Assembly: GCA_036172455.1 (NCBI GenBank)
Contig: JAXKVY010000003.1
Location: forward strand, 124,001-188,000
Length of the DNA stretch: 64,000 bases
Direction of reading: 5' to 3'
From: Candidatus Izemoplasma sp.
Lineage (GTDB): Bacteria > Bacillota_I > Bacilli_A > Izemoplasmatales > Izemoplasmataceae
Part shown: in pieces, positions 1 to 64,000 of the stretch
Numbering within the stretch: position 1 is the first letter of the stretch
Layout of the letters: the number at the start of each line of letters is the position of its first letter
Translations under genes and position numbers: made by a program
The notes under the pieces: model-generated
Told to the model about the DNA's origin: nothing
The model's database searches: none
What the model saw: only the letters and a program-made list of their open reading frames with translations

Positions 1-326
1 ATAGCACTTACTACAAATAACAGTAAATCAGCCCCAATGTACGGTCTTAATGCAATACCGATAATCGCTGCGGTGTAGGCACCAATCCCCATAAATCCAG
101 CGTGGCCAAGAACAAGTTCACCTAAAAATCCTGTCGCAATATTCAAACTGGTTGACATCACAATCATAATCAGGACCATAACCAGTAAGTTATAAATATA
201 ACGGTTGACTAATTGAAATTGAATGAGTGTAAACATCACAATAAAAATACTTGCAATAAGTGTATAATTGACAAAACGGGGATCAAGTAAAAATTCTTTA
301 ATGGTTTTCACTTTTGCTTTCATCAT
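1..326 (-). CDS. livM: Branched-chain amino-acid ABC permease LivM, N-terminal part (cut by window edge)
   Basis: Second membrane permease of a LIV-type amino-acid importer. The visible N-terminal part has hydrophobic segments followed by GFLGELVLGHAGFMGIGAY, the LivM-type conserved loop (S/G-x-G-x-x-x-L-G-H-A-G-F-x-x-I-G-A-Y). The ATG lies inside the TAATG overlap with the livH stop codon (326-328); a second ATG follows at once at 323. The rest, and presumably the ATPase genes livG and livF, lie beyond position 1. The family assignment is firm. Substrate specificity cannot be read from the sequence. Confidence 0.88.
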   Translation of the reverse strand, partial: MMKAKVKTIKEFLLDPRFVNYTLIASIFIVMFTLIQFQLVNRYIYNLLVMVLIMIVMSTSLNIATGFLGELVLGHAGFMGIGAYTAAIIGIALRPYIGADLLLFVVSA

Positions 327-1210
327 TACACCTTCTCTTTTCTATTTTTACCAAGAATCCCAGATGGTTTAAATAGGAGAATGACAATCAATAAACCAAA
401 GACAATAACATCAACCCATTTACTGGAGATATAGGCTTTTGTCATTGTTTCAATGATCCCAATGAGATATCCACCAATCATTGCCCCACCAATACTACCA
501 ATACCACCAAATACAGCTGCGATAAATGCTTTTAATCCTGGTAAGACACCCATTGTTGGATAAATTTGCGAATAGGTCATCGCATAAAAGATACCACCTA
601 GCGCACCGAGTGCACTCCCAATCGCAAAGGTTAAAGAAATGATGTTGTCAACATTGATTCCCATCAGTATAGCTGCTTCTTTATCTTGGCTGACTGCACG
701 CATTGCTTTTCCTGGTTTTGTCTTGTATACAAATAAAGTTAATAAAATCATAAATAAAATACTTAAACCAATTGTTAATAGCGTTAATCGTGAAATATCA
801 AAATTTAAAATTGTAATTGGTGTTGTATCAACAAGTGGTTTCATTACATAAGGGGTAGCACCAAAAATGAGCTGTGCGAGATGTTGTAAAAATAAACTCA
901 TTCCAATAGCTGTGATTAAGGCGCTAATCCTTGGTGCTTTACGCAGTTTTTTATACGCAACACGTTCAATTAATATACCGAGTATTGCCGCAAAAAACAT
1001 TGATAATACAATCACCACAAGAAATGGTAATTGAAATGATAATGAAAATGCAAATAAATAGGCAAAATATGCCCCAAACATCATGATCTCGCCATGAGCG
1101 AAATTAATCAGTTTGATGATGCCGTATACCATTGTGTATCCAATGGCAACTAATGCATAAATACTCCCTGTATTTAAGCCGTTTATAAGTTGACTAATAA
1201 ATAGTTCCAT
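326..1210 (-). CDS. livH: Branched-chain amino-acid ABC permease LivH
   Basis: Inner-membrane permease of 294 residues that pairs with LivM to import branched-chain amino acids or related compounds. About eight hydrophobic segments are visible. The N-terminus (QLINGLNTGSIYALVAIGYT) and the loop YGIIKLINFAHGEIMMFGAY are LivH hallmarks. A second conserved block, KAMRAVSQDKEAAILMGIN, is the cytoplasmic loop that contacts the ATPase. Length is normal. It is preceded by a hairpin terminator that separates it from the binding-protein gene, and its stop overlaps the livM start, so H and M are translationally coupled. Confidence 0.93.
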   Translation of the reverse strand: MELFISQLINGLNTGSIYALVAIGYTMVYGIIKLINFAHGEIMMFGAYFAYLFAFSLSFQLPFLVVIVLSMFFAAILGILIERVAYKKLRKAPRISALITAIGMSLFLQHLAQLIFGATPYVMKPLVDTTPITILNFDISRLTLLTIGLSILFMILLTLFVYKTKPGKAMRAVSQDKEAAILMGINVDNIISLTFAIGSALGALGGIFYAMTYSQIYPTMGVLPGLKAFIAAVFGGIGSIGGAMIGGYLIGIIETMTKAYISSKWVDVIVFGLLIVILLFKPSGILGKNRKEKV

Positions 1211-1226
1211 TCTATCACCTCGAGTT

Positions 1227-1255
1227 AAAAAAAGGGGGAAAACAATTTTTCCCCC
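1227..1255 (-). terminator. Intercistronic hairpin between binding protein and livH
   Basis: Read on the minus strand, GGGGGAAAA and TTTTCCCCC form a stem that is followed by a run of seven T. It sits just after the stop of the binding-protein gene and about 20 bases before livH. It should stop part of the transcripts, giving more binding protein than permease, as is common for ABC importers. Confidence 0.85.
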
Positions 1256-1263
1256 GTATTCTG

Positions 1264-2391
1264 TTATTCGTCCCCAGCTTCTACTTTAGCAAAGACTTCA
1301 TGGACACCATCGACAACTTGAATGATTGTTATGGATTTAATCGGATCTCCATTTTCATCAAATGTGATTGGACCTGTGACGCCATCTAAGAAATTTAGAT
1401 TACTTAACGCAGTCACTAAATCGTCTGCCTCTAAACTATCCGCATTTTCAATAGCTTCAACCATTGCATAAACAGCGTCGTATGCTAAGGCAGCAAGTGC
1501 GTTTGGTGCTTCACCATACTCAGCAGTATAGTTCACGACGAAGTCTTGTACATTGCTTGCTTCATCTGTTTTAGAATAATGATTTGCGAAGTAGAATCCA
1601 TTTGCGACATCAGCGTAGTCTGCTTCAATACCATCCCAACCATCACCGCCAATAAATGGTAAGTCTAACCCTAAGGTATCTGCTTGAGTTAAAATCGCGC
1701 CAACTTCTGCAACGTATGCTGGTAAGAATACAGCGTCATATGATCCATCTTTGATATTTGTCAATAATGCACTATAATCATCATCTTGTGCGCCAAACTC
1801 AAATCTATCATATGACAACCCGCGTGCATCAAACTCATCCATAAAGGCTTGAGCTAATCCTTGAGAATACGCATCGTCTCGGTTATACATGACAGCGGCA
1901 TTCGTAACATTTAGTTCAGTGTTCGCAAATATTGCGGCGGTACTTCCTTGATAGGAATCGGAATAACACGCTCTAAATACGTTCGGTGCATCTAATGTCA
2001 CGGTATCATTTGTTGCAGTTGGTGTTAAAATTGGTATATTGTCTTGTACAGCCAACCCTTTAATAGCTAATGTGACACTACTGAATGTTCCCCCGATTAA
2101 TGCATGAATTTCATCTTGATCGCGTAAGCGATTATAGGCATTAACACCCTCAGTTGAATCACCTTTACTATCGTATGCGATGATATCAATATCTTTATCT
2201 AGCACACCGCCTGCCGCATTAATTTCTTTTGCTGCAAGTTTTGCCCCATTTTCAACCGCAAGCCCATACATTGAATATTGTCCTGTCAGTGGTCCAATCA
2301 CACCTAATCGAACCGTATCATCTGTCTGTCCACATGCTGTGAGTGTAGCGGATAATAATACGACACTCACAATTAACAATAATTTTTTCAT
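1264..2391 (-). CDS. livJ: Branched-chain amino-acid ABC substrate-binding lipoprotein
   Basis: Extracellular binding component of the LIV-type importer, 375 residues, normal for the family. A lipoprotein signal peptide ends in LTAC with the lipidated Cys at residue 20. The mature part begins VRLGVIGPLTGQYSMYG and continues AVENGAKLAAKEINAAGG, the classical LivJ/LivK periplasmic-binding fold start. A later segment, LIGGTFSSVTLAIKGLA, forms part of the ligand pocket in this family. It is the first gene of the liv operon. Two palindromic sites lie upstream at 2470-2502. Whether it binds Leu/Ile/Val or another compound is not decided by the sequence. Confidence 0.9.
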   Translation of the reverse strand: MKKLLLIVSVVLLSATLTACGQTDDTVRLGVIGPLTGQYSMYGLAVENGAKLAAKEINAAGGVLDKDIDIIAYDSKGDSTEGVNAYNRLRDQDEIHALIGGTFSSVTLAIKGLAVQDNIPILTPTATNDTVTLDAPNVFRACYSDSYQGSTAAIFANTELNVTNAAVMYNRDDAYSQGLAQAFMDEFDARGLSYDRFEFGAQDDDYSALLTNIKDGSYDAVFLPAYVAEVGAILTQADTLGLDLPFIGGDGWDGIEADYADVANGFYFANHYSKTDEASNVQDFVVNYTAEYGEAPNALAALAYDAVYAMVEAIENADSLEADDLVTALSNLNFLDGVTGPITFDENGDPIKSITIIQVVDGVHEVFAKVEAGDE

Positions 2392-2469
2392 TAGAAATAC
2401 CCTCTCTCAAATTGTATTTTGTGAAAATGATACACCTTTTTATTAATAGTTACAAGGCTTTTTACAAAA

Positions 2470-2483
2470 TGAAAACGTTTATA
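2470..2483. promoter_or_regulatory. cre-like site upstream of the liv operon
   Basis: TGAAAACGTTTATA matches the CcpA cre consensus TGWAARCGYTWNCW at all but one position. It lies about 80 bases upstream of the binding-protein start codon. Site identity is inferred from the motif alone. Confidence 0.4.
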
Positions 2484-2488
2484 TTTAA

Positions 2489-2502
2489 TGAAAATGTTTT
2501 CA
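2489..2502. promoter_or_regulatory. TGAAAATGTTTTCA operator, liv copy
   Basis: Near-palindrome with arms TGAAAA and TTTTCA around a TG centre. The identical 14-mer occurs at 4385-4398 upstream of the threonine operon, which argues for a shared regulator of amino-acid genes. It could also be a degenerate cre site. Confidence 0.5.
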
Positions 2503-2539
2503 TAGAATTATATTGCAACTATATTTGAAAAGAATATAA

Positions 2540-2565
2540 AAACCACAGCCATTAGACTGTGGTTT
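2540..2565 (-). terminator. Terminator of the PEPCK-like gene
   Basis: On the minus strand AAACCACAG pairs with CTGTGGTTT across an 8-base loop and is followed by T-rich sequence. It lies four bases beyond the stop codon at 2569. Confidence 0.85.
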
Positions 2566-2568
2566 GGA

Positions 2569-4302
2569 TTAATGTTTGTTTGTCATCAACCAATCAAATA
2601 ATGCAAGTGCTGCTTCTTCAGGTCCTTTGCGTTCAAATCCTTCTATTGCTAGTTTTGTATACATTTGACCAACAGGAATCGCTGTATCAAATAACGTGTC
2701 ATATGTTTTGTCGATGATATCTAATGTTTGATCTTGCCGTTGTAAAGGGCCAAATGGGTTAGCAAAGAAGGAGGTAACAACACCTGTTTCATTGGTTGTA
2801 CCTTTTGCTTTTCTAGCGCCTTTAATATAGGTTTCTTTCGCTTTTTCAACATTTTCGAATAAAACGATTGTCTCATCATTATCTTCAAAGTTGTTGGCAT
2901 AAAGCAAGACATCGACAGGGTAACCTTTTTGGATGGTCTGATACGTTGTTATTGGGAGAATGACACGGGCATTGATTCTGTTTGGATTCATGAATATCGC
3001 GCGATCCATTTCTTTGAAAGAGTAACCCATATCGAGATCATCTAATCTAACAAAAGCGCCAATTTCTGTACCGTAGCCTTTGACAGTATTGTCTTCAACT
3101 TTAAATGTTCCCATATCGTCAAAGATAATTTTCATTTCTTTCAAATGGTCTTCACTTAGCGTTCTAAGAGCTTCTAGGCTTTCACTTTTACCGGCACCGC
3201 TATCCCCTATAATAGCGATATTGGCGGATAATCCATTTTTTAAGGTGATATTTACCATGGCGCCATGCATTGGTAAGTGACCCTGGTTAAGCATTTTGAC
3301 ATTGTGTAGTGTTAGAATCATTTTCTTCATGTATCCAAAATAGTCAATTGATTCTGTATTACTAACATAGCCTACAAGTAGATCATTCTCTTGATCATCA
3401 TAAAAGACTGTTTCTTTTGTTTTGTCACTATTTCTAGCGCCAAAAACATAAATTAAATCAGGGCGTTTGCCTTTGATTTCTTCTTGCGTTGCTAATTCGA
3501 AAAGGTTTGCCAAAGCAATGCCTTGTGACAAGAAATCCCGGTGAAAATAAATGTAGGTAAAAAATTCTCCCACTTTTGCAGGATAACAGAAGAAGTGGTC
3601 TGTGTTGATAGCTATGTCTTCTAATGGATTTGTAAAAACTTCTTCAAAAAACCCTTCACGTTTATTCATGATTGGATACATTATAAATGGGGGTGTCAGG
3701 ATTATTTTACTGATTGTATTAATCGGTTTTAACTGATTGTATTGTTTTGGCAAGTCAGTCTCAACATGTGATAAAACAAAACCAACATTAATCCCTGCAT
3801 GTGCTTGGCGATAAACATTGGGATAACTGTTTGTGATATTATGTTCAATCAAACGATAGGTTGTTAAAATTAAGTTCGCAAAGTTATTGTTTGCTTTTAT
3901 GAACTGATTGTGTTCAATACCACTTGTGATATTGTCTTTTTGAATTAACGCATATCGTTCAAGGTGACGCCAATAAAAATAAAGACCTTCTACAAAGTCA
4001 ATAATATCCGTTGTATCTTCTAAAATAGCGTGGTATTCTGGATTTAAGTTTTTTACCTCTTTGGTATCAAGAATAAGTAGTAACTTAAATAATTCTAGTA
4101 ATATGTCGCTTAATGGTCGCTCTTGACTAAATGATTCAAGACGTTCAATTAAAAGAGTATCTTCCTTCTTTTGTTGTCTAATGAAGTGTTTTAAAACGGC
4201 GAAAAACCCTTTTGATTCTAACAACTCCTTAGATGTTTTACAGTAGTTAAGCGAGAAATTAAGGATGACATTGTTTCTGTTATGTGAAAATTCTTTAACC
4301 AT
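2569..4302 (-). CDS. P-loop protein of the PEPCK/HPr-kinase superfamily, possibly PEP carboxykinase-like
   Basis: A protein of 577 residues from the ATG at 4302, chosen because a CGGAG ribosome site lies eight bases before it; the in-frame GTG three codons upstream is less likely. The C-terminal half holds a Walker A motif GDSGAGKSES, close to the HPr-kinase motif GDSGIGKSET, and a Walker B-like IIFDDMGTF about 30 residues later. The ending FFANPFGPLQRQ and the order of motifs recall the PEP carboxykinase/HPr kinase fold. The N-terminal 300 residues are mostly helical and match nothing I recognise. It has no signal peptide and is a single-gene unit divergent from thrC. Function is inferred only from the superfamily. 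It could be a carboxykinase or a protein kinase. Confidence 0.5.
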   Translation of the reverse strand: MVKEFSHNRNNVILNFSLNYCKTSKELLESKGFFAVLKHFIRQQKKEDTLLIERLESFSQERPLSDILLELFKLLLILDTKEVKNLNPEYHAILEDTTDIIDFVEGLYFYWRHLERYALIQKDNITSGIEHNQFIKANNNFANLILTTYRLIEHNITNSYPNVYRQAHAGINVGFVLSHVETDLPKQYNQLKPINTISKIILTPPFIMYPIMNKREGFFEEVFTNPLEDIAINTDHFFCYPAKVGEFFTYIYFHRDFLSQGIALANLFELATQEEIKGKRPDLIYVFGARNSDKTKETVFYDDQENDLLVGYVSNTESIDYFGYMKKMILTLHNVKMLNQGHLPMHGAMVNITLKNGLSANIAIIGDSGAGKSESLEALRTLSEDHLKEMKIIFDDMGTFKVEDNTVKGYGTEIGAFVRLDDLDMGYSFKEMDRAIFMNPNRINARVILPITTYQTIQKGYPVDVLLYANNFEDNDETIVLFENVEKAKETYIKGARKAKGTTNETGVVTSFFANPFGPLQRQDQTLDIIDKTYDTLFDTAIPVGQMYTKLAIEGFERKGPEEAALALFDWLMTNKH

Positions 4303-4353
4303 AGTTATCACTCCGTATCGCTATTTTACCAAACAAACTGCAAAATAACACAA

Positions 4354-4367
4354 AGAAAGTGTTTTCA
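4354..4367. promoter_or_regulatory. Degenerate copy of the TGAAAATGTTTTCA operator
   Basis: AGAAAGTGTTTTCA differs from the 14-mer at 4385-4398 at two positions and lies 31 bases before it. Together they could form a tandem operator in the divergent promoter region between the PEPCK-like gene and thrC. Confidence 0.35.
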
Positions 4368-4384
4368 TACATAGGAACTGCAAG

Positions 4385-4398
4385 TGAAAATGTTTTCA
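4385..4398. promoter_or_regulatory. TGAAAATGTTTTCA operator, thr copy
   Basis: Identical to the site at 2489-2502. It lies 52 bases before the thrC start codon, in the 148-base divergent intergenic region, in a position where it could control both flanking genes. Confidence 0.5.
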
Positions 4399-4450
4399 TT
4401 GTCAAAAATAGTGAAGTAATGTTATCATAAAAGAACAAGGTGGTGATGAG

Positions 4451-5896
4451 ATGGTTTTAAGTACACGAAGTAACCATATAGTAGATATTGAAACAGCCCT
4501 CTTAAATGGGTTGGCAGAGGATGGTGGACTCTATGTAATTGATGAGTTACCAGCGTTTTTTGATCACTCTTTAAAAATGGATAATTATAAAACCATTGCA
4601 TTTAAGTTATTACACACGTTATTACCATTTGAAGAGGCAGATTTGATACAGCTGATTAATGACGCTTACAAACACTTTCCTAAAGAGATTATTAAATTAT
4701 CACATCATGATAGATATAGTTTTTTAGAGTTATACCATGGACCGACGTTCTCATTTAAAGATATGGCCTTACAACTCTTGCCACAATTAATAGAACATGT
4801 GAAAACAAGACAAGGTATCAAACGACAAACACTTGTTTTAACCGCAACATCAGGTGATACTGGTAGTGCTGCTTTAGCGGGATATGATTCTTTTAAGAAC
4901 GCCAAAGTGATTGTTCTATACCCTAAACAAGGTGTGAGTCCTTTTCAGGAACATCAAATGAACAGTTATCAAGATGATAACCATCATATATATGGAATAG
5001 ATGGGAACTTTGATGACTGTCAAAGCGTTATCAAAGACGCTTTTCAAAACGTGAATCGTAATGAGGTCCTTGTAACCTCTGCAAACTCAATAAATATTGG
5101 ACGATTAATCGCTCAAATAATTTATTACTTCGCCAGTTATAACAAGTTTATGAATGCTCATAATTTAACATATGGTCAACCGATTAACGTGGTTGTACCG
5201 AGTGGTAATTTCGGGAATGTATTATCCTGTTATTATGCGAAACAAATGGGACTTCCTATCCATAAAATGATTATAGCTTCAAATCAAAATAATGTTCTTA
5301 CAGAGTTCTTTAAGACAGGTATCTATAAAGTTGATTCAGAGATTAAGCAAAGCTATTCACCGTCAATGGATATATCAATTCCAAGCAACTTAGAACGATA
5401 TATATTTGCATTATTAGACCGTGATCATCAGGCGTTAAACAACTTGATGAAAACACTCAAAAAAACACATAAAATAGAAGTTAAAGAGGTATTAGAACAA
5501 ACGGATTTTTATGCCAATTATGCTTCGGAAGAAGATACTTTAGAAACAATTAAAAACGTGTTTCATAAAGAACGAAAAGTGATTGATCCACATACGGCTG
5601 TGGCAAAAAAAGTCTATGACAAATATTGTCAAGAAACACAAGACGATACACGGACCATGATTGTCTCTACAGCGAGTCCATATAAATTTTCTAAAGCAGT
5701 ATCTGAGGCACTTTCCTTACCGAAAAGTCATGATCTTTTAACACAAATAAAACAGATTGGTCAACTCGATCAATTATCAATTGATCCACGCATTATATCG
5801 CTCTTTGATACTACCGTCATCGAAAAAGAGCTATCTAAGAAAGGCGCATTAGATCAGGTGTTGAAGACACTTGACAACGACTATGTTACGAGTTAG
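4451..5896 (+). CDS. thrC: Threonine synthase
   Basis: PLP enzyme converting O-phosphohomoserine to threonine in the cytoplasm. At 481 residues it belongs to the longer threonine synthase class found in E. coli and yeast. The PLP lysine is in HGPTFSFKDMALQLLPQL (around residue 103), and TATSGDTGSAALAGY binds the phosphate of the cofactor. The ATG follows the ribosome site AAGGTGGTGATGAG. It is the first gene of thrC-thrB-asd-lysC, and its end overlaps thrB by 14 bases. Assignment is supported by both motifs and operon. Confidence 0.93.
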   Translation: MVLSTRSNHIVDIETALLNGLAEDGGLYVIDELPAFFDHSLKMDNYKTIAFKLLHTLLPFEEADLIQLINDAYKHFPKEIIKLSHHDRYSFLELYHGPTFSFKDMALQLLPQLIEHVKTRQGIKRQTLVLTATSGDTGSAALAGYDSFKNAKVIVLYPKQGVSPFQEHQMNSYQDDNHHIYGIDGNFDDCQSVIKDAFQNVNRNEVLVTSANSINIGRLIAQIIYYFASYNKFMNAHNLTYGQPINVVVPSGNFGNVLSCYYAKQMGLPIHKMIIASNQNNVLTEFFKTGIYKVDSEIKQSYSPSMDISIPSNLERYIFALLDRDHQALNNLMKTLKKTHKIEVKEVLEQTDFYANYASEEDTLETIKNVFHKERKVIDPHTAVAKKVYDKYCQETQDDTRTMIVSTASPYKFSKAVSEALSLPKSHDLLTQIKQIGQLDQLSIDPRIISLFDTTVIEKELSKKGALDQVLKTLDNDYVTS

Positions 5897-6746
5897 AGTA
5901 CCAGCAACAAGCGCAAACCTTGGTAGTGGGTTTGATATGGCTGCGCTCGCATTAGATTTGTATAATCAGTTTGATATAAAACGGTATCATCGGTTAGTAT
6001 TTAAAGGATTTGACCCCCGGTTTAATCATCCAGATAATTTAGTTTATCAATCCTATTTAAAGGCGTTAAAACACATAAATCCTATGACAGAAGCATTCAC
6101 GTTCCATATTACGCTTAGTGAAAATGCGATACCCGTCGCCCGAGGACTTGGCAGTAGTGCAAGTTGTATAATTGCAGGGATTATGGCTGCGAACCACTTT
6201 CATGAGCTTAACTTAGAAGGGCGGGATATATTTCAATTAGCTGTCAAACTAGAAGGCCACGCTGATAATGTAGGGGCTGCTATTTATGGTGGTTTAATTA
6301 GTGTTATGCAAACAGGTAAGGAGTATACGATCATTAAGCATGATATCCATAAATCTTTTACATTTGATCTTTTTATACCGGACTTTACAGGAGACACAAA
6401 AACATTAAGAGACGTCGTACCTACGGATTTTCATCGTCAAGATGTTGTCTATCAATTAGAACGTGTTGCTGCATTGTTTAAAGCATTTAAAGATGGGGAT
6501 ATTACGTTATTAAAAGAGGCTGTAAAAGATGGTATACACCAAAATAAACGTATTCAGGTATTAAAACTTTATACGTATATTCACGCATTATCAAATGATG
6601 ATTGTGTTATGGTATTAAGTGGATCAGGACCGACTTTGTTAAGAATCCGTGGGAAAGGTAAGGTCTTGCCGGAACAAACGACTACATTAAATAAGATAGA
6701 ATCATTACAACTAAGTAATGGGACAACAATAGAGGTGTTAAAATGA
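5883..6746 (+). CDS. thrB: Homoserine kinase
   Basis: GHMP-family kinase phosphorylating homoserine, the step before threonine synthase. The start MLRVRVPATSANLGSGFD is the typical N-terminus. I chose the ATG at 5883 over an in-frame TTG at 5871 because the family starts here. The ATP-binding motif PVARGLGSSASC is at about residues 85-96, and the C-terminal GHMP motif VMVLSGSGPTLL is present. Length (287 residues) is normal. It overlaps thrC by 14 bases and asd by 4 (ATGA), so translation is coupled. Confidence 0.93.
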   Translation: MLRVRVPATSANLGSGFDMAALALDLYNQFDIKRYHRLVFKGFDPRFNHPDNLVYQSYLKALKHINPMTEAFTFHITLSENAIPVARGLGSSASCIIAGIMAANHFHELNLEGRDIFQLAVKLEGHADNVGAAIYGGLISVMQTGKEYTIIKHDIHKSFTFDLFIPDFTGDTKTLRDVVPTDFHRQDVVYQLERVAALFKAFKDGDITLLKEAVKDGIHQNKRIQVLKLYTYIHALSNDDCVMVLSGSGPTLLRIRGKGKVLPEQTTTLNKIESLQLSNGTTIEVLK

Positions 6747-7699
6747 AACAATATAATGTCGCAATAGTTGGCGCAACAGGACTTGTTGGGCAGACATTTT
6801 TAGAAATCTTAAACAATACGGACTTACCGATTAAGTCATTACGTCTTTTCGCATCAGAAAAATCTAAAGGAAAAACCTTATATTATAAGGATCAACCGAT
6901 AACAATTGAGACAATTGAAAAAGGAGTTTTTGAAACTGTCGATTATGCCTTGTTTAGTATCGGAAGTTTACTTAGTAAACAATACGCCAAACAAGCAAAT
7001 AAAGAAGGGTGTAAAGTTATTGATAATTCAAGTGCATTTCGTTTTGATGATGAGGTTCCTCTTGTCGTACCCAGTATAAACTTTGATGATGTCATAACTC
7101 ATGATTTGATAGCGAATCCAAATTGTTCAACCATTCAAAGTGTCATTCCGCTTGATGTGATTCGTCAATTAGCAAATATTTTAACCGTTCGTTACACCAC
7201 TTACCAATCAGTATCCGGTAGTGGTCATAAAGGCCTTGAAGCGCTACATGAAAACACAGGCTTTTATCCTGTTGATATCAAACAAACGGTTTATCCCAAA
7301 ATTGATGTTTTATTAGATGATGGATACACCTTTGAAGAAAAGAAAATGATTGATGAAACACAAAAAATATTACATGATCCTCATATACTCTTAAACGCGA
7401 CATGTGTACGTGTCCCGGTAGAACGAGGTCACGCCGTTTCAATCGAAGTAAAAACAGATAAACAGATTGATCTTGATGTCTTAAAAGCGGCTCTTAATGA
7501 CCATCCGATGATCACACTCGACGCATTTCCTAATACAGTTGATGTGAGTCGTAAGAATATCGTGAGTGTAGGGCGCATTCGTCGCGATAAAATTGATCAA
7601 AATGGGATCTTGCTATTTATCGCTGCGGATAATTTATATGTTGGTGCTGCGCAAAATGCAGTTGATATCTTACAAAAGATGATGGCTCATGAAGCGTGA
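6743..7699 (+). CDS. asd: Aspartate-semialdehyde dehydrogenase
   Basis: Reduces aspartyl phosphate to aspartate semialdehyde with NADPH, feeding threonine, methionine and lysine synthesis. The Rossmann start NVAIVGATGLVGQTFLEIL, the catalytic cysteine in ANPNCSTIQSV (about residue 130) and the later VPVERGHAVSIEV with the catalytic histidine are visible. At 318 residues it is slightly short but complete. It overlaps thrB by 4 bases and lysC by 11 bases in a tight operon. Confidence 0.93.
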   Translation: MKQYNVAIVGATGLVGQTFLEILNNTDLPIKSLRLFASEKSKGKTLYYKDQPITIETIEKGVFETVDYALFSIGSLLSKQYAKQANKEGCKVIDNSSAFRFDDEVPLVVPSINFDDVITHDLIANPNCSTIQSVIPLDVIRQLANILTVRYTTYQSVSGSGHKGLEALHENTGFYPVDIKQTVYPKIDVLLDDGYTFEEKKMIDETQKILHDPHILLNATCVRVPVERGHAVSIEVKTDKQIDLDVLKAALNDHPMITLDAFPNTVDVSRKNIVSVGRIRRDKIDQNGILLFIAADNLYVGAAQNAVDILQKMMAHEA

Positions 7700-9002
7700 T
7701 ATTAAAGTCTGTAAATTTGGGGGGACATCTGTCGCATCAAGTCAGCAGTTTAAACAAATACAACATATTGTTTCATTAGACAATACACGTAAAATTATTG
7801 TTGTGAGTGCTCCCGGTAAAATAGCAGATAGCCAAGCAAAAGTGACTGATTTATTATACTTATTATATGAACATATTAAATATGACACAGATTACCGCCA
7901 TTTACTACACCAAATAACTGATCGATTCATTGAAATAAAAAACAATTTAGGATTATCTTTTGATGTTAAACAGTACATGAGTGATCTTTCAAAAAATCTA
8001 AGTAAGACGGTTCATCGTGATTGGCTTGTGAGTCGTGGTGAATACCTCACCGCAAAACTTATGAGTGAGTTTTTAGGGTATACCTTTTTAGATAGTTACC
8101 AACATATTTTTGTCAATTATGATAAACAAATTGATTATGATAAAACAGAATCAACTATGGCAAAAATTAATGTAGATCATGGCATTGTGATGCCAGGGTT
8201 TTATGCCACGACACCGAATAAAGATGTTACCCTGTTATCTCGTGGGGGTAGTGATACCACCGCAAGCATTATTGCATATGCACTAAACGTAAAGGCTTAT
8301 GAAAATTTTACAGATGTGAATGGCGTATATGTGACCGATCCAACAATTGTCAAAGATGCTAAAATCATTCCTGCTTTAAACTATAGTGAAATTAAAGAAC
8401 TATCGTATCGCGGAGCGAAATTGTTTCATCAAGAAGCAATCACACCTGTCGCAAAAAGAGATATTCCAATTATCATTAAAAACACCAATCAACCAGAAGA
8501 AGCGGGTACGATCATTTCTTCGAATGCCTCACCTAAAGAGCATATTGTTACGGCTATTTCAGGAAAAAAAGAGTTTACGATATTTAACATTACTAAAACC
8601 GGAGACGAGGCAAAAACAAAAATATTACAATCAATCATCACTATTTTCATGCGTCATAATATTGAAATAGAACATATCCCAAGTGGCATTGATTCGTTTA
8701 GTGTGATTGTGTCACATGACCAAGTGGATACATCTAAGTTTATGATTATGAGTCAACTTAGTGAATTAGACGGTATAGAACGGATTGATATTGAAGAATC
8801 CCTTGCATTAATTGCCGTTGTGGGTAAAAATATGGCCAAAACTCCTGGTGTGGCTGGTAAGTTATTTAGTGCATTAGGAAATGCCAAGATTAATATTAAA
8901 GTAATCGCCCAATCATCAACAGAGTTAAGTGTCATCGTTGGTGTTGATGAACCCGACTATAGTGATGCTATTACGACCATATATCATACCTTTTTTGAAT
9001 AA
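7689..9002 (+). CDS. lysC: Aspartate kinase (monofunctional)
   Basis: Phosphorylates aspartate, the first step of the aspartate family pathway. The N-terminus KVCKFGGTSVASSQQFKQI is the signature of the kinase domain, and LLSRGGSDTTASIIAYAL is the second substrate-binding block. The last 150 residues carry two ACT-type regulatory segments, one containing AVVGKNMAKTPGVAGKLFSAL. At 437 residues it is monofunctional, with no fused homoserine dehydrogenase. It is the last gene of the operon, followed by a strong terminator. The pathway step between asd and thrB (homoserine dehydrogenase) is not encoded here. Confidence 0.93.
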   Translation: MKRDIKVCKFGGTSVASSQQFKQIQHIVSLDNTRKIIVVSAPGKIADSQAKVTDLLYLLYEHIKYDTDYRHLLHQITDRFIEIKNNLGLSFDVKQYMSDLSKNLSKTVHRDWLVSRGEYLTAKLMSEFLGYTFLDSYQHIFVNYDKQIDYDKTESTMAKINVDHGIVMPGFYATTPNKDVTLLSRGGSDTTASIIAYALNVKAYENFTDVNGVYVTDPTIVKDAKIIPALNYSEIKELSYRGAKLFHQEAITPVAKRDIPIIIKNTNQPEEAGTIISSNASPKEHIVTAISGKKEFTIFNITKTGDEAKTKILQSIITIFMRHNIEIEHIPSGIDSFSVIVSHDQVDTSKFMIMSQLSELDGIERIDIEESLALIAVVGKNMAKTPGVAGKLFSALGNAKINIKVIAQSSTELSVIVGVDEPDYSDAITTIYHTFFE

Positions 9003-9008
9003 AGAAAA

Positions 9009-9051
9009 AGCCTGCTAACTTGACAAGGTCAAGCTAGTAGGCTATTTTTTT
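9009..9051. terminator. Bidirectional terminator between lysC and hydrogenase operon
   Basis: A 16-base stem (arms 9009-9024 and 9028-9043, two mismatches) with a 3-base loop is followed by a run of T on the plus strand and preceded by A-rich sequence for the minus strand. It serves two convergent operons. Confidence 0.9.
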
Positions 9052-10792
9052 ATATGCGTTCTCCTTTTGTATAGCAAGTGTGGAGTAAGTCATGTGCTTT
9101 TTCCCCGTATGGATCGCCAAGAAAATCTTGATATAGTTTTAATACCATCTCATTTTCATGACTCTTACGTCTAGGCATTGATTTATCAATCTCATAAATG
9201 GCTTTTTGACGTGCTTCAATAATAGACATATCTCCATGATGATAAGGTTGTCCACCACCACCGATACAACCACCAGGACAAGCCATGATTTCAATTGCAT
9301 GATAATCAACATTACCAGCTTTAATTTCTTCTAATAAGTGTCTTGCATTACCAAGACCATGAGCAATACCAATTTTTAAGTCTAAATCATTGATTGTAAT
9401 AGTTGCTTCTCTAATGCCTTCCATACCACGTAACTCTTGGAAATCAATACGTTCTAGATTATCCCCAGTCAATAACTCGTACGCTGTTCGTGCAGCAGCT
9501 TCAATGACACCACCTGTCGTACCAAATATAGCAGCAGCACCCGTTGATTCTCCTAAGATATTATCAAATTCACCATCTGGTAACTTCTCAAATTCAATCC
9601 CAGCTTCTTTAATCATATGACCAAATTCACGGGTTGATAAGGTGTAATCCACATTATGTAGATTTTCTTTTGATAATTCAGGACGTGCACTTTCAGCTTT
9701 TTTTGCCACACAAGGCATAATTGAGACAACTTTGATTTGCTTACTTGGTAAGTGTATCTTTTCAGCATAATAGGTTTTTGCAATCGCCCCAACCATGGTT
9801 TGTGGAGACTTGCACGTGGATGGCACATCTAACATTTCAGGGAACTGATGTTCAATAAATTTAACCCACGCTGGACAACAACTCGTTAACATTGGTAAGG
9901 TGCCACCGTGTTCAATCCGGTGAACCAATTCTCTAGCTTCTTCCATAATGGTTAAATCTGCGCCAAAGTTGGTATCAAATACGGCATCAAATCCAAGCCG
10001 TCTTAAGGCTGTAACAATTTTGCCTGTTGAAATACTGCCTGGGTCCATCCCAAACATTTCACCTAAAGCAACCCGCACAGCTGGGGCAACTTGTACAACC
10101 ATATGATAATTTTTATTCGCAAGCCGTTTCCATACCCGTGGGACATCGTTACGTTCTGTTAATGCTCCTGTAGGGCAGACTGCCACACATTGTCCGCAAT
10201 AGGTACATGATGTATCAGCCATATCTAAGTTAAACGCTGGTGCGACAACCGCATCAAAACCACGTCTTAACCCACTTAATACTCCAACAGTTTGAACCTC
10301 GTTACACATTGTTTCACAACGTCGACACATGACACATTTATTCGGATCTTTCACTATTGATTTGCTCGACTGATCAATCGAATAGGCCATTTTTTCACCT
10401 GTAAATGAGATTTCGCGAATATTGAGTTCCTCCGCAAGGGATTGTAATTCACAGGTTAAGTTTTTTGTACAAGTTAAACATTCAAACGGATGATTACTTA
10501 ATAATAATTCAAGATTATTTCGACGCGAATTAATCGCACGAATACTATCGGTTTTAATATGCATACCTTCATAGACTTTTTCAGCACAACTAGGTACCAA
10601 AGCTTGACGGTTTTCAACTTCAACAACACACACGCGGCATGATGCGACTTTATTGACAATACCGTATTCTTCTAAATTTAAATGGCAGAGTGTTGGTATT
10701 TTAATGCCTGCTTGATCACATGCATCAAGCACAGTAGTGCCTTTTTTTACCATCATTGGTCTACCATTGACATGGATATTTACTGTATTCAT
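9050..10792 (-). CDS. hydA: NADH-linked [FeFe] hydrogenase catalytic subunit
   Basis: Catalytic subunit (580 residues) of a multimeric, probably electron-bifurcating hydrogenase that makes H2 during fermentation. In order: an N-terminal plant-type 2Fe-2S domain (about 1-75), a His-ligated 4Fe-4S site in HPFECLTCTKNLTC, two 4Fe-4S motifs (CVMCRRCETMC and CTYCGQCVAVCP) and the H-cluster domain. All three H-cluster signatures are present: TSCCPAW near residue 303, MPCVAKKAE near 358 and MACPGGCIGGGGQPY near 502. It is the last gene of the four-gene operon at 9050-13149. The maturation genes hydE, hydF and hydG are not in the window. Confidence 0.94.
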   Translation of the reverse strand: MNTVNIHVNGRPMMVKKGTTVLDACDQAGIKIPTLCHLNLEEYGIVNKVASCRVCVVEVENRQALVPSCAEKVYEGMHIKTDSIRAINSRRNNLELLLSNHPFECLTCTKNLTCELQSLAEELNIREISFTGEKMAYSIDQSSKSIVKDPNKCVMCRRCETMCNEVQTVGVLSGLRRGFDAVVAPAFNLDMADTSCTYCGQCVAVCPTGALTERNDVPRVWKRLANKNYHMVVQVAPAVRVALGEMFGMDPGSISTGKIVTALRRLGFDAVFDTNFGADLTIMEEARELVHRIEHGGTLPMLTSCCPAWVKFIEHQFPEMLDVPSTCKSPQTMVGAIAKTYYAEKIHLPSKQIKVVSIMPCVAKKAESARPELSKENLHNVDYTLSTREFGHMIKEAGIEFEKLPDGEFDNILGESTGAAAIFGTTGGVIEAAARTAYELLTGDNLERIDFQELRGMEGIREATITINDLDLKIGIAHGLGNARHLLEEIKAGNVDYHAIEIMACPGGCIGGGGQPYHHGDMSIIEARQKAIYEIDKSMPRRKSHENEMVLKLYQDFLGDPYGEKAHDLLHTCYTKGERI

Positions 10793-10801
10793 AGTGACCT
10801 C

Positions 10802-12253
10802 CTAAGGTTTAATAATGGCATCGACTGGGCAGGCATTATAACATGCGCCACAGGCAATACATTCAGACTCGTTAATAACATGAGGTTGTTTAACCTCACC
10901 AGTAATACAATCAACTGGACATACACGTGAACACTTAGTACACCCAATACAGTTATCTTTATCGATACTGTATGTTGTTTTCTTCGTTCTATATGCATAC
11001 GCTTCATACTCTTCACGGAAACGATCAATGGTTGATAAAATTGGATTTGGTGCACTTTGTCCAAGACCACATAACGAACTATCTTTCACATTGTGCGCAA
11101 GTTCTTCTAATAAGTCTAGGTCTTCAGGTTGTCCTTCCATTGATGTTAAGCGATCTAAAATTTCATATAAGCGCTTTGTTCCAATTCGACACGGTGTACA
11201 TTTTCCACACGACTCATCTTGGGTAAAGTCTAAATAGAACTTAGAGATTTCAACCATATCAGTATCTTCATCTAATACAATCATTCCGCCACTACCCATC
11301 ATACTACCGATTTTACGAATAGATTCATAATCAATCGGAGTATCAAGATTTTCTTCTGTGATGACACCACCACTTGGACCACCTGTTTGAACAGCTTTAA
11401 AAGCTTTGCCATCAGCAATACCACCACCAATATCATAAATGATGTCACGCAGTGTTGTTCCCATCGGGACTTCAACAAGACCAACGTTATTGACTTTCCC
11501 CGCTAAAGCGAATACTTTAGTTCCTTTAGAATGCTCGGTTCCGATGGTGTTGAACCAGTCAGCACCTTTCATAATAATAGCTGGTATATTCGCAAACGTT
11601 TCAACATTATTCACACTCGTTGGTTTTCCTCTAAACCCACTCACACTAGGAAAAGGGGGTTTTTTATTTGGTTCTCCACGTAGTCCTTGAAGGCTGTTAA
11701 TCAGGGCGGTTTCTTCACCACAGACAAATGCCCCAGCACCTAATTTTAATTCAATATCAAAGTCAAAACCACTATCAAAGATATTGTCGCCTAATAGGCC
11801 ATAATCTCTAGCTTGATCAATCGCAATTTGTAAACGTGAAATTGCTAGTGGATACTCAGCACGGATATAGATATAGCCTTTATTAGATCCAATCGCATAC
11901 CCTGCAATTGCCATTGCTTCTAATACAGAATGGGGATCACCTTCTAAAATAGAACGATCCATAAATGCCCCAGGATCTCCCTCGTCTGCATTACAAATAA
12001 TATATTTTTCATCACTTTGTTCGCGTGCGGTTAATTCCCATTTTAAGCCCGTTGGGAATCCACCTCCACCACGTCCACGCAAGTGGGCTTCTTTCACAAT
12101 ATTTATTACTTCTTTAGGCGTATACTCAGTTAACGCTTTACCTAAAGCTTGATAGCCTTTAACAGCAATGTATTCATCGATATTTTCAGGATTAATAAAG
12201 CCACAGTTTCTTAAGGCAATACGGTATTGTTTAATCGGTTCAGTTTGTGTCAT
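10802..12253 (-). CDS. hydB: Hydrogenase NuoF-like flavoprotein subunit
   Basis: FMN and NADH binding subunit that links the hydrogenase to NADH. The glycine-rich GRGGGGFPTG binds FMN, and ESCGKCTPCRIGTKR holds the N3-type 4Fe-4S cysteines. The C-terminus adds two ferredoxin-like 4Fe-4S motifs (CIGCTKCSRVCPVDC and CIACGACYNACPVD). The thioredoxin-like 2Fe-2S domain found at the N-terminus of many HydB proteins is absent; it is encoded as the separate gene just upstream. I start at the ATG at 12253 (MTQTEPIKQYRIALRNCGF), preceded by AAGGCGG and two bases from the upstream stop codon. Confidence 0.92.
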   Translation of the reverse strand: MTQTEPIKQYRIALRNCGFINPENIDEYIAVKGYQALGKALTEYTPKEVINIVKEAHLRGRGGGGFPTGLKWELTAREQSDEKYIICNADEGDPGAFMDRSILEGDPHSVLEAMAIAGYAIGSNKGYIYIRAEYPLAISRLQIAIDQARDYGLLGDNIFDSGFDFDIELKLGAGAFVCGEETALINSLQGLRGEPNKKPPFPSVSGFRGKPTSVNNVETFANIPAIIMKGADWFNTIGTEHSKGTKVFALAGKVNNVGLVEVPMGTTLRDIIYDIGGGIADGKAFKAVQTGGPSGGVITEENLDTPIDYESIRKIGSMMGSGGMIVLDEDTDMVEISKFYLDFTQDESCGKCTPCRIGTKRLYEILDRLTSMEGQPEDLDLLEELAHNVKDSSLCGLGQSAPNPILSTIDRFREEYEAYAYRTKKTTYSIDKDNCIGCTKCSRVCPVDCITGEVKQPHVINESECIACGACYNACPVDAIIKP

Positions 12254-12254
12254 C

Positions 12255-12650
12255 TTAAAGCACCGCCTTATCAAAAGATTGTGTAATTAAATAGTCATCA
12301 AATGCCTTACGGTCCTTTAAGACTGTATCGACAAACTTCTCAGCCATCTTTTCTGTAATAGGGCCATAAAGACGTGGCGTTTCCCCTGGAATATTGACTT
12401 GAATAGTTGGTTCTATATGGCAGTAACCAATACACCCAACCCCAACAACAGTCGCATCAATATCTGTTTCTTTAATCCGTTTTTCAATCGCCATCATTGT
12501 ATCATCCGCACCAACCGCAAACCCACAGGTCGCAAGGCCAACAAGGACTTCAATTTGATCTGATGATGATTTCCCCTCATGACGTAAACTTACCTGATTT
12601 TTTAATGCCTTTTGTTTTGCTTGCAATTTATCTAAGGTATTAATTTTCAT
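12255..12650 (-). CDS. hndB: Thioredoxin-like 2Fe-2S subunit of the hydrogenase (HndB type)
   Basis: Small subunit (131 residues) with a thioredoxin-like ferredoxin fold. The cysteines in LVGLATCGFAVGADD and GVGCIGYCHIEP follow the Cx4-12C...CxxxC pattern expected for one 2Fe-2S cluster. Start at the ATG at 12650, which follows GGGGTGAACATA; the track of longer in-frame starts upstream has no ribosome site. It overlaps the 3' end of the NuoE-like gene by 11 bases and supplies the domain missing from the following HydB protein. Confidence 0.87.
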   Translation of the reverse strand: MKINTLDKLQAKQKALKNQVSLRHEGKSSSDQIEVLVGLATCGFAVGADDTMMAIEKRIKETDIDATVVGVGCIGYCHIEPTIQVNIPGETPRLYGPITEKMAEKFVDTVLKDRKAFDDYLITQSFDKAVL

Positions 12651-13149
12651 TATGTTCACCCCGATAGTAATCAATAATATCTAAGGCTATATCTTCAGTG
12701 GTATGCCCATAGACTTTTTCACCAACAGTGACAACAGGTGCTAAGCCACATGCCCCGATGCATCTCACGTCGCGCACACTAAAGAGACCATCGTCTGTCA
12801 CTTTTCCCTTTTCAATTTCTAATGTGTCAAGCAATGTATGAAGCACCTTTTCAGCACCTCTTACATAACACGCTGTTCCCATGCATACACTAATATCATA
12901 TTTACCTGGCTTGTCTTCATTAAAAAACGAATAGAAGCTTACCACACCATTTACACGGGCAGCGCCAATATGTAACTGTTTAGCGACAAAAAACTGTAAA
13001 TTATGCGGAATATGCCCAAATAGTTTTTGGGCACGGTGTAACACATGAATTAATGATTCTTCAGGACGTTCTAGTTCATCAATATACGTTTGTAGTAATG
13101 CTAATTTTTCTTGATCTAAGGTATCAACATTTAAATGAATGTTTCCCAT
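12640..13149 (-). CDS. hydC: Hydrogenase NuoE-like subunit
   Basis: First gene of the hydrogenase operon, 169 residues, thioredoxin-like 2Fe-2S protein. The four cluster ligands are in CMGTACYVRGAEKV (about residue 86) and CIGACGLAPVV (about residue 126), the NuoE pattern. It starts with an ATG behind an AAAGGAGTAAC ribosome site. Upstream, on the minus strand, a weak cre-like element is present at 13172-13185. Confidence 0.92.
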   Translation of the reverse strand: MGNIHLNVDTLDQEKLALLQTYIDELERPEESLIHVLHRAQKLFGHIPHNLQFFVAKQLHIGAARVNGVVSFYSFFNEDKPGKYDISVCMGTACYVRGAEKVLHTLLDTLEIEKGKVTDDGLFSVRDVRCIGACGLAPVVTVGEKVYGHTTEDIALDIIDYYRGEHNEN

Positions 13150-13272
13150 TTTGTTACTCCTTTCAACAGTAATAACACGCTTACATTTATTAGCATAACA
13201 AACTATTTCGATAACTCACGATTTCTTTATTTTTTTTACTTACTAAATTGGCCATATGTCCCCTTATAAAGA

Positions 13273-13286
13273 TGTAAGCGGAAACA
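13273..13286. promoter_or_regulatory. cre-like site
   Basis: TGTAAGCGGAAACA matches the cre consensus with two mismatches, midway between the divergent operons. It would fit catabolite control of polysaccharide use or of the hydrogenase. Confidence 0.3.
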
Positions 13287-13488
13287 TTTTCAATATAATA
13301 TAAGAAATGGATCGAATGAAAGGTGTTACATCGATAGGTAAATTTCAATCGAAATCTTGTGAAATCCTTAATAGAAAAACGTACAAATATCTACAAAAGG
13401 TTAAACCTATAAAGCGCTTTTTTAAGACGATAACAAAAACCTATTTAATCTCTATTTAATTAGAAGAAACTGGTTTTTTCAAAAAAAT

Positions 13489-13553
13489 ACGAAAACGGTA
13501 TAGTAAATTTTTTTAATCTATGCTATACTATTAACGAAAACGGTATAGTAAAT
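13489..13553 (+). promoter_or_regulatory. Direct-repeat operator and promoter of the beta-glucan operon
   Basis: The 20-mer ACGAAAACGGTATAGTAAAT occurs exactly twice, at 13489-13508 and 13534-13553. Between them a -10-like TATACT lies at 13524-13529. CTATAC (13523-13528) and GTATAG (13543-13548) also form an inverted pair. The second copy ends 31 bases before the GH30 start. The LacI-family regulator encoded at 19549-20562 is the natural candidate to bind here. Confidence 0.6.
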
Positions 13554-13584
13554 CGCTTACATTTTATTCAAAAGGAGTTTAAAA

Positions 13585-14898
13585 ATGATTGTTCAATACC
13601 AAACGACCAAAGATCATCTTTGGCAAATAATAGAGAAAGAAAATAAGCTTTATCGCAACCAAAAATCATTAGTGGTTGATTCAAGTACAACTTTTCAAAC
13701 CATGCTAGGATTTGGTGGCGCATTTACAGAAGCTGCTGGATATACATTTGCACAGTTATCAAAAGAGAATCAAGATAAAGTATTAAAAGCATACTTCGAT
13801 CCGGTTGTTGGATTAGGCTATAATTTGGGGCGTGTATCGATTCATAGTTGTGATTTCTCGTTAGATAATTATACATATGTAGAAGACAACGATACGGAAT
13901 TAAAAACGTTTGATATTAAACGCGATCATGATTATGTGATTCCGTTTATCGAAAAAGCCGAAAAAGTGGCGGGTAAACAAATGAAATTGCTCGCATCACC
14001 TTGGAGTCCACCTCCTTGGATGAAAACAAATGGTGAAATGAATAATGGCGGTAAATTAAAAGAAGAATATTTCCAAACATGGGCAGATTATTTTGTGAAG
14101 TTTATTGATAGTTATCGTTCCATTGATAAAAATATTTTTGCTGTGACGGTTCAAAATGAACCAGCCGCAAAACAAATTTGGGATAGTTGTTTATATACGA
14201 AAGAAGAAGAACGTGACTTTGTAAAAAATTATTTAGGGCCAACGTTGAAAAAAGCATATCCTGATATCCATATTATTATTTGGGATCACAATAGAGATAT
14301 TATTGTAGAACGCGCAGATGCAATTCTATCTGATGAAGAGGCACGGGAATATGTTTGGGGCACAGGCTTACATTGGTATGTGAGTGAAGAGTTTGAAAAA
14401 GTCGGTAAAGTTCATGAACTTCATCCTGATAAACACATCTTATTTACAGAAGGATGTATTGAAGGTGGTGTTCACTTAGGTGCTTGGCACACGGGGGAAC
14501 GCTATGCACGTAATATGATTGGAGACTTCAATAATTATTGTGAAGGCTATATTGATTGGAACTTAATCTTAAATGAAATCGGTGGACCAAATCATGTTGG
14601 AAACTATTGTGACGCACCAATCATTGGTGACACAAAGGAAGATACCATACATTTTAATAGCTCATATTATTACATTGGGCATTTTAGTAAGTTTATCCAA
14701 CCAGGGGCTAAACGTATTAAACATACATTTGACGATAACGACCTAGTGACCGTCTCATTCATCAATCCAGATAAACGGATTGTGACGGTGGTCTTAAATG
14801 AAACTGAAGAAGAGAAAGAAATTACTTTAAAGATGGACACAGAAGAACAAGTTGTGACCCTAGCACCAAGAAGTATTTCGACATTTATAAAGGAGTGA
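13585..14898 (+). CDS. GH30 family beta-glucosidase/beta-1,6-glucanase, cytoplasmic
   Basis: A (beta/alpha)8 glycosidase with a C-terminal beta-sandwich, 437 residues, without a signal peptide. Early motif TTFQTMLGFGGAFTEAAG is the GH30 hallmark. The acid/base glutamate is in TVQNEPAA (about residue 192), and the nucleophile glutamate is in LFTEGCIEGG (about residue 288). GH30 members of this type cleave beta-1,6 or terminal beta-glucosidic bonds. Next to two GH16 enzymes the likely job is removing beta-1,6 branches of laminarin-type oligosaccharides. It is the first gene of the operon, behind an AAAGGAGTTT ribosome site and repeated operators. Exact linkage specificity is inference. Confidence 0.88.
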   Translation: MIVQYQTTKDHLWQIIEKENKLYRNQKSLVVDSSTTFQTMLGFGGAFTEAAGYTFAQLSKENQDKVLKAYFDPVVGLGYNLGRVSIHSCDFSLDNYTYVEDNDTELKTFDIKRDHDYVIPFIEKAEKVAGKQMKLLASPWSPPPWMKTNGEMNNGGKLKEEYFQTWADYFVKFIDSYRSIDKNIFAVTVQNEPAAKQIWDSCLYTKEEERDFVKNYLGPTLKKAYPDIHIIIWDHNRDIIVERADAILSDEEAREYVWGTGLHWYVSEEFEKVGKVHELHPDKHILFTEGCIEGGVHLGAWHTGERYARNMIGDFNNYCEGYIDWNLILNEIGGPNHVGNYCDAPIIGDTKEDTIHFNSSYYYIGHFSKFIQPGAKRIKHTFDDNDLVTVSFINPDKRIVTVVLNETEEEKEITLKMDTEEQVVTLAPRSISTFIKE

Positions 14899-14902
14899 TT
14901 TC

Positions 14903-15922
14903 ATGAGTGATTATAGCTTTGATGGCAGAACATTTGTGATAAAAAATTATTTGAACCAACAAACCTTTTCCAATTTTCTACCAGGATTAGCCGGTAAAAA
15001 GGGGATCCCACTATGGGCTTTTTACGTTAATCGTGGTCAAGGAATTAGTGGATTCGGACTTCAAAACAAAAATCGTCCGATTATGGAATTTAGCCCAGCA
15101 AATAAAGCCTATGAGTCTGTTGGGCAAATTGGGTTTCGAACATTCTTAAAAGTGAATGATACCTATTATGAACCATTTAAATTAAGTAATCAAAAACCTC
15201 ATGAAATGGCAATAGACCGTGAACGGTTCATTATTCAAGATAATAACAAAGACTTAGGCGTTCACACAAAAATTACCTATTACGGATTGCCAACTGAAAA
15301 TATTGGTAGACGCTTATTTAGTTATGATGATGGCGGGACTTATATGCGTAGTGACTCACTAGCAGTCTATTTAGAAGTGCTTGAAACATATCAAGATATT
15401 GGCTACCATATTGCTCCTAATGCCTATGCGTATCAATATACTAATGGGTATTTAGAAACACCGCTTTATAATTCCCAACTTAAATACTTTGATGATTTAG
15501 TCCCATTACTACAAATTGTATTAAAAGGGTATATCCCAATGTATAGTCCAATGTTAAATTATAATTCACTTGGACAAGAACAAATTCTCGCATTAATTGA
15601 TTTTGGTGTCTCACCAACCTATATTTTGACCGAACAACCATCAAGTCGTTTAAAAGACACTGACGTTGAAAATTTTTATACCACAGAATTTAATTTATGG
15701 AATGACTCAATTGTTGATACGTACCAGTATATTGACGGGGCATTAAGTCATGTCATTAATGCATCAATAGTTGATCGTGATGTATTAGCTTTAGGGGTTG
15801 TAAAAGTGACTTATGATAATGGTGTTACCATTTATGTCAACTATACAACCAATGATGTGACAACTGATGATGGCATGATAGCACGTCAAGATTATTTAGT
15901 TGTAGGCGGTGATCAGTCATGA
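14903..15922 (+). CDS. Chimeric protein: N-terminal domain of a GH161-type beta-glucan phosphorylase joined to the C-terminal end of a DUF5696 protein
   Basis: A 339-residue protein behind a good ribosome site. Residues 1 to about 138 resemble the N-terminal beta-sandwich of cellobiose phosphorylase-like/GH161 beta-1,3-glucan phosphorylases (FLPGLAGKKGIPLWAFYVNR, then MEFSPANKAYESVG and GFRTFLKV, ending at LPTENIG). Those enzymes exceed 1000 residues and have a catalytic barrel that is absent here. From about residue 139 the sequence instead resembles the C-terminal part of DUF5696 proteins (VPLLQIVLKGYIPMYS, later VTYDNGVTIYVNYTTNDVT and ARQDYLVVGG). The join is in frame near nucleotide 15317. 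The stop overlaps the next start (ATGA). The simplest reading is a deletion fusion, real or from assembly. Family matches are from memory of conserved motifs. Confidence 0.6.
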   Translation: MSDYSFDGRTFVIKNYLNQQTFSNFLPGLAGKKGIPLWAFYVNRGQGISGFGLQNKNRPIMEFSPANKAYESVGQIGFRTFLKVNDTYYEPFKLSNQKPHEMAIDRERFIIQDNNKDLGVHTKITYYGLPTENIGRRLFSYDDGGTYMRSDSLAVYLEVLETYQDIGYHIAPNAYAYQYTNGYLETPLYNSQLKYFDDLVPLLQIVLKGYIPMYSPMLNYNSLGQEQILALIDFGVSPTYILTEQPSSRLKDTDVENFYTTEFNLWNDSIVDTYQYIDGALSHVINASIVDRDVLALGVVKVTYDNGVTIYVNYTTNDVTTDDGMIARQDYLVVGGDQS

Positions 15923-17022
15923 AGAAAGTGATGGCAAAATTACGTGCCTTAGGTCAAAAAGTGATGGCAAAAGTGATCGCTATTCCAAAGAATCATCCCA
16001 AGTTTTGGGAAGGTGTAACAAAGGTTGGTCATGGGGTTGCTAAAATTGGCGTATTCATCAAAAAAATAGGCTATGTTTTAACCCATAATAAAGTCTTGAA
16101 TACAACAACCCATCATGTCGTTGTACTTGGTAAAATTAAATTTAAGATCACCAATAAACGTCGTGAAGCATTACTTGGGTTATCATTTATCTTCATCTGG
16201 ATTGTTGGATATTCCATCTTCACGTTATATCCTGTGTTTAATTCATTATACTTAAGTTTCTTCAAAGTGCGATTAGATGCGGAGGGTATTCAATCGACAT
16301 TTGTTAACTTTGATAACTTTAAAGCTGCGTTTATCTCTGATCCATACTTTGTTGAGATTTTGATTGAATATGTCTTAGAAATGATCCTGAATGTACCAGT
16401 TGTTATTGTCTTTGCCTTAATCATTGCGATGTTGATTAATCAAGATGTGAAAGGAAAAGGTGTCTGGCGTACGATTTTCTTCTTACCAGTCATTATTTCA
16501 ACCGGACCAGTAATCTCTGAATTGATGCAGCAAGGGGCAACCACATTGCCATCGATTGAGAACTATGATTTTGTTCAATTGGTGTTAGATAATGTCAGCG
16601 AAGCAATAGCTAATCCTATTCAAGCTTTGTTTGACACCATATTACTGGTCTTATGGTTTGCGGGAATTCAAATCTTAATCTTACTCGCTGGATTACAAAA
16701 AATAGATCGTTCAATTTATGAAGCATCCATGATTGATGGCGCAAGTCCATGGGAAAGTTTTTGGAAAATTACATTACCATCGATTATGCCATTAATTAGT
16801 GTTACAATCGTCTATACCGTTGTCAGTATGAGTGTCTTCTCACTCAACTCAGTAGTAGTCTATATTCAAGACAAAATGTTGGCGGAATCTACCGTAGGAA
16901 CCCTAACAACAGGGTATGGATATAGTGCCGCATTAAGCTGGATTTACTTCTTAGTGATGGCTTTACTGATTTTAATTTTTATTGGCTTAATCAATATTAG
17001 AAGAAGGGGGCGTCATTCATGA
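15919..17022 (+). CDS. Sugar ABC transporter permease, MalF/LplB type
   Basis: Inner-membrane permease of 367 residues with about six helices. The EAA loop EASMIDGASPWESFWKITLP, which docks the ATPase, is near residues 273-292. An unusual basic N-terminal extension of about 80 residues, lacking hydrophobic segments, precedes the first helix (EALLGLSFIFIWIVGYSIFT). It forms a pair with the next gene (4-base overlap). No solute-binding protein and no ATPase is encoded nearby; the ATPase is probably a shared MsmX-like protein elsewhere. Substrate is inferred as beta-glucan oligosaccharides from the neighbours. Confidence 0.88.
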   Translation: MKKVMAKLRALGQKVMAKVIAIPKNHPKFWEGVTKVGHGVAKIGVFIKKIGYVLTHNKVLNTTTHHVVVLGKIKFKITNKRREALLGLSFIFIWIVGYSIFTLYPVFNSLYLSFFKVRLDAEGIQSTFVNFDNFKAAFISDPYFVEILIEYVLEMILNVPVVIVFALIIAMLINQDVKGKGVWRTIFFLPVIISTGPVISELMQQGATTLPSIENYDFVQLVLDNVSEAIANPIQALFDTILLVLWFAGIQILILLAGLQKIDRSIYEASMIDGASPWESFWKITLPSIMPLISVTIVYTVVSMSVFSLNSVVVYIQDKMLAESTVGTLTTGYGYSAALSWIYFLVMALLILIFIGLINIRRRGRHS

Positions 17023-18008
17023 ACATGATCCGAAAAACACGTCACTTCTTTAAGGACATGAAAGCGCTAATTAAAGCAAAAGAGTATACGCAAGCACGTA
17101 CGAAAATGAAACGATTGCTTGTTGGTATGAAGTTTACAGATGGGTTAATTTATACCTTATTAATTTATACCATGCTTATTTCTCTTGGCTATATTTATCT
17201 TTATCCAGTGCTTTATATGATAACGAACAGTTTTATGACAGTTCAGGATATTATATCCTCAACCGTCAAATGGATTCCGTCATCATTAAACTGGGAGAAT
17301 TACCGACTCGTATTAGAACAAATTGATTATGCGAATAGTTTGCGCGATGGCATCATACTTGCTGCGTTACCAGCAATTAGCGCTACCGCAAGTAGTGCGT
17401 TAGTGGGTTATGGATTTGCACGCTTTGATTTTCCACTGAAAAAAGTTTTATTTGTCTTAATGATTGCTAGTTTTATCATTCCGCCACAAATTACGATGTT
17501 ACCAACCTTTAGAATGTATTCAAACTATGGGTTACTTGGAAGCATTTGGGCGTTTATCTTGCCAGCTATTTTAGCACAAGGATTAAATGGTGCAATCTAT
17601 ATTTTAATTTTCTATCAATTCTTCAGAATGATACCAAAAAGCTTAGAAGAATCTGCTAAATTAGACGGCGCAAGTAGTTTTAAAATATTTACTAAAATTG
17701 CGTTACCGCTTGCGATCCCATCAATAATTATTGTTTTCTTATTTAGTTTTGTATGGTATTATAATGAGACGTACCTCTCTGGATTATTCTTACGTGATAG
17801 TGGTCTAATGACTTTACCGTTAAGACTACAAAATTTCTTCAATCAATACTCAAGTATTTATCCAGAAGGATCCCGTGCTCGTGAATTAATTCAAGCCGTT
17901 AAATTAGCAGGGAATATCTTAACATTATTCCCATTACTCGTATTATATTTCTTTACACAACGATATTTCGTTGAAAGTATAGACAGAACAGGAATTACAG
18001 GTGAATAA
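17019..18008 (+). CDS. Sugar ABC transporter permease, MalG/LplC type
   Basis: Second permease of the importer, 329 residues with six predicted helices. The EAA loop is ESAKLDGASSFKIFTKIALPL near residues 212-232. As in its partner, an extra basic N-terminal segment of about 45 residues precedes the first helix. It begins inside the stop codon of the first permease and ends two bases before the GH16 lipoprotein gene, so all are one transcription unit. Confidence 0.88.
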   Translation: MNMIRKTRHFFKDMKALIKAKEYTQARTKMKRLLVGMKFTDGLIYTLLIYTMLISLGYIYLYPVLYMITNSFMTVQDIISSTVKWIPSSLNWENYRLVLEQIDYANSLRDGIILAALPAISATASSALVGYGFARFDFPLKKVLFVLMIASFIIPPQITMLPTFRMYSNYGLLGSIWAFILPAILAQGLNGAIYILIFYQFFRMIPKSLEESAKLDGASSFKIFTKIALPLAIPSIIIVFLFSFVWYYNETYLSGLFLRDSGLMTLPLRLQNFFNQYSSIYPEGSRARELIQAVKLAGNILTLFPLLVLYFFTQRYFVESIDRTGITGE

Positions 18009-18010
18009 TT

Positions 18011-19549
18011 ATGAAAAGATTTATTATTATAACTTTAACACTCGTTTCTACACTCACATTAAGTGCGTGTGGAAACGGGAATTATAACGATCGTACGCTC
18101 GTCACTGACGAATGCGATCACTTAGATAACATCAATGAATGGCAACCCGTTTGGTGTGATGAGTTCGAGTATGAAGGACTCCCAGACGATACGAAATGGG
18201 ACTATGATGTTGGTGGTAGTGGTTGGGGGAATAACGAACTACAATACTACACTGAATCAGATTTAGACAATGCCTTTGTTAAAGATGGGGTATTAACGAT
18301 AAGAGCGCTCCAAGAAGCAATGAGTGGACGTAACTATACCTCGGCACGTTTAGTCACAAAATACCGTGGTGATTGGCAATATGGTAAGGTGCAAGTGTGC
18401 GCTAAGTTACCTGCAGGTCGTGGAACCTGGCCAGCTCTTTGGATGTTACCAACAGATTGGCAATATGGTGGATGGCCTGATAGTGGCGAGATTGACATTA
18501 TGGAGCATGTAGGATATGATGAAGGTACTGTCCATGGGACCATTCATACAGCTGCTTATAACCATGCGTTAGGAACACAAATCGGATACTCAAAAACAGT
18601 TGAAGATGCCACGAGCGCGTTTCATGTCTATGAAATGGAATGGGAGCCAAGTCGTATAACATTATATATTGATGGTGAACAGTATGCTGAGTTTGGATAT
18701 AACCCTTATGCGAATATTGGGACACCAAACAGTGATGCTTGGCCATTTGATCAAACCTTCCATCTTATTATGAATATTGCTGTTGGTGGATTCTGGGGTG
18801 GTGCACAAGGTGTCGATTCGTCAGCCTTCCCAACACAAATGGAAGTTGATTATGTCCGTGTCTATCAAAAAGATTATGCAGGGATGGACAATGAAGACCC
18901 AGATACTGTCACAGATTTAGGATTATTAGATGCAACATTTAATACTGTTCAAGTCATGTGGGAACATGCTGAAGATGATGTTATGACAGAAATGTATGAA
19001 ATATTTGTCAATGGGGAACTAGTGGGAGAAACCACTGTCAATAGTTTTATTATTGAAGACTTAGACCCAGAGACATCCTATGAAATTGGTGTTGTTGCAA
19101 AAGACTTTGCAGGCAATAGAAGTGATATGGAAACCGTTAATATTCAAACCGAAACGCTTCCTTTAGTAACAGAAAGAGTTGAAGCGGAGAACTATGTTTT
19201 ACAAGTTGGTACAATGCGTGAAGACACTACAGATATAGAAGGTGGTCAAAACGTTGGCTACATTGATACTGGTGACTATTTAGAGTATTTGGTGTATGTT
19301 GAAGAAGAGGGTACCTATCAAGTAACTTACCGTGTTGCTAGTGAATCTGGTGGCGGTGAAATTGAGTTTTATGGTAAGGGGAATTTCCCACTAGCTAGAA
19401 CAGAGATTGCCGCAACTGGCGGTTGGCAAACGTGGACCGATGTAACTAGTGAGACCTTTACCTTATATGAGGGTGTTCTTAGAATACGACTTACCGCAAG
19501 CTCAGGAGGATTCAACATCAATTATTTTGATATAGAGAAGGTGGACTAA
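18011..19549 (+). CDS. Secreted GH16 beta-1,3-glucanase lipoprotein with Fn3 and CBM6-like domains
   Basis: Cell-surface endo-beta-1,3-glucanase (laminarinase type), 512 residues. The lipoprotein signal peptide ends LTLSAC with Cys at residue 20. The GH16 domain spans about 43-295, with the catalytic motif SGEIDIMEHVG near 158-168 (both glutamates present) and RGTWPALWMLP just before it. A fibronectin type III domain follows at about 298-380. A C-terminal beta-sandwich at about 385-511 (RVEAENYVLQ at its start, GGQNVGYIDTGDYLEYLVYV) looks like a carbohydrate-binding module of family 6. It would cut glucan outside the cell and feed the adjacent importer. Confidence 0.92.
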   Translation: MKRFIIITLTLVSTLTLSACGNGNYNDRTLVTDECDHLDNINEWQPVWCDEFEYEGLPDDTKWDYDVGGSGWGNNELQYYTESDLDNAFVKDGVLTIRALQEAMSGRNYTSARLVTKYRGDWQYGKVQVCAKLPAGRGTWPALWMLPTDWQYGGWPDSGEIDIMEHVGYDEGTVHGTIHTAAYNHALGTQIGYSKTVEDATSAFHVYEMEWEPSRITLYIDGEQYAEFGYNPYANIGTPNSDAWPFDQTFHLIMNIAVGGFWGGAQGVDSSAFPTQMEVDYVRVYQKDYAGMDNEDPDTVTDLGLLDATFNTVQVMWEHAEDDVMTEMYEIFVNGELVGETTVNSFIIEDLDPETSYEIGVVAKDFAGNRSDMETVNIQTETLPLVTERVEAENYVLQVGTMREDTTDIEGGQNVGYIDTGDYLEYLVYVEEEGTYQVTYRVASESGGGEIEFYGKGNFPLARTEIAATGGWQTWTDVTSETFTLYEGVLRIRLTASSGGFNINYFDIEKVD

Positions 19550-20562
19550 TGGTTACAATTAAAGACATATCCAAAAAATCAGGATTCAGTGTTACAACGG
19601 TATCAAAAGCACTGAATGATTATCCGGATATTTCGTCGAAAACAAAGACCAAAATTTTACAGCTATGTGAAGACATGGGATATGTACCAAATTTAAGTGC
19701 TCGAAGTTTGGTCAATAAGAAATCATATACAATCGGTGTCATTTTTGAAGAGATTACGGGACTTGGATTACAACATCCATTATTCAGCAAAATCTTAGAA
19801 AGTTTTAAAAATGACGTCGAAAAAAGTGGGTATGACATCTTATTCTTGAGTAAAAAAATGGGAGAGAATAATGGGTCCTATTACCAACACTGTTTACGTA
19901 AACAAGTGGACGCAGTGCTTGTCGTATGTGCTGAGTTTGATAGCGATGAAATGCATGAACTGTATGATGGTGATATACCGACTGTCGTGATTGATTTTGC
20001 GTACCGGGATATATTGAACATTACATCAAACAACCGCTTAGGTGTTAAACAAGCTGTTAAATATTTAAAAGATCTCGGTCATGAAAAGATTGCGCATATT
20101 CATGGGAGCTTACAAACTTATATTGGTGGCATTCGTCATGACTACTTTAAAGACTATATGCAATTATATGATTTACCACTCTCTGAAGACTACCTTGTCA
20201 ATGGAGAATTCTTTAGTAAAGAAGACGGATACAATGCAATGCAAAAGATATTGCATCTAAAGGATCAACCAACCGCAATATTCTGTGCGTCAGATATGCT
20301 TGCGATTGGGGCCATCCAAGCCATCCAACAAGCCGGTAAATCTGTCCCTGAAGATTTTAGTATTATTGGGTTTGATGGTATTGATATCGGACAGATATTC
20401 TCACCAAGACTGACAACTATCAGACAGGATTCCCGTAAAATGGGTAAAATCGCTGCGAGCAATGTACTGACAATGATTACTGAAAATCAATTTAAGAAAA
20501 ATAATACAATCACAGTAGACACATATTTAATTACAGGAGAGACAACGAGGGTGTTACGATGA
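19549..20562 (+). CDS. LacI-family transcriptional regulator
   Basis: DNA-binding repressor or activator of 337 residues. The N-terminal helix-turn-helix with hinge is typical (TIKDISKKSGFSVTTVSKAL). The rest is a periplasmic-binding-like effector domain, ending DFSIIGFDGIDIGQIFSPRLTTI as in other family members. It is encoded inside the glucan operon, sharing one base with the GH16 lipoprotein gene, and overlaps the next gene by four bases. It most likely senses an oligosaccharide and binds the repeated sites at 13489-13553. Confidence 0.92.
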   Translation: MVTIKDISKKSGFSVTTVSKALNDYPDISSKTKTKILQLCEDMGYVPNLSARSLVNKKSYTIGVIFEEITGLGLQHPLFSKILESFKNDVEKSGYDILFLSKKMGENNGSYYQHCLRKQVDAVLVVCAEFDSDEMHELYDGDIPTVVIDFAYRDILNITSNNRLGVKQAVKYLKDLGHEKIAHIHGSLQTYIGGIRHDYFKDYMQLYDLPLSEDYLVNGEFFSKEDGYNAMQKILHLKDQPTAIFCASDMLAIGAIQAIQQAGKSVPEDFSIIGFDGIDIGQIFSPRLTTIRQDSRKMGKIAASNVLTMITENQFKKNNTITVDTYLITGETTRVLR

Positions 20563-21263
20563 AAACATTACTAGATATTGATTTTACACAAACACACATA
20601 TTAGATGACGATATATTTAATATAGCTGTTGGTGAAAAATGGGCTAACAATGAATTACAACACTATGTCAATAAGCCTGAGAATCTATTCTTTACGGATG
20701 AGGGATTAGTTTTACGCGCAACACATCCTAAAGCGGGGATTTATGAAAGTGTTCGAATTAATACGCGTGATAAATTTAGTTTCCAATACGGTGAAATCAA
20801 AATTCGCGCTAAAGTGCCAAAAGGTAAAGGAACTTGGCCGGCGCTTTGGATGATGAGCCAAGAAAACCGGTATGGCCACTGGCCAAAAAGTGGAGAAATT
20901 GACATTTTAGAACATGTTGGTAGAGATGCAAATAATCTATTTTTATGCCTTCATACAGAAACCTATAATCACCGTAATGATGAAGAATACTATACAGAAT
21001 ATCACCTTGAAAATGCCACAACTGAGTTCCATGATTATGGGGTTCGTTGGACTGAAGAAACCATTACATATATCATTGATGGGAACGAGATTGTAACGTA
21101 TAGTAAGTATGATAAAGCGGACTCATCACATAAAGGATGGCCATTTCATCAACCGTTTTATTTGATTATGAATTTAGCCATTGGTGGTAAATTTGGTGGG
21201 CCTGTTGATGACAGTATTTTTCCCAAAGACTTTATCATTAAGCGCATAACTGTCGTACAATAA
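20559..21263 (+). CDS. Cytoplasmic GH16 beta-glucanase
   Basis: A bare GH16 catalytic domain of 234 residues with no signal peptide. The active-site motif KSGEIDILEHVG (about residues 112-123) and GKGTWPALWMMS before it match the secreted GH16 in the same operon. The C-terminal FYLIMNLAIGGKFGG is a conserved GH16 strand. It probably cleaves imported beta-1,3-glucan oligosaccharides. It is the last gene of the operon, followed by a terminator. Intracellular laminarinase-type enzymes are uncommon but fit uptake of long oligosaccharides. Confidence 0.9.
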   Translation: MKTLLDIDFTQTHILDDDIFNIAVGEKWANNELQHYVNKPENLFFTDEGLVLRATHPKAGIYESVRINTRDKFSFQYGEIKIRAKVPKGKGTWPALWMMSQENRYGHWPKSGEIDILEHVGRDANNLFLCLHTETYNHRNDEEYYTEYHLENATTEFHDYGVRWTEETITYIIDGNEIVTYSKYDKADSSHKGWPFHQPFYLIMNLAIGGKFGGPVDDSIFPKDFIIKRITVVQ

Positions 21264-21268
21264 TGATT

Positions 21269-21300
21269 CCTGACTTAGCAATTGTTAAGTCAGGGTTTTC
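21269..21300 (+). terminator. Terminator of the beta-glucan operon
   Basis: Stem CCTGACTTA (21269-21277) with TAAGTCAGG (21286-21294), loop of eight, then a T-rich tail. Confidence 0.9.
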
Positions 21301-21368
21301 TTTTACAATAATTATGGATGATTTTTTATACGAAATATCATATAATAGGATAAAAGGAAGTGATTAAC

Positions 21369-21962
21369 TTGAATGTCATTGTGACTGGATTTGGCCCGTT
21401 CGCAAATCAAAAATATAATCCAACAAAAGCCGTCTTAGAGGCCTTAGAGAACCGTGTTAAAGACAGTACTATTTATCCAATTGAATTGCCTGTCATTTAT
21501 GATGAATGCTTTACCGTATTAGAAGATGCGGTTGAAACATACAAACCAGACCTAATATTATTATTAGGTGTTGCCGCAAAGCGTGATAAGATTAACCTAG
21601 AACGCGTTGCGATAAATCTTAAAGAAGCCAACATACCGGATAATTTAGGTATTATGTTCCATGATGAACCCATCATAAAGCATGGTGAAACCGCGTATTT
21701 TTCAACCTTAGATTTAAAAGGTGATTTGCGCGCCTTAGAAAATGCTCAAATTCCAACGACGATATCGAACACCGCAGGAACCTTTGTCTGTAATAACATC
21801 TTTTATTTAACGATGCATTATCTAGACACACATAAGTTAGATATACCAGCAGGGTTTATTCATGTGCCTGACATCATGGCATCTGAAGAAGAAGAGACAA
21901 TAAACATCTATACACAAATGATTTATACCATTATAGAAAATGAACAAAAGAAAGAGGGATAA
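21369..21962 (+). CDS. pcp: Pyroglutamyl-peptidase I
   Basis: Cysteine peptidase removing N-terminal pyroglutamate from peptides. The start MNVIVTGFGPFANQKYNPTK is the family signature. The Glu region is ERVAINLKEANIPDN, the catalytic cysteine is in NTAGTFVCNNIFY, and the histidine is in AGFIHVPDI. I choose a TTG start at 21369: AAGGAAGTGA then lies six to seven bases upstream, whereas the in-frame GTG at 21360 would sit inside the ribosome site. 197 residues is slightly short of the usual 200-215. It is followed four bases later by the hydrolase gene. Confidence 0.9.
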   Translation: MNVIVTGFGPFANQKYNPTKAVLEALENRVKDSTIYPIELPVIYDECFTVLEDAVETYKPDLILLLGVAAKRDKINLERVAINLKEANIPDNLGIMFHDEPIIKHGETAYFSTLDLKGDLRALENAQIPTTISNTAGTFVCNNIFYLTMHYLDTHKLDIPAGFIHVPDIMASEEEETINIYTQMIYTIIENEQKKEG

Positions 21963-21965
21963 AGG

Positions 21966-22877
21966 ATGGGAAAACGTTTCACAGTAACGGGTAAAAACGA
22001 CTGCCCTATAGCGGCCATTAAAAAAGTACCACGCAAGCCGAAAGCTATTGTACAAATATTTCATGGTATGGGAGAACATAAAGAGCGGTACATACCATTT
22101 ATGGATTTTTTGTATGAAAATGGGTATGGTAGTTATATTCATGATCATCGTAAACATGGTGAAAGCCTAAACGAAGCAGATGAACTGGGGATATTTACCC
22201 ACTATGATTTATGGCAAGATGTTTTAGATGACTGTTATTTCATTAGTCGTAGAATCTTAAAGGAACATCCCGGGGTACCAATTATTATTATGGGTCACTC
22301 GATGGGCAGTATTATCGCAAGAGGTTATATTACGCGATATCGTACCGTAGCGAAAAAAGCAATCTTCATGGGGACATTACCCCCATATGGGTTTTTCAAA
22401 GCGATTATACCACTAACCTTAAGCAGGATTATTGGACTATTTAAAGGGAATAAACCGAGTCCATTTCTTGCTGAAAAATTAAATCAACCCTTACTCAAAA
22501 ACTTAGAAAAAGCAGATAGTAAGTTTGCTTGGATATCAAGTGATGAAAAAGTCGTTAAAGCCTATGAAGAAGATATATTATGTGGGTTTCCATATAATCC
22601 TCGGTTTTATCAAGAGTTTTTTAAAGCCATTATTGATGTCAACAAATCAAATACCATTGCCTTAACCAAAGATATTCCATTACTCTTTATAAGTGGACAA
22701 GACGATCCTGTTGGTGAGTTTGGTGAAGGTGTTGATGCTTTAGTAAAACTTTACAAAGGTCATGGTATGACCCAAACCAATACCTTGATTATTGAAGATG
22801 CCCGTCATGAAGTTTTAAATGAAACCAATAAAGACGTCAGTTACCAAGCTATTTTGAGATGGTTAAACGACGCATAA
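21966..22877 (+). CDS. Alpha/beta hydrolase, monoacylglycerol-lipase-like
   Basis: Serine hydrolase of 303 residues. The oxyanion segment is QIFHGMGEHKERY, the nucleophile elbow is IIMGHSMGSIIARGY (Ser near residue 112), the acid is in FISGQDDPVGEFG, and the catalytic His is in EDARHEVLNE. This order is that of the lysophospholipase/monoglyceride lipase group (Hydrolase_4). There is no signal peptide. It is cotranscribed with pcp, and a hairpin follows. Natural substrate unknown. Confidence 0.85.
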   Translation: MGKRFTVTGKNDCPIAAIKKVPRKPKAIVQIFHGMGEHKERYIPFMDFLYENGYGSYIHDHRKHGESLNEADELGIFTHYDLWQDVLDDCYFISRRILKEHPGVPIIIMGHSMGSIIARGYITRYRTVAKKAIFMGTLPPYGFFKAIIPLTLSRIIGLFKGNKPSPFLAEKLNQPLLKNLEKADSKFAWISSDEKVVKAYEEDILCGFPYNPRFYQEFFKAIIDVNKSNTIALTKDIPLLFISGQDDPVGEFGEGVDALVKLYKGHGMTQTNTLIIEDARHEVLNETNKDVSYQAILRWLNDA

Positions 22878-22884
22878 CACACGC

Positions 22885-22910
22885 CCCTTCTAAGTTGTCT
22901 TAGAAGGGTT
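22885..22910 (+). terminator. Hairpin after the hydrolase gene
   Basis: CCCTTCTAAG (22885-22894) and CTTAGAAGGG (22899-22908) form a perfect 10-base stem with a TTGT loop. The T tract is weak. Confidence 0.75.
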
Positions 22911-22967
22911 ATCATTTGATTAGGGTTTTTTACTCTTTTTTTGTATAATAAAACCAGGTGATAAAAA

Positions 22968-23582
22968 ATGAGTCGATTTTGTAATACATGTATATATGAA
23001 ACCTTACCAAGCCGTCAAGTCAACATAAAAAAAGGCGAGTTTATCTTCCATCAAGGCGATGACTTGCATTCTATTTTTTACATTCGCGATGGCATTGTTA
23101 AAATAACAAAACTCCATGAAGATGGTGAAGAAAAAATTCTTGAACTTGTTGGTCGCGATGACTTTATTGGATTATTGGCTGTATTGAGAAACCAAACGAC
23201 CTATCCTGCAAGTGCAGAATGTCTTACCGATGTCACAATGACTGTATCCAGTAAAGCGGACACGTTACAAGCCTATGAAGATCATCAACCGTTTAAAGAG
23301 GCATGTATGCATTGTGCCACAACCCGAGCTGATGTTTTCCAAAGTCAATTATTTCAACTATCGAATCGCTCGACTGATGATAAAATTGTTGGCTTTCTAA
23401 CACAGTTAGCGCAGCGCTTTGGGACGTATAAAAATGATCAATATTGTGTTGAGTTGCCGTTAACCCAACAAGAGTTAGCTAGCATTATTGGCTTAAGGCG
23501 AGAAACCTTAAGTCGACGACTGAATGCATTAAAAGATGAGAGCATCATTGATTTTAAAGGCAGCAAATATATTATTAAGTAG
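22968..23582 (+). CDS. Crp/Fnr-family regulator
   Basis: A 204-residue regulator with an N-terminal cyclic-nucleotide-binding-like barrel (GEFIFHQGDDLHSIFYIRDG) and a C-terminal winged helix (LTQQELASIIGLRRETLSRR). Cysteines at positions 5 and 8 near the N-terminus (FCNTC) and a CMHC pair near residues 111-114 could bind a metal or an Fe-S cluster, as in Fnr, but the spacing is not the classical one. It precedes two hemerythrin-PAS proteins, so an O2, NO or redox signal is plausible. It has its own promoter region and terminator. Confidence 0.88.
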   Translation: MSRFCNTCIYETLPSRQVNIKKGEFIFHQGDDLHSIFYIRDGIVKITKLHEDGEEKILELVGRDDFIGLLAVLRNQTTYPASAECLTDVTMTVSSKADTLQAYEDHQPFKEACMHCATTRADVFQSQLFQLSNRSTDDKIVGFLTQLAQRFGTYKNDQYCVELPLTQQELASIIGLRRETLSRRLNALKDESIIDFKGSKYIIK

Positions 23583-23612
23583 GTGTGATTTGAGTCACAG
23601 CCTGCTTTTTTT
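23578..23612 (+). terminator. Terminator after the Crp/Fnr gene
   Basis: An 11-base stem with one bulge (AGTAGGTGTGA against TCACAGCCTGCT) is followed by seven T. It overlaps the stop codon. Confidence 0.8.
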
Positions 23613-23645
23613 ATATGTGATATACTTTCAGTAGGAGTTGATATA

Positions 23646-24854
23646 ATGAGCGAGTTTATTAATAACAGTCAAGAACGTCAAACAGTATTAAAAGAGATTA
23701 TTCATAAAATTCATGATGGGATGCCACTAGATGAGGCAAAAGCCCTATTTAAACAACATTTTGAGACTGTCAGTACGGAAGAAATTACCCAAATGGAACA
23801 GAGTTTAATCGAAGAAGGGATGCCTGTTGAGGATGTGCAAGGACTCTGTGATGTCCATGCGAGTGTATTTGATGGGTCTATTTCAGATATTCATAAGCCA
23901 AGTGATGCGTTAGAAATACCTGGACACCCCCTACATGTCTTAACGGAAGAAAACGATCGTATTTTAGCGTTGATTGAAGAAGAAATCCGTCCTTACATAG
24001 AGAATGATACCAAACATAACCAATTAATGTTGCGTGTTGGATTTGAACGGTTGAGTGAAGTGAGTCATCACTATAGTCGTAAAGAAAATCTATTTTTTCC
24101 CTATTTAGAAGAAGCAGGGATTACCTCTGTATCGAAAGTCATGTGGGGTGTTGATAATGAAATCCGTCAAGAAATAAAAGAAGTATTAACTATCTTGTCA
24201 CAAGCATCGTACGACTACGATCACTTAAGTCAAGCAATAGATCAGGTCATTACCAAAGTAGAAGATATGGTAACTAAAGAAAATAATATATTACTACCAA
24301 TGTTGAAGGAACATATTGATTTTTATGGATTTATAAAAATTGACATCGCATCTAAAGAAATGAATTACTTTTTAGAACCACCAAAAGCGTCGTGGGCAAA
24401 AGAACCTGAAGATACTATTGAACATGATGAAGATATCACCAAAACAATAGATGGTGAGATTGCAATGGACGCAGGGAGTTTATCGCAAACAGAAGTGAAC
24501 GCGTTATTAAATACGCTGCCACTCGATATGACTTTTGTTGATAAAGATGGCATCGTAAAATACTTCACACAAGGTAAAGAACGCATCTTCGATCGGCCTA
24601 AAACGATCATTGGCCGTCATGTCAATATGTGTCATCCACCACAGAGTGTTCACATTGTTGAAGAGATTGTCAAACGCTTTGAAACAGGCGAGAGTGACCA
24701 TGAAGACTTCTGGATTCAAATGAAAGATGCTTTTGTTCATATCCGGTATTATGCCGTGAGAGACGAAAATAACGCCTTTTTAGGAACCTTAGAAGTTACC
24801 CAAGATATTCAACCACTCAGAGAACTAAAAGGCGAAAAACGGTTGTTAGACTAA
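23646..24854 (+). CDS. DUF438-hemerythrin-PAS protein
   Basis: Cytoplasmic sensor-like protein of 402 residues. Residues about 8-70 are a DUF438 domain (LKEIIHKIHDGMPLDEAK). About 95-225 is a hemerythrin-like HHE bundle with HPLHVLTEEND, HHYSRKENLFFPYLEE and KENNILLPML supplying His and Glu ligands. About 290-395 is a PAS domain (LPLDMTFVDKDGIVKYFTQG, then CHPPQSVHIVEEIV). Such proteins are thought to sense O2 or NO through a di-iron site; the role here is inference. It begins a small unit with the DUF454 gene (TAATG overlap) and a paralogue. Confidence 0.87.
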   Translation: MSEFINNSQERQTVLKEIIHKIHDGMPLDEAKALFKQHFETVSTEEITQMEQSLIEEGMPVEDVQGLCDVHASVFDGSISDIHKPSDALEIPGHPLHVLTEENDRILALIEEEIRPYIENDTKHNQLMLRVGFERLSEVSHHYSRKENLFFPYLEEAGITSVSKVMWGVDNEIRQEIKEVLTILSQASYDYDHLSQAIDQVITKVEDMVTKENNILLPMLKEHIDFYGFIKIDIASKEMNYFLEPPKASWAKEPEDTIEHDEDITKTIDGEIAMDAGSLSQTEVNALLNTLPLDMTFVDKDGIVKYFTQGKERIFDRPKTIIGRHVNMCHPPQSVHIVEEIVKRFETGESDHEDFWIQMKDAFVHIRYYAVRDENNAFLGTLEVTQDIQPLRELKGEKRLLD

Positions 24855-25222
24855 TGCGTGTTTTCTATGGTTCCTTGGGCTTTTTAACTTTTGGTCTTGG
24901 GACAATTGGGATCGTCATGCCAGTCTTACCGACAACCCCGTTTTATTTATTAACAGTGTATTTCTTTTCAAAAAGTTCTCGACGTTTCTCAGACTGGTTT
25001 GAACAGTCATCATTTTACAAACACCATCTCGAAGAATTTATGACGACAAAAGCCATGACCAAACGAAAAAAATGGCAACTGATGATCTGGGTTGATACGA
25101 TGCTTCTCATTTCCTTCTTGTTGGTTGACAATTTATTTGTTAAACTATTATTAGGAATATTAGCCATTATTAAGTACTGGTATTTCTTTACTCAAATAAA
25201 AACAATCCCACAAAAGGAGTGA
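24854..25222 (+). CDS. YbaN-family (DUF454) membrane protein
   Basis: A small inner-membrane protein of 122 residues. The N-terminal FGLGTIGIVMPVLPTTPFYLL and the following SSRRFSDWF are the DUF454 signature; two further hydrophobic segments are near the C-terminus. Function of the family is unknown. It sits between two hemerythrin-PAS genes, overlapping the first by one base and four bases before the second, so it may take part in the same response. Confidence 0.85.
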   Translation: MRVFYGSLGFLTFGLGTIGIVMPVLPTTPFYLLTVYFFSKSSRRFSDWFEQSSFYKHHLEEFMTTKAMTKRKKWQLMIWVDTMLLISFLLVDNLFVKLLLGILAIIKYWYFFTQIKTIPQKE

Positions 25223-25226
25223 GAAA

Positions 25227-26444
25227 ATGGAAGTATTTCAGTATGATGAAGATAAGATAAAACGCTTGAATGAGTTTATGAAAGCATTTGAAGAAGCTGA
25301 TTCTGGAAAAGCAAGACGACAAATCTATATGACGTATGAAGATACCATTGATTCGGTGCAGGCATTAGATTTATTCTACACCCATTTTTACGGAGAAACT
25401 TCAAATAAGTCAGTGGATAATATACTTGAATCAGCCGATTTATTTGTCAATATGTTTTCTACCCCATTAGAACGCCATAAACCTGACTATAATCATGTCT
25501 ATTTCAAGCTTTTTACAGACGAAAACAAAGCCATAACAACACGCTTTGATCAAGCAAAAGCGATTATTAAGCGCAATGACTTAAAAAAGGATAAAGATGA
25601 CTTAAAAGAAGCACTAGGTAAACCGTATGAAATCAATAAAATGTTTGTTAAACGGGAAAACATTTTATTTCCGCATCTAGAAGAAGTCGCCCCAAGTGAT
25701 AAACCACTACAGGTACTTTGGCAACTTCATAATGAAGCAAAAGCATCGTTAAAAGAACTGATTAATCAATTAAATAGTGATGACTTTGACGATAAAAATA
25801 TGCGGTATTTAATAGGTGAATTTTATTTTCTACTCTATGGCATTATTACAAAAGAAGAACTCATTTTATTGCCAGCAGCACATCACTTATTAGATCGTAA
25901 AACGCTAAACCAGATGACCAAAGAATTATTTAATTATGGCTTTGCCTATATTCATCCAAATATGCCCGATTTATCTAATGATGACACAGATAAGCACGTA
26001 GCAGATTCATTAGATGAAGCTCCTAAGAACTTAGAAAGCCCATTTTTCTCAAGTGAGACAGGCTCACTATCAATAGAACAAGTCCGTTTAATCTTTGGCA
26101 CAATTCCCCTAGATATTACGTATGTCGATGAACATGATCAGGTAGTTTATTATAATGACCGACCAAGTCGGCATTTTCCGAGAAATCCTTCGATTATCGG
26201 ACGATTAGTTGAAAATTGTCATCCACCGAAGAGTGTCCATGTCGTTAAACAAATTGTAACAGACTTTAAGTCTGGTAAACGCGATATGGCAGAGTTTTAT
26301 ATAAACTTTCAAGGCGTTTTTCTTTACATTACCTATTATGCGGTAAGAGATAAAGAAAACACGTATAAAGGAGTGCTAGAGGTGTCACAAGATGTTACTC
26401 ACATTCGTGAGCTCGAAGGTGAAAAACGACTACTCGATGAATAA
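25227..26444 (+). CDS. Second hemerythrin-PAS (DUF438-type) protein, divergent
   Basis: A 405-residue paralogue of the protein at 23646-24854. The C-terminal PAS part is well conserved (IPLDITYVDEHDQVVYYND, CHPPKSVHVVKQIV, LEVSQDVTHIRELEGEKRLL). The middle bundle keeps KRENILFPHLEEV and LHNEAKA. The N-terminal DUF438 segment is replaced by unrelated helical sequence, and the HHE ligands are fewer (for example KEELILLPAA in place of KENNILLPML). It may have lost one iron ligand set or bind iron differently. It is the last gene of its unit and is followed by a terminator. Confidence 0.82.
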   Translation: MEVFQYDEDKIKRLNEFMKAFEEADSGKARRQIYMTYEDTIDSVQALDLFYTHFYGETSNKSVDNILESADLFVNMFSTPLERHKPDYNHVYFKLFTDENKAITTRFDQAKAIIKRNDLKKDKDDLKEALGKPYEINKMFVKRENILFPHLEEVAPSDKPLQVLWQLHNEAKASLKELINQLNSDDFDDKNMRYLIGEFYFLLYGIITKEELILLPAAHHLLDRKTLNQMTKELFNYGFAYIHPNMPDLSNDDTDKHVADSLDEAPKNLESPFFSSETGSLSIEQVRLIFGTIPLDITYVDEHDQVVYYNDRPSRHFPRNPSIIGRLVENCHPPKSVHVVKQIVTDFKSGKRDMAEFYINFQGVFLYITYYAVRDKENTYKGVLEVSQDVTHIRELEGEKRLLDE

Positions 26445-26452
26445 TATTGACC

Positions 26453-26479
26453 ATACCACCAATTTTTGGTGGTATTTTT
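26453..26479 (+). terminator. Terminator after the hemerythrin unit
   Basis: ATACCACCAA (26453-26462) and TTGGTGGTAT (26466-26475) with a 3-base loop, then TTTT. Confidence 0.9.
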
Positions 26480-26549
26480 GTGAAATAATTTAAAAAAATC
26501 ACAAAAAAGTGTTAAAATAAATAATAGGTGGGAAAAAGGAGGAAACTGT

Positions 26550-29192
26550 ATGGCAAATACAAAGGAAGATATTTTAAAACAATTAGAAAAGAATTATTAT
26601 GATTTGCAAAAACAAGAACTGCAAATTTATGACAACAATCAGACATTACGCAAAGAAATTGATGAGGAATTTAAAACGTTAAAAAAAGGTTTAGAGGAAG
26701 CCATCAAGGTTCATAAAAACACTTTTGAAGAGGCAAAAGAAGCTAAAGAAGAACGTGACAAATCCATTAAAGCAAAAACAAAGAAACAATTAAAAACATT
26801 AGAAAAAGCGTTAAGTGATGCTGAAAAAGAACATGATAAGACTGTTGAAGAGATAAAGCAAACATTTGAAGAGACTAAAGAAACTATTGAAGATCAAATC
26901 AATGAAGAAAAGAAATCAACGGAAAGTCACAAACAAAAGCTCTTGAAAACCTATGAAAAGGAACAAGAGAGATTTGATCATGAAATAGCAAAATTGAAAG
27001 AAAAAATAAGTGATATACAAGCCGATTATCAAACAAAACGTGAGAAGCGTAACCGTCGCTTTGATGAAGATTTGAAAAAAGAACAAAACAAATACGATCA
27101 AGCGCAAGAACATGAAAAAGAAAAAGCCAAAGATAAAGAGATTGAACTAGAAGAAAAAATCGCGAAAGAAAAAGAAAAAGTCACAGAAAAAATCGAACTG
27201 TTAAAGCCTGTTTATGAAGAAGAACTTGAAGAAATCAATGATAAAATCAAGGCTGAAAAAGCAGATTTAGAAGCGAAGCGTGCAGATGTTATTGACAGCG
27301 CAAATCAACGCATTGAGGTACGCAAGAAACATTTAGAACGTGCAGAAAAAGAAAAGGATAAACGCAGCATTAAACAACATAAAAAAGATATTAAAAAAAT
27401 TACTAAAGAACGCGATAAAGATGTTAAAGTACTTGATGAAGACATTCAAAAAGCAACAAACGAATCTGAAGAGTACCGGTTTAAATTTATGCGTGATCAT
27501 CATGAAAAAATGCATAAAATCAATACACAATTACAAGAGTATATTCACGATCAACGACACAAAATTAGTGAGCGAAAAGAAGCGTTAACCCATGCATTAA
27601 ACTTACTTGAACAGGATTTTAAAGATACAAAAACACACTTACAAGAAACGCTTCAAGAAGCATTACTTGAATTAGATCAAGAAGAACTAAATACGATCAA
27701 GCAATTAAAAGTAACCATAGAAAAACACGCATTATTGAAAAAAGAGTCTGAGTTAGACTATGAACACGCAACGAATAAAGCAGATCATTTACTTAAAGAT
27801 CGTATTAATGTCTTAGAAACACAATTAGATAAAGCACGTGTTGAGCGCGATCGTGACATTAATATCAAAGATATTGAGTTACAAATTGACAAAGCAGATA
27901 TTGATCATCAAACAGATATTGAAGATGCCCAAGAAAGTTTTGACTATTATATGAGTGATGTTCGCTTAAAGCAAGACGAGGTTGATTACTTAGTGAACGT
28001 TCAACAAAGTCAAAAAGAGTCATATCTAGATCTCCAACAACGATACAAGCCCGTCATAGAAGAAAAAGCTGAACGGATGTATGACTATGAAGCACATCAA
28101 GTGGATACTGTCATTGAACAAAAGGTTAGTTTCTTAGAACATGAAAAACAAGATCTTGCCACATATTACGAAGACTTAACAACACAAATCAACGCTGAAT
28201 TTGATCAAGACAGTAAACCATTCTTAGAAGCGATTAAGTCATATAAGAAACCTCATGAACACGTGTTAGAAGATTTCAAAGAAGCTTACAACAAAGATAG
28301 TGAGCTACTGAATAAAAAACTTAATGCCGCTGATAAGCGCAAAGATAAAAAAACAATTGAAACTGAACTTGAAGACCGCACTGCTTCATATGAAGCAGCT
28401 GTTGCTAGAGAAAATAAAGCGTATGAAAAACAAATCTCACTCTATGAAGTCGCTATTGAAGATGCGCGTAAACGACGTGACAAAGCTTTAGAACAAGCAG
28501 ATAATGTTTATCAAATGCAGCTAGACCGGTTCGACCAAGCAATTGCAGAAACACATGAAACCAGACAAGCGCAGAAAAAAGATGCTGAACAACGGATGCA
28601 ATCATTATTACAAGGTGTGCATGCCTTTGATCAACACGCAGAAAAACGTGACGATGCCCATGAACAGACGCTAGAGACATTCAAAAAAGCGAAAAAACAG
28701 AATATTCAAGATGCCATTGACACAAGAACAGAAGCCTTTAATGATACTGTTAGAAAGGTTGAAGAAGACTTCAATCAAACAAAAGAAGCCTTAAAAGACA
28801 ATATTGAATCCCTTAACCAACAGTATCAATCGGACACGAAGACAATTGATGAGAATAGAGAACAGAAAAAAGCTGAGATTGAAACGGCTATTGCTGAATT
28901 GAAAGCACGCATCGACCAACAAAAAGAAGCCGCTGAAAAGAATTACAAAGATGCGGAGGAAACAATTAAAGGAGACATCAATGCTCGTGAAGAAAAATTA
29001 TTAACCATTCGAAAAGAACAACACACCGGGTATAATGATATGTTAGATGCGATTGAAAAAGCCAAAGAAGATGAACAAAAACGGCATGAGCATGCCTTGA
29101 AAACCATCGAAAAAGATACCGAAAAAGAAAAAGAAGCATCCCTTAAAGCACTCGAACAAGAAAAAGATAAAACAATCGCTAGTTTACAGTAG
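26550..29192 (+). CDS. Giant cytoplasmic coiled-coil protein
   Basis: 880 residues made almost wholly of Glu, Lys, Gln, Asp and Ala heptads, with no signal peptide, no membrane segment and no recognised enzymatic motif. There is no Walker A site, so it is not an SMC ATPase. Charged repeats such as KEREKE and EKDKRS run from end to end; a few short stretches with hydrophobic residues (for example around residue 470) may be hinges. It is monocistronic with a strong AAAGGAGGAAAC ribosome site and its own terminator. A structural or filament-forming role is plausible. Homology cannot be judged by eye because of the low complexity. Confidence 0.75.
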   Translation: MANTKEDILKQLEKNYYDLQKQELQIYDNNQTLRKEIDEEFKTLKKGLEEAIKVHKNTFEEAKEAKEERDKSIKAKTKKQLKTLEKALSDAEKEHDKTVEEIKQTFEETKETIEDQINEEKKSTESHKQKLLKTYEKEQERFDHEIAKLKEKISDIQADYQTKREKRNRRFDEDLKKEQNKYDQAQEHEKEKAKDKEIELEEKIAKEKEKVTEKIELLKPVYEEELEEINDKIKAEKADLEAKRADVIDSANQRIEVRKKHLERAEKEKDKRSIKQHKKDIKKITKERDKDVKVLDEDIQKATNESEEYRFKFMRDHHEKMHKINTQLQEYIHDQRHKISERKEALTHALNLLEQDFKDTKTHLQETLQEALLELDQEELNTIKQLKVTIEKHALLKKESELDYEHATNKADHLLKDRINVLETQLDKARVERDRDINIKDIELQIDKADIDHQTDIEDAQESFDYYMSDVRLKQDEVDYLVNVQQSQKESYLDLQQRYKPVIEEKAERMYDYEAHQVDTVIEQKVSFLEHEKQDLATYYEDLTTQINAEFDQDSKPFLEAIKSYKKPHEHVLEDFKEAYNKDSELLNKKLNAADKRKDKKTIETELEDRTASYEAAVARENKAYEKQISLYEVAIEDARKRRDKALEQADNVYQMQLDRFDQAIAETHETRQAQKKDAEQRMQSLLQGVHAFDQHAEKRDDAHEQTLETFKKAKKQNIQDAIDTRTEAFNDTVRKVEEDFNQTKEALKDNIESLNQQYQSDTKTIDENREQKKAEIETAIAELKARIDQQKEAAEKNYKDAEETIKGDINAREEKLLTIRKEQHTGYNDMLDAIEKAKEDEQKRHEHALKTIEKDTEKEKEASLKALEQEKDKTIASLQ

Positions 29193-29204
29193 TGAATAAT
29201 TTTA

Positions 29205-29233
29205 AAGAACGCTCTAGAAAGAGCGTTCTTTTT
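29205..29233 (+). terminator. Terminator of the coiled-coil gene
   Basis: AAGAACGCTCT and AGAGCGTTCTT form a perfect 11-base stem with an AGAA loop, followed by T. Confidence 0.92.
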
Positions 29234-29260
29234 ACGCTATAATAACCTTAGGTGAGTAAA

Positions 29261-30805
29261 ATGAAAATGAATTTTAAACGCAATGTGTGGATTGGATTAA
29301 TTCTTGTATTAGCCATCATTGTACGAATTGTCTTTGAAATTATCATAAGAACGTTTCGCATTGACTATTCTTTTGCGAACTTCTTATTACAATTTTTAAG
29401 ATACTTTGTCCGTTTTATAGCTGTATTAATATGGTTGAGAATTGTTTATAAAAGTGAATATACAATCAATAAATTACCCTGGCTATTATTCTTGATTTTA
29501 GATCCTCTAACAGGTACGGTCTTTTTCTTAACGTTTGGTCGTGATTTTAGAGAGAGCTACCGATATGCATCACACCCTTTAATGCAAGATGGACAGTATC
29601 TTACGCATGAACCACTCACAAACTTTAATAATGCGTTACTTAGTAAGATGGATACAGAAATCACCGATATCTATAAGACAGCGTATAATATAACGCATCA
29701 TCACGTATATCAACATGATAGTCAAGTAACCCCTATTACAAAAGGGGATGTATTCTTTAATGAACTTGAATCGCATATCTTAAAAGCACGATCATTTATT
29801 TTATTCCAAACCTATATCCTAAGAACAGACGATACCGGTAAACGGATTTTACATGCCTTAAAGCAAAAAGCCGAAGAGGGGGTTGAAATCTATTTACTCT
29901 ATGATGCGGTAGGTAGTGTGTTTTTAGACCGTAAACTGATGAAGGCATTAAAAGAAAGTGGTGTCATAGTACATCCAATAGATTCTGTCTACTTTGGATT
30001 TTTTGATACGCGTATCACTTATAGAAATCACCGAAAAGTGTGTATTATTGACGGCGAGACAGCCTTCTTAGGGGGCATGAATATCGCAGACGAGTATCAA
30101 AACCAATCGAAGAAATTTCCGCCGTTTAGAGATACGCAACTAAAAATAAAAGGGCAAGTGATTAATAGTCTTGTCCAACTGTTCTTTAAAGATTATTATT
30201 ATGTCACAGATACTTTAATTGACGATGACAGATTTTATAACGCTAAACGAGTGAGCTCTAATGGTCTCGTTCAAGTGATTCCGTCTGGACCAGATGATAA
30301 ATACCCACCCATTCGTAATGTTTATGTTAAAATGATCAATAATGCCAAAGCCTCGATAAAAATCATGACCCCGTATTTAGCGCTTGATAATGAACTCGCC
30401 ACATCGTTAATTATCGCGGCACGTGGCGGCGTGAAAGTGGATATCATTGTCCCCGGTATCCCCGATAAAAAATCGGTGTACATGGTCACTCAATCTTTCT
30501 TTGATGAATTGTTACAAGAAGGGATAAACATTCATTTATACAATGATGCGTTTTGCCACGCTAAAGTGTTTATCATTGATGACCGATTAGCATCATGTGG
30601 TACGTATAATTTTGATAATCGTAGTGCAAGAAGTAATTTTGAAGTGACAATGTTACTATATCAAACTGGTGTTGAAGCGTTAGTTGAAGCGTTTAATTTA
30701 GATCTTCAAAATGCAACTAAAGTGATTGAAAACGAATGGGAAAATAAATCGATGTTTAAACGGTTACTGTTAGGGATAATGAACTTATTTGCGCCACTAG
30801 TCTAA
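29261..30805 (+). CDS. cls: Cardiolipin synthase
   Basis: Phospholipase-D-type membrane enzyme joining two phosphatidylglycerols into cardiolipin. Two N-terminal helices are followed by a conserved LLFLILDPLTGTVFFLTFGR segment. Two HKD motifs are present: HRKVCIIDGE near residue 257 and HAKVFIIDDR near 433. 514 residues is typical. I start at the ATG at 29261, four bases after AGGTGAG; an in-frame GTG at 29252 lies inside that site. The downstream gene is separated by 18 bases. Confidence 0.93.
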   Translation: MKMNFKRNVWIGLILVLAIIVRIVFEIIIRTFRIDYSFANFLLQFLRYFVRFIAVLIWLRIVYKSEYTINKLPWLLFLILDPLTGTVFFLTFGRDFRESYRYASHPLMQDGQYLTHEPLTNFNNALLSKMDTEITDIYKTAYNITHHHVYQHDSQVTPITKGDVFFNELESHILKARSFILFQTYILRTDDTGKRILHALKQKAEEGVEIYLLYDAVGSVFLDRKLMKALKESGVIVHPIDSVYFGFFDTRITYRNHRKVCIIDGETAFLGGMNIADEYQNQSKKFPPFRDTQLKIKGQVINSLVQLFFKDYYYVTDTLIDDDRFYNAKRVSSNGLVQVIPSGPDDKYPPIRNVYVKMINNAKASIKIMTPYLALDNELATSLIIAARGGVKVDIIVPGIPDKKSVYMVTQSFFDELLQEGINIHLYNDAFCHAKVFIIDDRLASCGTYNFDNRSARSNFEVTMLLYQTGVEALVEAFNLDLQNATKVIENEWENKSMFKRLLLGIMNLFAPLV

Positions 30806-30823
30806 ATTCTGAGGAGAGATACA

Positions 30824-31564
30824 ATGTTTAATGAAATCTATGCTCAAACGTTTCAACTATTTTCGATTATGCACATCATTCCTGTAGGCATCATTTTTAT
30901 AATTATTACCTTGATATATATTAAGCGTGATTGGCTAAGAGATTCTAACAAAGAAACAATATTACGATACAGTCTAGCTGCCTTAATTGTGCTTCAAGAG
31001 ATAACTTTACAAGTGTATCGTTTGGTCTTTAATACTTGGGAGTTAAGCACGAGTTTACCATTACAACTATGCGCTATTGGTGTGATGATGACCGCAGTTA
31101 TATTAATCACAAAATCAAAAACACTGTTTTTAAAAACGGTTTTCATTTTGTTTATCGGTGCGTCTTTAGCACTGATTACCCCAGGGATTGAAAACAATTA
31201 TGGATTCCCCCATTTTCGCTATTATCAATTCTTTGTATCACATGGCTTAATTGTTATTAATTTAAGTGTTATTCTATTTGTCTTTAACTTTCAAAAAGAC
31301 ATCCGGTATAAGCATTTATTAGATAATTTTGTCAGTCTCATGCTGATTGCGATAATCCTTTATATAATCAATATCATCACTGGGGGTAATTACATGTATT
31401 TAATGGAAAAACCCGCCCCAGGTACTTTATTCGATGCCTTTGGACCATATCCTATCTACATTGTTCAGATTTTATGTTTCGGCATACCGTTTTTCTTTCA
31501 TCTGTTTTATATTCCCTTTTTTATCCGGGATTTTAGAATGTCAAATACGAGACAAAACGCATAA
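30824..31564 (+). CDS. TIGR02206/YwaF-type membrane protein
   Basis: Integral membrane protein of 246 residues with about seven helices, related to B. subtilis YwaF. The loop STSLPLQLCAIGVMM is the family's conserved LPLHLC-type motif. A second member at 52129-52872 shares the HIIPVG/HLFYVI start and the same topology. Function unknown. It follows cls with a GGAGAG ribosome site and probably belongs to its transcript. Confidence 0.8.
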   Translation: MFNEIYAQTFQLFSIMHIIPVGIIFIIITLIYIKRDWLRDSNKETILRYSLAALIVLQEITLQVYRLVFNTWELSTSLPLQLCAIGVMMTAVILITKSKTLFLKTVFILFIGASLALITPGIENNYGFPHFRYYQFFVSHGLIVINLSVILFVFNFQKDIRYKHLLDNFVSLMLIAIILYIINIITGGNYMYLMEKPAPGTLFDAFGPYPIYIVQILCFGIPFFFHLFYIPFFIRDFRMSNTRQNA

Positions 31565-31592
31565 AAAAAGCGCTTCTAAGCGCTTTTTTTTA
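31563..31592. terminator. Bidirectional terminator
   Basis: AAAAAGCGCTT and AAGCGCTTTTT flank a very short loop, with A and T runs on the two sides. It serves the convergent YwaF-type gene and the 31590-33293 gene. Confidence 0.85.
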
Positions 31593-33293
31593 GTTACTAT
31601 CACCCATATCAATAACAGTGAAATCTTGTACTTCAATGGTGATGGTATCGCCAATATCTTTTTCGATAAAGTATCGCATTTTATCAAAACTAAAGGTCGA
31701 TACATTGATAACATAGTACACATCATTATCGATTTGTACCCAGTAAATCGTATTACCTTCATTGACATAAGATGTCACATCGGTAATCTCACCTGTAATG
31801 TTGGTTAAGTTCGTTTGATTCGATATCCCTAAATTAAGAAGATAGTCACTATAGGCATTTGTTTTTTTCTCTGCAATACCATAGGTTTCTAAATCTGTTA
31901 CATTCATAAAGACATGGCGGATGATTCTGCCATCTTCCCCTTTGATTAAAATATAGTAAGTTGGCGAACCATTGACGTTGATTGGAATCGGGAATGATGT
32001 CGAAATGTTGTTTTGTGGAATCAAGGTTAAGGTTTTACTCATCGCCGCATATTCTGTAGCGCCAGGGAATTGATATAAGGTGGCTTCTTTGGTTTTAACA
32101 TTCATATAGACAAAACCAATCGTTGATTCATCGCTTCCGGCGCTGGTTAACCCAGTAAAGTAATACAGTCCATTATTGTTTTTAATCGTCCGTTTGCCAT
32201 CACTTGACTTTAAGACACCACGTTGTGCTAAGAAACTATTGAGCCAGCCATCTTGTAAAGTACCCCAGTAGTCTAAATGTTGGAGTAATAGTCCTGGCGG
32301 ATAGACACTTTCGACCCAATCAGGTACGTCATCGGGATCGTAAATATCGACATCTCCTGTGACCGCATCAACAACGGCAATCTTCGCAATATCATCGCCC
32401 CCATTTAAAAAGATTGTCGGTAATGAATACTGTAAGATATAATACGGATGACCACTTTCGTCAATTTCGAAGTAGCTTTGTTCAAACCGGTATTTGTTCA
32501 AACCATTCATATAGGCATGACGTTTTAAATCTTGTTCAAAGAAAGCACTTGGTGTGTATTTTAAACCAATATCTTCTGTAGCACTCAAGTTGACAAGGGT
32601 GGTTTCTGAGGTGACTTTATTAATTAAAATATAACCTGGCGTTCCTTCGTTATTATTGTTTAACCATTTAAAGATACCACGGTATTCTAGAGGTGATACT
32701 AAGTATTGTTCCCCTTGATAAATGATATCTGAGTATGCGCCTGGTTCAAACTCCGAGCCAATACCAGGATACTCTCCTAGTTTTAATGATCCGAGTTTGA
32801 CGCCATAACTCTTATCTACAATCGGTAAGGTATTCACATCAACCGTTTGAACATCATCATCAAAGACTTTTTCATCAACATGTAATAATTCACTATACGC
32901 TTCACTATGTAAAAAGACCCGTCCACCAAATAATCCATAAACAAAAATAGACAAAATAACAACAAGGCCAAATAGGGCACTTGAGGCTTTTACGACATAG
33001 TCATGGGCTAAGTTAAAGTCACGATAAGTCAACTGTAATCCTAAAATGACAAACGCAACGCCATAGATAATGATCGCGAGGTACCGCAAATTAAATTTAA
33101 ATAATACAAAGTAATTAAATGCCCAGAATAAGAGTAATAGACCAAGTAATTTCAAAACACCTATTCCAATATCTTTGATTGTGGGTGTCGATACTTCTTC
33201 AATATGATCATGTGACTTGTCAAATATAGTTTGAAAGGTATATGATGCGACTAAAAATAATAAGATTGTACCAATTAATGCTAGAATGCCCAT
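31590..33293 (-). CDS. Membrane protein with large extracytoplasmic domain, unknown function
   Basis: 567 residues from the ATG at 33293, chosen because AAGGAG lies eight bases before it. The first 140 residues contain several hydrophobic helices, including LLGLLLLFWAFNYFVLFKF. The remainder of about 420 residues is soluble, rich in beta-strands and aromatic residues, with motifs like PGIGSEFEPGAYSDIIYQG and EGTPGYILINKVTSET, which resembles the extracellular part of PepSY-like or cell-wall associated proteins. I do not recognise the family with certainty. It is a single gene, between two hairpins. Confidence 0.7.
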   Translation of the reverse strand: MGILALIGTILLFLVASYTFQTIFDKSHDHIEEVSTPTIKDIGIGVLKLLGLLLLFWAFNYFVLFKFNLRYLAIIIYGVAFVILGLQLTYRDFNLAHDYVVKASSALFGLVVILSIFVYGLFGGRVFLHSEAYSELLHVDEKVFDDDVQTVDVNTLPIVDKSYGVKLGSLKLGEYPGIGSEFEPGAYSDIIYQGEQYLVSPLEYRGIFKWLNNNNEGTPGYILINKVTSETTLVNLSATEDIGLKYTPSAFFEQDLKRHAYMNGLNKYRFEQSYFEIDESGHPYYILQYSLPTIFLNGGDDIAKIAVVDAVTGDVDIYDPDDVPDWVESVYPPGLLLQHLDYWGTLQDGWLNSFLAQRGVLKSSDGKRTIKNNNGLYYFTGLTSAGSDESTIGFVYMNVKTKEATLYQFPGATEYAAMSKTLTLIPQNNISTSFPIPINVNGSPTYYILIKGEDGRIIRHVFMNVTDLETYGIAEKKTNAYSDYLLNLGISNQTNLTNITGEITDVTSYVNEGNTIYWVQIDNDVYYVINVSTFSFDKMRYFIEKDIGDTITIEVQDFTVIDMGDSN

Positions 33294-33357
33294 TAAATCA
33301 ACTCCTTGAGTATAGTATATCAAACTTCAAATCAATCCTAAAACAAAATCCCTTTAT

Positions 33358-33933
33358 TTACAAAAAGGGATTCAGATAATTGAGTAATATAATTAGTAAA
33401 TACAACGCCATACTGTAAATCAGTACGACAGTTGGTCCAAATAATAAACCTGTGATAAAGCGTTTAATTTGAGTACTTTGATAGTGGCTGTTATGTTGAA
33501 GATAACCATCAATGACGAGTGGTAGACCTAAAATAAGATACACCCAGTAATATATTTGCCAATAAATCAATATCCCCGTCATAGCGATGCCGACCATAAT
33601 CCCAAGACACCGTACACAGATAGGAAATAGTCGTGTAAGCATTGATAGTGACCGTGAGCTTTTCTGGTGGCAATTAAATAGTGCGGCTAAATAAGGGCGT
33701 TTTAAAATATACCCTAGTAACGTAACAAACACGAGGACACTACTTAAGGCAAAGTACCCATATAAAACAGCGTGATGTGATAACGGCAGATATACTTTCG
33801 GTAATATGATGAATGCACTCATTGATAAAAACATCATAATACTGATCAATATAATCCGTTCAAAAACCTTTAAAGGAACGGCATGTATACATGCGTTTTC
33901 CTTGATATCACGGCCACACTGACGACAAAACAT
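33358..33933 (-). CDS. DUF2085 membrane protein with N-terminal zinc-ribbon-like motif
   Basis: 191 residues from the ATG at 33933. The N-terminus FCRQCGRDIKENACIH gives three Cys and one His, a possible half zinc ribbon. The centre has NCHQKSSRSLSM and PICVRCLGIMVG, the conserved CHQ...RSL...C.RC.G motif of DUF2085. Several hydrophobic helices are visible. It follows the zinc-ribbon gene at 33935-34252 by one base. Function of the family is unknown. A hairpin (about 33343-33368) overlaps its 3' end. Confidence 0.78.
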   Translation of the reverse strand: MFCRQCGRDIKENACIHAVPLKVFERIILISIMMFLSMSAFIILPKVYLPLSHHAVLYGYFALSSVLVFVTLLGYILKRPYLAALFNCHQKSSRSLSMLTRLFPICVRCLGIMVGIAMTGILIYWQIYYWVYLILGLPLVIDGYLQHNSHYQSTQIKRFITGLLFGPTVVLIYSMALYLLIILLNYLNPFL

Positions 33934-33934
33934 G

Positions 33935-34252
33935 TTAATCAATAACACCAAAGCCAAAAATACTCATAAAAAACATGATATAGATAAAAACAAAGGTTAA
34001 ACTCAGTCCTACATATACTAATGCCCCAATACCTGCAGAACGTGCATTCAACGGCTTATCATCTTTCCAAATTAAATAAACAATTAATCCTGCGACAGGT
34101 ACCAAAAAGCCTAATAGACCCCATAAAAAACCACCTTCATCTTTGACAGATGATAAGGTATTTTGTGATTGTCTATGACGTTCTTTACCACAGTGTAAAC
34201 ATACATCTTGTGTGGGAGTGACTTCCTCACCACAGTAATAACAATATGTCAT
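33935..34252 (-). CDS. Zinc-ribbon membrane protein
   Basis: 105 residues. The N-terminal zinc ribbon has CYYCGEEVTPTQDVCLHC (two CxxC pairs). It is followed by a short linker and two hydrophobic helices around GGFLWGLLGFLVPVAGLIVYL and the C-terminus. It is a paralogue of the next gene upstream. Probable small membrane regulator or stress protein; function unknown. It is coupled to the DUF2085 gene. Confidence 0.78.
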   Translation of the reverse strand: MTYCYYCGEEVTPTQDVCLHCGKERHRQSQNTLSSVKDEGGFLWGLLGFLVPVAGLIVYLIWKDDKPLNARSAGIGALVYVGLSLTFVFIYIMFFMSIFGFGVID

Positions 34253-34268
34253 CTTCTCACCTCACATA

Positions 34269-34291
34269 AAAAGGGTGCAATGCACCCTTTT
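34269..34291 (-). terminator. Terminator between the two zinc-ribbon genes
   Basis: AAAAGGGTGC and GCACCCTTTT form a strong stem, with further T on the minus strand. It follows the stop of the gene at 34299-34598. Confidence 0.85.
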
Positions 34292-34298
34292 AGTCATC

Positions 34299-34598
34299 TT
34301 AAAATGATGCTGCGCCAGCCAAAGCAAATACAACAATGTACATAAAGATTGAAATACCGACTGAAATAAGTGCACCCATTCCGGCAGCTTTAGCAGTCAA
34401 TGGGCGTTCATTTTGCCAAACAAGAAATAAGATAAGTCCGACAATTGAGACACAGAAACCTAATAATCCCCACAAGAATCCACCTTCATCAACGGGTGCT
34501 TTAAATCCTGAACTTTGGGATTTTAATTTGTGGCCACAGTTTAAACATACGTCTTGATCCTCGTTAACTTCATTCCCACAATTAGGGCAATAAGCCAT
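34299..34598 (-). CDS. Zinc-ribbon membrane protein, paralogue
   Basis: 99 residues from the ATG at 34598; the earlier ATG at 34607 sits against the AGAGAG ribosome site. The zinc ribbon is CPNCGNEVNEDQDVCLNC. Then follow a linker and GGFLWGLLGFCVSIVGLILFL, nearly the same as the neighbour at 33935-34252. The shared GGFLWGLLGF and RPLTAKAAGMGAL/KPLNARSAGIGAL show recent tandem duplication. Function unknown. Confidence 0.78.
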   Translation of the reverse strand: MAYCPNCGNEVNEDQDVCLNCGHKLKSQSSGFKAPVDEGGFLWGLLGFCVSIVGLILFLVWQNERPLTAKAAGMGALISVGISIFMYIVVFALAGAASF

Positions 34599-34710
34599 AG
34601 TAAACATTCTCTCTTTTTTACGTTTTTTAATTGAAATGAATTATAATTATACTATACATTTTAAGTCTATACAAGGATATTTATGCGATAGCTATAATTA
34701 TCAAACAAAG

Positions 34711-34737
34711 AAAAAACACTCAAAAATTTGAGTGTTT
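34711..34737 (-). terminator. Terminator of the broken DUF975 gene
   Basis: AAACACTCAAA and TTTGAGTGTTT pair around a short loop, with a T run on the minus strand. It overlaps the stop codon. Confidence 0.85.
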
Positions 34738-35332
34738 AAACACGCGTTTTCACATCTAAATAAAATTCAGTGAGGGTTGCTTGCATGTATGGTCCAACAT
34801 AGATAATCGCAAGACCAAAAGTAATCGCAACAAGAAGTCCCCAGAAAAAGAATGACAGACCTAAGAGGAACAAGTCCATTTTACGACCATCCATCATGCG
34901 CATACTGAGTTTAATTGCTTCACCAAATTTCACATTTGGATAATCATCATCAGCTAGTATAAATGGCGTCATCGCATACGACAAGGCTTTAATAATCCCT
35001 GGGATGATTAATAGTAATGCCCACAAAAAGATGAGCAATCCCATCAATAGTAACGTAACTAAGTTACGTAAGTAATGCCCATTTGTAAAGGCATCTAATA
35101 AGTTCCCTACTTATGCAGGTTTATTTTGTGCATGAAGTAAATAAAAACGGTGATATCCAACCGTAATAGGAATCACTAAAACGGCAATGATTGATCCAAA
35201 GAAGGTAGCGTTGTCACCTAAGACATTCACGCCATTTGGAATCGATTGAACTAAAATGTAAATTAAGGTAGCGGCAATCGCAGTACCCCAAAAGCCTTCT
35301 AATTTGGCTTTGGCTGTTTCCTTATATCTCAT
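34736..35332 (-). pseudogene. DUF975 membrane protein interrupted by a TAA
   Basis: Read from the ATG at 35332 (behind AAAGGAGAGGATT) the frame runs MRYKETAKAKLEGFWGTAIA, the DUF975 start, to NKPA, then a TAA at 35111-35113, then VGNLLDAFTNGHYLRNLVTL without a break to the stop at 34736. The two parts together (198 residues) have normal DUF975 length, several helices and the late segment FILADDDYPNVKFGEAIKLS. So this is a single-nonsense pseudogene, a sequencing error, or a very recent mutation. Confidence 0.75.
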
Positions 35333-35513
35333 AATCCTCTCCTTTAAAGTGTTAATCATCTTATAACAAAAGGTATTTATAAATAAAAGGATTTTTGTTA
35401 CAATTAAAAGCGTAATAGAAGAAGTGTTTTATGATAATGATAAGGAATCTATCGGTTGTACCTCTTATTTATGAGTTTTTTTACAAGATATGATAAATTA
35501 GAAGGAGGATATT

Positions 35514-36432
35514 ATGCGCACAATTATTGACGTTAAGCATTTAGTCAAACATTATGAAGACATTCAAGCTGTAAAAGACATTAGTTTTACTGTTGAAAAA
35601 AAAATAGTTTTTTTGCTTTCTTAGGACCTAACGGCGCAGGAAAAAGTACAACAATTAATATTATTTCAACGTTATTAAGCTATGATCAAGGTGATGTGAG
35701 AATATTTGATCAAACACTTGGAAAGCAGGATGCTTTAATAAGAGAAAAGATTGGTGTTGTATTTCAAAAGAGTATGTTAGATGATTTATTAACGGTATAT
35801 GAGAATTTAAAAATACGCGCAAGTTTTTATTAACTCGACAAAGCAGACTTTGAAAAACGGTTACGTGAACTCAATGATTTTATGAATATTACTGATTTTT
35901 TAGATCAACGATATGGTGACTTAAGTGGAGGCCAACGCCGTAAAGCAGATATTGCCCTTGCATTATTACATTGGCCATAACTCTTAATGTTAGATGAACC
36001 TACGACAGGGCTTGATCCGAAGAGTCGAAAAGATATTTGGGCATTAATTGAAAAACTACGTCAGGAAAAAGATATTACCATTTTTTAACTACCCAATATA
36101 TGGAAGAAGTTAAAGATGCCAATAAAGTCGTTGTCTTAGATGAAGGGAATATAGTGGCAGTAGGAAGCAGTGAAGCCTTACGCCGAGAGTATTCGTTTGA
36201 TCGTGTTAAAATGATCCCCAAAAAAGGATTAGTCGCTGCATTACAAAAAGCCAACATCGATTATTATCAAGTGAATGATACGATTAATATTAAAGTTGAG
36301 TCAAGCTTTGATGGGATTCCATTGGTCAAACAATTTGAAGAGTATATTGAAACCTTTGAAATTATTCGTGGTGACATGGATGATGTTTTCTTAAATATTA
36401 CCGGCCGTAAATTAGAAGGAGGTAGCCAATGA
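35514..36432 (+). pseudogene. Decayed ABC transporter ATPase
   Basis: ATG at 35514 follows GAAGGAGGATATT. The frame begins MRTIIDVKHLVKHYEDIQAV, then a 1-base deletion in or after A9 at 35596-35604 breaks it before the Walker A motif (GPNGAGKSTT, readable in another frame). Two in-frame TAA follow (35831-35833 and 35978-35980), the second just before [16 protein letters not shown] (Walker B). A second 1-base deletion lies in T6 at 36081-36086. The signature LSGGQRRK is present. Its C-terminus is intact and overlaps the permease by four bases. Four lesions make it a real pseudogene of a DrrA/NatA-type exporter ATPase. Confidence 0.88.
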
Positions 36433-37301
36433 TATTACTGAGATTAATTGAACGTAATTTAAAACGTTATTTACGTGATAAAGCTGCCGTCTTTTTTAGT
36501 TTTTTAAGTGTTATCATTATCATTGTACTCTATATTTTATTCTTAGGGAAAATGCATGGTGATAATCTAACGTATGAAATGGGTAATATCGACGGCATTG
36601 ACTGGATGATTTCATCTTGGATTATGGCGGGGATTATCATCGTCAGTACAGTTACCGTTCCTTTAGGCGCTGTGGGTAATTTAATTGATGACAGGGACGA
36701 TGGGATGTTAAATGATTTTTATTCGTCACCAATTAGTCGGAATACTTTAGCCTTATCGTATTTAATCAGTGCCTGAGTGATTGGATTTATCATGGTCATC
36801 GCAAACTTAGTGATTGCCCAATTTTACGTGATGACACAAGGTGGCGACATGCTATCTTTTATGCAGTTAGTGAAAGTCATTGGTTTAATCATATTATCGA
36901 TTATGACCTTTAGTAGTTTCTTTTTCTTCATTGCCATTTATATGAAAACGCGTAACGCATTTGGCACTTTGTCGACATTAGTTGGCACCTTTATCGGATT
37001 TTTAGGCGGAATTTATATCCCGATTGGCGTATTGAGTAAAAGTGTCCAAAATGTTGTTAACTTAATACCAACGGCACATGCCGTAACTTTAATGCGCCGT
37101 GTCTTTATGCAAGGGGCAATTGATCAAGTATTTGATGGCGCACCTGAGGAAGCCTATCAAAGTTATGCCGATATCTATGGACTGAATGTGAATATCTTTG
37201 GCTATACGATGACAAACTGGCAGATGGTATTATCAATGGTTATATTTATGACAATATTCTACTTGTTAAGTGTTATTAAACTATCGCATTCTAAATTATA
37301 A
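36429..37301 (+). pseudogene. ABC-2 type permease interrupted by a TGA
   Basis: Partner permease of the decayed ATPase, with ABC-2 helices (VFFSFLSVIIIIVLYILFLG at the start, FIGFLGGIYIPIGVLSKSV near the end). The frame is continuous except for a TGA at 36774-36776, between LISA and VIGFIMV. A tryptophan (TGG to TGA) would fit well at this place. Since UGA is a normal stop in neighbouring genes, this is decay rather than recoding. Full length would be 290 residues. Confidence 0.82.
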
Positions 37302-37309
37302 TGAAAAAA

Positions 37310-37338
37310 GGTTCTGGTCATCCAGAACGTTTATTTAG
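37310..37338 (+). terminator. Hairpin after the decayed ABC unit
   Basis: GGTTCTGG and CCAGAACG pair around TCAT, followed by TTTATTT. Confidence 0.7.
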
Positions 37339-37393
37339 TACATTGGTGTAAAAGTTTGTTTAAATTAATTATAATAAAGATGAGGTGATCATT

Positions 37394-38053
37394 TTGGGAA
37401 GTCCAGAAAACTATGACATTGCATTAAAACATAAAAAACGCGTTCAAGACAGATACACTGTCTTTGAGTTTGAACGTCCTGATGGATTTACGTTTACACC
37501 GGGGCAATATGGTGTATTTAAACACATTAATAAAGCGGTGAACGGTCGTAAGGTACGAGCCTTTTCACTTGCGATGAAACAAGATGAAGACTTGATTCGG
37601 ATTGCGACTCGAATTGAAGCACCTGTGAGTGATTTCAAACAACACCTTGATGCCTTAACATATGGCGATAAACTAACAATGCAAGCGCCTGTTGGTAACT
37701 TTACTATAGTAGATCCTAGCCCTGCGGTCTTTTTAGTTGGGGGCATTGGTATTACGCCGGTATACAGTATGGCCTTGAGTCATCCAGTCTTAGATAAAAC
37801 ACTTGTGTATTCTGAACTTGATCACATTTATCCGTTTAAAGAGGAACTTGAACAGATTGATCACTTAACCATCCATTATACCAGTGGGGTAGAGCCTACC
37901 CAACATGCAATCAAAGAAGTCGTGAATACCCATTCCGATGCGCTTTACTATGTTGTCGGTAGTCCTAATTTTGTGAATGGGATAAAAGCCTTTTTAAATG
38001 AACTTGGTGTCAACCCCAAACAGATCTTTAATGATTCTTTTTCAGGATATTAA
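37394..38053 (+). CDS. Ferredoxin-NADP reductase-like flavoprotein
   Basis: 219-residue FAD/NAD(P)-binding oxidoreductase. The FAD domain has FTPGQYGVFKHI and RAFSLAMKQ (the RxxS-type flavin motif). The pyridine-nucleotide part has VFLVGGIGITPVYSMA. There is no ferredoxin domain. I take the TTG at 37394 as start because AGGTGATC lies six bases before it, whereas the GTG at 37385 sits within that site. Electron donor and acceptor unknown. Confidence 0.82.
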   Translation: MGSPENYDIALKHKKRVQDRYTVFEFERPDGFTFTPGQYGVFKHINKAVNGRKVRAFSLAMKQDEDLIRIATRIEAPVSDFKQHLDALTYGDKLTMQAPVGNFTIVDPSPAVFLVGGIGITPVYSMALSHPVLDKTLVYSELDHIYPFKEELEQIDHLTIHYTSGVEPTQHAIKEVVNTHSDALYYVVGSPNFVNGIKAFLNELGVNPKQIFNDSFSGY

Positions 38054-38063
38054 AACACACTAA

Positions 38064-38089
38064 AAAAGTTGGCATTTATGCCAACTTTT
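38064..38089 (+). terminator. Terminator of the flavoprotein gene
   Basis: AAAAGTTGGCA and TGCCAACTTTT form an 11-base stem with a TTTA loop, then TCTTT. Confidence 0.9.
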
Positions 38090-38147
38090 CTTTATAATAA
38101 AAGTAGATAGACATCCGATTAAACAACTTTTTTTAGAAGAGGTGAAT

Positions 38148-38903
38148 ATGGGTATTGTATCGAACAAGAGAAAGTTTGATGACAGTAAGGCATTGATTGA
38201 ACCGAGTGAACGGTTACCAAAGTTACCAAATATGCCAAAACGTGTTGTCTTAACCTTTTTTAGGACAGAAGTAGAACGGTTGTATGAAGATTATGAAATT
38301 GAAGTCATTTATACATTAGAAAGTGAAATGGGTGAACAGCCCGTGTTTAAATTTCGCGATAGTGATATTGCCTTAGTACCTCTAGGCATCGGCGCACCAC
38401 TCGCAGCCGGTATGTTTGAGGAGATTATTGCTTTAGGCGGAGAAATCTTTTTCTGCACGTGCGGCGCAGGAACATTAATTAATAAAGAACTTGGCGCACT
38501 GATTTTTCCAACCAAAGGCATCCGTGATGAAGGGACAAGCTATCACTATGTCAAAGATCAAGAAGAGATTAAAATACATCGTCATACAAATAAACGCGTC
38601 CAGGACATTTTAAGCGAATTAAAGATTGATTATATCGAAGGGACCACTTGGACAACGGATGCCTTTTATCGAGAAACACCATCGAAAATTGAAGCGATGA
38701 AACAGCGTGGTTGTCTAACAGTAGAGATGGAATTTACTGCCTTAGCCGCAGTTGCTGAGTTTCGAAATGTTCAGTTCGCAGAACTGTTATATTGTGGAGA
38801 TAAGCTATCAGACAATAAATGGGAAGGAAGAGAGTGGAATAAACAAGAACTGTTGCGAAAAGATTTAATCTTTTTGGCAAAGGATGTCGTCGCAAAAATG
38901 TAA
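38148..38903 (+). CDS. Nucleoside phosphorylase-like protein
   Basis: 251 residues of the purine/uridine phosphorylase (PNP_UDP_1) fold. GIGAPLAAGMFEEIIALGG and FFCTCGAGTLINKELG match the phosphate- and base-binding segments, and CLTVEMEFTALAAVAEF is the conserved VEME ribose-binding motif. The N-terminal 45 residues are atypical. The ATG at 38148 is chosen because AGAGGTGAAT ends just before it. It may cleave nucleosides or be a divergent hydrolase. Confidence 0.82.
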   Translation: MGIVSNKRKFDDSKALIEPSERLPKLPNMPKRVVLTFFRTEVERLYEDYEIEVIYTLESEMGEQPVFKFRDSDIALVPLGIGAPLAAGMFEEIIALGGEIFFCTCGAGTLINKELGALIFPTKGIRDEGTSYHYVKDQEEIKIHRHTNKRVQDILSELKIDYIEGTTWTTDAFYRETPSKIEAMKQRGCLTVEMEFTALAAVAEFRNVQFAELLYCGDKLSDNKWEGREWNKQELLRKDLIFLAKDVVAKM

Positions 38904-38959
38904 CGCAAATCAAACTATAAAAATTCTAAATTATGATAAAATTAGACTAGGTGATAAAA

Positions 38960-40726
38960 ATGACAACTTTAAATGGAACAGACTTATTTAACATGTTTGC
39001 GCACGGTACATCGCATGTCATGAAACAACGACATTTATTAAATCATATTAATGTGTTTCCTGTGCCCGATGGGGACACAGGAAACAATTTAGTCCACACG
39101 ATGCAGACGATTTACAGAGAAGCAAGCCACTCTGAAGACTTTAGTGAAAGCTTGGAATCAATTAGTGATTCTGCGTTAGTTGGTGCTAGAGGAAATAGTG
39201 GTGTTATTTTTGCGCAGTTTGTCAATGGGTTAAATTTATCTAATCAAACAGGCGCAAACCACGTTAAAGTATCGGATTTTGTCGATATGGTTTGTGAGAG
39301 TGTAACACATACGTACAACTCACTCAGTAACCCTGTGGAAGGAACGATGATTACAGTCATTAGACACTGGGCAGAAACCTTGAAAGAACAACTTGGATCA
39401 ATTGAAAACATTAAACTACTTTTTACAAATGCTTTGGAAAAAGCAAAAGAATCTTTAGAAAAGACGAAAGAGACATTAGCAGTCCTTCGTAAACATAATG
39501 TTGTTGATAGTGGCGCACAAGGGTTTGTTTTGTTCGCAGAAGGCATGTTATCTTACTTTAATGGAGAGACCTTAGATTTAGATGAAAATGAAGTGGTTGA
39601 ATTAGAAGATACGCATGATTTTGAAGGTGACATCGCCTTTCGGTATTGTACAGAAGGATTAGTAAGAGCGAATAATATTGATGAAGATAAGATTAGAGAG
39701 ACATTAAAGGACCTCGGTGATAGTTTAATTGTTGCGATGGGGAAACATATGTTTCGGATTCATATCCATACAAACAATCCCGAACATGTCTTTAAACGCT
39801 TAAGTGAATTTGGACAAATCGAATCACAGAAGATTGATGATATGAAAATGGATGTGGCGTTAAAAAATACAGATAAAAAACGCGTCATTGTGACCGATTC
39901 AATTGGCGATATAGCCAAAGATGTATTACTCGATCATAACATTGTTGTGATTCCGATATTTGTCAATGTCGATCAGGTTCAGTATTTGGATAAATTGAGT
40001 ATGACAAATGAAACGTTATTTGACTATATTGATGATGCTCTTGCGTACCCAACCACAAGTGCCCCGTCAATTAAGTATGTCAATGATTTATTTAATAGAC
40101 TCTTGTTGCGCTTTGATGAAATCTTAGTCTTTACGGTATCATCTAAGTTAAGCGCAACATATAACATTATTAAAGGTGAAGCTGATAAATTAGCGAAAAA
40201 AGGGAAAAGTATTAAAGTCATTGATACATTAACGAATAGTGGAGCACAAGGATTGTTGGTAGCAAAAGCTGCTGAAATGCTAGATGAAGGTGTTCCAACG
40301 GATGAGATTATTGACACCATTAACAACGATAAAAAAGAGACTGAAATTCTTGTGTGTTTAGAAACATTTAAATACGCAACAATGAGTGGTCGATTGCCTA
40401 AGGTGGTTGGGAAAATCGGTATGACACTTGGCATTAGACCAATTATGACAATTAACAAAAAAGGTGAGGGGTCAGCCTTCGGTATGGCCCTCAGTCAAAA
40501 AGGAATTACGAAAAAAATCAGAAAATATGTCGAAAAAACATTAGCCAAACATGATATAGAACGCTATAGTTTAGTTCATTGTTTAAATGAACCATTATTA
40601 GAAGAATATGACGCACTATTTACAGAGATTATTGGCAAAACACCAGAATTTAAAACTGAAGTTTCTAGCGCTGTTGCTGTTCATAGTGGCATTGGCAGTG
40701 TGGCAATTAGCTATATAAAAACTTAG
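38960..40726 (+). CDS. DAK2-DegV fusion, FakA/FakB-type fatty-acid kinase
   Basis: 588 residues joining two activities that are normally separate. Residues 1 to about 195 are a DAK2/DhaL-type kinase domain (NHINVFPVPDGDTGNNLVHT binds Mg-ATP; ALVGARGNSGVIFAQF). About 210-300 matches the middle part of FakA. From about 310 the sequence is a DegV-type fatty-acid-binding domain: TTSAPSIKYVNDLF, FTVSSKLSATYNII, ETFKYATMSGRLPKVVG and LGIRPIMTI. FakA with FakB phosphorylates exogenous fatty acids for phospholipid synthesis. Start is the ATG at 38960, behind AGGTGATAAA. Confidence 0.85.
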   Translation: MTTLNGTDLFNMFAHGTSHVMKQRHLLNHINVFPVPDGDTGNNLVHTMQTIYREASHSEDFSESLESISDSALVGARGNSGVIFAQFVNGLNLSNQTGANHVKVSDFVDMVCESVTHTYNSLSNPVEGTMITVIRHWAETLKEQLGSIENIKLLFTNALEKAKESLEKTKETLAVLRKHNVVDSGAQGFVLFAEGMLSYFNGETLDLDENEVVELEDTHDFEGDIAFRYCTEGLVRANNIDEDKIRETLKDLGDSLIVAMGKHMFRIHIHTNNPEHVFKRLSEFGQIESQKIDDMKMDVALKNTDKKRVIVTDSIGDIAKDVLLDHNIVVIPIFVNVDQVQYLDKLSMTNETLFDYIDDALAYPTTSAPSIKYVNDLFNRLLLRFDEILVFTVSSKLSATYNIIKGEADKLAKKGKSIKVIDTLTNSGAQGLLVAKAAEMLDEGVPTDEIIDTINNDKKETEILVCLETFKYATMSGRLPKVVGKIGMTLGIRPIMTINKKGEGSAFGMALSQKGITKKIRKYVEKTLAKHDIERYSLVHCLNEPLLEEYDALFTEIIGKTPEFKTEVSSAVAVHSGIGSVAISYIKT

Positions 40727-40736
40727 GAGTGGTAAA

Positions 40737-41270
40737 ATGACACGCATTGATGACTATAAGATGATTTCTACTAAAAAAGGTGATAAAGGGACCTCAAAGA
40801 ATTATTCAAACGAAGCCTTTAGTAAAAGCGATACTGTCTTTGATACACTGGGCGTACTAGATGAATTATCTAGTTTTCTTGGCCTGAGTTATCATTACAC
40901 CCCTTTTAAAGACGATATTAAAACCATTCAAACGACAATCCAACATATCAATTCTTTAATTGCGACGAATCCTGATGATACCAAAAAACGCAATCTAGCA
41001 CAGATTAGTGATGAAGATATTGATAAATTAGAAGCAATAGAAGCACGTGCGATTAACGATACCAACATTCAACCTAAGTTTGTATTACCCGGTAGTGAGT
41101 CTACAAAGCCTGGGGCCTATTTGGGTGTATGCCGTGCACTTGCAAGAAAAGCGGAACGACAAGTGAATCGCTTTTATGAAGTAAAACAACGGGATAAAAA
41201 TGATTTGTTACTCGCATACTTAAATCGATTAAGTGATGTGTTATTTATTCTTGCCAGATCGCAAGATTAA
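40737..41270 (+). CDS. PduO-type ATP:cob(I)alamin adenosyltransferase
   Basis: 177 residues. The N-terminal TKKGDKGTSKNYSNEAFSKS holds the ATP-binding TxxGDxGT motif. Then come GVLDELSSFLGLS, FVLPGSESTKPGAYLGVCRA, ARKAERQVNRF and LLAYLNRLSDVLFILAR, all PduO hallmarks. It would make adenosylcobalamin from imported cobalamin. No B12-dependent enzyme is in the window. It follows the fatty-acid kinase by ten bases and overlaps an upstream in-frame region of the photolyase gene. Confidence 0.88.
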   Translation: MTRIDDYKMISTKKGDKGTSKNYSNEAFSKSDTVFDTLGVLDELSSFLGLSYHYTPFKDDIKTIQTTIQHINSLIATNPDDTKKRNLAQISDEDIDKLEAIEARAINDTNIQPKFVLPGSESTKPGAYLGVCRALARKAERQVNRFYEVKQRDKNDLLLAYLNRLSDVLFILARSQD

Positions 41271-41284
41271 TGAGGAGAGGAACT

Positions 41285-42517
41285 ATGCAAGAGAGATATG
41301 ATGAAGTAATTGAAACTGACTCACCACAACAAGCCTTATATCTTATGACAAAAGCGTTTCGCATTCGCAATAACTATGCCTTGAATGCGTTGACGCATTT
41401 TGATCAAGATATGCGCCACGTTGTGGTTTTTCATACAGATGAAAAGAACGACAGAACCAATCATTTTTATCATCAGCTAACGCAGGATTTACCGGAAAAA
41501 CTTACCCAAATGACCGAACATGTCGATATCAAAAACACCCTTGATGATATCAGTGATTTGATCAAAGACGTTGATATTGTGTATACTGATAAAGCGTATT
41601 TAAAAGAGGATAAACACCGATTCAATCAATTAAAAACCATGTGTGAAAAGCATCATACAGGACTCGTCACCGTTGAAAATAATGTGTTTGTTCCTGTTGT
41701 CATCGCAAGCGATAAAGAAGAATACGCCGCAAGAACCATTCGCCCGAAAATTAATCAGAAACTTCAAGACTTTAAGGATACAGTCTTGATGGAGTATGAT
41801 GGGTGCTTAGGAGAACGTGAAGCGTATGAAGTCTTAGAATCTTTTGTCAGACATAAGTTAGATCATTACGATCAACGCAATGATCCTGCAAAAGAAATGA
41901 CCTCAGGCTTAAGCCCATATTTAAAGTTTGGGTTTATCTCACCTGTCCAAATCTTTCACATTATTAACGAACAATCATCTCCGAATAAGGATGCATTTTT
42001 AGAAGAGCTGATTGTAAGAAGAGAACTCGCATATAATTTTGTCTATTACAATGAAGGGTATGATACGTTTGATCAAATGACCTATGGTTGGGCCTATCAA
42101 ACGATGGATAACCATATATTAGATAAACGGGAACATCTCTATACGATAGAGGATTATAAAACGTTTAATACACATGATAAGTATTTTAATACGGCGATGA
42201 AAGAAATGATATATTTTGGTGAGATGCATGGGTATATGCGGATGTACTGGGCCAAAAAGATTATTGAATGGTCAAAAAATTACGAGTATGCCTTCAATAC
42301 AGCGTTAAAACTGAATAACTATTACTTTTACGATGGCAATACCCCAAACGGGTATACAGGTGTCGCGTGGTGTTTTGGTAAACACGACCGGGCTTGGACA
42401 GAAAGACAAATCTTTGGTAAACTTAGGTATATGAATGCGAACGGTTTAAAACGAAAATTTGATATCGATGACTATGTCGATATGATTAATCAACGAGTGG
42501 AGGATATGGATGAGTAA
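41285..42517 (+). CDS. phr: Class II CPD photolyase
   Basis: Light-dependent repair enzyme for cyclobutane pyrimidine dimers, 410 residues. Late motifs LSPYLKFGFISPVQI, IVRRELAYNFVYYNEGYD, RMYWAKKIIEWSKNYEYAF and GYTGVAWCFGKHDRAWTERQ match class II photolyases (FAD pocket and helices). The ATG at 41285 follows AGGAGAGGAACT; an ATG at 41270 sits before that site. It overlaps the ybgA-type gene by eight bases. A photolyase is surprising in a presumed sediment anaerobe, but such genes are widespread. Confidence 0.9.
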   Translation: MQERYDEVIETDSPQQALYLMTKAFRIRNNYALNALTHFDQDMRHVVVFHTDEKNDRTNHFYHQLTQDLPEKLTQMTEHVDIKNTLDDISDLIKDVDIVYTDKAYLKEDKHRFNQLKTMCEKHHTGLVTVENNVFVPVVIASDKEEYAARTIRPKINQKLQDFKDTVLMEYDGCLGEREAYEVLESFVRHKLDHYDQRNDPAKEMTSGLSPYLKFGFISPVQIFHIINEQSSPNKDAFLEELIVRRELAYNFVYYNEGYDTFDQMTYGWAYQTMDNHILDKREHLYTIEDYKTFNTHDKYFNTAMKEMIYFGEMHGYMRMYWAKKIIEWSKNYEYAFNTALKLNNYYFYDGNTPNGYTGVAWCFGKHDRAWTERQIFGKLRYMNANGLKRKFDIDDYVDMINQRVEDMDE

Positions 42518-43487
42518 TTTTAAAAAACCGAATATTGTATTAAGTGCGTGTATTGAGCATAAGCATGTACGCTATGATGGCTCAATGATTTCAAGTGAGT
42601 TTGTCAAACGGCTTGAGCCGTTTGTCAACTATATATTAGTTTGCCCAGAAACAGAAATTGGCTTACCGAGTCCACGAGAAGCTTTACGACTGGTGAGAGA
42701 AAATCATGATGATGAGATCAAACTCATCTCAAGTATTCACGGTAAAGATCATACCAAAGCCATGGTCGAATTTACGAACAGTTTTATTGAATCATTAGAT
42801 GCGCGTGAAATAGATGGCTTTTTACTAAAAGCAAAAAGTCCAACCTGTGGCTACAATGGCGTTAAAGTCTATCGCGGGGTAGGGAAAGCGAATGTATATA
42901 GTCAAAAAGTTCCAGGGTTCTTTGGCGGGGCTGTTGTGGAACGATTCCCAGATTATCCTGTTTCAACAGAAAGACATATTTCCAACTTTGTGATTCGTGA
43001 TCACTTTTTCACAAGTATTTTCACATTAGCTCAGTTTCGTCATTTGAAAACACATCACAAAATAGGACACTTACGTGATTTTCATGCCGAAAACAAATAC
43101 TTATTGATGACCTTCTTTCAAGATGGCGTGAAACGCCTCGGTCAAATTGTGGCAAATCATGATAAACTACCAAGCAAAACAGTCTATGAATTTTATGAAA
43201 AAGCGCTCCGTGATTTATTACAACATGAGCCAACAAAGGAAAAACGAGTGAATGTTTACACGCATATGTATGGCTACTTTAAAGATAAAATCAAAACCAG
43301 TGAAAAAGATCATTTCTTCGAGACATTAAATGATTATCAAAACGATAAATTACCCTATACCAATGTTTTAACCTTGCTTTTAGGCTATGCGGTAAGATTT
43401 GATGAAGATTATTTATTAGATCAAACGATATTTAGTCCATACCCTAAAGACTTATTACAAGTTGCGGACAGTGGTAAACAATTATAA
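42510..43487 (+). CDS. ybgA: YbgA-family protein (DUF523 plus DUF1722)
   Basis: 325 residues with an N-terminal DUF523 domain (NIVLSACIEHKHVRYDG, then CPETEIGLPSPREALRLV and LKAKSPTCGYNGVKVY) and a C-terminal DUF1722 domain (QFRHLKTHHKIGHLRDFHAE). The same two-domain protein lies next to phr in E. coli, and here it overlaps phr. A role in RNA thiolation or DNA repair has been discussed for DUF523 but is not settled. Cysteines are conserved in the N-terminal domain. Confidence 0.88.
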   Translation: MSNFKKPNIVLSACIEHKHVRYDGSMISSEFVKRLEPFVNYILVCPETEIGLPSPREALRLVRENHDDEIKLISSIHGKDHTKAMVEFTNSFIESLDAREIDGFLLKAKSPTCGYNGVKVYRGVGKANVYSQKVPGFFGGAVVERFPDYPVSTERHISNFVIRDHFFTSIFTLAQFRHLKTHHKIGHLRDFHAENKYLLMTFFQDGVKRLGQIVANHDKLPSKTVYEFYEKALRDLLQHEPTKEKRVNVYTHMYGYFKDKIKTSEKDHFFETLNDYQNDKLPYTNVLTLLLGYAVRFDEDYLLDQTIFSPYPKDLLQVADSGKQL

Positions 43488-43575
43488 GGGATTGTTAATG
43501 TGATTTTTGCTTTGATGATTGTCAGAAGTTGATGAACTTGATATTTGTATTTAAGAAAATAATCCAAAAGAATTT

Positions 43576-43603
43576 AAAAACGGCTAATATTAGCCGTTTT
43601 TTT
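43576..43603. terminator. Bidirectional terminator
   Basis: AAAAACGGCTA and TAGCCGTTTTT pair around ATAT. It ends ybgA transcripts and, on the other strand, carries the stop codon of the HAAS gene. Confidence 0.9.
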
Positions 43604-44543
43604 GTGATAACTTATCAAAATCAACAAACATCTTTAAGTAGTCTAAAATAGATGCGATGAGAACGACAACCCCGGTGAAGATGAGGGCATATTTAACCAC
43701 ATCCGTCACAATATCTAAATTATAGCCTTCAATGAGTGTCATGTTAAAGATGTTTTGTGTTGCCATGTATATCAAGATAATACTGACAAAGATACCATTC
43801 ATTAATGCCATCGTTTTTGTAAAATAATTTTTACGCCGTAAGAATGCTTGGGTGGTGTGAATAATGATTGAAATAAAGATACTAATATTAAACAGTGGTA
43901 ATACGCGACTGAAATGATCGTTAAGTAAAGGGATTTGATTGCCTTCAAAATATATGGCAATCAATCCTTGCTGGTAGTTAAGTATATACAATATAGCAAC
44001 GTTGACGAGAATGCCTATGATATTTCCAACAAGATTCGTTCTGAATACTTTTGTTGGTGCGTCTGGTAAATCTCTTGGGTCGAATGTGTCATGGTCTACA
44101 GTAAACCTTGGTTGAATATACCGTTCAATTAAGACAAAGACAATGAAAATCATACCAATCATCGATAACAATGTACTGATGATGACAGGGAGTTGATACA
44201 TTAAGTGCAATAACAGCTCCATCGTTGTAAAGGAATTATGTGAGACTAAAAATTCAATCAGATTCACAAACAACAACAAAAGAGGTAATGCGATTGAAAT
44301 GATTTTGATCATCATTTCAATGATTGGTTCAAAATCTCTACTGATTAAGGTGGTACTTCCCCGGTACTCCCTAGCGACATCTCTTGGATGTCCCATTTCC
44401 TGTAAGACATCAATGATTGATTAATCGTTATTTTCATCAACTTGTTCTAAAATGTTTGCGCGTAATTCTTTGATGATGTCATCTCTTTCTTTTAAGGGTA
44501 AATACCTTTTTACCTGATACAAATAATTATCTATAAGCGTCAT
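43590..44543 (-). pseudogene. HAAS-domain membrane protein interrupted by a TAA
   Basis: From the ATG at 44543 (GGGGGA eight bases upstream) the frame reads MTLIDNYLYQVKRYLPLKER, the start of a HAAS signalling domain, to ENND, then a TAA at 44421-44423, then SIIDVLQEMGHPRDVAREYR, the conserved end of that domain, and on through several helices to 43590. Only this one codon breaks it. It begins three bases before the PadR gene ends, the usual PadR-HAAS pairing. An internal start at 44396 could give a protein without the HAAS part. Confidence 0.78.
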
Positions 44544-44545
44544 GT

Positions 44546-44875
44546 TCATTCCCCCATTAATTGTTTTATTACTTTATGTAGTGCATGATATTCGTCTTTA
44601 AGTGATGCATAAATCTTTTTACCATACGTACTAAGTTGATAGTATTTTCGTGGTCGAGCACGCTTTGTATCCCAAGTGGCCGTTAAAATATCTTGTTTTT
44701 CAAGTCGTCTAAGTAAGGGATAAAGCGTATTTTTATCAATATCTAACCCCTTTTTTTGTAACGTATCAACAAGACTATAACCATAGTGTTGAGTTGATAA
44801 CTGTGAACAAACGGCAAGCACTAAGGTGCCTTTTCTTAACTCTTGAATTAAATTATCGAGTGTGTTATCTCCCAT
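44546..44875 (-). CDS. PadR-family transcriptional regulator
   Basis: 109 residues. A winged-helix PadR domain: LIQELRKGTLVLAVCSQLST, then YPLLRRLEKQDILTATWDTK and RPRKYYQLSTYGKKIYASLK. Small PadR proteins of this kind usually repress the adjacent membrane protein gene, here the HAAS gene whose start lies three bases after this stop. An upstream inverted repeat of TGTATAATGCACA type (about 44900-44915) may be its operator. Confidence 0.88.
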   Translation of the reverse strand: MGDNTLDNLIQELRKGTLVLAVCSQLSTQHYGYSLVDTLQKKGLDIDKNTLYPLLRRLEKQDILTATWDTKRARPRKYYQLSTYGKKIYASLKDEYHALHKVIKQLMGE

Positions 44876-45007
44876 CGTATCACCTCAATACTATTATAGT
44901 GTATAATGCACACTATTGTCAATATCAAAATAATCTAAATTTAAAACGCGTATTAGGGTTCCAGAAAGTGACAAGATATAGTATAATACATTTAAGGAGT
45001 TGATTGT

Positions 45008-45400
45008 ATGGGTTTTATTAAATTATATTTGATATCATTTATTGTCTTTTTAGCGATTGATGCGATATGGCTAGGACTTGTTGCGCCAAAGTTTTATAAG
45101 AGTCAAATCGGTCATTTAATGACTGAGACACCAAACTTTATTGCGGCGTTAATCTTTTATCTCATCTTTGTTGTTGGGATTGTCTATTTTGTGCTTATGC
45201 CTAATATAGATGGTAATCTTAGTGGTGTAATTATCTCAGGCATGCTATTTGGTTTTATCACGTATGCAACGTATGATCTCACCAATTTGGCAACGTTAAA
45301 AGATTGGCCAATACTCGTGACAGTTGTTGATTTAGCGTGGGGAACATTTTTAAGTACTTCAGTAGGGGTAATTACTTACTACATTGTACAATTATTTTAA
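45008..45400 (+). CDS. DUF2177 membrane protein
   Basis: 130 residues with four helices. The start KLYLISFIVFLAIDAIWLGL and the later GFITYATYDLTNLATLKDWP are the DUF2177 signature. Function unknown. Monocistronic with an AAGGAGTTG ribosome site and a terminator. Confidence 0.85.
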   Translation: MGFIKLYLISFIVFLAIDAIWLGLVAPKFYKSQIGHLMTETPNFIAALIFYLIFVVGIVYFVLMPNIDGNLSGVIISGMLFGFITYATYDLTNLATLKDWPILVTVVDLAWGTFLSTSVGVITYYIVQLF

Positions 45401-45403
45401 AAT

Positions 45404-45425
45404 AACAGGCGAAAGCCTGTTTTTT
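45404..45425 (+). terminator. Terminator after the DUF2177 gene
   Basis: AACAGGC and GCCTGTT with a GAAA tetraloop, followed by T. Confidence 0.9.
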
Positions 45426-45483
45426 AATGCATATATTTATATTTTAAGATATACTAAAGTTATCAAGACGTAGGAGTGATATC

Positions 45484-45819
45484 ATGTTTAAATCGCCAAA
45501 ACAGTTGACGCGTTTTATTCTATTTAGTTATTTCTTTACGGTCTTTTCTTTATGGATCATCACTGAATTTGCCACAACGAGTGTTGTTGCGGCAATAGTT
45601 GTGATTATTATTTTATTAGTGGATGGCATTGTTAAATTTGTGATGATGATAACAAGTATGATTCATCTCGTTCAGTTTGTCTTTCAGATTAAACATGGTC
45701 GTTTCATGAGACGTCTTATGAACGTCGTATTGTCAGTTGTATTATTTGTGGGCACATTCTTAATTGTCCTTTTCGTAGTATTAGGGTCATTGATTATTAT
45801 CTTGCCATTTACGGCATAA
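45484..45819 (+). CDS. Small membrane protein, unknown
   Basis: 111 residues with three long hydrophobic helices (FILFSYFFTVFSLWIITEF, VVAAIVVIIILLVDGIVKFV and the C-terminal VLSVVLFVGTFLIVLF). No family recognised. It has a GTAGGAGTG ribosome site, and a bidirectional terminator separates it from the convergent TetR gene. Confidence 0.65.
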   Translation: MFKSPKQLTRFILFSYFFTVFSLWIITEFATTSVVAAIVVIIILLVDGIVKFVMMITSMIHLVQFVFQIKHGRFMRRLMNVVLSVVLFVGTFLIVLFVVLGSLIIILPFTA

Positions 45820-45845
45820 AAAAAGACACTTGAAGTGTCTTTACT
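45820..45845. terminator. Bidirectional terminator
   Basis: AAAGACACT and AGTGTCTTT around TGA, with A run on one side and T on the other, between convergent genes. Confidence 0.8.
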
Positions 45846-46449
45846 TATAAAATACGTCTCTAAATAAATCAATATATTCTTCGATATCTTTTTCTAACTC
45901 ACCAAATGCGTCTTCTTTAAATTGATTGTCATTATCCGCAAACCATTCTTGTGAGATCCGATCAATGGTCCAACGGACAACATTCAAGGTTTTTTCGATG
46001 TTGACTTTCTCATCGAATAAGAAGTAGTCAATATTACTGAATAGTTTGTTATAAATGATCATCTGTTCATGCTCGGATTGTATTTGGCAACGTTGTTTGA
46101 TTTCTTTTTCTTTGACCTGAGTGAGTTTTTCTAAGAATGCCATAAACTCAGGGTGTTGGATATAAGAAGAGATTTTTTGAACAGTCGTCGCGCTTAATCG
46201 ATGAAAGACATCACGATCAGCAAAATTCACTCCATCATACAGTTCATTACGAAAAACATCCAAAATATGTTGATGGACGGTAATATACAATTCTTTTTTC
46301 GAAATGTAATAATGGAAGAGTAGTCCTTTTGATACGCCAGCGTCTCTAACAATACTGTTGGTGGACGCTTTTTTATATCCCTTCTGTGCAAATTCTATAA
46401 TCGCAGCCTCAAGAATACGTTCTTCCTTTGTTAAAGCCTGATCGCTCAT
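45841..46449 (-). CDS. TetR-family regulator
   Basis: 202 residues from the ATG at 46449, chosen because AAAGGATGATTCC precedes it. The helix-turn-helix is complete: ILEAAIIEFAQKGYKKASTN, then SIVRDAGVSKGLLFHYYISK. The C-terminal ligand domain is divergent as usual. It lies downstream of an FtsX-type permease gene on the same strand. The upstream palindrome at 46469-46483 is a likely autoregulatory site. Confidence 0.9.
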   Translation of the reverse strand: MSDQALTKEERILEAAIIEFAQKGYKKASTNSIVRDAGVSKGLLFHYYISKKELYITVHQHILDVFRNELYDGVNFADRDVFHRLSATTVQKISSYIQHPEFMAFLEKLTQVKEKEIKQRCQIQSEHEQMIIYNKLFSNIDYFLFDEKVNIEKTLNVVRWTIDRISQEWFADNDNQFKEDAFGELEKDIEEYIDLFRDVFYK

Positions 46450-46468
46450 GGAATCATCCTTTCTCATA

Positions 46469-46483
46469 ATACTCTCGTAGTAT
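46469..46483. promoter_or_regulatory. Inverted repeat upstream of the TetR gene
   Basis: ATACT-CTCGT-AGTAT, a perfect 5+5 inverted repeat with a 5-base spacer, 20 bases before the TetR start codon. Position and symmetry suit a TetR operator. Confidence 0.55.
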
Positions 46484-46553
46484 AAGTTTATCATTAACAT
46501 GGTCAATTTGTCAATAAGATTTAAAGAATACTTCTTTAAGGGATTTCTTCAAC

Positions 46554-48911
46554 TTATTCTTTTTTCAAGAGTTCATGGATACTTATTTGGTCATAACGTC
46601 GTTGTTCAATGAACACTAAAACACCGAAAAAGAAATGTGATGCGATGAAAACGATGCCGAATGATACAGGGTTGATGTCTAACACAAGTTTAAAACCGAT
46701 AGTTTCAATGATGACGTTTAATAGCTGTTGGATAAGATAAGTTGATACAGGGATACTCAGGATAAAACCACTTACAAATCCAATATAAAGTGGCAATGTA
46801 TATCGAATATGTATTTCTTTTAAGGTGTAACCTAAACTTTTTAAAATCGCAATATTAATCGATTGGGTATCATTATATTCAATCATGACTAAAATAAACA
46901 AGTATAGACCAATGATGACACTTAACGTTAATAAGACATTTAAGATATACGTACTGATGGTCAAGACATCAGCCATTTGATCGACAGAAGCGTTGTAATC
47001 AATCCGTGAGGTAATATAAGGATGATCATAGGTATGATCGGTTGTATAAATACCGTTATACGCATCATAATTGAATCCTAATTGAGCTAACATCTCACTT
47101 TTTAACATAAAGATATTACTATCGATGAGTTCATTAGAGATACCCACAATCTCTTTGGTTAATGACACCGACCCAAGTGTGAAACTGATTGAGTCACCCA
47201 TGTCTAACGCTAATTGTGTACTTAAATAGTCACTGATAATAATGCCTTCTAAAAGTAATGCATTGTTAGTGACATCGTCATCAATCAAGCGTTTTAATGA
47301 TGTGTCAGAGTCAATGCCATAAAGCATGGTTCTTTTTGGTGTAATCTCGTTATGATTGATAGAGGTAATAGTGATCGTTTCTTTTGTGTAAGATTCATAC
47401 GAATCTTTCAAAGGATCATTTTCATAATATTGTAAGTTAATCATTTCTTCATAATGATTGCCTGTTTTCGTGGTATCAATAAAATCAGAAAACATATTAC
47501 TCGCAAGAACACCGACATGGACAAACACCCCAATACTTAAAAATAGAATGAGGGTATAAACGAGTGTTTTGATGGGGACAAATTTAAATATAAACCGTTT
47601 CTTAGTCACTGTTTTAAACAATAGCGCTTTATGTATTGTGATGTAAGAGACGATAAGAATGAACATGAACGGGATAATGACAGTGAACAGAAAAATCGTA
47701 AACTCAAACTGAAATGGTGCTTTCGGATATAAATAACGTGCACTATATAGTCTAAAAATATAAGGGTGTAAAGCTAGGCCAATCACGTAACCTAATACAC
47801 TTAACGACCCTAACAGTAAAGGGAGTGTAAAAAGCCCTAGATGTATTTCTTTTTGAGTATAGCCAAGTTGTTTAAATATTAAAATATCGGCTTTATTATC
47901 TTTAATATATCGCGTGATAAACAGGGTTATAATAAGTAACGTTAATCCATAAAAGACCGGTAAAAAAGTATTCATAAATACTCTAGCGTTCGTGACCTCT
48001 TCATCAAGCGCAATAATCCGGTAATTTAGTTCCTTAGGAAATACAATCTGAACCATGCGCATCCCTTGATTTAACCGCGAGTAATCAGCATTCATTAATT
48101 CATCATACCCAACATCACCAATCAATTCCACAAGATCGCCTTTGACATGATACTTCGTAAAGGCAAAGCCACCTAAATGATTAATCGTTTCCTCGGTCGT
48201 TAAGACCAATGTTTGAACATTCGGATCAAACTCAATGGTTGATAAACTAAAGATAGGATAGATAAAATCGACTTGATAGAAAAAACCAGTAATTGTATAA
48301 AAGGTCCCATCAATCTCTAACGTATCATGAATTTCTAAATCATTTGCCTCTGCGAACACCTGAAATATAGCAATCTCACCAGTGGTATTTGGTAGCCTTC
48401 CTTCATGAATATAAGGAATACTGATAGACTCGGTGATACTGATGAATTTATAGATATAAGGATCATCGATAATATTCTTTGTTACCCGTTTTTCAACGGT
48501 ATAATTGTACTGATCTTCAAAGATAGTAATCGCGTCTTGAACAATCCTGTCATAGACGTCTGGCGCATCTTTAATTTTTTGATTGACCAAGATATTTAAT
48601 TCATTTTGCAGGATAGAATTATGTGGTTGCGCTAATGCTAATGAACAGTCTGTCAAGATATCAAGTTCTTGACATAAGGTAATGGTTTGACTCCCTGTGA
48701 GATAATTTAAATCAATATCGCCCATGCTAAAATAAAAGTCTTCAACCTGTTGGGTCTTTAAAAACGCATCATAGTTTTGATCAAGGCGATCCACACTGGT
48801 TTTCATGACAGTGTAAGTCGCACTGATCGTAATGATTAACAGGCCAAGGCTTATAACGTAAAACCAATGCGTTTTGAGTTTTCTGAATTGATCAATCATT
48901 ATCCATCGCAT
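46554..48911 (-). CDS. FtsX-like ABC permease (MacB/LolE type)
   Basis: 785 residues. One N-terminal helix is followed by a large extracytoplasmic region, then an FtsX block of three helices near residues 315-425, a second extracytoplasmic region, and a second FtsX block at the C-terminus. QLGYTQKEIHLGLFTLPLLL and KSLGYTLKEIHIRYTLPLYI are the two matching FtsX loop motifs. The ATG at 48911 follows GAGGAG. No ATPase gene of the LolD/MacB type is beside it, so the partner is elsewhere or lost. Substrate unknown. The TetR gene follows after 105 bases. Confidence 0.85.
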   Translation of the reverse strand: MRWIMIDQFRKLKTHWFYVISLGLLIITISATYTVMKTSVDRLDQNYDAFLKTQQVEDFYFSMGDIDLNYLTGSQTITLCQELDILTDCSLALAQPHNSILQNELNILVNQKIKDAPDVYDRIVQDAITIFEDQYNYTVEKRVTKNIIDDPYIYKFISITESISIPYIHEGRLPNTTGEIAIFQVFAEANDLEIHDTLEIDGTFYTITGFFYQVDFIYPIFSLSTIEFDPNVQTLVLTTEETINHLGGFAFTKYHVKGDLVELIGDVGYDELMNADYSRLNQGMRMVQIVFPKELNYRIIALDEEVTNARVFMNTFLPVFYGLTLLIITLFITRYIKDNKADILIFKQLGYTQKEIHLGLFTLPLLLGSLSVLGYVIGLALHPYIFRLYSARYLYPKAPFQFEFTIFLFTVIIPFMFILIVSYITIHKALLFKTVTKKRFIFKFVPIKTLVYTLILFLSIGVFVHVGVLASNMFSDFIDTTKTGNHYEEMINLQYYENDPLKDSYESYTKETITITSINHNEITPKRTMLYGIDSDTSLKRLIDDDVTNNALLLEGIIISDYLSTQLALDMGDSISFTLGSVSLTKEIVGISNELIDSNIFMLKSEMLAQLGFNYDAYNGIYTTDHTYDHPYITSRIDYNASVDQMADVLTISTYILNVLLTLSVIIGLYLFILVMIEYNDTQSINIAILKSLGYTLKEIHIRYTLPLYIGFVSGFILSIPVSTYLIQQLLNVIIETIGFKLVLDINPVSFGIVFIASHFFFGVLVFIEQRRYDQISIHELLKKE

Positions 48912-49068
48912 GATTAACGCTCCTCATCTTAATATTATTATAAGCAATTTCTCCTAAAAACACCAAAATAATTCGATATTTTATATTTCGAAGTAAAATT
49001 CACAAAAAATTCATATGCGCTTGTTATAATAAAGATAGAAAGAAAAATTAAAAGGAGAGGTGTTATTA

Positions 49069-51900
49069 ATGAAGAAATTATTAGGGTTATTTCTAATTGG
49101 GCTCATGGTTTTATCGTTATCGGCATGTGGTATGTTTTCTGAAGAGGATGTCGATGATATTGTGAACTGTGTAGAAAACCCTGATGATCCATCGTGTGAA
49201 GAAGTCATCCCAGATGACGATGACGACCGCACGGCAGAAGAAATTTTGATTGATACAATGATCGAAAACTATAATGTTTCCGGTGATTTAACATTTTTAT
49301 CTACTGCGATTAATTCTATGGATTTCAGTAGTGCATTAGGGCAAACGACTTCTTTATACCTAGAGGTGACTGAAGATATTGATGAAACGCATTATATCGA
49401 CGCAGTCATTACTGATAAATTTGTGGACAATAATGGCATGATGATATTAGAGCGCCATGTGGTCTTAGACATAGATGGTGAAGAAAGTATCGATATTACC
49501 ATGTACTTTGAAGAAGTTGATATGGGCGTTCATGTCTATGTTGAAAGAGCACCAATTGTGGCAGAACTTGATCAAACTGCGCAAAATGAACTCGCGTGGA
49601 TGGGCTTTGAATCTGAGTATGTCTTATTCCAATTTGATGATACCATTGAAAACATGATTCAAATTGAAATGATGAAAGATATTTTAGCCGATATGTTCTT
49701 TGATGATGTTGGACATGATGTCTTTGTTAACGCACAAGCTGAGATAGATAATGCCTTAGGCATTACATCCGCAACCTATAATGTTAACTTAGATGACTTA
49801 TTCACAACCCTTGTCATCAATGAAGATGTGGCAGGGTTTGAAACCAAGTTACAAGCAATTGACTATGACGGTTTATTGCTGGCGATTGACCAGGCAAATG
49901 TCGCACCAATGATTGTCAATTTACTCAATCAAATCGATGCGAGTGATGGAACAGTGAACGGTACTGTGGGAAGCATTACTATTTCGGACGCAGCCAATAT
50001 ATTAACCAATGACACATTAACTAACTACGGAACTGAGTATTGGCTAAACAATTTAACCCCCCAAGAAATGACAGACTTTAAAGAATTGGTGGTTAAACCA
50101 ACCATTGAACAAAACATGTTTATGTTCTTAACGAGTGAATTAACCCACGTGAATGAGATAGAAGCAGCGGTACTCACTCTAATCAATAATGATACTGGAG
50201 AGATGGCTTACTATAAAGGCATTGATTCAGATACCTTACTCACGAGTTACCAAGCTGCGACAAACTTTGAAACATGGTTTAATAGTCTTACATCTCAAGA
50301 AGTTGCTGCCTTAGAATGGGCTGCAATGCAAGAAGATGATGGGACAAATGATAATTATTATCAAGATATGGTTTGGGACGCAAGTGACATAGCGAATCAA
50401 AAAGAAGATATCATTGCATATTTAACCACACATCAAACTGCGCTTGAAGCGTTATCGCATAATGGTGAAGTCATTGATGTCAATGCGATGTTAAATGATT
50501 TAAACACAGGTGGCTTAACGTTATTCTTACAAAACTTAAGTGTAACAGATATTGAAATATTAGTTGAAGGCTATGTTTATCCTAAACTAGAAACACTGAT
50601 GACATCGATTAACAATAATACCGTCTTAGAAGGTGTGATTGAGATTATTTGGGGTGACCCTCATATTGAAGAAGCTGTCAGACAAATTCCACACTTTGAT
50701 GGTGAATTATGGCTAACCAATATCCAACAAATTGATCCCGACGCGCTTCAAACAGAAACCTTAAATGTTGACAGTTTATTGCTTGCGATGCGTGCTGGAC
50801 AAACGACCTTTGATGCGTATGTGACATCATTAAGTACAACGGCACCAAATATGGCACTGTTGCTCGCACCATTTAGTCCAACTGTCCTTTACTTAGAACA
50901 ATACAGTGACTATGGTGACGATATTGAATATGCCTTGAATAATTTAGATCAATTTGATCCTTATCTTAATTTAGAGTATTATTTAAATCATGAGGATATG
51001 ACTGGTACATTATCACGGACTGAGGAGACAACGTTACTTGTTGAAATGGATTTGACACCATCAATGTATGAAAGTGTCTATACCGAATTCGTCGAAGATG
51101 CCTATACTTATCTCAGTGGCTTTAAAACATTGCCAGTTGATATGATCAATGATTATACATCTCACTTAGAATGTCAAGACGGTGCACCTGATACGTGTGA
51201 TGATATCATGCCATATACAGAAGCGATGAATGAATTATCAGGACTCGCACCTATTGATATGACAATGGAATATGATCCAAACAATATTAATCGTATGGAC
51301 ATGATGATTGATTTAACCACATTCGCAGATCAACTTGTGACAGATAACTATAATGATATTTCAAGTGATATTGAATTCACCCCTGACACGAAAAATGATA
51401 TTTTTACAGGTGTGAATGAATTTACAATCAATATAACCATGACAGACAGTGCGACTGTTACATTACCAACAGAGTTAGATGATGCGAACGCATTACTCAC
51501 AGAACATGCTAAACTCAATCTGATTTGGGAAGTTGAAAGTTTACTATATGATATTGAAATGTATGATATGTCGAACAATACAGATTTAGCAGCCATTGTG
51601 AATACGGCAAGAACGCTAGATCAATTTGATTACTGGGTTGAGACCAGCGCGGTGATCGATGACTCTAAATCAACTGTTACTTGGGATGGTACTGAGTATA
51701 CCGTTGAATTACACTGGGTAGGTGGCGATGACGCAACAGATGTCTTAGTCTTTACAGAATCAATTAGTGAAAGTGATTTAGCATCTTACTTAACTAATGG
51801 AGAAATCACCACAGAAGCTGATTATGATGCCTTAATTGCGCTTATAGATGATGATAATTACAGCTTAACCAAACTGTTAATGTATTACTTCTTTGAATAG
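49069..51900 (+). CDS. Large acidic surface lipoprotein, unknown
   Basis: 943 residues from the ATG at 49069, behind AAAGGAGAGG. The signal peptide ends LSLSAC, giving a lipidated Cys near residue 20. A short acidic linker rich in Asp follows (EEVIPDDDDDRTAEE). The remainder is acidic, rich in Asp, Asn and Thr, with few Lys, and no motif I recognise. Recurrent phrases such as LNNLTPQEMTDF, NSLTSQEVAAL, NLSVTDIEIL and NNLDQFDPYL suggest loosely repeated helical modules. Likely anchored outside the membrane. No domain assignment is possible by eye. Confidence 0.75.
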   Translation: MKKLLGLFLIGLMVLSLSACGMFSEEDVDDIVNCVENPDDPSCEEVIPDDDDDRTAEEILIDTMIENYNVSGDLTFLSTAINSMDFSSALGQTTSLYLEVTEDIDETHYIDAVITDKFVDNNGMMILERHVVLDIDGEESIDITMYFEEVDMGVHVYVERAPIVAELDQTAQNELAWMGFESEYVLFQFDDTIENMIQIEMMKDILADMFFDDVGHDVFVNAQAEIDNALGITSATYNVNLDDLFTTLVINEDVAGFETKLQAIDYDGLLLAIDQANVAPMIVNLLNQIDASDGTVNGTVGSITISDAANILTNDTLTNYGTEYWLNNLTPQEMTDFKELVVKPTIEQNMFMFLTSELTHVNEIEAAVLTLINNDTGEMAYYKGIDSDTLLTSYQAATNFETWFNSLTSQEVAALEWAAMQEDDGTNDNYYQDMVWDASDIANQKEDIIAYLTTHQTALEALSHNGEVIDVNAMLNDLNTGGLTLFLQNLSVTDIEILVEGYVYPKLETLMTSINNNTVLEGVIEIIWGDPHIEEAVRQIPHFDGELWLTNIQQIDPDALQTETLNVDSLLLAMRAGQTTFDAYVTSLSTTAPNMALLLAPFSPTVLYLEQYSDYGDDIEYALNNLDQFDPYLNLEYYLNHEDMTGTLSRTEETTLLVEMDLTPSMYESVYTEFVEDAYTYLSGFKTLPVDMINDYTSHLECQDGAPDTCDDIMPYTEAMNELSGLAPIDMTMEYDPNNINRMDMMIDLTTFADQLVTDNYNDISSDIEFTPDTKNDIFTGVNEFTINITMTDSATVTLPTELDDANALLTEHAKLNLIWEVESLLYDIEMYDMSNNTDLAAIVNTARTLDQFDYWVETSAVIDDSKSTVTWDGTEYTVELHWVGGDDATDVLVFTESISESDLASYLTNGEITTEADYDALIALIDDDNYSLTKLLMYYFFE

Positions 51901-51953
51901 CGCACAGCTTGGCTAAGAAACTCATTTCTATAAAAAAAAGAAAGCAAAATGCT

Positions 51954-51982
51954 TTGTAAACTAATTTAAAATGTATTATAAT
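51954..51982 (+). promoter_or_regulatory. Consensus-like promoter of a small RNA
   Basis: TTGTAA at 51954-51959, a 17-base spacer, then a perfect TATAAT at 51977-51982. The predicted start is around 51988-51990. The nearest coding region downstream on this strand is over 1 kb away, so the promoter serves a non-coding transcript. Confidence 0.8.
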
Positions 51983-51988
51983 ATAAGC

Positions 51989-52090
51989 GTAGGAGAGATC
52001 CTACACTTATCCCTTACATAGCATGGTGAATAATTTATTTATTCACACATCCCCTTCCTTAAGGGCCGCCGAGAGGCGGCTCTTTCCTTT
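51989..52090 (+). ncRNA. Candidate structured small RNA, about 100 nt, undescribed
   Basis: Begins at the predicted start site. Three hairpins in series: GTAGGA-GAGA-TCCTAC (51989-52004), GTGAATAA-TTTAT-TTATTCAC (52026-52046), and a strong 10-base terminator-like stem with a GAGA loop (52061-52084, GCCGCC/GGCGGC core). Two loops are GAGA tetraloops. Single-stranded linkers are C-rich (52011-52015 CCCTT, 52051-52058 CCCCTTCC), complementary to Shine-Dalgarno type purines. CCCTTA (52011-52016) can also pair with TAAGGG (52060-52065), competing with the lower terminator stem. No ORF with a ribosome site lies within. It does not look like 6S, SRP, tmRNA or RNase P RNA. Confidence 0.72.
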
Positions 52091-52103
52091 GGGAGAGATA
52101 ATA

Positions 52104-52130
52104 AAAAAACGGACAATCTGTCCGTTTTTT
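52104..52130. terminator. Bidirectional terminator
   Basis: AAAAAACGGACA and TGTCCGTTTTTT form a 12-base stem with a 3-base loop. It ends the minus-strand gene at 52129 and would stop any read-through from the small RNA. Confidence 0.93.
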
Positions 52131-52872
52131 AGTTTCCTGGTTTTAAATTTAAAGTGTCTGGTACATAGTGCGTGACATAATACAAAATATTCATTGTGAT
52201 AAAAACGGCACTCAAATGGACAAAGACATAGAGTTGATAGAGTGGAAATAACTCTTCAACATTTGTTGGTACGTAGTTAATGAACCAATAATTCGCATCA
52301 AATCCAAGTCTTAATAATATCGCATTGATTAAATAAATCACGACACCGATCATAAATGCGTGTTTATAAACGGTGAGCAAATCGCTATACTCCACACGAT
52401 AATCATAGGCTTTATAATAATATAAAGGAATAAAGATAATAATCATATGAATAAGCATAAAATGATAATATCTAACATTATAGTATGTGTAGCCTAAACT
52501 ATTTGGGAATACAAGAGCCATTAAGCCACCGAGTGTTCCAAAGAAAAAGGCATATTTGAAGACATCTTGCCGGTCAGTCAGTAGTAGCCATATATTTAAA
52601 AAGACGGCAATAGAACAAATATGTAATGGTAGACTTAATCGAGGATAAGTAAAGTTATGAATATGATACGCTACCTCTAAGATAATGAGTGTGATAATAA
52701 GCCCCCGCTTGATTACATCTTCTTTAGTTAAGTCGTGAATCTTTTTGCCAAACAGTATCGCTGTCCCCACAGCGATGACGGCACAAATAACATAAAACAA
52801 ATGATGAATCGTAAACATGGTCGCGGCCTTCGAATAATCAATATCGTGACCAAAAAAACGTTGTATTGACAT
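52129..52872 (-). CDS. TIGR02206/YwaF-type membrane protein, second copy
   Basis: 247 residues, about seven helices. It has the same start pattern (FTIHHLFYVICAVIAVG) and conserved loop LSLPLHICSIAVFL as its family, and is a paralogue of 30824-31564. Monocistronic, with an AAAGGGGG ribosome site. Function unknown. Confidence 0.8.
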   Translation of the reverse strand: MSIQRFFGHDIDYSKAATMFTIHHLFYVICAVIAVGTAILFGKKIHDLTKEDVIKRGLIITLIILEVAYHIHNFTYPRLSLPLHICSIAVFLNIWLLLTDRQDVFKYAFFFGTLGGLMALVFPNSLGYTYYNVRYYHFMLIHMIIIFIPLYYYKAYDYRVEYSDLLTVYKHAFMIGVVIYLINAILLRLGFDANYWFINYVPTNVEELFPLYQLYVFVHLSAVFITMNILYYVTHYVPDTLNLKPGN

Positions 52873-53009
52873 ATATAATCCCCCTTTAAACGATACTATT
52901 ATACCATATCTTTGTGATATTAACTAGATGAAATACAACAATTATATTCTTCTTAAAGCGCTTAAACAAGCGCATTTTATTTTATATTAAAAAAAGTTAA
53001 TCACGGGGG

Positions 53010-53037
53010 TTGACAAAATAAAGAAATGTGATATTAT
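53010..53037 (+). promoter_or_regulatory. Promoter of hsp20-clpB
   Basis: TTGACA at 53010-53015, a 16-base spacer and TATTAT at 53032-53037. It is followed at once by the CIRCE element, so HrcA would block it. Confidence 0.8.
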
Positions 53038-53052
53038 ATAAATGTAAAGTTG

Positions 53053-53079
53053 TTAGCACTCAACAAAAGAGAGTGCCAA
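53053..53079. promoter_or_regulatory. CIRCE element (HrcA operator)
   Basis: TTAGCACTC, nine spacer bases, then GAGTGCCAA. The consensus is TTAGCACTC-N9-GAGTGCTAA, so only one base differs. It lies 25 bases before the hsp20 start codon and predicts heat-shock control by HrcA. Confidence 0.93.
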
Positions 53080-53104
53080 CAAAACAAAATAAGGAGGAAT
53101 AACT

Positions 53105-53536
53105 ATGTTTAGATTAACACCTTACAGAACCAATGCAGTGAATAGAAATGATCGTGGATATCGTGATGTATTTGATCTATTCGATGATTTCTTCAGTGAA
53201 CGCGATTATGGCTATCGCAATTTCAAACTTGATGTTAGAGATACAGGAGACGAATATATAGTAGATGCCGATATGCCAGGTATTGACAAAAAAGATATCA
53301 GTGTTCACTTTGAAGATGAACAATTAATTATCTCAGTTAATCGCGAAGAAGAAACTGAAGAAGACGTGAAAGATTATATCCACAGAGAACGCAGTGTCGA
53401 GTCTTATGAACGTAGACTCCACTTAAAAGATGTTGATCCATCTAAATTCACAGCGAAATTAGATAATGGTGTCTTAACAATTCATGCACCAAAACTTGAA
53501 GAAAAAGTAAACAAGTATATGATTGACATCGACTAA
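53105..53536 (+). CDS. hsp20: Hsp20 small heat-shock protein
   Basis: 143-residue chaperone of the alpha-crystallin family. The conserved beta-sandwich covers about 38-143, with DVRDTGDEYIVDADMPGIDK, then YERRLHLKDVDPSKFTAKLD and NGVLTIHAPK, which is the A-x-x-x-n-G-v-L motif. A CIRCE operator and an AAGGAGGAATAACT ribosome site precede it. A strong terminator lies between it and clpB. It holds unfolded proteins for refolding by ClpB and DnaK. Confidence 0.94.
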   Translation: MFRLTPYRTNAVNRNDRGYRDVFDLFDDFFSERDYGYRNFKLDVRDTGDEYIVDADMPGIDKKDISVHFEDEQLIISVNREEETEEDVKDYIHRERSVESYERRLHLKDVDPSKFTAKLDNGVLTIHAPKLEEKVNKYMIDID

Positions 53537-53542
53537 TACTCA

Positions 53543-53574
53543 AAAAACACTTCAAGGCAACTTGAAGTGTTTTT
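53543..53574 (+). terminator. Strong hairpin terminator between hsp20 and clpB
   Basis: A 14-base stem (53543-53556 with 53561-53574), GCAA loop, T tract. The clpB start is only 24 bases on and no promoter fits between, so clpB depends on read-through. Confidence 0.9.
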
Positions 53575-53597
53575 ACTCTAAAAGGACGTGAGAACCA

Positions 53598-56180
53598 ATG
53601 AAACCAGAACAAATGACACAAGCCACACGCCAAGTGTTTAATAATGCCAATCAATTAGCGCTTGAACATAATCATCAAGAGATAAAAGATATCCATTTAC
53701 TTTTAGCGATGTTAGATGATGAGTCGGCGTTAATACCCAAATTATTACATAATATGAATGCCAATTTAACGGCACTTAAATCAGACGTGAATAAACACAT
53801 TAGACAACTTCCACAAGTCACGGGGACTGATCGTCAACCTTATATGTCTCGCTTTGCGTCACAAATCTTAGTGAATGCCGAAAAACAGATGTCACAGTTT
53901 CAAGATACATACCTTTCTGTTGAACATCTCTTTTTAAGTATGTTAGAGACTAAAGGGACCGATGTCTATACGCTCTTAAAAAATCATAATATTACAAAAG
54001 GGGTCTTTTTAGGCGAACTCAAAAAAGTCAGAGGTAACCAAAAAGTCACCAGTGATTCACCTGAACAAAGTTATGATGCCTTAACAAAATATGGGCGTGA
54101 CTTAGTCGAACTAGCAAGAGAGGGGAAACTCGATCCTGTGATTGGTCGAGATACCGAGATTAGACGGGCAATTCGAATCTTAAGTCGTAGAACAAAAAAT
54201 AACCCAGTCTTAATCGGTGAACCAGGGGTCGGTAAGACCGCTATTGCCGAAGGCTTAGCGCAACGGATTTATCATGAAGATGTTCCAGAAGGATTGAAAG
54301 ATAAAACCATCTTTGCCCTTGATATGGGAAGTTTAATTGCAGGAGCAAAATACCGTGGTGAGTTTGAAGAACGCTTAAAAAGCGTCTTAAATGAAGTCAC
54401 TAAGTCCGATGGACGGATTATTCTCTTTATTGATGAACTCCATACGATTGTTGGCGCAGGCAAAACAGAAGGTGCGATGGATGCCGGGAACTTATTAAAA
54501 CCACTACTTGCTAGAGGAGAACTCCATTGTATTGGCGCAACGACCATCGATGAATACCGGAAGTATATTGAAAAAGACGCAGCTTTAGAACGTCGTTTCC
54601 AACCGTTGATGATTGATCAACCCAATATCGAAGATACGATTAGTATCTTACGTGGGATAAAAGAAAAGTTTGAAATTCATCATGGGGTTAGAATTACAGA
54701 CAATGCCTTAATCGCCGCCGCAACCCTATCTAATAAATATATTAGTGATCGTTTTTTACCGGATAAAGCAATTGACCTCATGGACGAAGCGGCTGCGCTC
54801 ATCAGAACTGAAATCGATTCAATGCCCGCAGAACTCGATCAGTTAAACCGTAAGATTTTACAACTTGAGATTGAGCGTGAAACGCTCAAAAAAGAAAGTG
54901 ATAAAGACTCTAAAGAACGACTCAAACGCATTGAAGAAGAATTATCAAACCAGCAACAAGAGCTATCTCGCTTAAAGGCAACATGGGATAAAGAAAAAGG
55001 ATCAATTGCGCACATCAAAGAACTCAAGGCAGGAATTGACCAAATCAAACGTCAGATTGAAGAAGCAGAAAAAGCGTATGACTTAGAAAAACTTGCCAAA
55101 CTAAAATATGGTGACTTACCTGAAAAGGAAAAAGCGTTAGATGCATTAAGTGAACAGACTGATCATGAACTGTTAAAAGAGGAAGTCACCGAAGAAGAAA
55201 TCGCAGAAATTGTTTCAAAATGGACAGGGATCCCCGTTAGTAAACTCGTTGAAAGTGAACGTGAGAAACTGTTACATTTAGAAGATATCTTACACAAGCG
55301 TGTAATTGGCCAAGATGAGGCTGTTACGTTAGTGAGTGATGCGGTCTTACGTGCCCGTAGTGGATTAAAAGATGCACAAAAACCTATCGGGAGCTTTATT
55401 TTCTTAGGGCCTACCGGAGTGGGGAAAACAGAACTTGCTAAAACATTAACAGAAACACTCTTTGATAGTGAACACAATATGATCCGTATTGATATGAGTG
55501 AATATCAAGAGCGACATACTGTCGCAAGACTTATCGGTGCCCCACCGGGTTATATCGGGCATGATGAAGGTGGCCAACTAACAGAAGCAGTTAGGCGTAA
55601 ACCATACTCAGTGATCCTTTTCGATGAAATCGAAAAGGCCCACCCAGAAGTCTTTAATACCTTATTACAACTCTTAGATGATGGACGGTTAACGGATAGT
55701 AAAGGACGAACTGTTAACTTTAAAAATACGATTGTGATTATGACCAGTAATATCGGTAGCCAACATTTACTCAATGGCATCGATCAAGACGGTAATATTA
55801 CAGACGAAGCCAAAAGTGAGGTTGAAGCATTACTTCATAAACACTTTAAACCTGAATTCTTAAATCGTATTGATGATACCATTTTATTTAAACCACTGAC
55901 TAAAGATGAAATGATTCAGATTATTGAATTATTACTGCATGATTTAGAGTATAAACTAAACGAACAAGATATTACCTTATCAGTGACAGATCGCGCAAAA
56001 GCATTCATTAGAGACGCGTCTTATTCATCAACCTTTGGCGCACGACCTACTAAGCGGTATATTGAGCGTCATATCGAAACCACTGTCGGGAAACACATTA
56101 TTAAAGGTGCGTTAAGTCCCGGTGACACATTAACGATTAACGCGAATGACAATGAATTACTTTATGAGATCACGCAATAA
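53598..56180 (+). CDS. clpB: Disaggregase ClpB
   Basis: AAA+ chaperone of 860 residues that disentangles aggregated proteins with DnaK. An N-terminal repeat domain comes first, then NBD1 with GEPGVGKT (near residue 208), then the ClpB-specific middle coiled coil (about 405-525), then NBD2 with GPTGVGKT (near residue 605), and the sensor-2 motif [10 protein letters not shown] at the end. The middle domain identifies ClpB rather than ClpC/ClpE. It follows hsp20 past a terminator and shares its CIRCE-controlled promoter. A terminator follows. Confidence 0.95.
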
Positions 56181-56192
56181 TGATTAACTTAG

Positions 56193-56227
56193 AAGTCAAA
56201 CAGACTGAATCTGTTTGACTTTTTTTG
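56193..56227 (+). terminator. Terminator of clpB
   Basis: AAGTCAAACAGA and TCTGTTTGACTT form a 12-base stem with a 5-base loop, then TTTTTT. Confidence 0.93.
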
Positions 56228-56250
56228 TCAATTACAATAAAAACCTTTAC

Positions 56251-56267
56251 ATGTTAAATGATAACAT
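56251..56267. promoter_or_regulatory. Inverted repeat upstream of pflB
   Basis: ATGTTA-AATGA-TAACAT, perfect 6-base arms with a 5-base spacer, in the 117-base leader of pflB. It resembles the TTGTTAA/TTAACAA core of Rex sites but has a different spacer. Could bind an anaerobic or redox regulator. Confidence 0.5.
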
Positions 56268-56343
56268 TTACCTGTTAGAACGAATTGAAGGAAAGACTGC
56301 TTTTATATTACACTATAGGTATAAAAGGTATGGAGTTGAGTGT

Positions 56344-58110
56344 ATGTTTAAACAGTGGAAAGCATTTAAAGGGGATACGTGGCAAAAAACCCCTAATGTA
56401 CGTGACTTTATTCAAGCGAATTATAATCCTTATTATGGAGATGACTCTTTTTTAGAAGATGCGAGCGCGGCAAATAAGGCGTTATGGTCGCTCATTTTAG
56501 AAGAACTTGAAATTGAAAAACATAAAGGTGTAAGAGATATGGATACATCTATTATCTCTACCATCACCTCACATAAACCAGGATATATAAACAAAGACGA
56601 TGAAATCATAGTCGGTCTTCAGACCGACAAAGTGTTAAAACGGTCTTTCCAACCGAATGGTGGGATTAGAGTAGCCGTCGCCGCCGCAAAAGAATATGGC
56701 TATGACATTGATCCTGACATCGTCGATATTTTTAACAGCTATCGTAAAACACATAATCAAGGGGTATTTGATGCCTACACGAAAGAGATGTTAAATGCGC
56801 GTAAAAGTGGGATTATCTCAGGATTGCCTGATGCTTATGGACGTGGTCGTATTATTGGTGACTATAGACGTGTGGCGTTATATGGTGTTGACTTTTTAAT
56901 CAATCACAAACAAGCGCAATTAAAAAACGATACCAAAACGATGACTGAAGACGCAATACGACTTCGTGAAGAACTCACAGAACAAATGCATGCCCTAAAT
57001 GAACTCAAAGAAATGGCACTTAGTTATGGTTTTGATATCAGTGAACCAGCAAGTAATGCTAAAGAAGCCATTCAATGGACGTATTTTGCCTACCTAGCGG
57101 CGATTAAAGAACAAAATGGTGCGGCTATGTCTTTAGGACGTGTATCGACCTTTTTAGATATTTATATTACCAAAGAGTTAACTGAAGGGACCATCACAGA
57201 ATTTGAAGCCCAAGAACTGATTGATCAATTTGTGATGAAATTACGATTGGTCCGTTTCGCAAGAACACATGCTTATAATGAACTCTTTACCGGAGACCCA
57301 ACTTGGGTCACTGAATCCATTGGCGGGATGGGACTTGATGGCAGACCCTTAGTTACCAAAACATCCTATCGGGTTTTACATACATTATATAACTTAGGGT
57401 CTGCGCCAGAACCTAACTTAACAGTGCTTTGGTCCGATGACTTGCCGGATAACTTTAAATCCTATTGTGCGAAGGTATCAATCGATACCTCGTCGATTCA
57501 ATATGAAAATGATCAATTAATGCGCAACGCGCATGGGGATGATTATGGGATTGCCTGTTGTGTGTCTCCAATGGAACTAGGTAAAGAAATGCAATTTTTT
57601 GGCGCACGTGCTAATTTAGCCAAAGCATTACTATATGCGATTAATGGTGGGGTTGATGAAAAAACAGGCAAACAAGTAGGGCCTAAAATTGCTCCAATCA
57701 CCAGTGATATTTTAACCTATGAAGACGTCATGACAAATTATGATCTAATCACAGATTGGCTCGCAGAACTGTATGTCAATACATTAAATGTGATTCATTA
57801 TATGCATGATAAATATGCTTACGAACGTATTCAACTTGCCTTACATGATAAACATGTTAAACGGTATTTCGCCACAGGAATTGCGGGATTAAGTGTTGTG
57901 GCTGATAGTTTATCAGCCATCAAATACGCAAACGTTCATGTCATAAGAGATAAGAAGACAGGTCTCGCAAAAGATTATGAGATTGATGGCGAGTATCCAA
58001 TGTATGGGAATAACGATGAACACGTTGATACAATCGCTTGTGAAATTGTTGAGAACTTTATGACAAATTACGACAACTTCATACATACCGTGATGCTATC
58101 CCGACAATGA
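56344..58110 (+). CDS. pflB: Pyruvate formate-lyase, N-terminal and cysteine part (split gene)
   Basis: 588 residues from the ATG at 56344, behind GGAG; the longer in-frame ORF upstream has no ribosome site. The active-site pair of cysteines is in [20 protein letters not shown] (near residues 404-405), and [17 protein letters not shown] is a typical PFL block. The frame ends HTVMLSRQ then TGA. Homology to PFL continues in the next frame from about 58086 ([13 protein letters not shown]), so one base is missing around 58084. Repaired, the protein would be 742 residues, the usual PflB size. This part lacks the glycyl radical. Confidence 0.88.
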
Positions 58111-58571
58111 GTATCTTAACGATTACATCCAATGTTGTGTATGGGAAAAAGACGGGGAGTACACCCGATGGTAGAAAAGCCGATGAACCATTTGCCCCAG
58201 GGGCAAACCCAATGCATGGGCGTGATCGTAACGGCGCTTTAGCGTCACTATCTAGTGTCGCAAAACTGCCATATGAGCATGCACAAGATGGGATTAGTTA
58301 TACTTTTAGTATTACACCTGATGCTTTAGGAAAAGGAATGGAGCGTAAACAGACTAATCTAGTCGGTCTTTTGGACGGGTATTTCTTAAAAGGCGGACAT
58401 CACGTTAACGTGAATGTCTTTAAACGGGAATTATTAATTGATGCGATGCGACATCCCGAACGGTATCCGCAATTAACCATTCGTGTATCAGGCTATGCGG
58501 TAAACTTTGTGAAACTAACTGAAGAACAACAACTCGATGTGATTAACCGAACCATTCATAAAGGTGTGTAA
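58107..58571 (+). CDS. pflB: Pyruvate formate-lyase, C-terminal glycyl-radical part (split gene)
   Basis: 154 residues in the frame that continues PFL homology: [40 protein letters not shown] and the radical loop RVSGYAVNF (Gly near residue 128). The ATG overlaps the TGA of the first part (ATGA), so reinitiation could make it as a separate chain, comparable to the free YfiD/GrcA radical domain that can repair PFL. No Shine-Dalgarno sequence precedes it. It could instead be a frameshift mutation or a sequencing indel. Confidence 0.82.
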
Positions 58572-59300
58572 ATGACACTTAACGTTCATTCAATTGAATC
58601 GTTCGGGACAGTCGATGGACCGGGGATCCGGTTTGTCATTTTTACACAAGGGTGTCATATGCGATGCCTTTATTGTCATAACCCAGATACATGGGAGATG
58701 AATCAAGGAACAGAGATGTCGATTGATTCGTTATTAGACCAAATTGATGATTTAAAAGTCTTCTTAAAAACGGGCGGTGTAACAGTCTCTGGTGGCGAAC
58801 CATTACTTCAAGCAAAGTCAATCATTCCTTTATTTAAAGCATTACAAGAACGCGGGATACATACCTGTCTTGATACTGCTGGGTTTGTTGACTTAACAGA
58901 GGATGTAAAAACATTATTATCGTATACTGATTTAGTGATGATTGATATTAAGCATATGGATGATGACTTGCATCGAGATTTAACGGGCGTAAGTCATTCA
59001 CGTACGTTAAGTCTGTGTCGCTATCTAGATCAAGAAAACATTCCGATTTGGGTGCGCCATGTCTTACTCCCATCGGTGAACGATAGTATAACGGACTTAA
59101 AGGCATTAAAAGATTTTTTAGATTCGTTAGATAGTTTGGTAAAAGTAGAAGTCTTACCCTACCATACATTAGGTAAAGTTAAATGGGAAGCCTTAGGCTA
59201 CCCATATTTACTCAACCATATAACACCACCTTCTAAATCTAGAATAAAAGAAGTAAAAGCGTATTTACGAAAAAATTTAACACCGCATGATGACTATTAG
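58572..59300 (+). CDS. pflA: Pyruvate formate-lyase activating enzyme
   Basis: Radical SAM enzyme of 242 residues that installs the glycyl radical. The cluster motif CHMRCLYC is near residues 29-36. GGVTVSGGEPLLQ and HTCLDTAGFVDL follow, both typical of the family. It starts right after the stop of the PFL C-terminal part. An intact activase argues that PFL is still used. Confidence 0.95.
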   Translation: MTLNVHSIESFGTVDGPGIRFVIFTQGCHMRCLYCHNPDTWEMNQGTEMSIDSLLDQIDDLKVFLKTGGVTVSGGEPLLQAKSIIPLFKALQERGIHTCLDTAGFVDLTEDVKTLLSYTDLVMIDIKHMDDDLHRDLTGVSHSRTLSLCRYLDQENIPIWVRHVLLPSVNDSITDLKALKDFLDSLDSLVKVEVLPYHTLGKVKWEALGYPYLLNHITPPSKSRIKEVKAYLRKNLTPHDDY

Positions 59301-59391
59301 GGTTTCATAGCGTTTAAGACATATATGAAAATGTTTTTCTATTTTGTTTTTTATCGGTTTACGGTATAATAATAGTAGAGGTGAAAAGAAA

Positions 59392-59595
59392 ATGAAAAAG
59401 AATGTCGGTAGTTTAGATGCAAAAATTCGTTATGGTGTAGGGATTATCTTTATTATTTTAAGTTTCTTCTTTCAACCATTTTGGCTATTTCTAGTATTAG
59501 GTGTCATTAGTTTTGCCACAGCATATTTCCATACGTGTGGGCTTTACAAATTATTTGGTGTGAATACATGCCAAGTTGACACAGAAGAAGAGTAA
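59392..59595 (+). CDS. DUF2892 membrane protein
   Basis: 67 residues from the ATG at 59392, behind AGAGGTGAAAAG. MKKNVGSLDAKIRYGVGIIF is the DUF2892 start; a second helix and the short C-terminal THTCGLYKLFGVNTC follow. Function unknown. A -10-like TATAAT at 59365-59370 precedes it. Confidence 0.85.
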   Translation: MKKNVGSLDAKIRYGVGIIFIILSFFFQPFWLFLVLGVISFATAYFHTCGLYKLFGVNTCQVDTEEE

Positions 59596-59601
59596 CGACA
59601 A

Positions 59602-59637
59602 AAAAACTTCAACATTTTTCTTGTTGAAGTTTTTTTT
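59602..59637 (+). terminator. Terminator of the DUF2892 gene
   Basis: AAAAACTTCAACA and TGTTGAAGTTTTT form a 13-base stem with a 7-base loop, then T. Confidence 0.92.
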
Positions 59638-59686
59638 ATGCCTGTTATAGTGTATAATACTAGATGTATTTCTACGGGGTGAGAAC

Positions 59687-60481
59687 ATGAGACAAGCAAA
59701 AGTATTAATACCAATCGGATTGGTATTTATTGTATCCATTATATTAATGTCTATTTTTAGTAATGAAGAAAGAGACATTATTATCAATCAAGCATATTGT
59801 GAAGAATATCCCGATATGCTTGTTTGTACAGAAACATCTGTGAGTGAGTTTGAGGTGGTTGAAGATATCTTTCAAGCATTGCTCATTGAAGGTGATGGTG
59901 TCATTGATGAAAGTTTTTGTGATAATCACTTTTATGGTAAAGTGAAAAGTTATTGCTTAAATGAAAATATTGAGATATTACCACATGATTTTTATAGACT
60001 CTCGAGTACCATTGGGGTTATTCCAAAAGATAATGGCAAATATACCATAACCACACAATATTATAATGAAGCACCAGGATATGAGTTCCATATTAGTTTA
60101 ACAGTAGTCGATGGGATTTATCAGTTTTCTGGCTTAAGCTATGCTGAAGCAAGTGCTCCTACTGAATTAGACCTAACTGAAGAAACACTAAAAACCGTGT
60201 TTGAAGATATCATAAATGATTATGCGGCTAGAGACAGATGTCAAGAATACTTTATTGAAGAGGCGTATTATGACTGTAAAGAAAATCCAGAAGCGATTCT
60301 GCCACTTTCAGTTGTACCATCAAATTACACCATCACACAACTCGAACTGAATAGCTACTTATATGAATTTGATGATTTAGTTGACAATATAAGTTACAGC
60401 ATCGTTTTGAATTACAAAGCAGTCGATGGCATTGTCCGTATAAATAACGTAATAGTCGAAAGTGCCACCATAACTGAATAA
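59687..60481 (+). CDS. Membrane-anchored secreted protein, unknown
   Basis: 264 residues. One N-terminal helix (VLIPIGLVFIVSIILMSIF) without a lipobox, then a soluble acidic domain with several cysteines (AYCEEYPDMLVC, FCDNHFYGKVKSYCL, RCQEYFIEEAYYDC). Two halves look related: a Cys-rich stretch followed by a beta-rich stretch ending FSGLSYAE/RINNVIVES. No family recognised. Paired Cys suggest disulphides outside the cell. Confidence 0.65.
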   Translation: MRQAKVLIPIGLVFIVSIILMSIFSNEERDIIINQAYCEEYPDMLVCTETSVSEFEVVEDIFQALLIEGDGVIDESFCDNHFYGKVKSYCLNENIEILPHDFYRLSSTIGVIPKDNGKYTITTQYYNEAPGYEFHISLTVVDGIYQFSGLSYAEASAPTELDLTEETLKTVFEDIINDYAARDRCQEYFIEEAYYDCKENPEAILPLSVVPSNYTITQLELNSYLYEFDDLVDNISYSIVLNYKAVDGIVRINNVIVESATITE

Positions 60482-60590
60482 TGTAATAAAAAGGTTGCTT
60501 GAAAAAATCCCCTTATGCCATTATACTACATATAAGAAAAAGGAAACCATTCTGTGTGTGATCAATAAAAGCAAAAGGGGAGCAAATAAG

Positions 60591-60758
60591 ATGGGGAATT
60601 GTGATGCTATTTTAACAAGCAATGATGTTGAGAAAATGGAATATTATTTAGAGTATGTAAAGATTTTGATTGTTTTTTTTGAAAAGCGTGATACGATAGT
60701 TAAAGAGTTATATCACGAAAAAGAGATGTTAGAAAAACAATTAGCTAAACTAAAATGA
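60591..60758 (+). CDS. Small protein with helical C-terminus, unknown
   Basis: 55 residues from the ATG at 60591, preceded by AAGGGGAGCAAATAAG; the longer ORF from 60495 lacks a ribosome site. The centre is ILTSNDVEKMEYYLEYVKIL, and the end is a charged helix (KELYHEKEMLEKQLAKLK). No signal peptide. A strong hairpin follows the stop. Real gene likely, function unknown. Confidence 0.55.
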   Translation: MGNCDAILTSNDVEKMEYYLEYVKILIVFFEKRDTIVKELYHEKEMLEKQLAKLK

Positions 60759-60783
60759 TGATATCATTTATATCATCATTTTC
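60753..60783 (+). terminator. Terminator of the small gene
   Basis: AAATGATGATAT and ATATCATCATTT form a 12-base stem with a CATTT loop, then T. Confidence 0.85.
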
Positions 60784-60866
60784 TAATGTTACCTTGTGTT
60801 TGCATTTTACAACAAAAATTAGTATAATTTTTACAAGGTAAAAGTATAATTTACAGGAGACATAAT

Positions 60867-61916
60867 ATGAAACGATTACTTATAGTGAGTTTGTTATCTA
60901 CACTAAGCATCTTAACAGGATGTAACAACCCAGACAACTACCTGGATTACCATCAAGATTATATGAATAATCTTGATGCTTATACCATTCTCTATACGGA
61001 GACCAAAGGGTCCTTAGAGAATACAGAAGTTACCAATAAATATGTCTATGTCGATAATGATCATGAGATGTGGCGTATTAGTGATGTCTATAGTGAAGAT
61101 TTAAACTATACAAATGGTGATATTATTTTTACAAAAAATAATGGTTCGTATTTTCAATACGTCTATGATGAACAATGGTTAAAGTATGAACGTGATGCAT
61201 CAGTTGAAGTGACGAAATTCTTTGAGCAACCATTTTATGATTATGTTAAACATGGAACGATGACTAATAATAATACTGAATTAGTCTTTGAACATGATGT
61301 CTTGTTAGGTGACTTAGACCCATCAAAATATTATGATATATTTGGCATTGAGATCCCAACGACTTATCATAATTACCCGGTAAGATTAGTAGCAACATAC
61401 AATACTGAAGATGATGTGTTTACATCTTTCAAAATAGACTTTACAGAGATCTATGAAGCATGGTTGTCTGATATTAATCAGAGTATGCCATCAGTCACAT
61501 GGGAAATTGATATCGCTTATGATATGGATATGAATGCGTTTGCGTTATCATTGCCACAAGCGATTAACGATGATCATGCTAATAATATGAATCCATTTAA
61601 TTTTATAAAAGTTGTAACGACAGATTCTTTTGAGTTTATTGAGGGTATCTTAAACTATGGCTCTGATATTGATTTGCTTGGTGTTCATATTGATCGAACA
61701 GATCGGTATCAATTAAGTCTACGAGAACTCACGGTACCAACAAACTTAATTGTAAAAATTTATGATGAAAATATGAATGTCATCGAAGAAATTCTTTTTG
61801 AAGATAACGATACCTCGACTTACTATAATCTACCAAAAGGAGATTATTATGTAGGGATTACATCAAACGATGAAAAAGAAGATGTGTATTATAAAATACT
61901 TTTTCAATCGCATTAA
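60867..61916 (+). CDS. Lipoprotein, unknown
   Basis: 349 residues. The signal peptide MKRLLIVSLLSTLSILTGC ends with the lipidated Cys at residue 19. The mature part is acidic and rich in Tyr, Asn and Asp. The C-terminal 80 residues look like a beta-sandwich (YQLSLRELTVPTNLIVKIYD, then YNLPKGDYYVGITS), like bacterial pre-peptidase C-terminal domains. Starts behind ACAGGAGACATAAT. It may belong to the surface polysaccharide region that follows. Confidence 0.7.
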   Translation: MKRLLIVSLLSTLSILTGCNNPDNYLDYHQDYMNNLDAYTILYTETKGSLENTEVTNKYVYVDNDHEMWRISDVYSEDLNYTNGDIIFTKNNGSYFQYVYDEQWLKYERDASVEVTKFFEQPFYDYVKHGTMTNNNTELVFEHDVLLGDLDPSKYYDIFGIEIPTTYHNYPVRLVATYNTEDDVFTSFKIDFTEIYEAWLSDINQSMPSVTWEIDIAYDMDMNAFALSLPQAINDDHANNMNPFNFIKVVTTDSFEFIEGILNYGSDIDLLGVHIDRTDRYQLSLRELTVPTNLIVKIYDENMNVIEEILFEDNDTSTYYNLPKGDYYVGITSNDEKEDVYYKILFQSH

Positions 61917-61999
61917 AAATTTTAAAAGCAGTATCTTTTTAACGTGTTTTACGGTATAATAAAAAACGTATTTATCAGATACCTATAGGAGGCTTACAA

Positions 62000-63337
62000 A
62001 TGGAAAGAATGGAACAAGAATATGATGAAATTAGTTTAAAAGAACTCATTGAAGTGATATGGAATCGGAAAATTTTTATCGCAATTGTGACAGTCATTTT
62101 TGCGATATTCGCTTTTATTGGTGGAACAGTCTATAATAACTTAGAATCAGAAGTTGGTACCATCGTGACGATGCAATGGAATGGGGTTTCATCAGGTGAA
62201 TATCCTGATGGTACACGATTTGACTATAGTGAAGCAATTGAACCGTATGTTATCACATTAGCCATCGAAGAAGTGGGTATGGAATTAACAACTAATGATG
62301 TCCGTAACAACTTAACAATTCAACCGATTGTACCAGGGAATGTTTTAGCATCGATTCAAAAATCCATTGAAGAAGGTGGCGAACCCATCACCTATTATGC
62401 TTCTAATTATAAATTATTGTTAAACAATGGTAATTTAACCATCAGTGTGGAACAAGCAAGAATATTATTAAATGAAATTATTGATCAATTTAGAATAGAT
62501 TTTGAACGGAAATATATTAATCAGGCCACAGTTTATAATTTTACAAATCAAGATATTGACTCATATGACTATTTAGAGGCGTACGACATTTTAGATACGC
62601 AAGCAACATTAATAACAAACGCCATGAATGCGCGTGAAGATAGTGGATTTACATCACCAACACTAGGCATTACCTTTGGTGATTTAGTCGTCCGTACAAA
62701 CTTAGTTGAACGTATTGAACTCAATCAAGTTGTGTCACGGGTGAATTCCTATTTGTTAACCAAAGATGTTGATTTCTTAATCACAAACTACAATTATAAA
62801 ATTGAAACGCTTCAATTAGAATTAGATAAAGCCATTCTAAAAGAAGCCGATGCACAGGTTATGATTGATAACTATCAAGGCAGCACACAAACCATTTTAA
62901 TTCCAGGTATGTCAGATACAGACTCATTAGAGTTTGATACGTACTATAATACATTACTAGAAACACAAATTTCTTTACAACAACAAATTGCTGATTTAAC
63001 AGAAGATATTGCTTACTATGAACTTCAAATTGATCGACTCAATGGTGATGATCCTAACTTTGTTGTTACAGAAGCAAAACAAGCTGAAGAAGCACAAAAA
63101 GTAGAAGAAAACTTGCAATTAGCAGATGATAAATTAAGTTTAATCGTTAATGATGCGAATATCATCTTAGCAGAATACAATGAATATTTAACCAGTAACA
63201 TTATTAAACCATTAATGGCACCAGAATATCAACCAAGCGCAAATGTATTACTCTATACTGCGATTGGATTAGTACTTGGTGGCATGGTTGGTGTTGGTGC
63301 CGTTTTAGGAAAACATTTTTGGAATCAAGCTGAATAA
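62000..63337 (+). CDS. Wzz-type chain-length determinant protein
   Basis: 445 residues. Two membrane helices, one near 29-47 (IFIAIVTVIFAIFAFIGGTV) and one near the C-terminus (LLYTAIGLVLGGMVGVGAVL), flank a long helical extracytoplasmic region, the arrangement of Wzz/Cap polysaccharide copolymerases. The N-terminal ISLKELIEVIWNRK is the usual start. It opens the exopolysaccharide locus that continues past the window end. A -10-like TATAAT lies at 61955-61960. Confidence 0.88.
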   Translation: MERMEQEYDEISLKELIEVIWNRKIFIAIVTVIFAIFAFIGGTVYNNLESEVGTIVTMQWNGVSSGEYPDGTRFDYSEAIEPYVITLAIEEVGMELTTNDVRNNLTIQPIVPGNVLASIQKSIEEGGEPITYYASNYKLLLNNGNLTISVEQARILLNEIIDQFRIDFERKYINQATVYNFTNQDIDSYDYLEAYDILDTQATLITNAMNAREDSGFTSPTLGITFGDLVVRTNLVERIELNQVVSRVNSYLLTKDVDFLITNYNYKIETLQLELDKAILKEADAQVMIDNYQGSTQTILIPGMSDTDSLEFDTYYNTLLETQISLQQQIADLTEDIAYYELQIDRLNGDDPNFVVTEAKQAEEAQKVEENLQLADDKLSLIVNDANIILAEYNEYLTSNIIKPLMAPEYQPSANVLLYTAIGLVLGGMVGVGAVLGKHFWNQAE

Positions 63338-63361
63338 TATTATAACTAGGGGAGTTATAAT

Positions 63362-63385
63362 ATGAATCATGACTGGGGGAATTAG
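63362..63385 (+). CDS. Possible 7-codon leader peptide
   Basis: ATG AAT CAT GAC TGG GGG AAT TAG behind GGGGAGTTATAAT, a strong ribosome site at proper spacing. It ends one base before the GTG of the CapD-type gene. It could couple translation of that gene, or be accidental. Confidence 0.35.
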   Translation: MNHDWGN

Positions 63386-63386
63386 T

Positions 63387-64000
63387 GTGTCTTCTTTTGA
63401 AAAAATAACAGGTAAAATTAGAAAGCGACTCAATATCTATTCGTTGATATTATTTTTTGTTGATGCGATAGCCATATCGCTTTCTTTTTTATTAACATTA
63501 TTTATTAAAAACGATTTGATTATTAGTGAAACATTATTAATGCAGTTTGTATACGAGTTGCCCATCATTATTTTAATCTATTGGACGATTTTTGAACTCT
63601 TTCAAATGTACCGTAGTTTATGGGAATTTGCTGGTGTAGAAGAAGTCATTAAAGGCGTCATTGCCAATATTGTTGCGGCATTTGTATCCTACCTTATTGT
63701 TAGAATGGTTTATGAAAACCATTTACGGTTATCATATTATATCATTGGCCTTTTTATGGCAACGATGCTCACGTTACTTGTACGGTTATTCTTTAGAGTA
63801 TACCGGTTTATTACAAGTTATTTTAAGTATGAATTGATTCGTAAACGGGCGTTAATTGTTGGTGCAGGAAGCGCAGGAACCCTCGTTTTAAATGAGACAC
63901 AAAAAAACCATCGAATAGACGCCACAGTCGTTGGTTTTATTGATGATGATCCCCGTAAAATAGACCGAACAATCCACTCTGTACCGGTACTAGGTAGTAC
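63387..64000 (+). CDS. Nucleoside-diphosphate-sugar dehydratase, CapD/WbpM type, N-terminal part
   Basis: Partial, cut by the window end. Four N-terminal helices (LILFFVDAIAISLSFLLTLF onward) are followed by a Rossmann start RALIVGAGSAGTLVLNETQK and VVGFIDDDPRKI, the CapD/WbpM arrangement of membrane-bound UDP-GlcNAc 4,6-dehydratases. GTG at 63387 has GGGGGA six bases upstream; an in-frame ATG at 63369 is the alternative start. It would act in exopolysaccharide or glycan synthesis with the Wzz-type protein. Confidence 0.85.
   Translation, partial: MSSFEKITGKIRKRLNIYSLILFFVDAIAISLSFLLTLFIKNDLIISETLLMQFVYELPIIILIYWTIFELFQMYRSLWEFAGVEEVIKGVIANIVAAFVSYLIVRMVYENHLRLSYYIIGLFMATMLTLLVRLFFRVYRFITSYFKYELIRKRALIVGAGSAGTLVLNETQKNHRIDATVVGFIDDDPRKIDRTIHSVPVLGS

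Follow-up and report, generated by a model that had tools for sequence, protein, structure and literature searches.

Does the interval at positions 51954–52130 of the window (the 64,000-nucleotide stretch of Candidatus Izemoplasma DNA analyzed here) encode a small RNA, and what would such an RNA do?

Architecture of the window element

A first-pass annotation had placed a TTGTAA-17-TATAAT promoter at this locus, and it is present in the letters of the + strand (51954–51982), with the −35 box TTGTAA at 51954–51959, a 17-nt spacer, and the −10 box TATAAT at 51977–51982. The predicted RNA that follows on the same strand (51989–52084) has the layout P1-J1-P2-J2-P3, i.e., three hairpins joined by two linkers. 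P1 is a 5′ hairpin, GUAGGA-GAGA-UCCUAC (51989–52004), whose first base is the predicted transcription start; the annotation had correctly set a hairpin at the start, but a 6-nt spacing from the −10 box puts that start at 51989 and not at 51988. The C-rich linker J1 (52005–52022; ACUUAUCCCUUACAUAGC) is predicted from folding to be unpaired. It is followed by the central hairpin P2, AUG-GUGAAUAA...UUAUUCAC-A-CAU (52023–52050), which folding and covariation support and in which the perfect 8-base hairpin described earlier is recovered as eight perfect pairs above an AUG/CAU base. A second C-rich linker, J2 (52051–52060; CCCCUUCCUU), predicted to be unpaired on the same grounds as J1, leads into P3 (52061–52084), a GC-rich, terminator-like 3′ hairpin with a GNRA loop, supported by covariation. 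In the window copy P3 has the ten pairs claimed for it and a GAGA loop, but the sequence behind it is only U/C-rich (TTTCCTTT) and not T-rich as had been stated.

The U/C-rich tail behind P3 (52083–52090, + strand) is a possible first 3′ end, and a perfect inverted repeat with A/T runs (52104–52130), which reads as a bidirectional terminator, a possible second one, so that a transcript of about 100 or about 146 nt is predicted. This terminator is common to the RNA and to a convergent TMEM164/TIGR02206-like gene (52129–52872), which is the next gene; as annotated, no gene lies downstream on the + strand. All three hairpins occur in both the minimum free energy (MFE) and the centroid predictions. 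For the 103-nt form the folding energy is −36.7 kcal/mol (z of −5.25, with 0 of 200 shuffles as good), and the 146-nt form, which extends to the bidirectional terminator, reaches a z of −7.97.

Homologues and distribution

Matches to a 201-nt query were found by blastn in 42 of 61 related genomes, often in several copies each; every match is counted here, and a small number at the weak end cover the terminator only. A pattern scan of named genomes returned 58 loci, mainly from Candidatus Izimaplasma and other Mollicutes/Mycoplasmatota MAGs. The covariance model R1, built from 67 copies, detected the RNA in 57 of the order's 90 genomes (Ca. Izimaplasma/Izemoplasmatales) and also in other families belonging to the class; within the window's own family 47 of 49 genomes were positive, the two lacking the RNA being only 67–69% complete. 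With a second model, R2, built from 41 diverse copies, the RNA was detected in 78 of 395 genomes from the class, Acholeplasmataceae included, and a sample of the phylum gave no match beyond the class. Four weak matches (L161, L162, L169, and L170) were judged false or partial and kept out of the model.

In L145, from Acholeplasmataceae, the RNA is the same one that the named MAG of L054 carries. In genome G176 (1,496,992 bp), which we take to be Acholeplasma laidlawii PG-8A, the RNA is located after topA; G235 and G247 are presumably A. brassicae and A. palmae. Genome G245 holds the RNA twice, about 500 bp apart (L157, 5001–5117 and 5547–5636), with the second copy entering masked sequence. 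In the INPHARED phage and the plasmid collections, the sole match was plasmid CP017949 of strain MO-XQ. Judged by these homologues, the window element is real, far more than chance, and its family has been retained in a broad group comprising Izemoplasma, Acholeplasma, and their Mollicutes-related relatives, some of whose viruses carry it too.

Conservation of the transcription unit and covariation of the stems

Of 91 distinct copies, 89% match the promoter at 9 or more of 12 positions, compared with 6.8% of upstream sequences after shuffling; in 79 of the 91, P1 follows the end of the −10 box at a distance of exactly 6 nt. In the Mollicutes studied, A. laidlawii included, 6 nt is also the commonest spacing between −10 box and start (PMC5138195), and the 5′ end of the RNA should therefore be the first nucleotide of P1.

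In alignment A1, which was made with MAFFT and not fitted to the structure, 97.9% of cells at paired positions form standard pairs, compared with 27–43% in slid controls; both sides have changed at 15 of 25 pairs, with 150 cells altered on both sides. The wider alignment A3 gave 97.6% paired cells and both-side changes at 23 of 25 pairs, values biased toward the fold because A3 was aligned to the covariance model. By individual stem, both sides changed at five of six pairs of P1 among relatives, at seven of the eight upper pairs of P2 across families, and at all eight aligned pairs of P3. The test proposed in the first-pass annotation, conservation and covariation of the stems in relatives, was thus run and yielded compensatory changes in all three.

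While the stems vary (column entropy of 0.88 bits in P1 and 0.56 bits in P3), the linkers stay at about 0.1 bits. J1 averages 0.098 bits per column, with 12 of its 18 columns invariant, and J2 averages 0.093 bits per column. Over the 67 copies the mean unpaired probability is 0.93 for AUCCCUU of J1 and 0.84 for J2, and in distant copies that of the C-rich segments is near 1.0 in nearly all. Conserved single-stranded segments are thus combined with covarying stems, as in trans-acting sRNAs. In distant families the core shrinks to P1-UAUCCCCUA-P2-AUCCCCUU-P3, and four other families have a third C-rich stretch within the P3 loop, e.g., UCCCCU in L236.

The two GAGA-capped hairpins noted earlier exist in the window copy, but within the window's family the loop varies among GNRA sequences, and other families have C-rich loops instead. 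The proposal of two exclusive folds, in which CCCTTA would alternatively pair with TAAGGG, did not hold: TAAGGG occurs in 1 of 67 copies, that of the window, and we rejected such a conformational switch as a feature of the family. As a separate observation, most copies between topA and ftsY have a short CCCUU...AAGGG hairpin and a T run behind P3 (L031, about 9960–10010); this hairpin would form a second terminator, and its GGGA could also pair with AUCCC of J1. A small protein-coding gene was likewise rejected. Peptides starting at the ATG of P2 differ in frame and length (12, 22, 48, and 50 aa), the frame not being kept because loop lengths vary by non-multiples of three.

Promoters and terminator hairpins are common patterns in AT-rich DNA, and 15 promoter-like sites were seen in the 2.4 kb vs. 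13.1 expected; the element could on that account be a functionless chance arrangement. Conservation, covariation, and synteny refute this reading, and we give it practically no weight.

Three gene contexts

The first arrangement, type A, is prfA-prmC-topA-[RNA]-ftsY-ylxM-ffh, found in most Izemoplasma genomes and in other families of the order and class; Acholeplasmataceae have topA-[RNA]-peroxidase-like gene-ftsY or topA-[RNA] followed by other genes. As read from gene order, topA-[RNA]-ftsY is the ancestral locus. In some genomes of the order topA and ftsY adjoin without the RNA, which suggests that it is dispensable in some lineages, although two genomes missed by the fast search do hold a diverged copy. 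The position before ftsY would fit a leader or attenuator that acts in cis on the next gene. However, the RNA has its own terminator and ftsY a separate promoter, the downstream genes differ in other families, and the copies of the window and the phages are followed by a convergent gene or by none. The changing neighbors and the separate promoter contradict a leader of ftsY, and a cis-acting role in general is very hard to credit.

Type B is the context of the window copy, lipoprotein-[RNA]-TMEM164/TIGR02206-like gene-hsp20. The upstream gene encodes a 946-aa lipoprotein-like protein (49060–51900) without a Pfam match, which is kept at type B loci. A CIRCE-like inverted repeat, TTAGCACTC-N9-GAGTGCCAA (53052–53081), spotted by eye only, lies upstream of hsp20 (53105) and clpB (53598) and suggests that these genes may be under HrcA control. 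The earlier proposal that the RNA regulates surface or stress genes is unsupported: it draws only on the lipoprotein gene and hsp20-clpB as neighbors at one locus type, and the ancestral locus is topA-ftsY.

In type C, seen in four viral contigs and several prophages or remnants, two large serine recombinases stand in tandem and the RNA follows the second of them at 57–66 nt, with tRNA-Leu, tRNA-Cys, or tmRNA genes nearby. These phage copies keep the linkers, and their stems are different yet compensated. The phages and prophages with tandem recombinases end at tRNA-Leu, tRNA-Cys, or tmRNA (L109, 11301–11748; L111, 12880–13298; L049, 4978–5735; L054; L047), and tRNA 3′-end fragments are repeated between recombinase and attachment site. 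A phage-like copy without serine recombinase neighbors occurs in the 3.2-Mb chromosome of G138, from another family (L144, 5900–6150); it has no recognizable promoter and is perhaps a remnant.

Each of the four viral contigs, and several prophage remnants as well, has the RNA at this distance behind the second recombinase and near tRNA or tmRNA attachment sites, which raises the question whether it is part of a phage module for integration by serine recombinases that was repeatedly domesticated in chromosomes. The topA-ftsY copy, however, occurs once per genome and in more than one family of the class (several share it), a pattern that indicates vertical inheritance followed by capture by phages rather than the reverse; we consider an origin as a mobile-element RNA highly unlikely. 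No downstream gene is common to all loci, and the three unrelated contexts indicate that function is not tied to one neighbor. With its own promoter and terminator, changing neighbors, and no tie to a downstream gene, the unit again resembles trans-acting sRNAs.

Relation to known RNAs

None of the 4227 families of Rfam 15 matched the window copy or 13 loci with distant copies at gathering score, and permissive searches gave sub-threshold matches only. Membership in RsaE/RoxS (RF01820) was rejected at 18.4 bits (E of 0.77) against a gathering threshold of 79 bits, and 0 of 8 genomes carrying the RNA had an RF01820 match while the B. subtilis control was positive. In the open-access literature on sRNAs of Izemoplasma and Acholeplasma we found no description of the RNA. 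The uORFC-13-1 motif is also a conserved element of Acholeplasma, but it lies upstream of aroF and was named as an upstream-ORF candidate (PMC8632094), whereas the new RNA follows topA.

The RNA nevertheless shares the general design of RsaE/RoxS, an sRNA of about 100 nt found in several Firmicutes hosts, with at least two single-stranded C-rich segments (here J1 and J2), hairpins, and an intrinsic terminator; gene context and hairpin order differ. The C-rich segment of RoxS is a duplicated CCCCUUUGUU, and to our knowledge RsaE/RoxS does not require Hfq. RsaE belongs to a group of S. aureus sRNAs defined by multiple C-rich regions able to pair with Shine-Dalgarno sequences, and RoxS has been shown to contact the ribosome site of ppnKB through a C-rich region (PMC4409812). 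FsrA, CsfG, and the S. aureus Rsa RNAs similarly have several C-rich regions, located in loops or other unpaired stretches, that are thought to pair with ribosome sites (PMC4409812), but lineage and loci differ and no copy tested reaches any Rfam cut-off. The resemblance to C-rich Firmicutes sRNAs thus lies in the standalone unit, the 5′ hairpin at the start, the open C-rich segments, and the terminator hairpin, and the likeness drawn in the first-pass annotation is borne out by the at least two unpaired C-rich regions. Homologues, covariation, and the lack of an Rfam match likewise uphold its view of the element as an undescribed small RNA that stands alone and exposes C-rich linkers. From these comparisons, the RNA is an uncatalogued family within a known kind.

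Function and possible partners

The RNA probably controls other genes through its two exposed C-rich stretches. We consider it moderately probable that it is a standalone sRNA of about 95–145 nt acting in trans through these segments on G-rich mRNA regions. The (A)UCCCCU-like segments would base-pair to such regions, often ribosome-binding sites, and thereby block translation or alter the stability of the target mRNAs. P1 would shield the 5′ end, P2 would act as a spacer between the two C-rich segments, and P3 would serve as terminator and shield the 3′ end. The mode would be Hfq-independent, as in RsaE/RoxS, and the phage copies could allow a prophage to contribute to host regulation or to exploit it.

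Targets were sought in about 880 kb of one genome, the RNA's own. Against its 767 translation-initiation regions, neither J1 (mean of −7.37 vs. −7.88 ± 0.71 for shuffled linkers) nor J2 (−8.40 vs. −8.13 ± 0.72) showed an excess, in a comparison that could detect broad targeting but not a few true targets, since any C-rich sequence pairs with ribosome sites. Contiguous linker matches to the same regions were likewise no better than those of composition-shuffled linkers, and no long or extended antisense sites appeared in this genome apart from the RNA genes themselves. Because the linkers did no better than shuffled ones in this one genome, base pairing to ribosome-binding sites is something we infer. 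The 18-nt J1, moreover, exceeds the usual seeds of sRNAs in its invariant length, which speaks against base pairing and fits contact with a protein equally well.

A protein decoy is accordingly a serious rival, if in our estimate a rather unlikely one: the repeated unpaired (A)UCCCCU motifs would bind and titrate an RNA-binding protein, e.g., of the KH-domain or cold-shock type, in the manner of CsrB with another motif. The recurrence of two to three motifs that hairpins keep open, the long invariant linkers, the lack of target enrichment in the 767 initiation regions, and the retention of both linkers by phages that change the stems would all fit such a role. CsrB/RsmZ-type RNAs also display a repeated motif on hairpins, but the motif here is CCCC and not GGA, each RNA has just two or three of them, and CsrA itself had no match in the genomes of 21 relatives, nor did Hfq. 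A more specific version, in which the class-wide RNA beside topA-ftsY is a multi-motif decoy for a CCCC-binding protein, captured by serine-recombinase phages to interfere with host control, seems to us distinctly unlikely.

Implications

Trans-acting small RNAs usually evolve fast, and RsaE and 6S were named as the only ones known to be common to S. aureus and B. subtilis (PMC4409812). If action in trans through the C-rich segments holds true, a family retained this widely, with strongly covarying stems and two fixed unpaired linkers, would rank among the rare deep-rooted sRNAs, and this in lineages for which few regulators are known and Hfq was not detected. Its occurrence next to phage integrases suggests that the regulator also serves viruses, and the RNA after topA in G176, presumably A. 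laidlawii PG-8A, would make its role testable in a culturable species.
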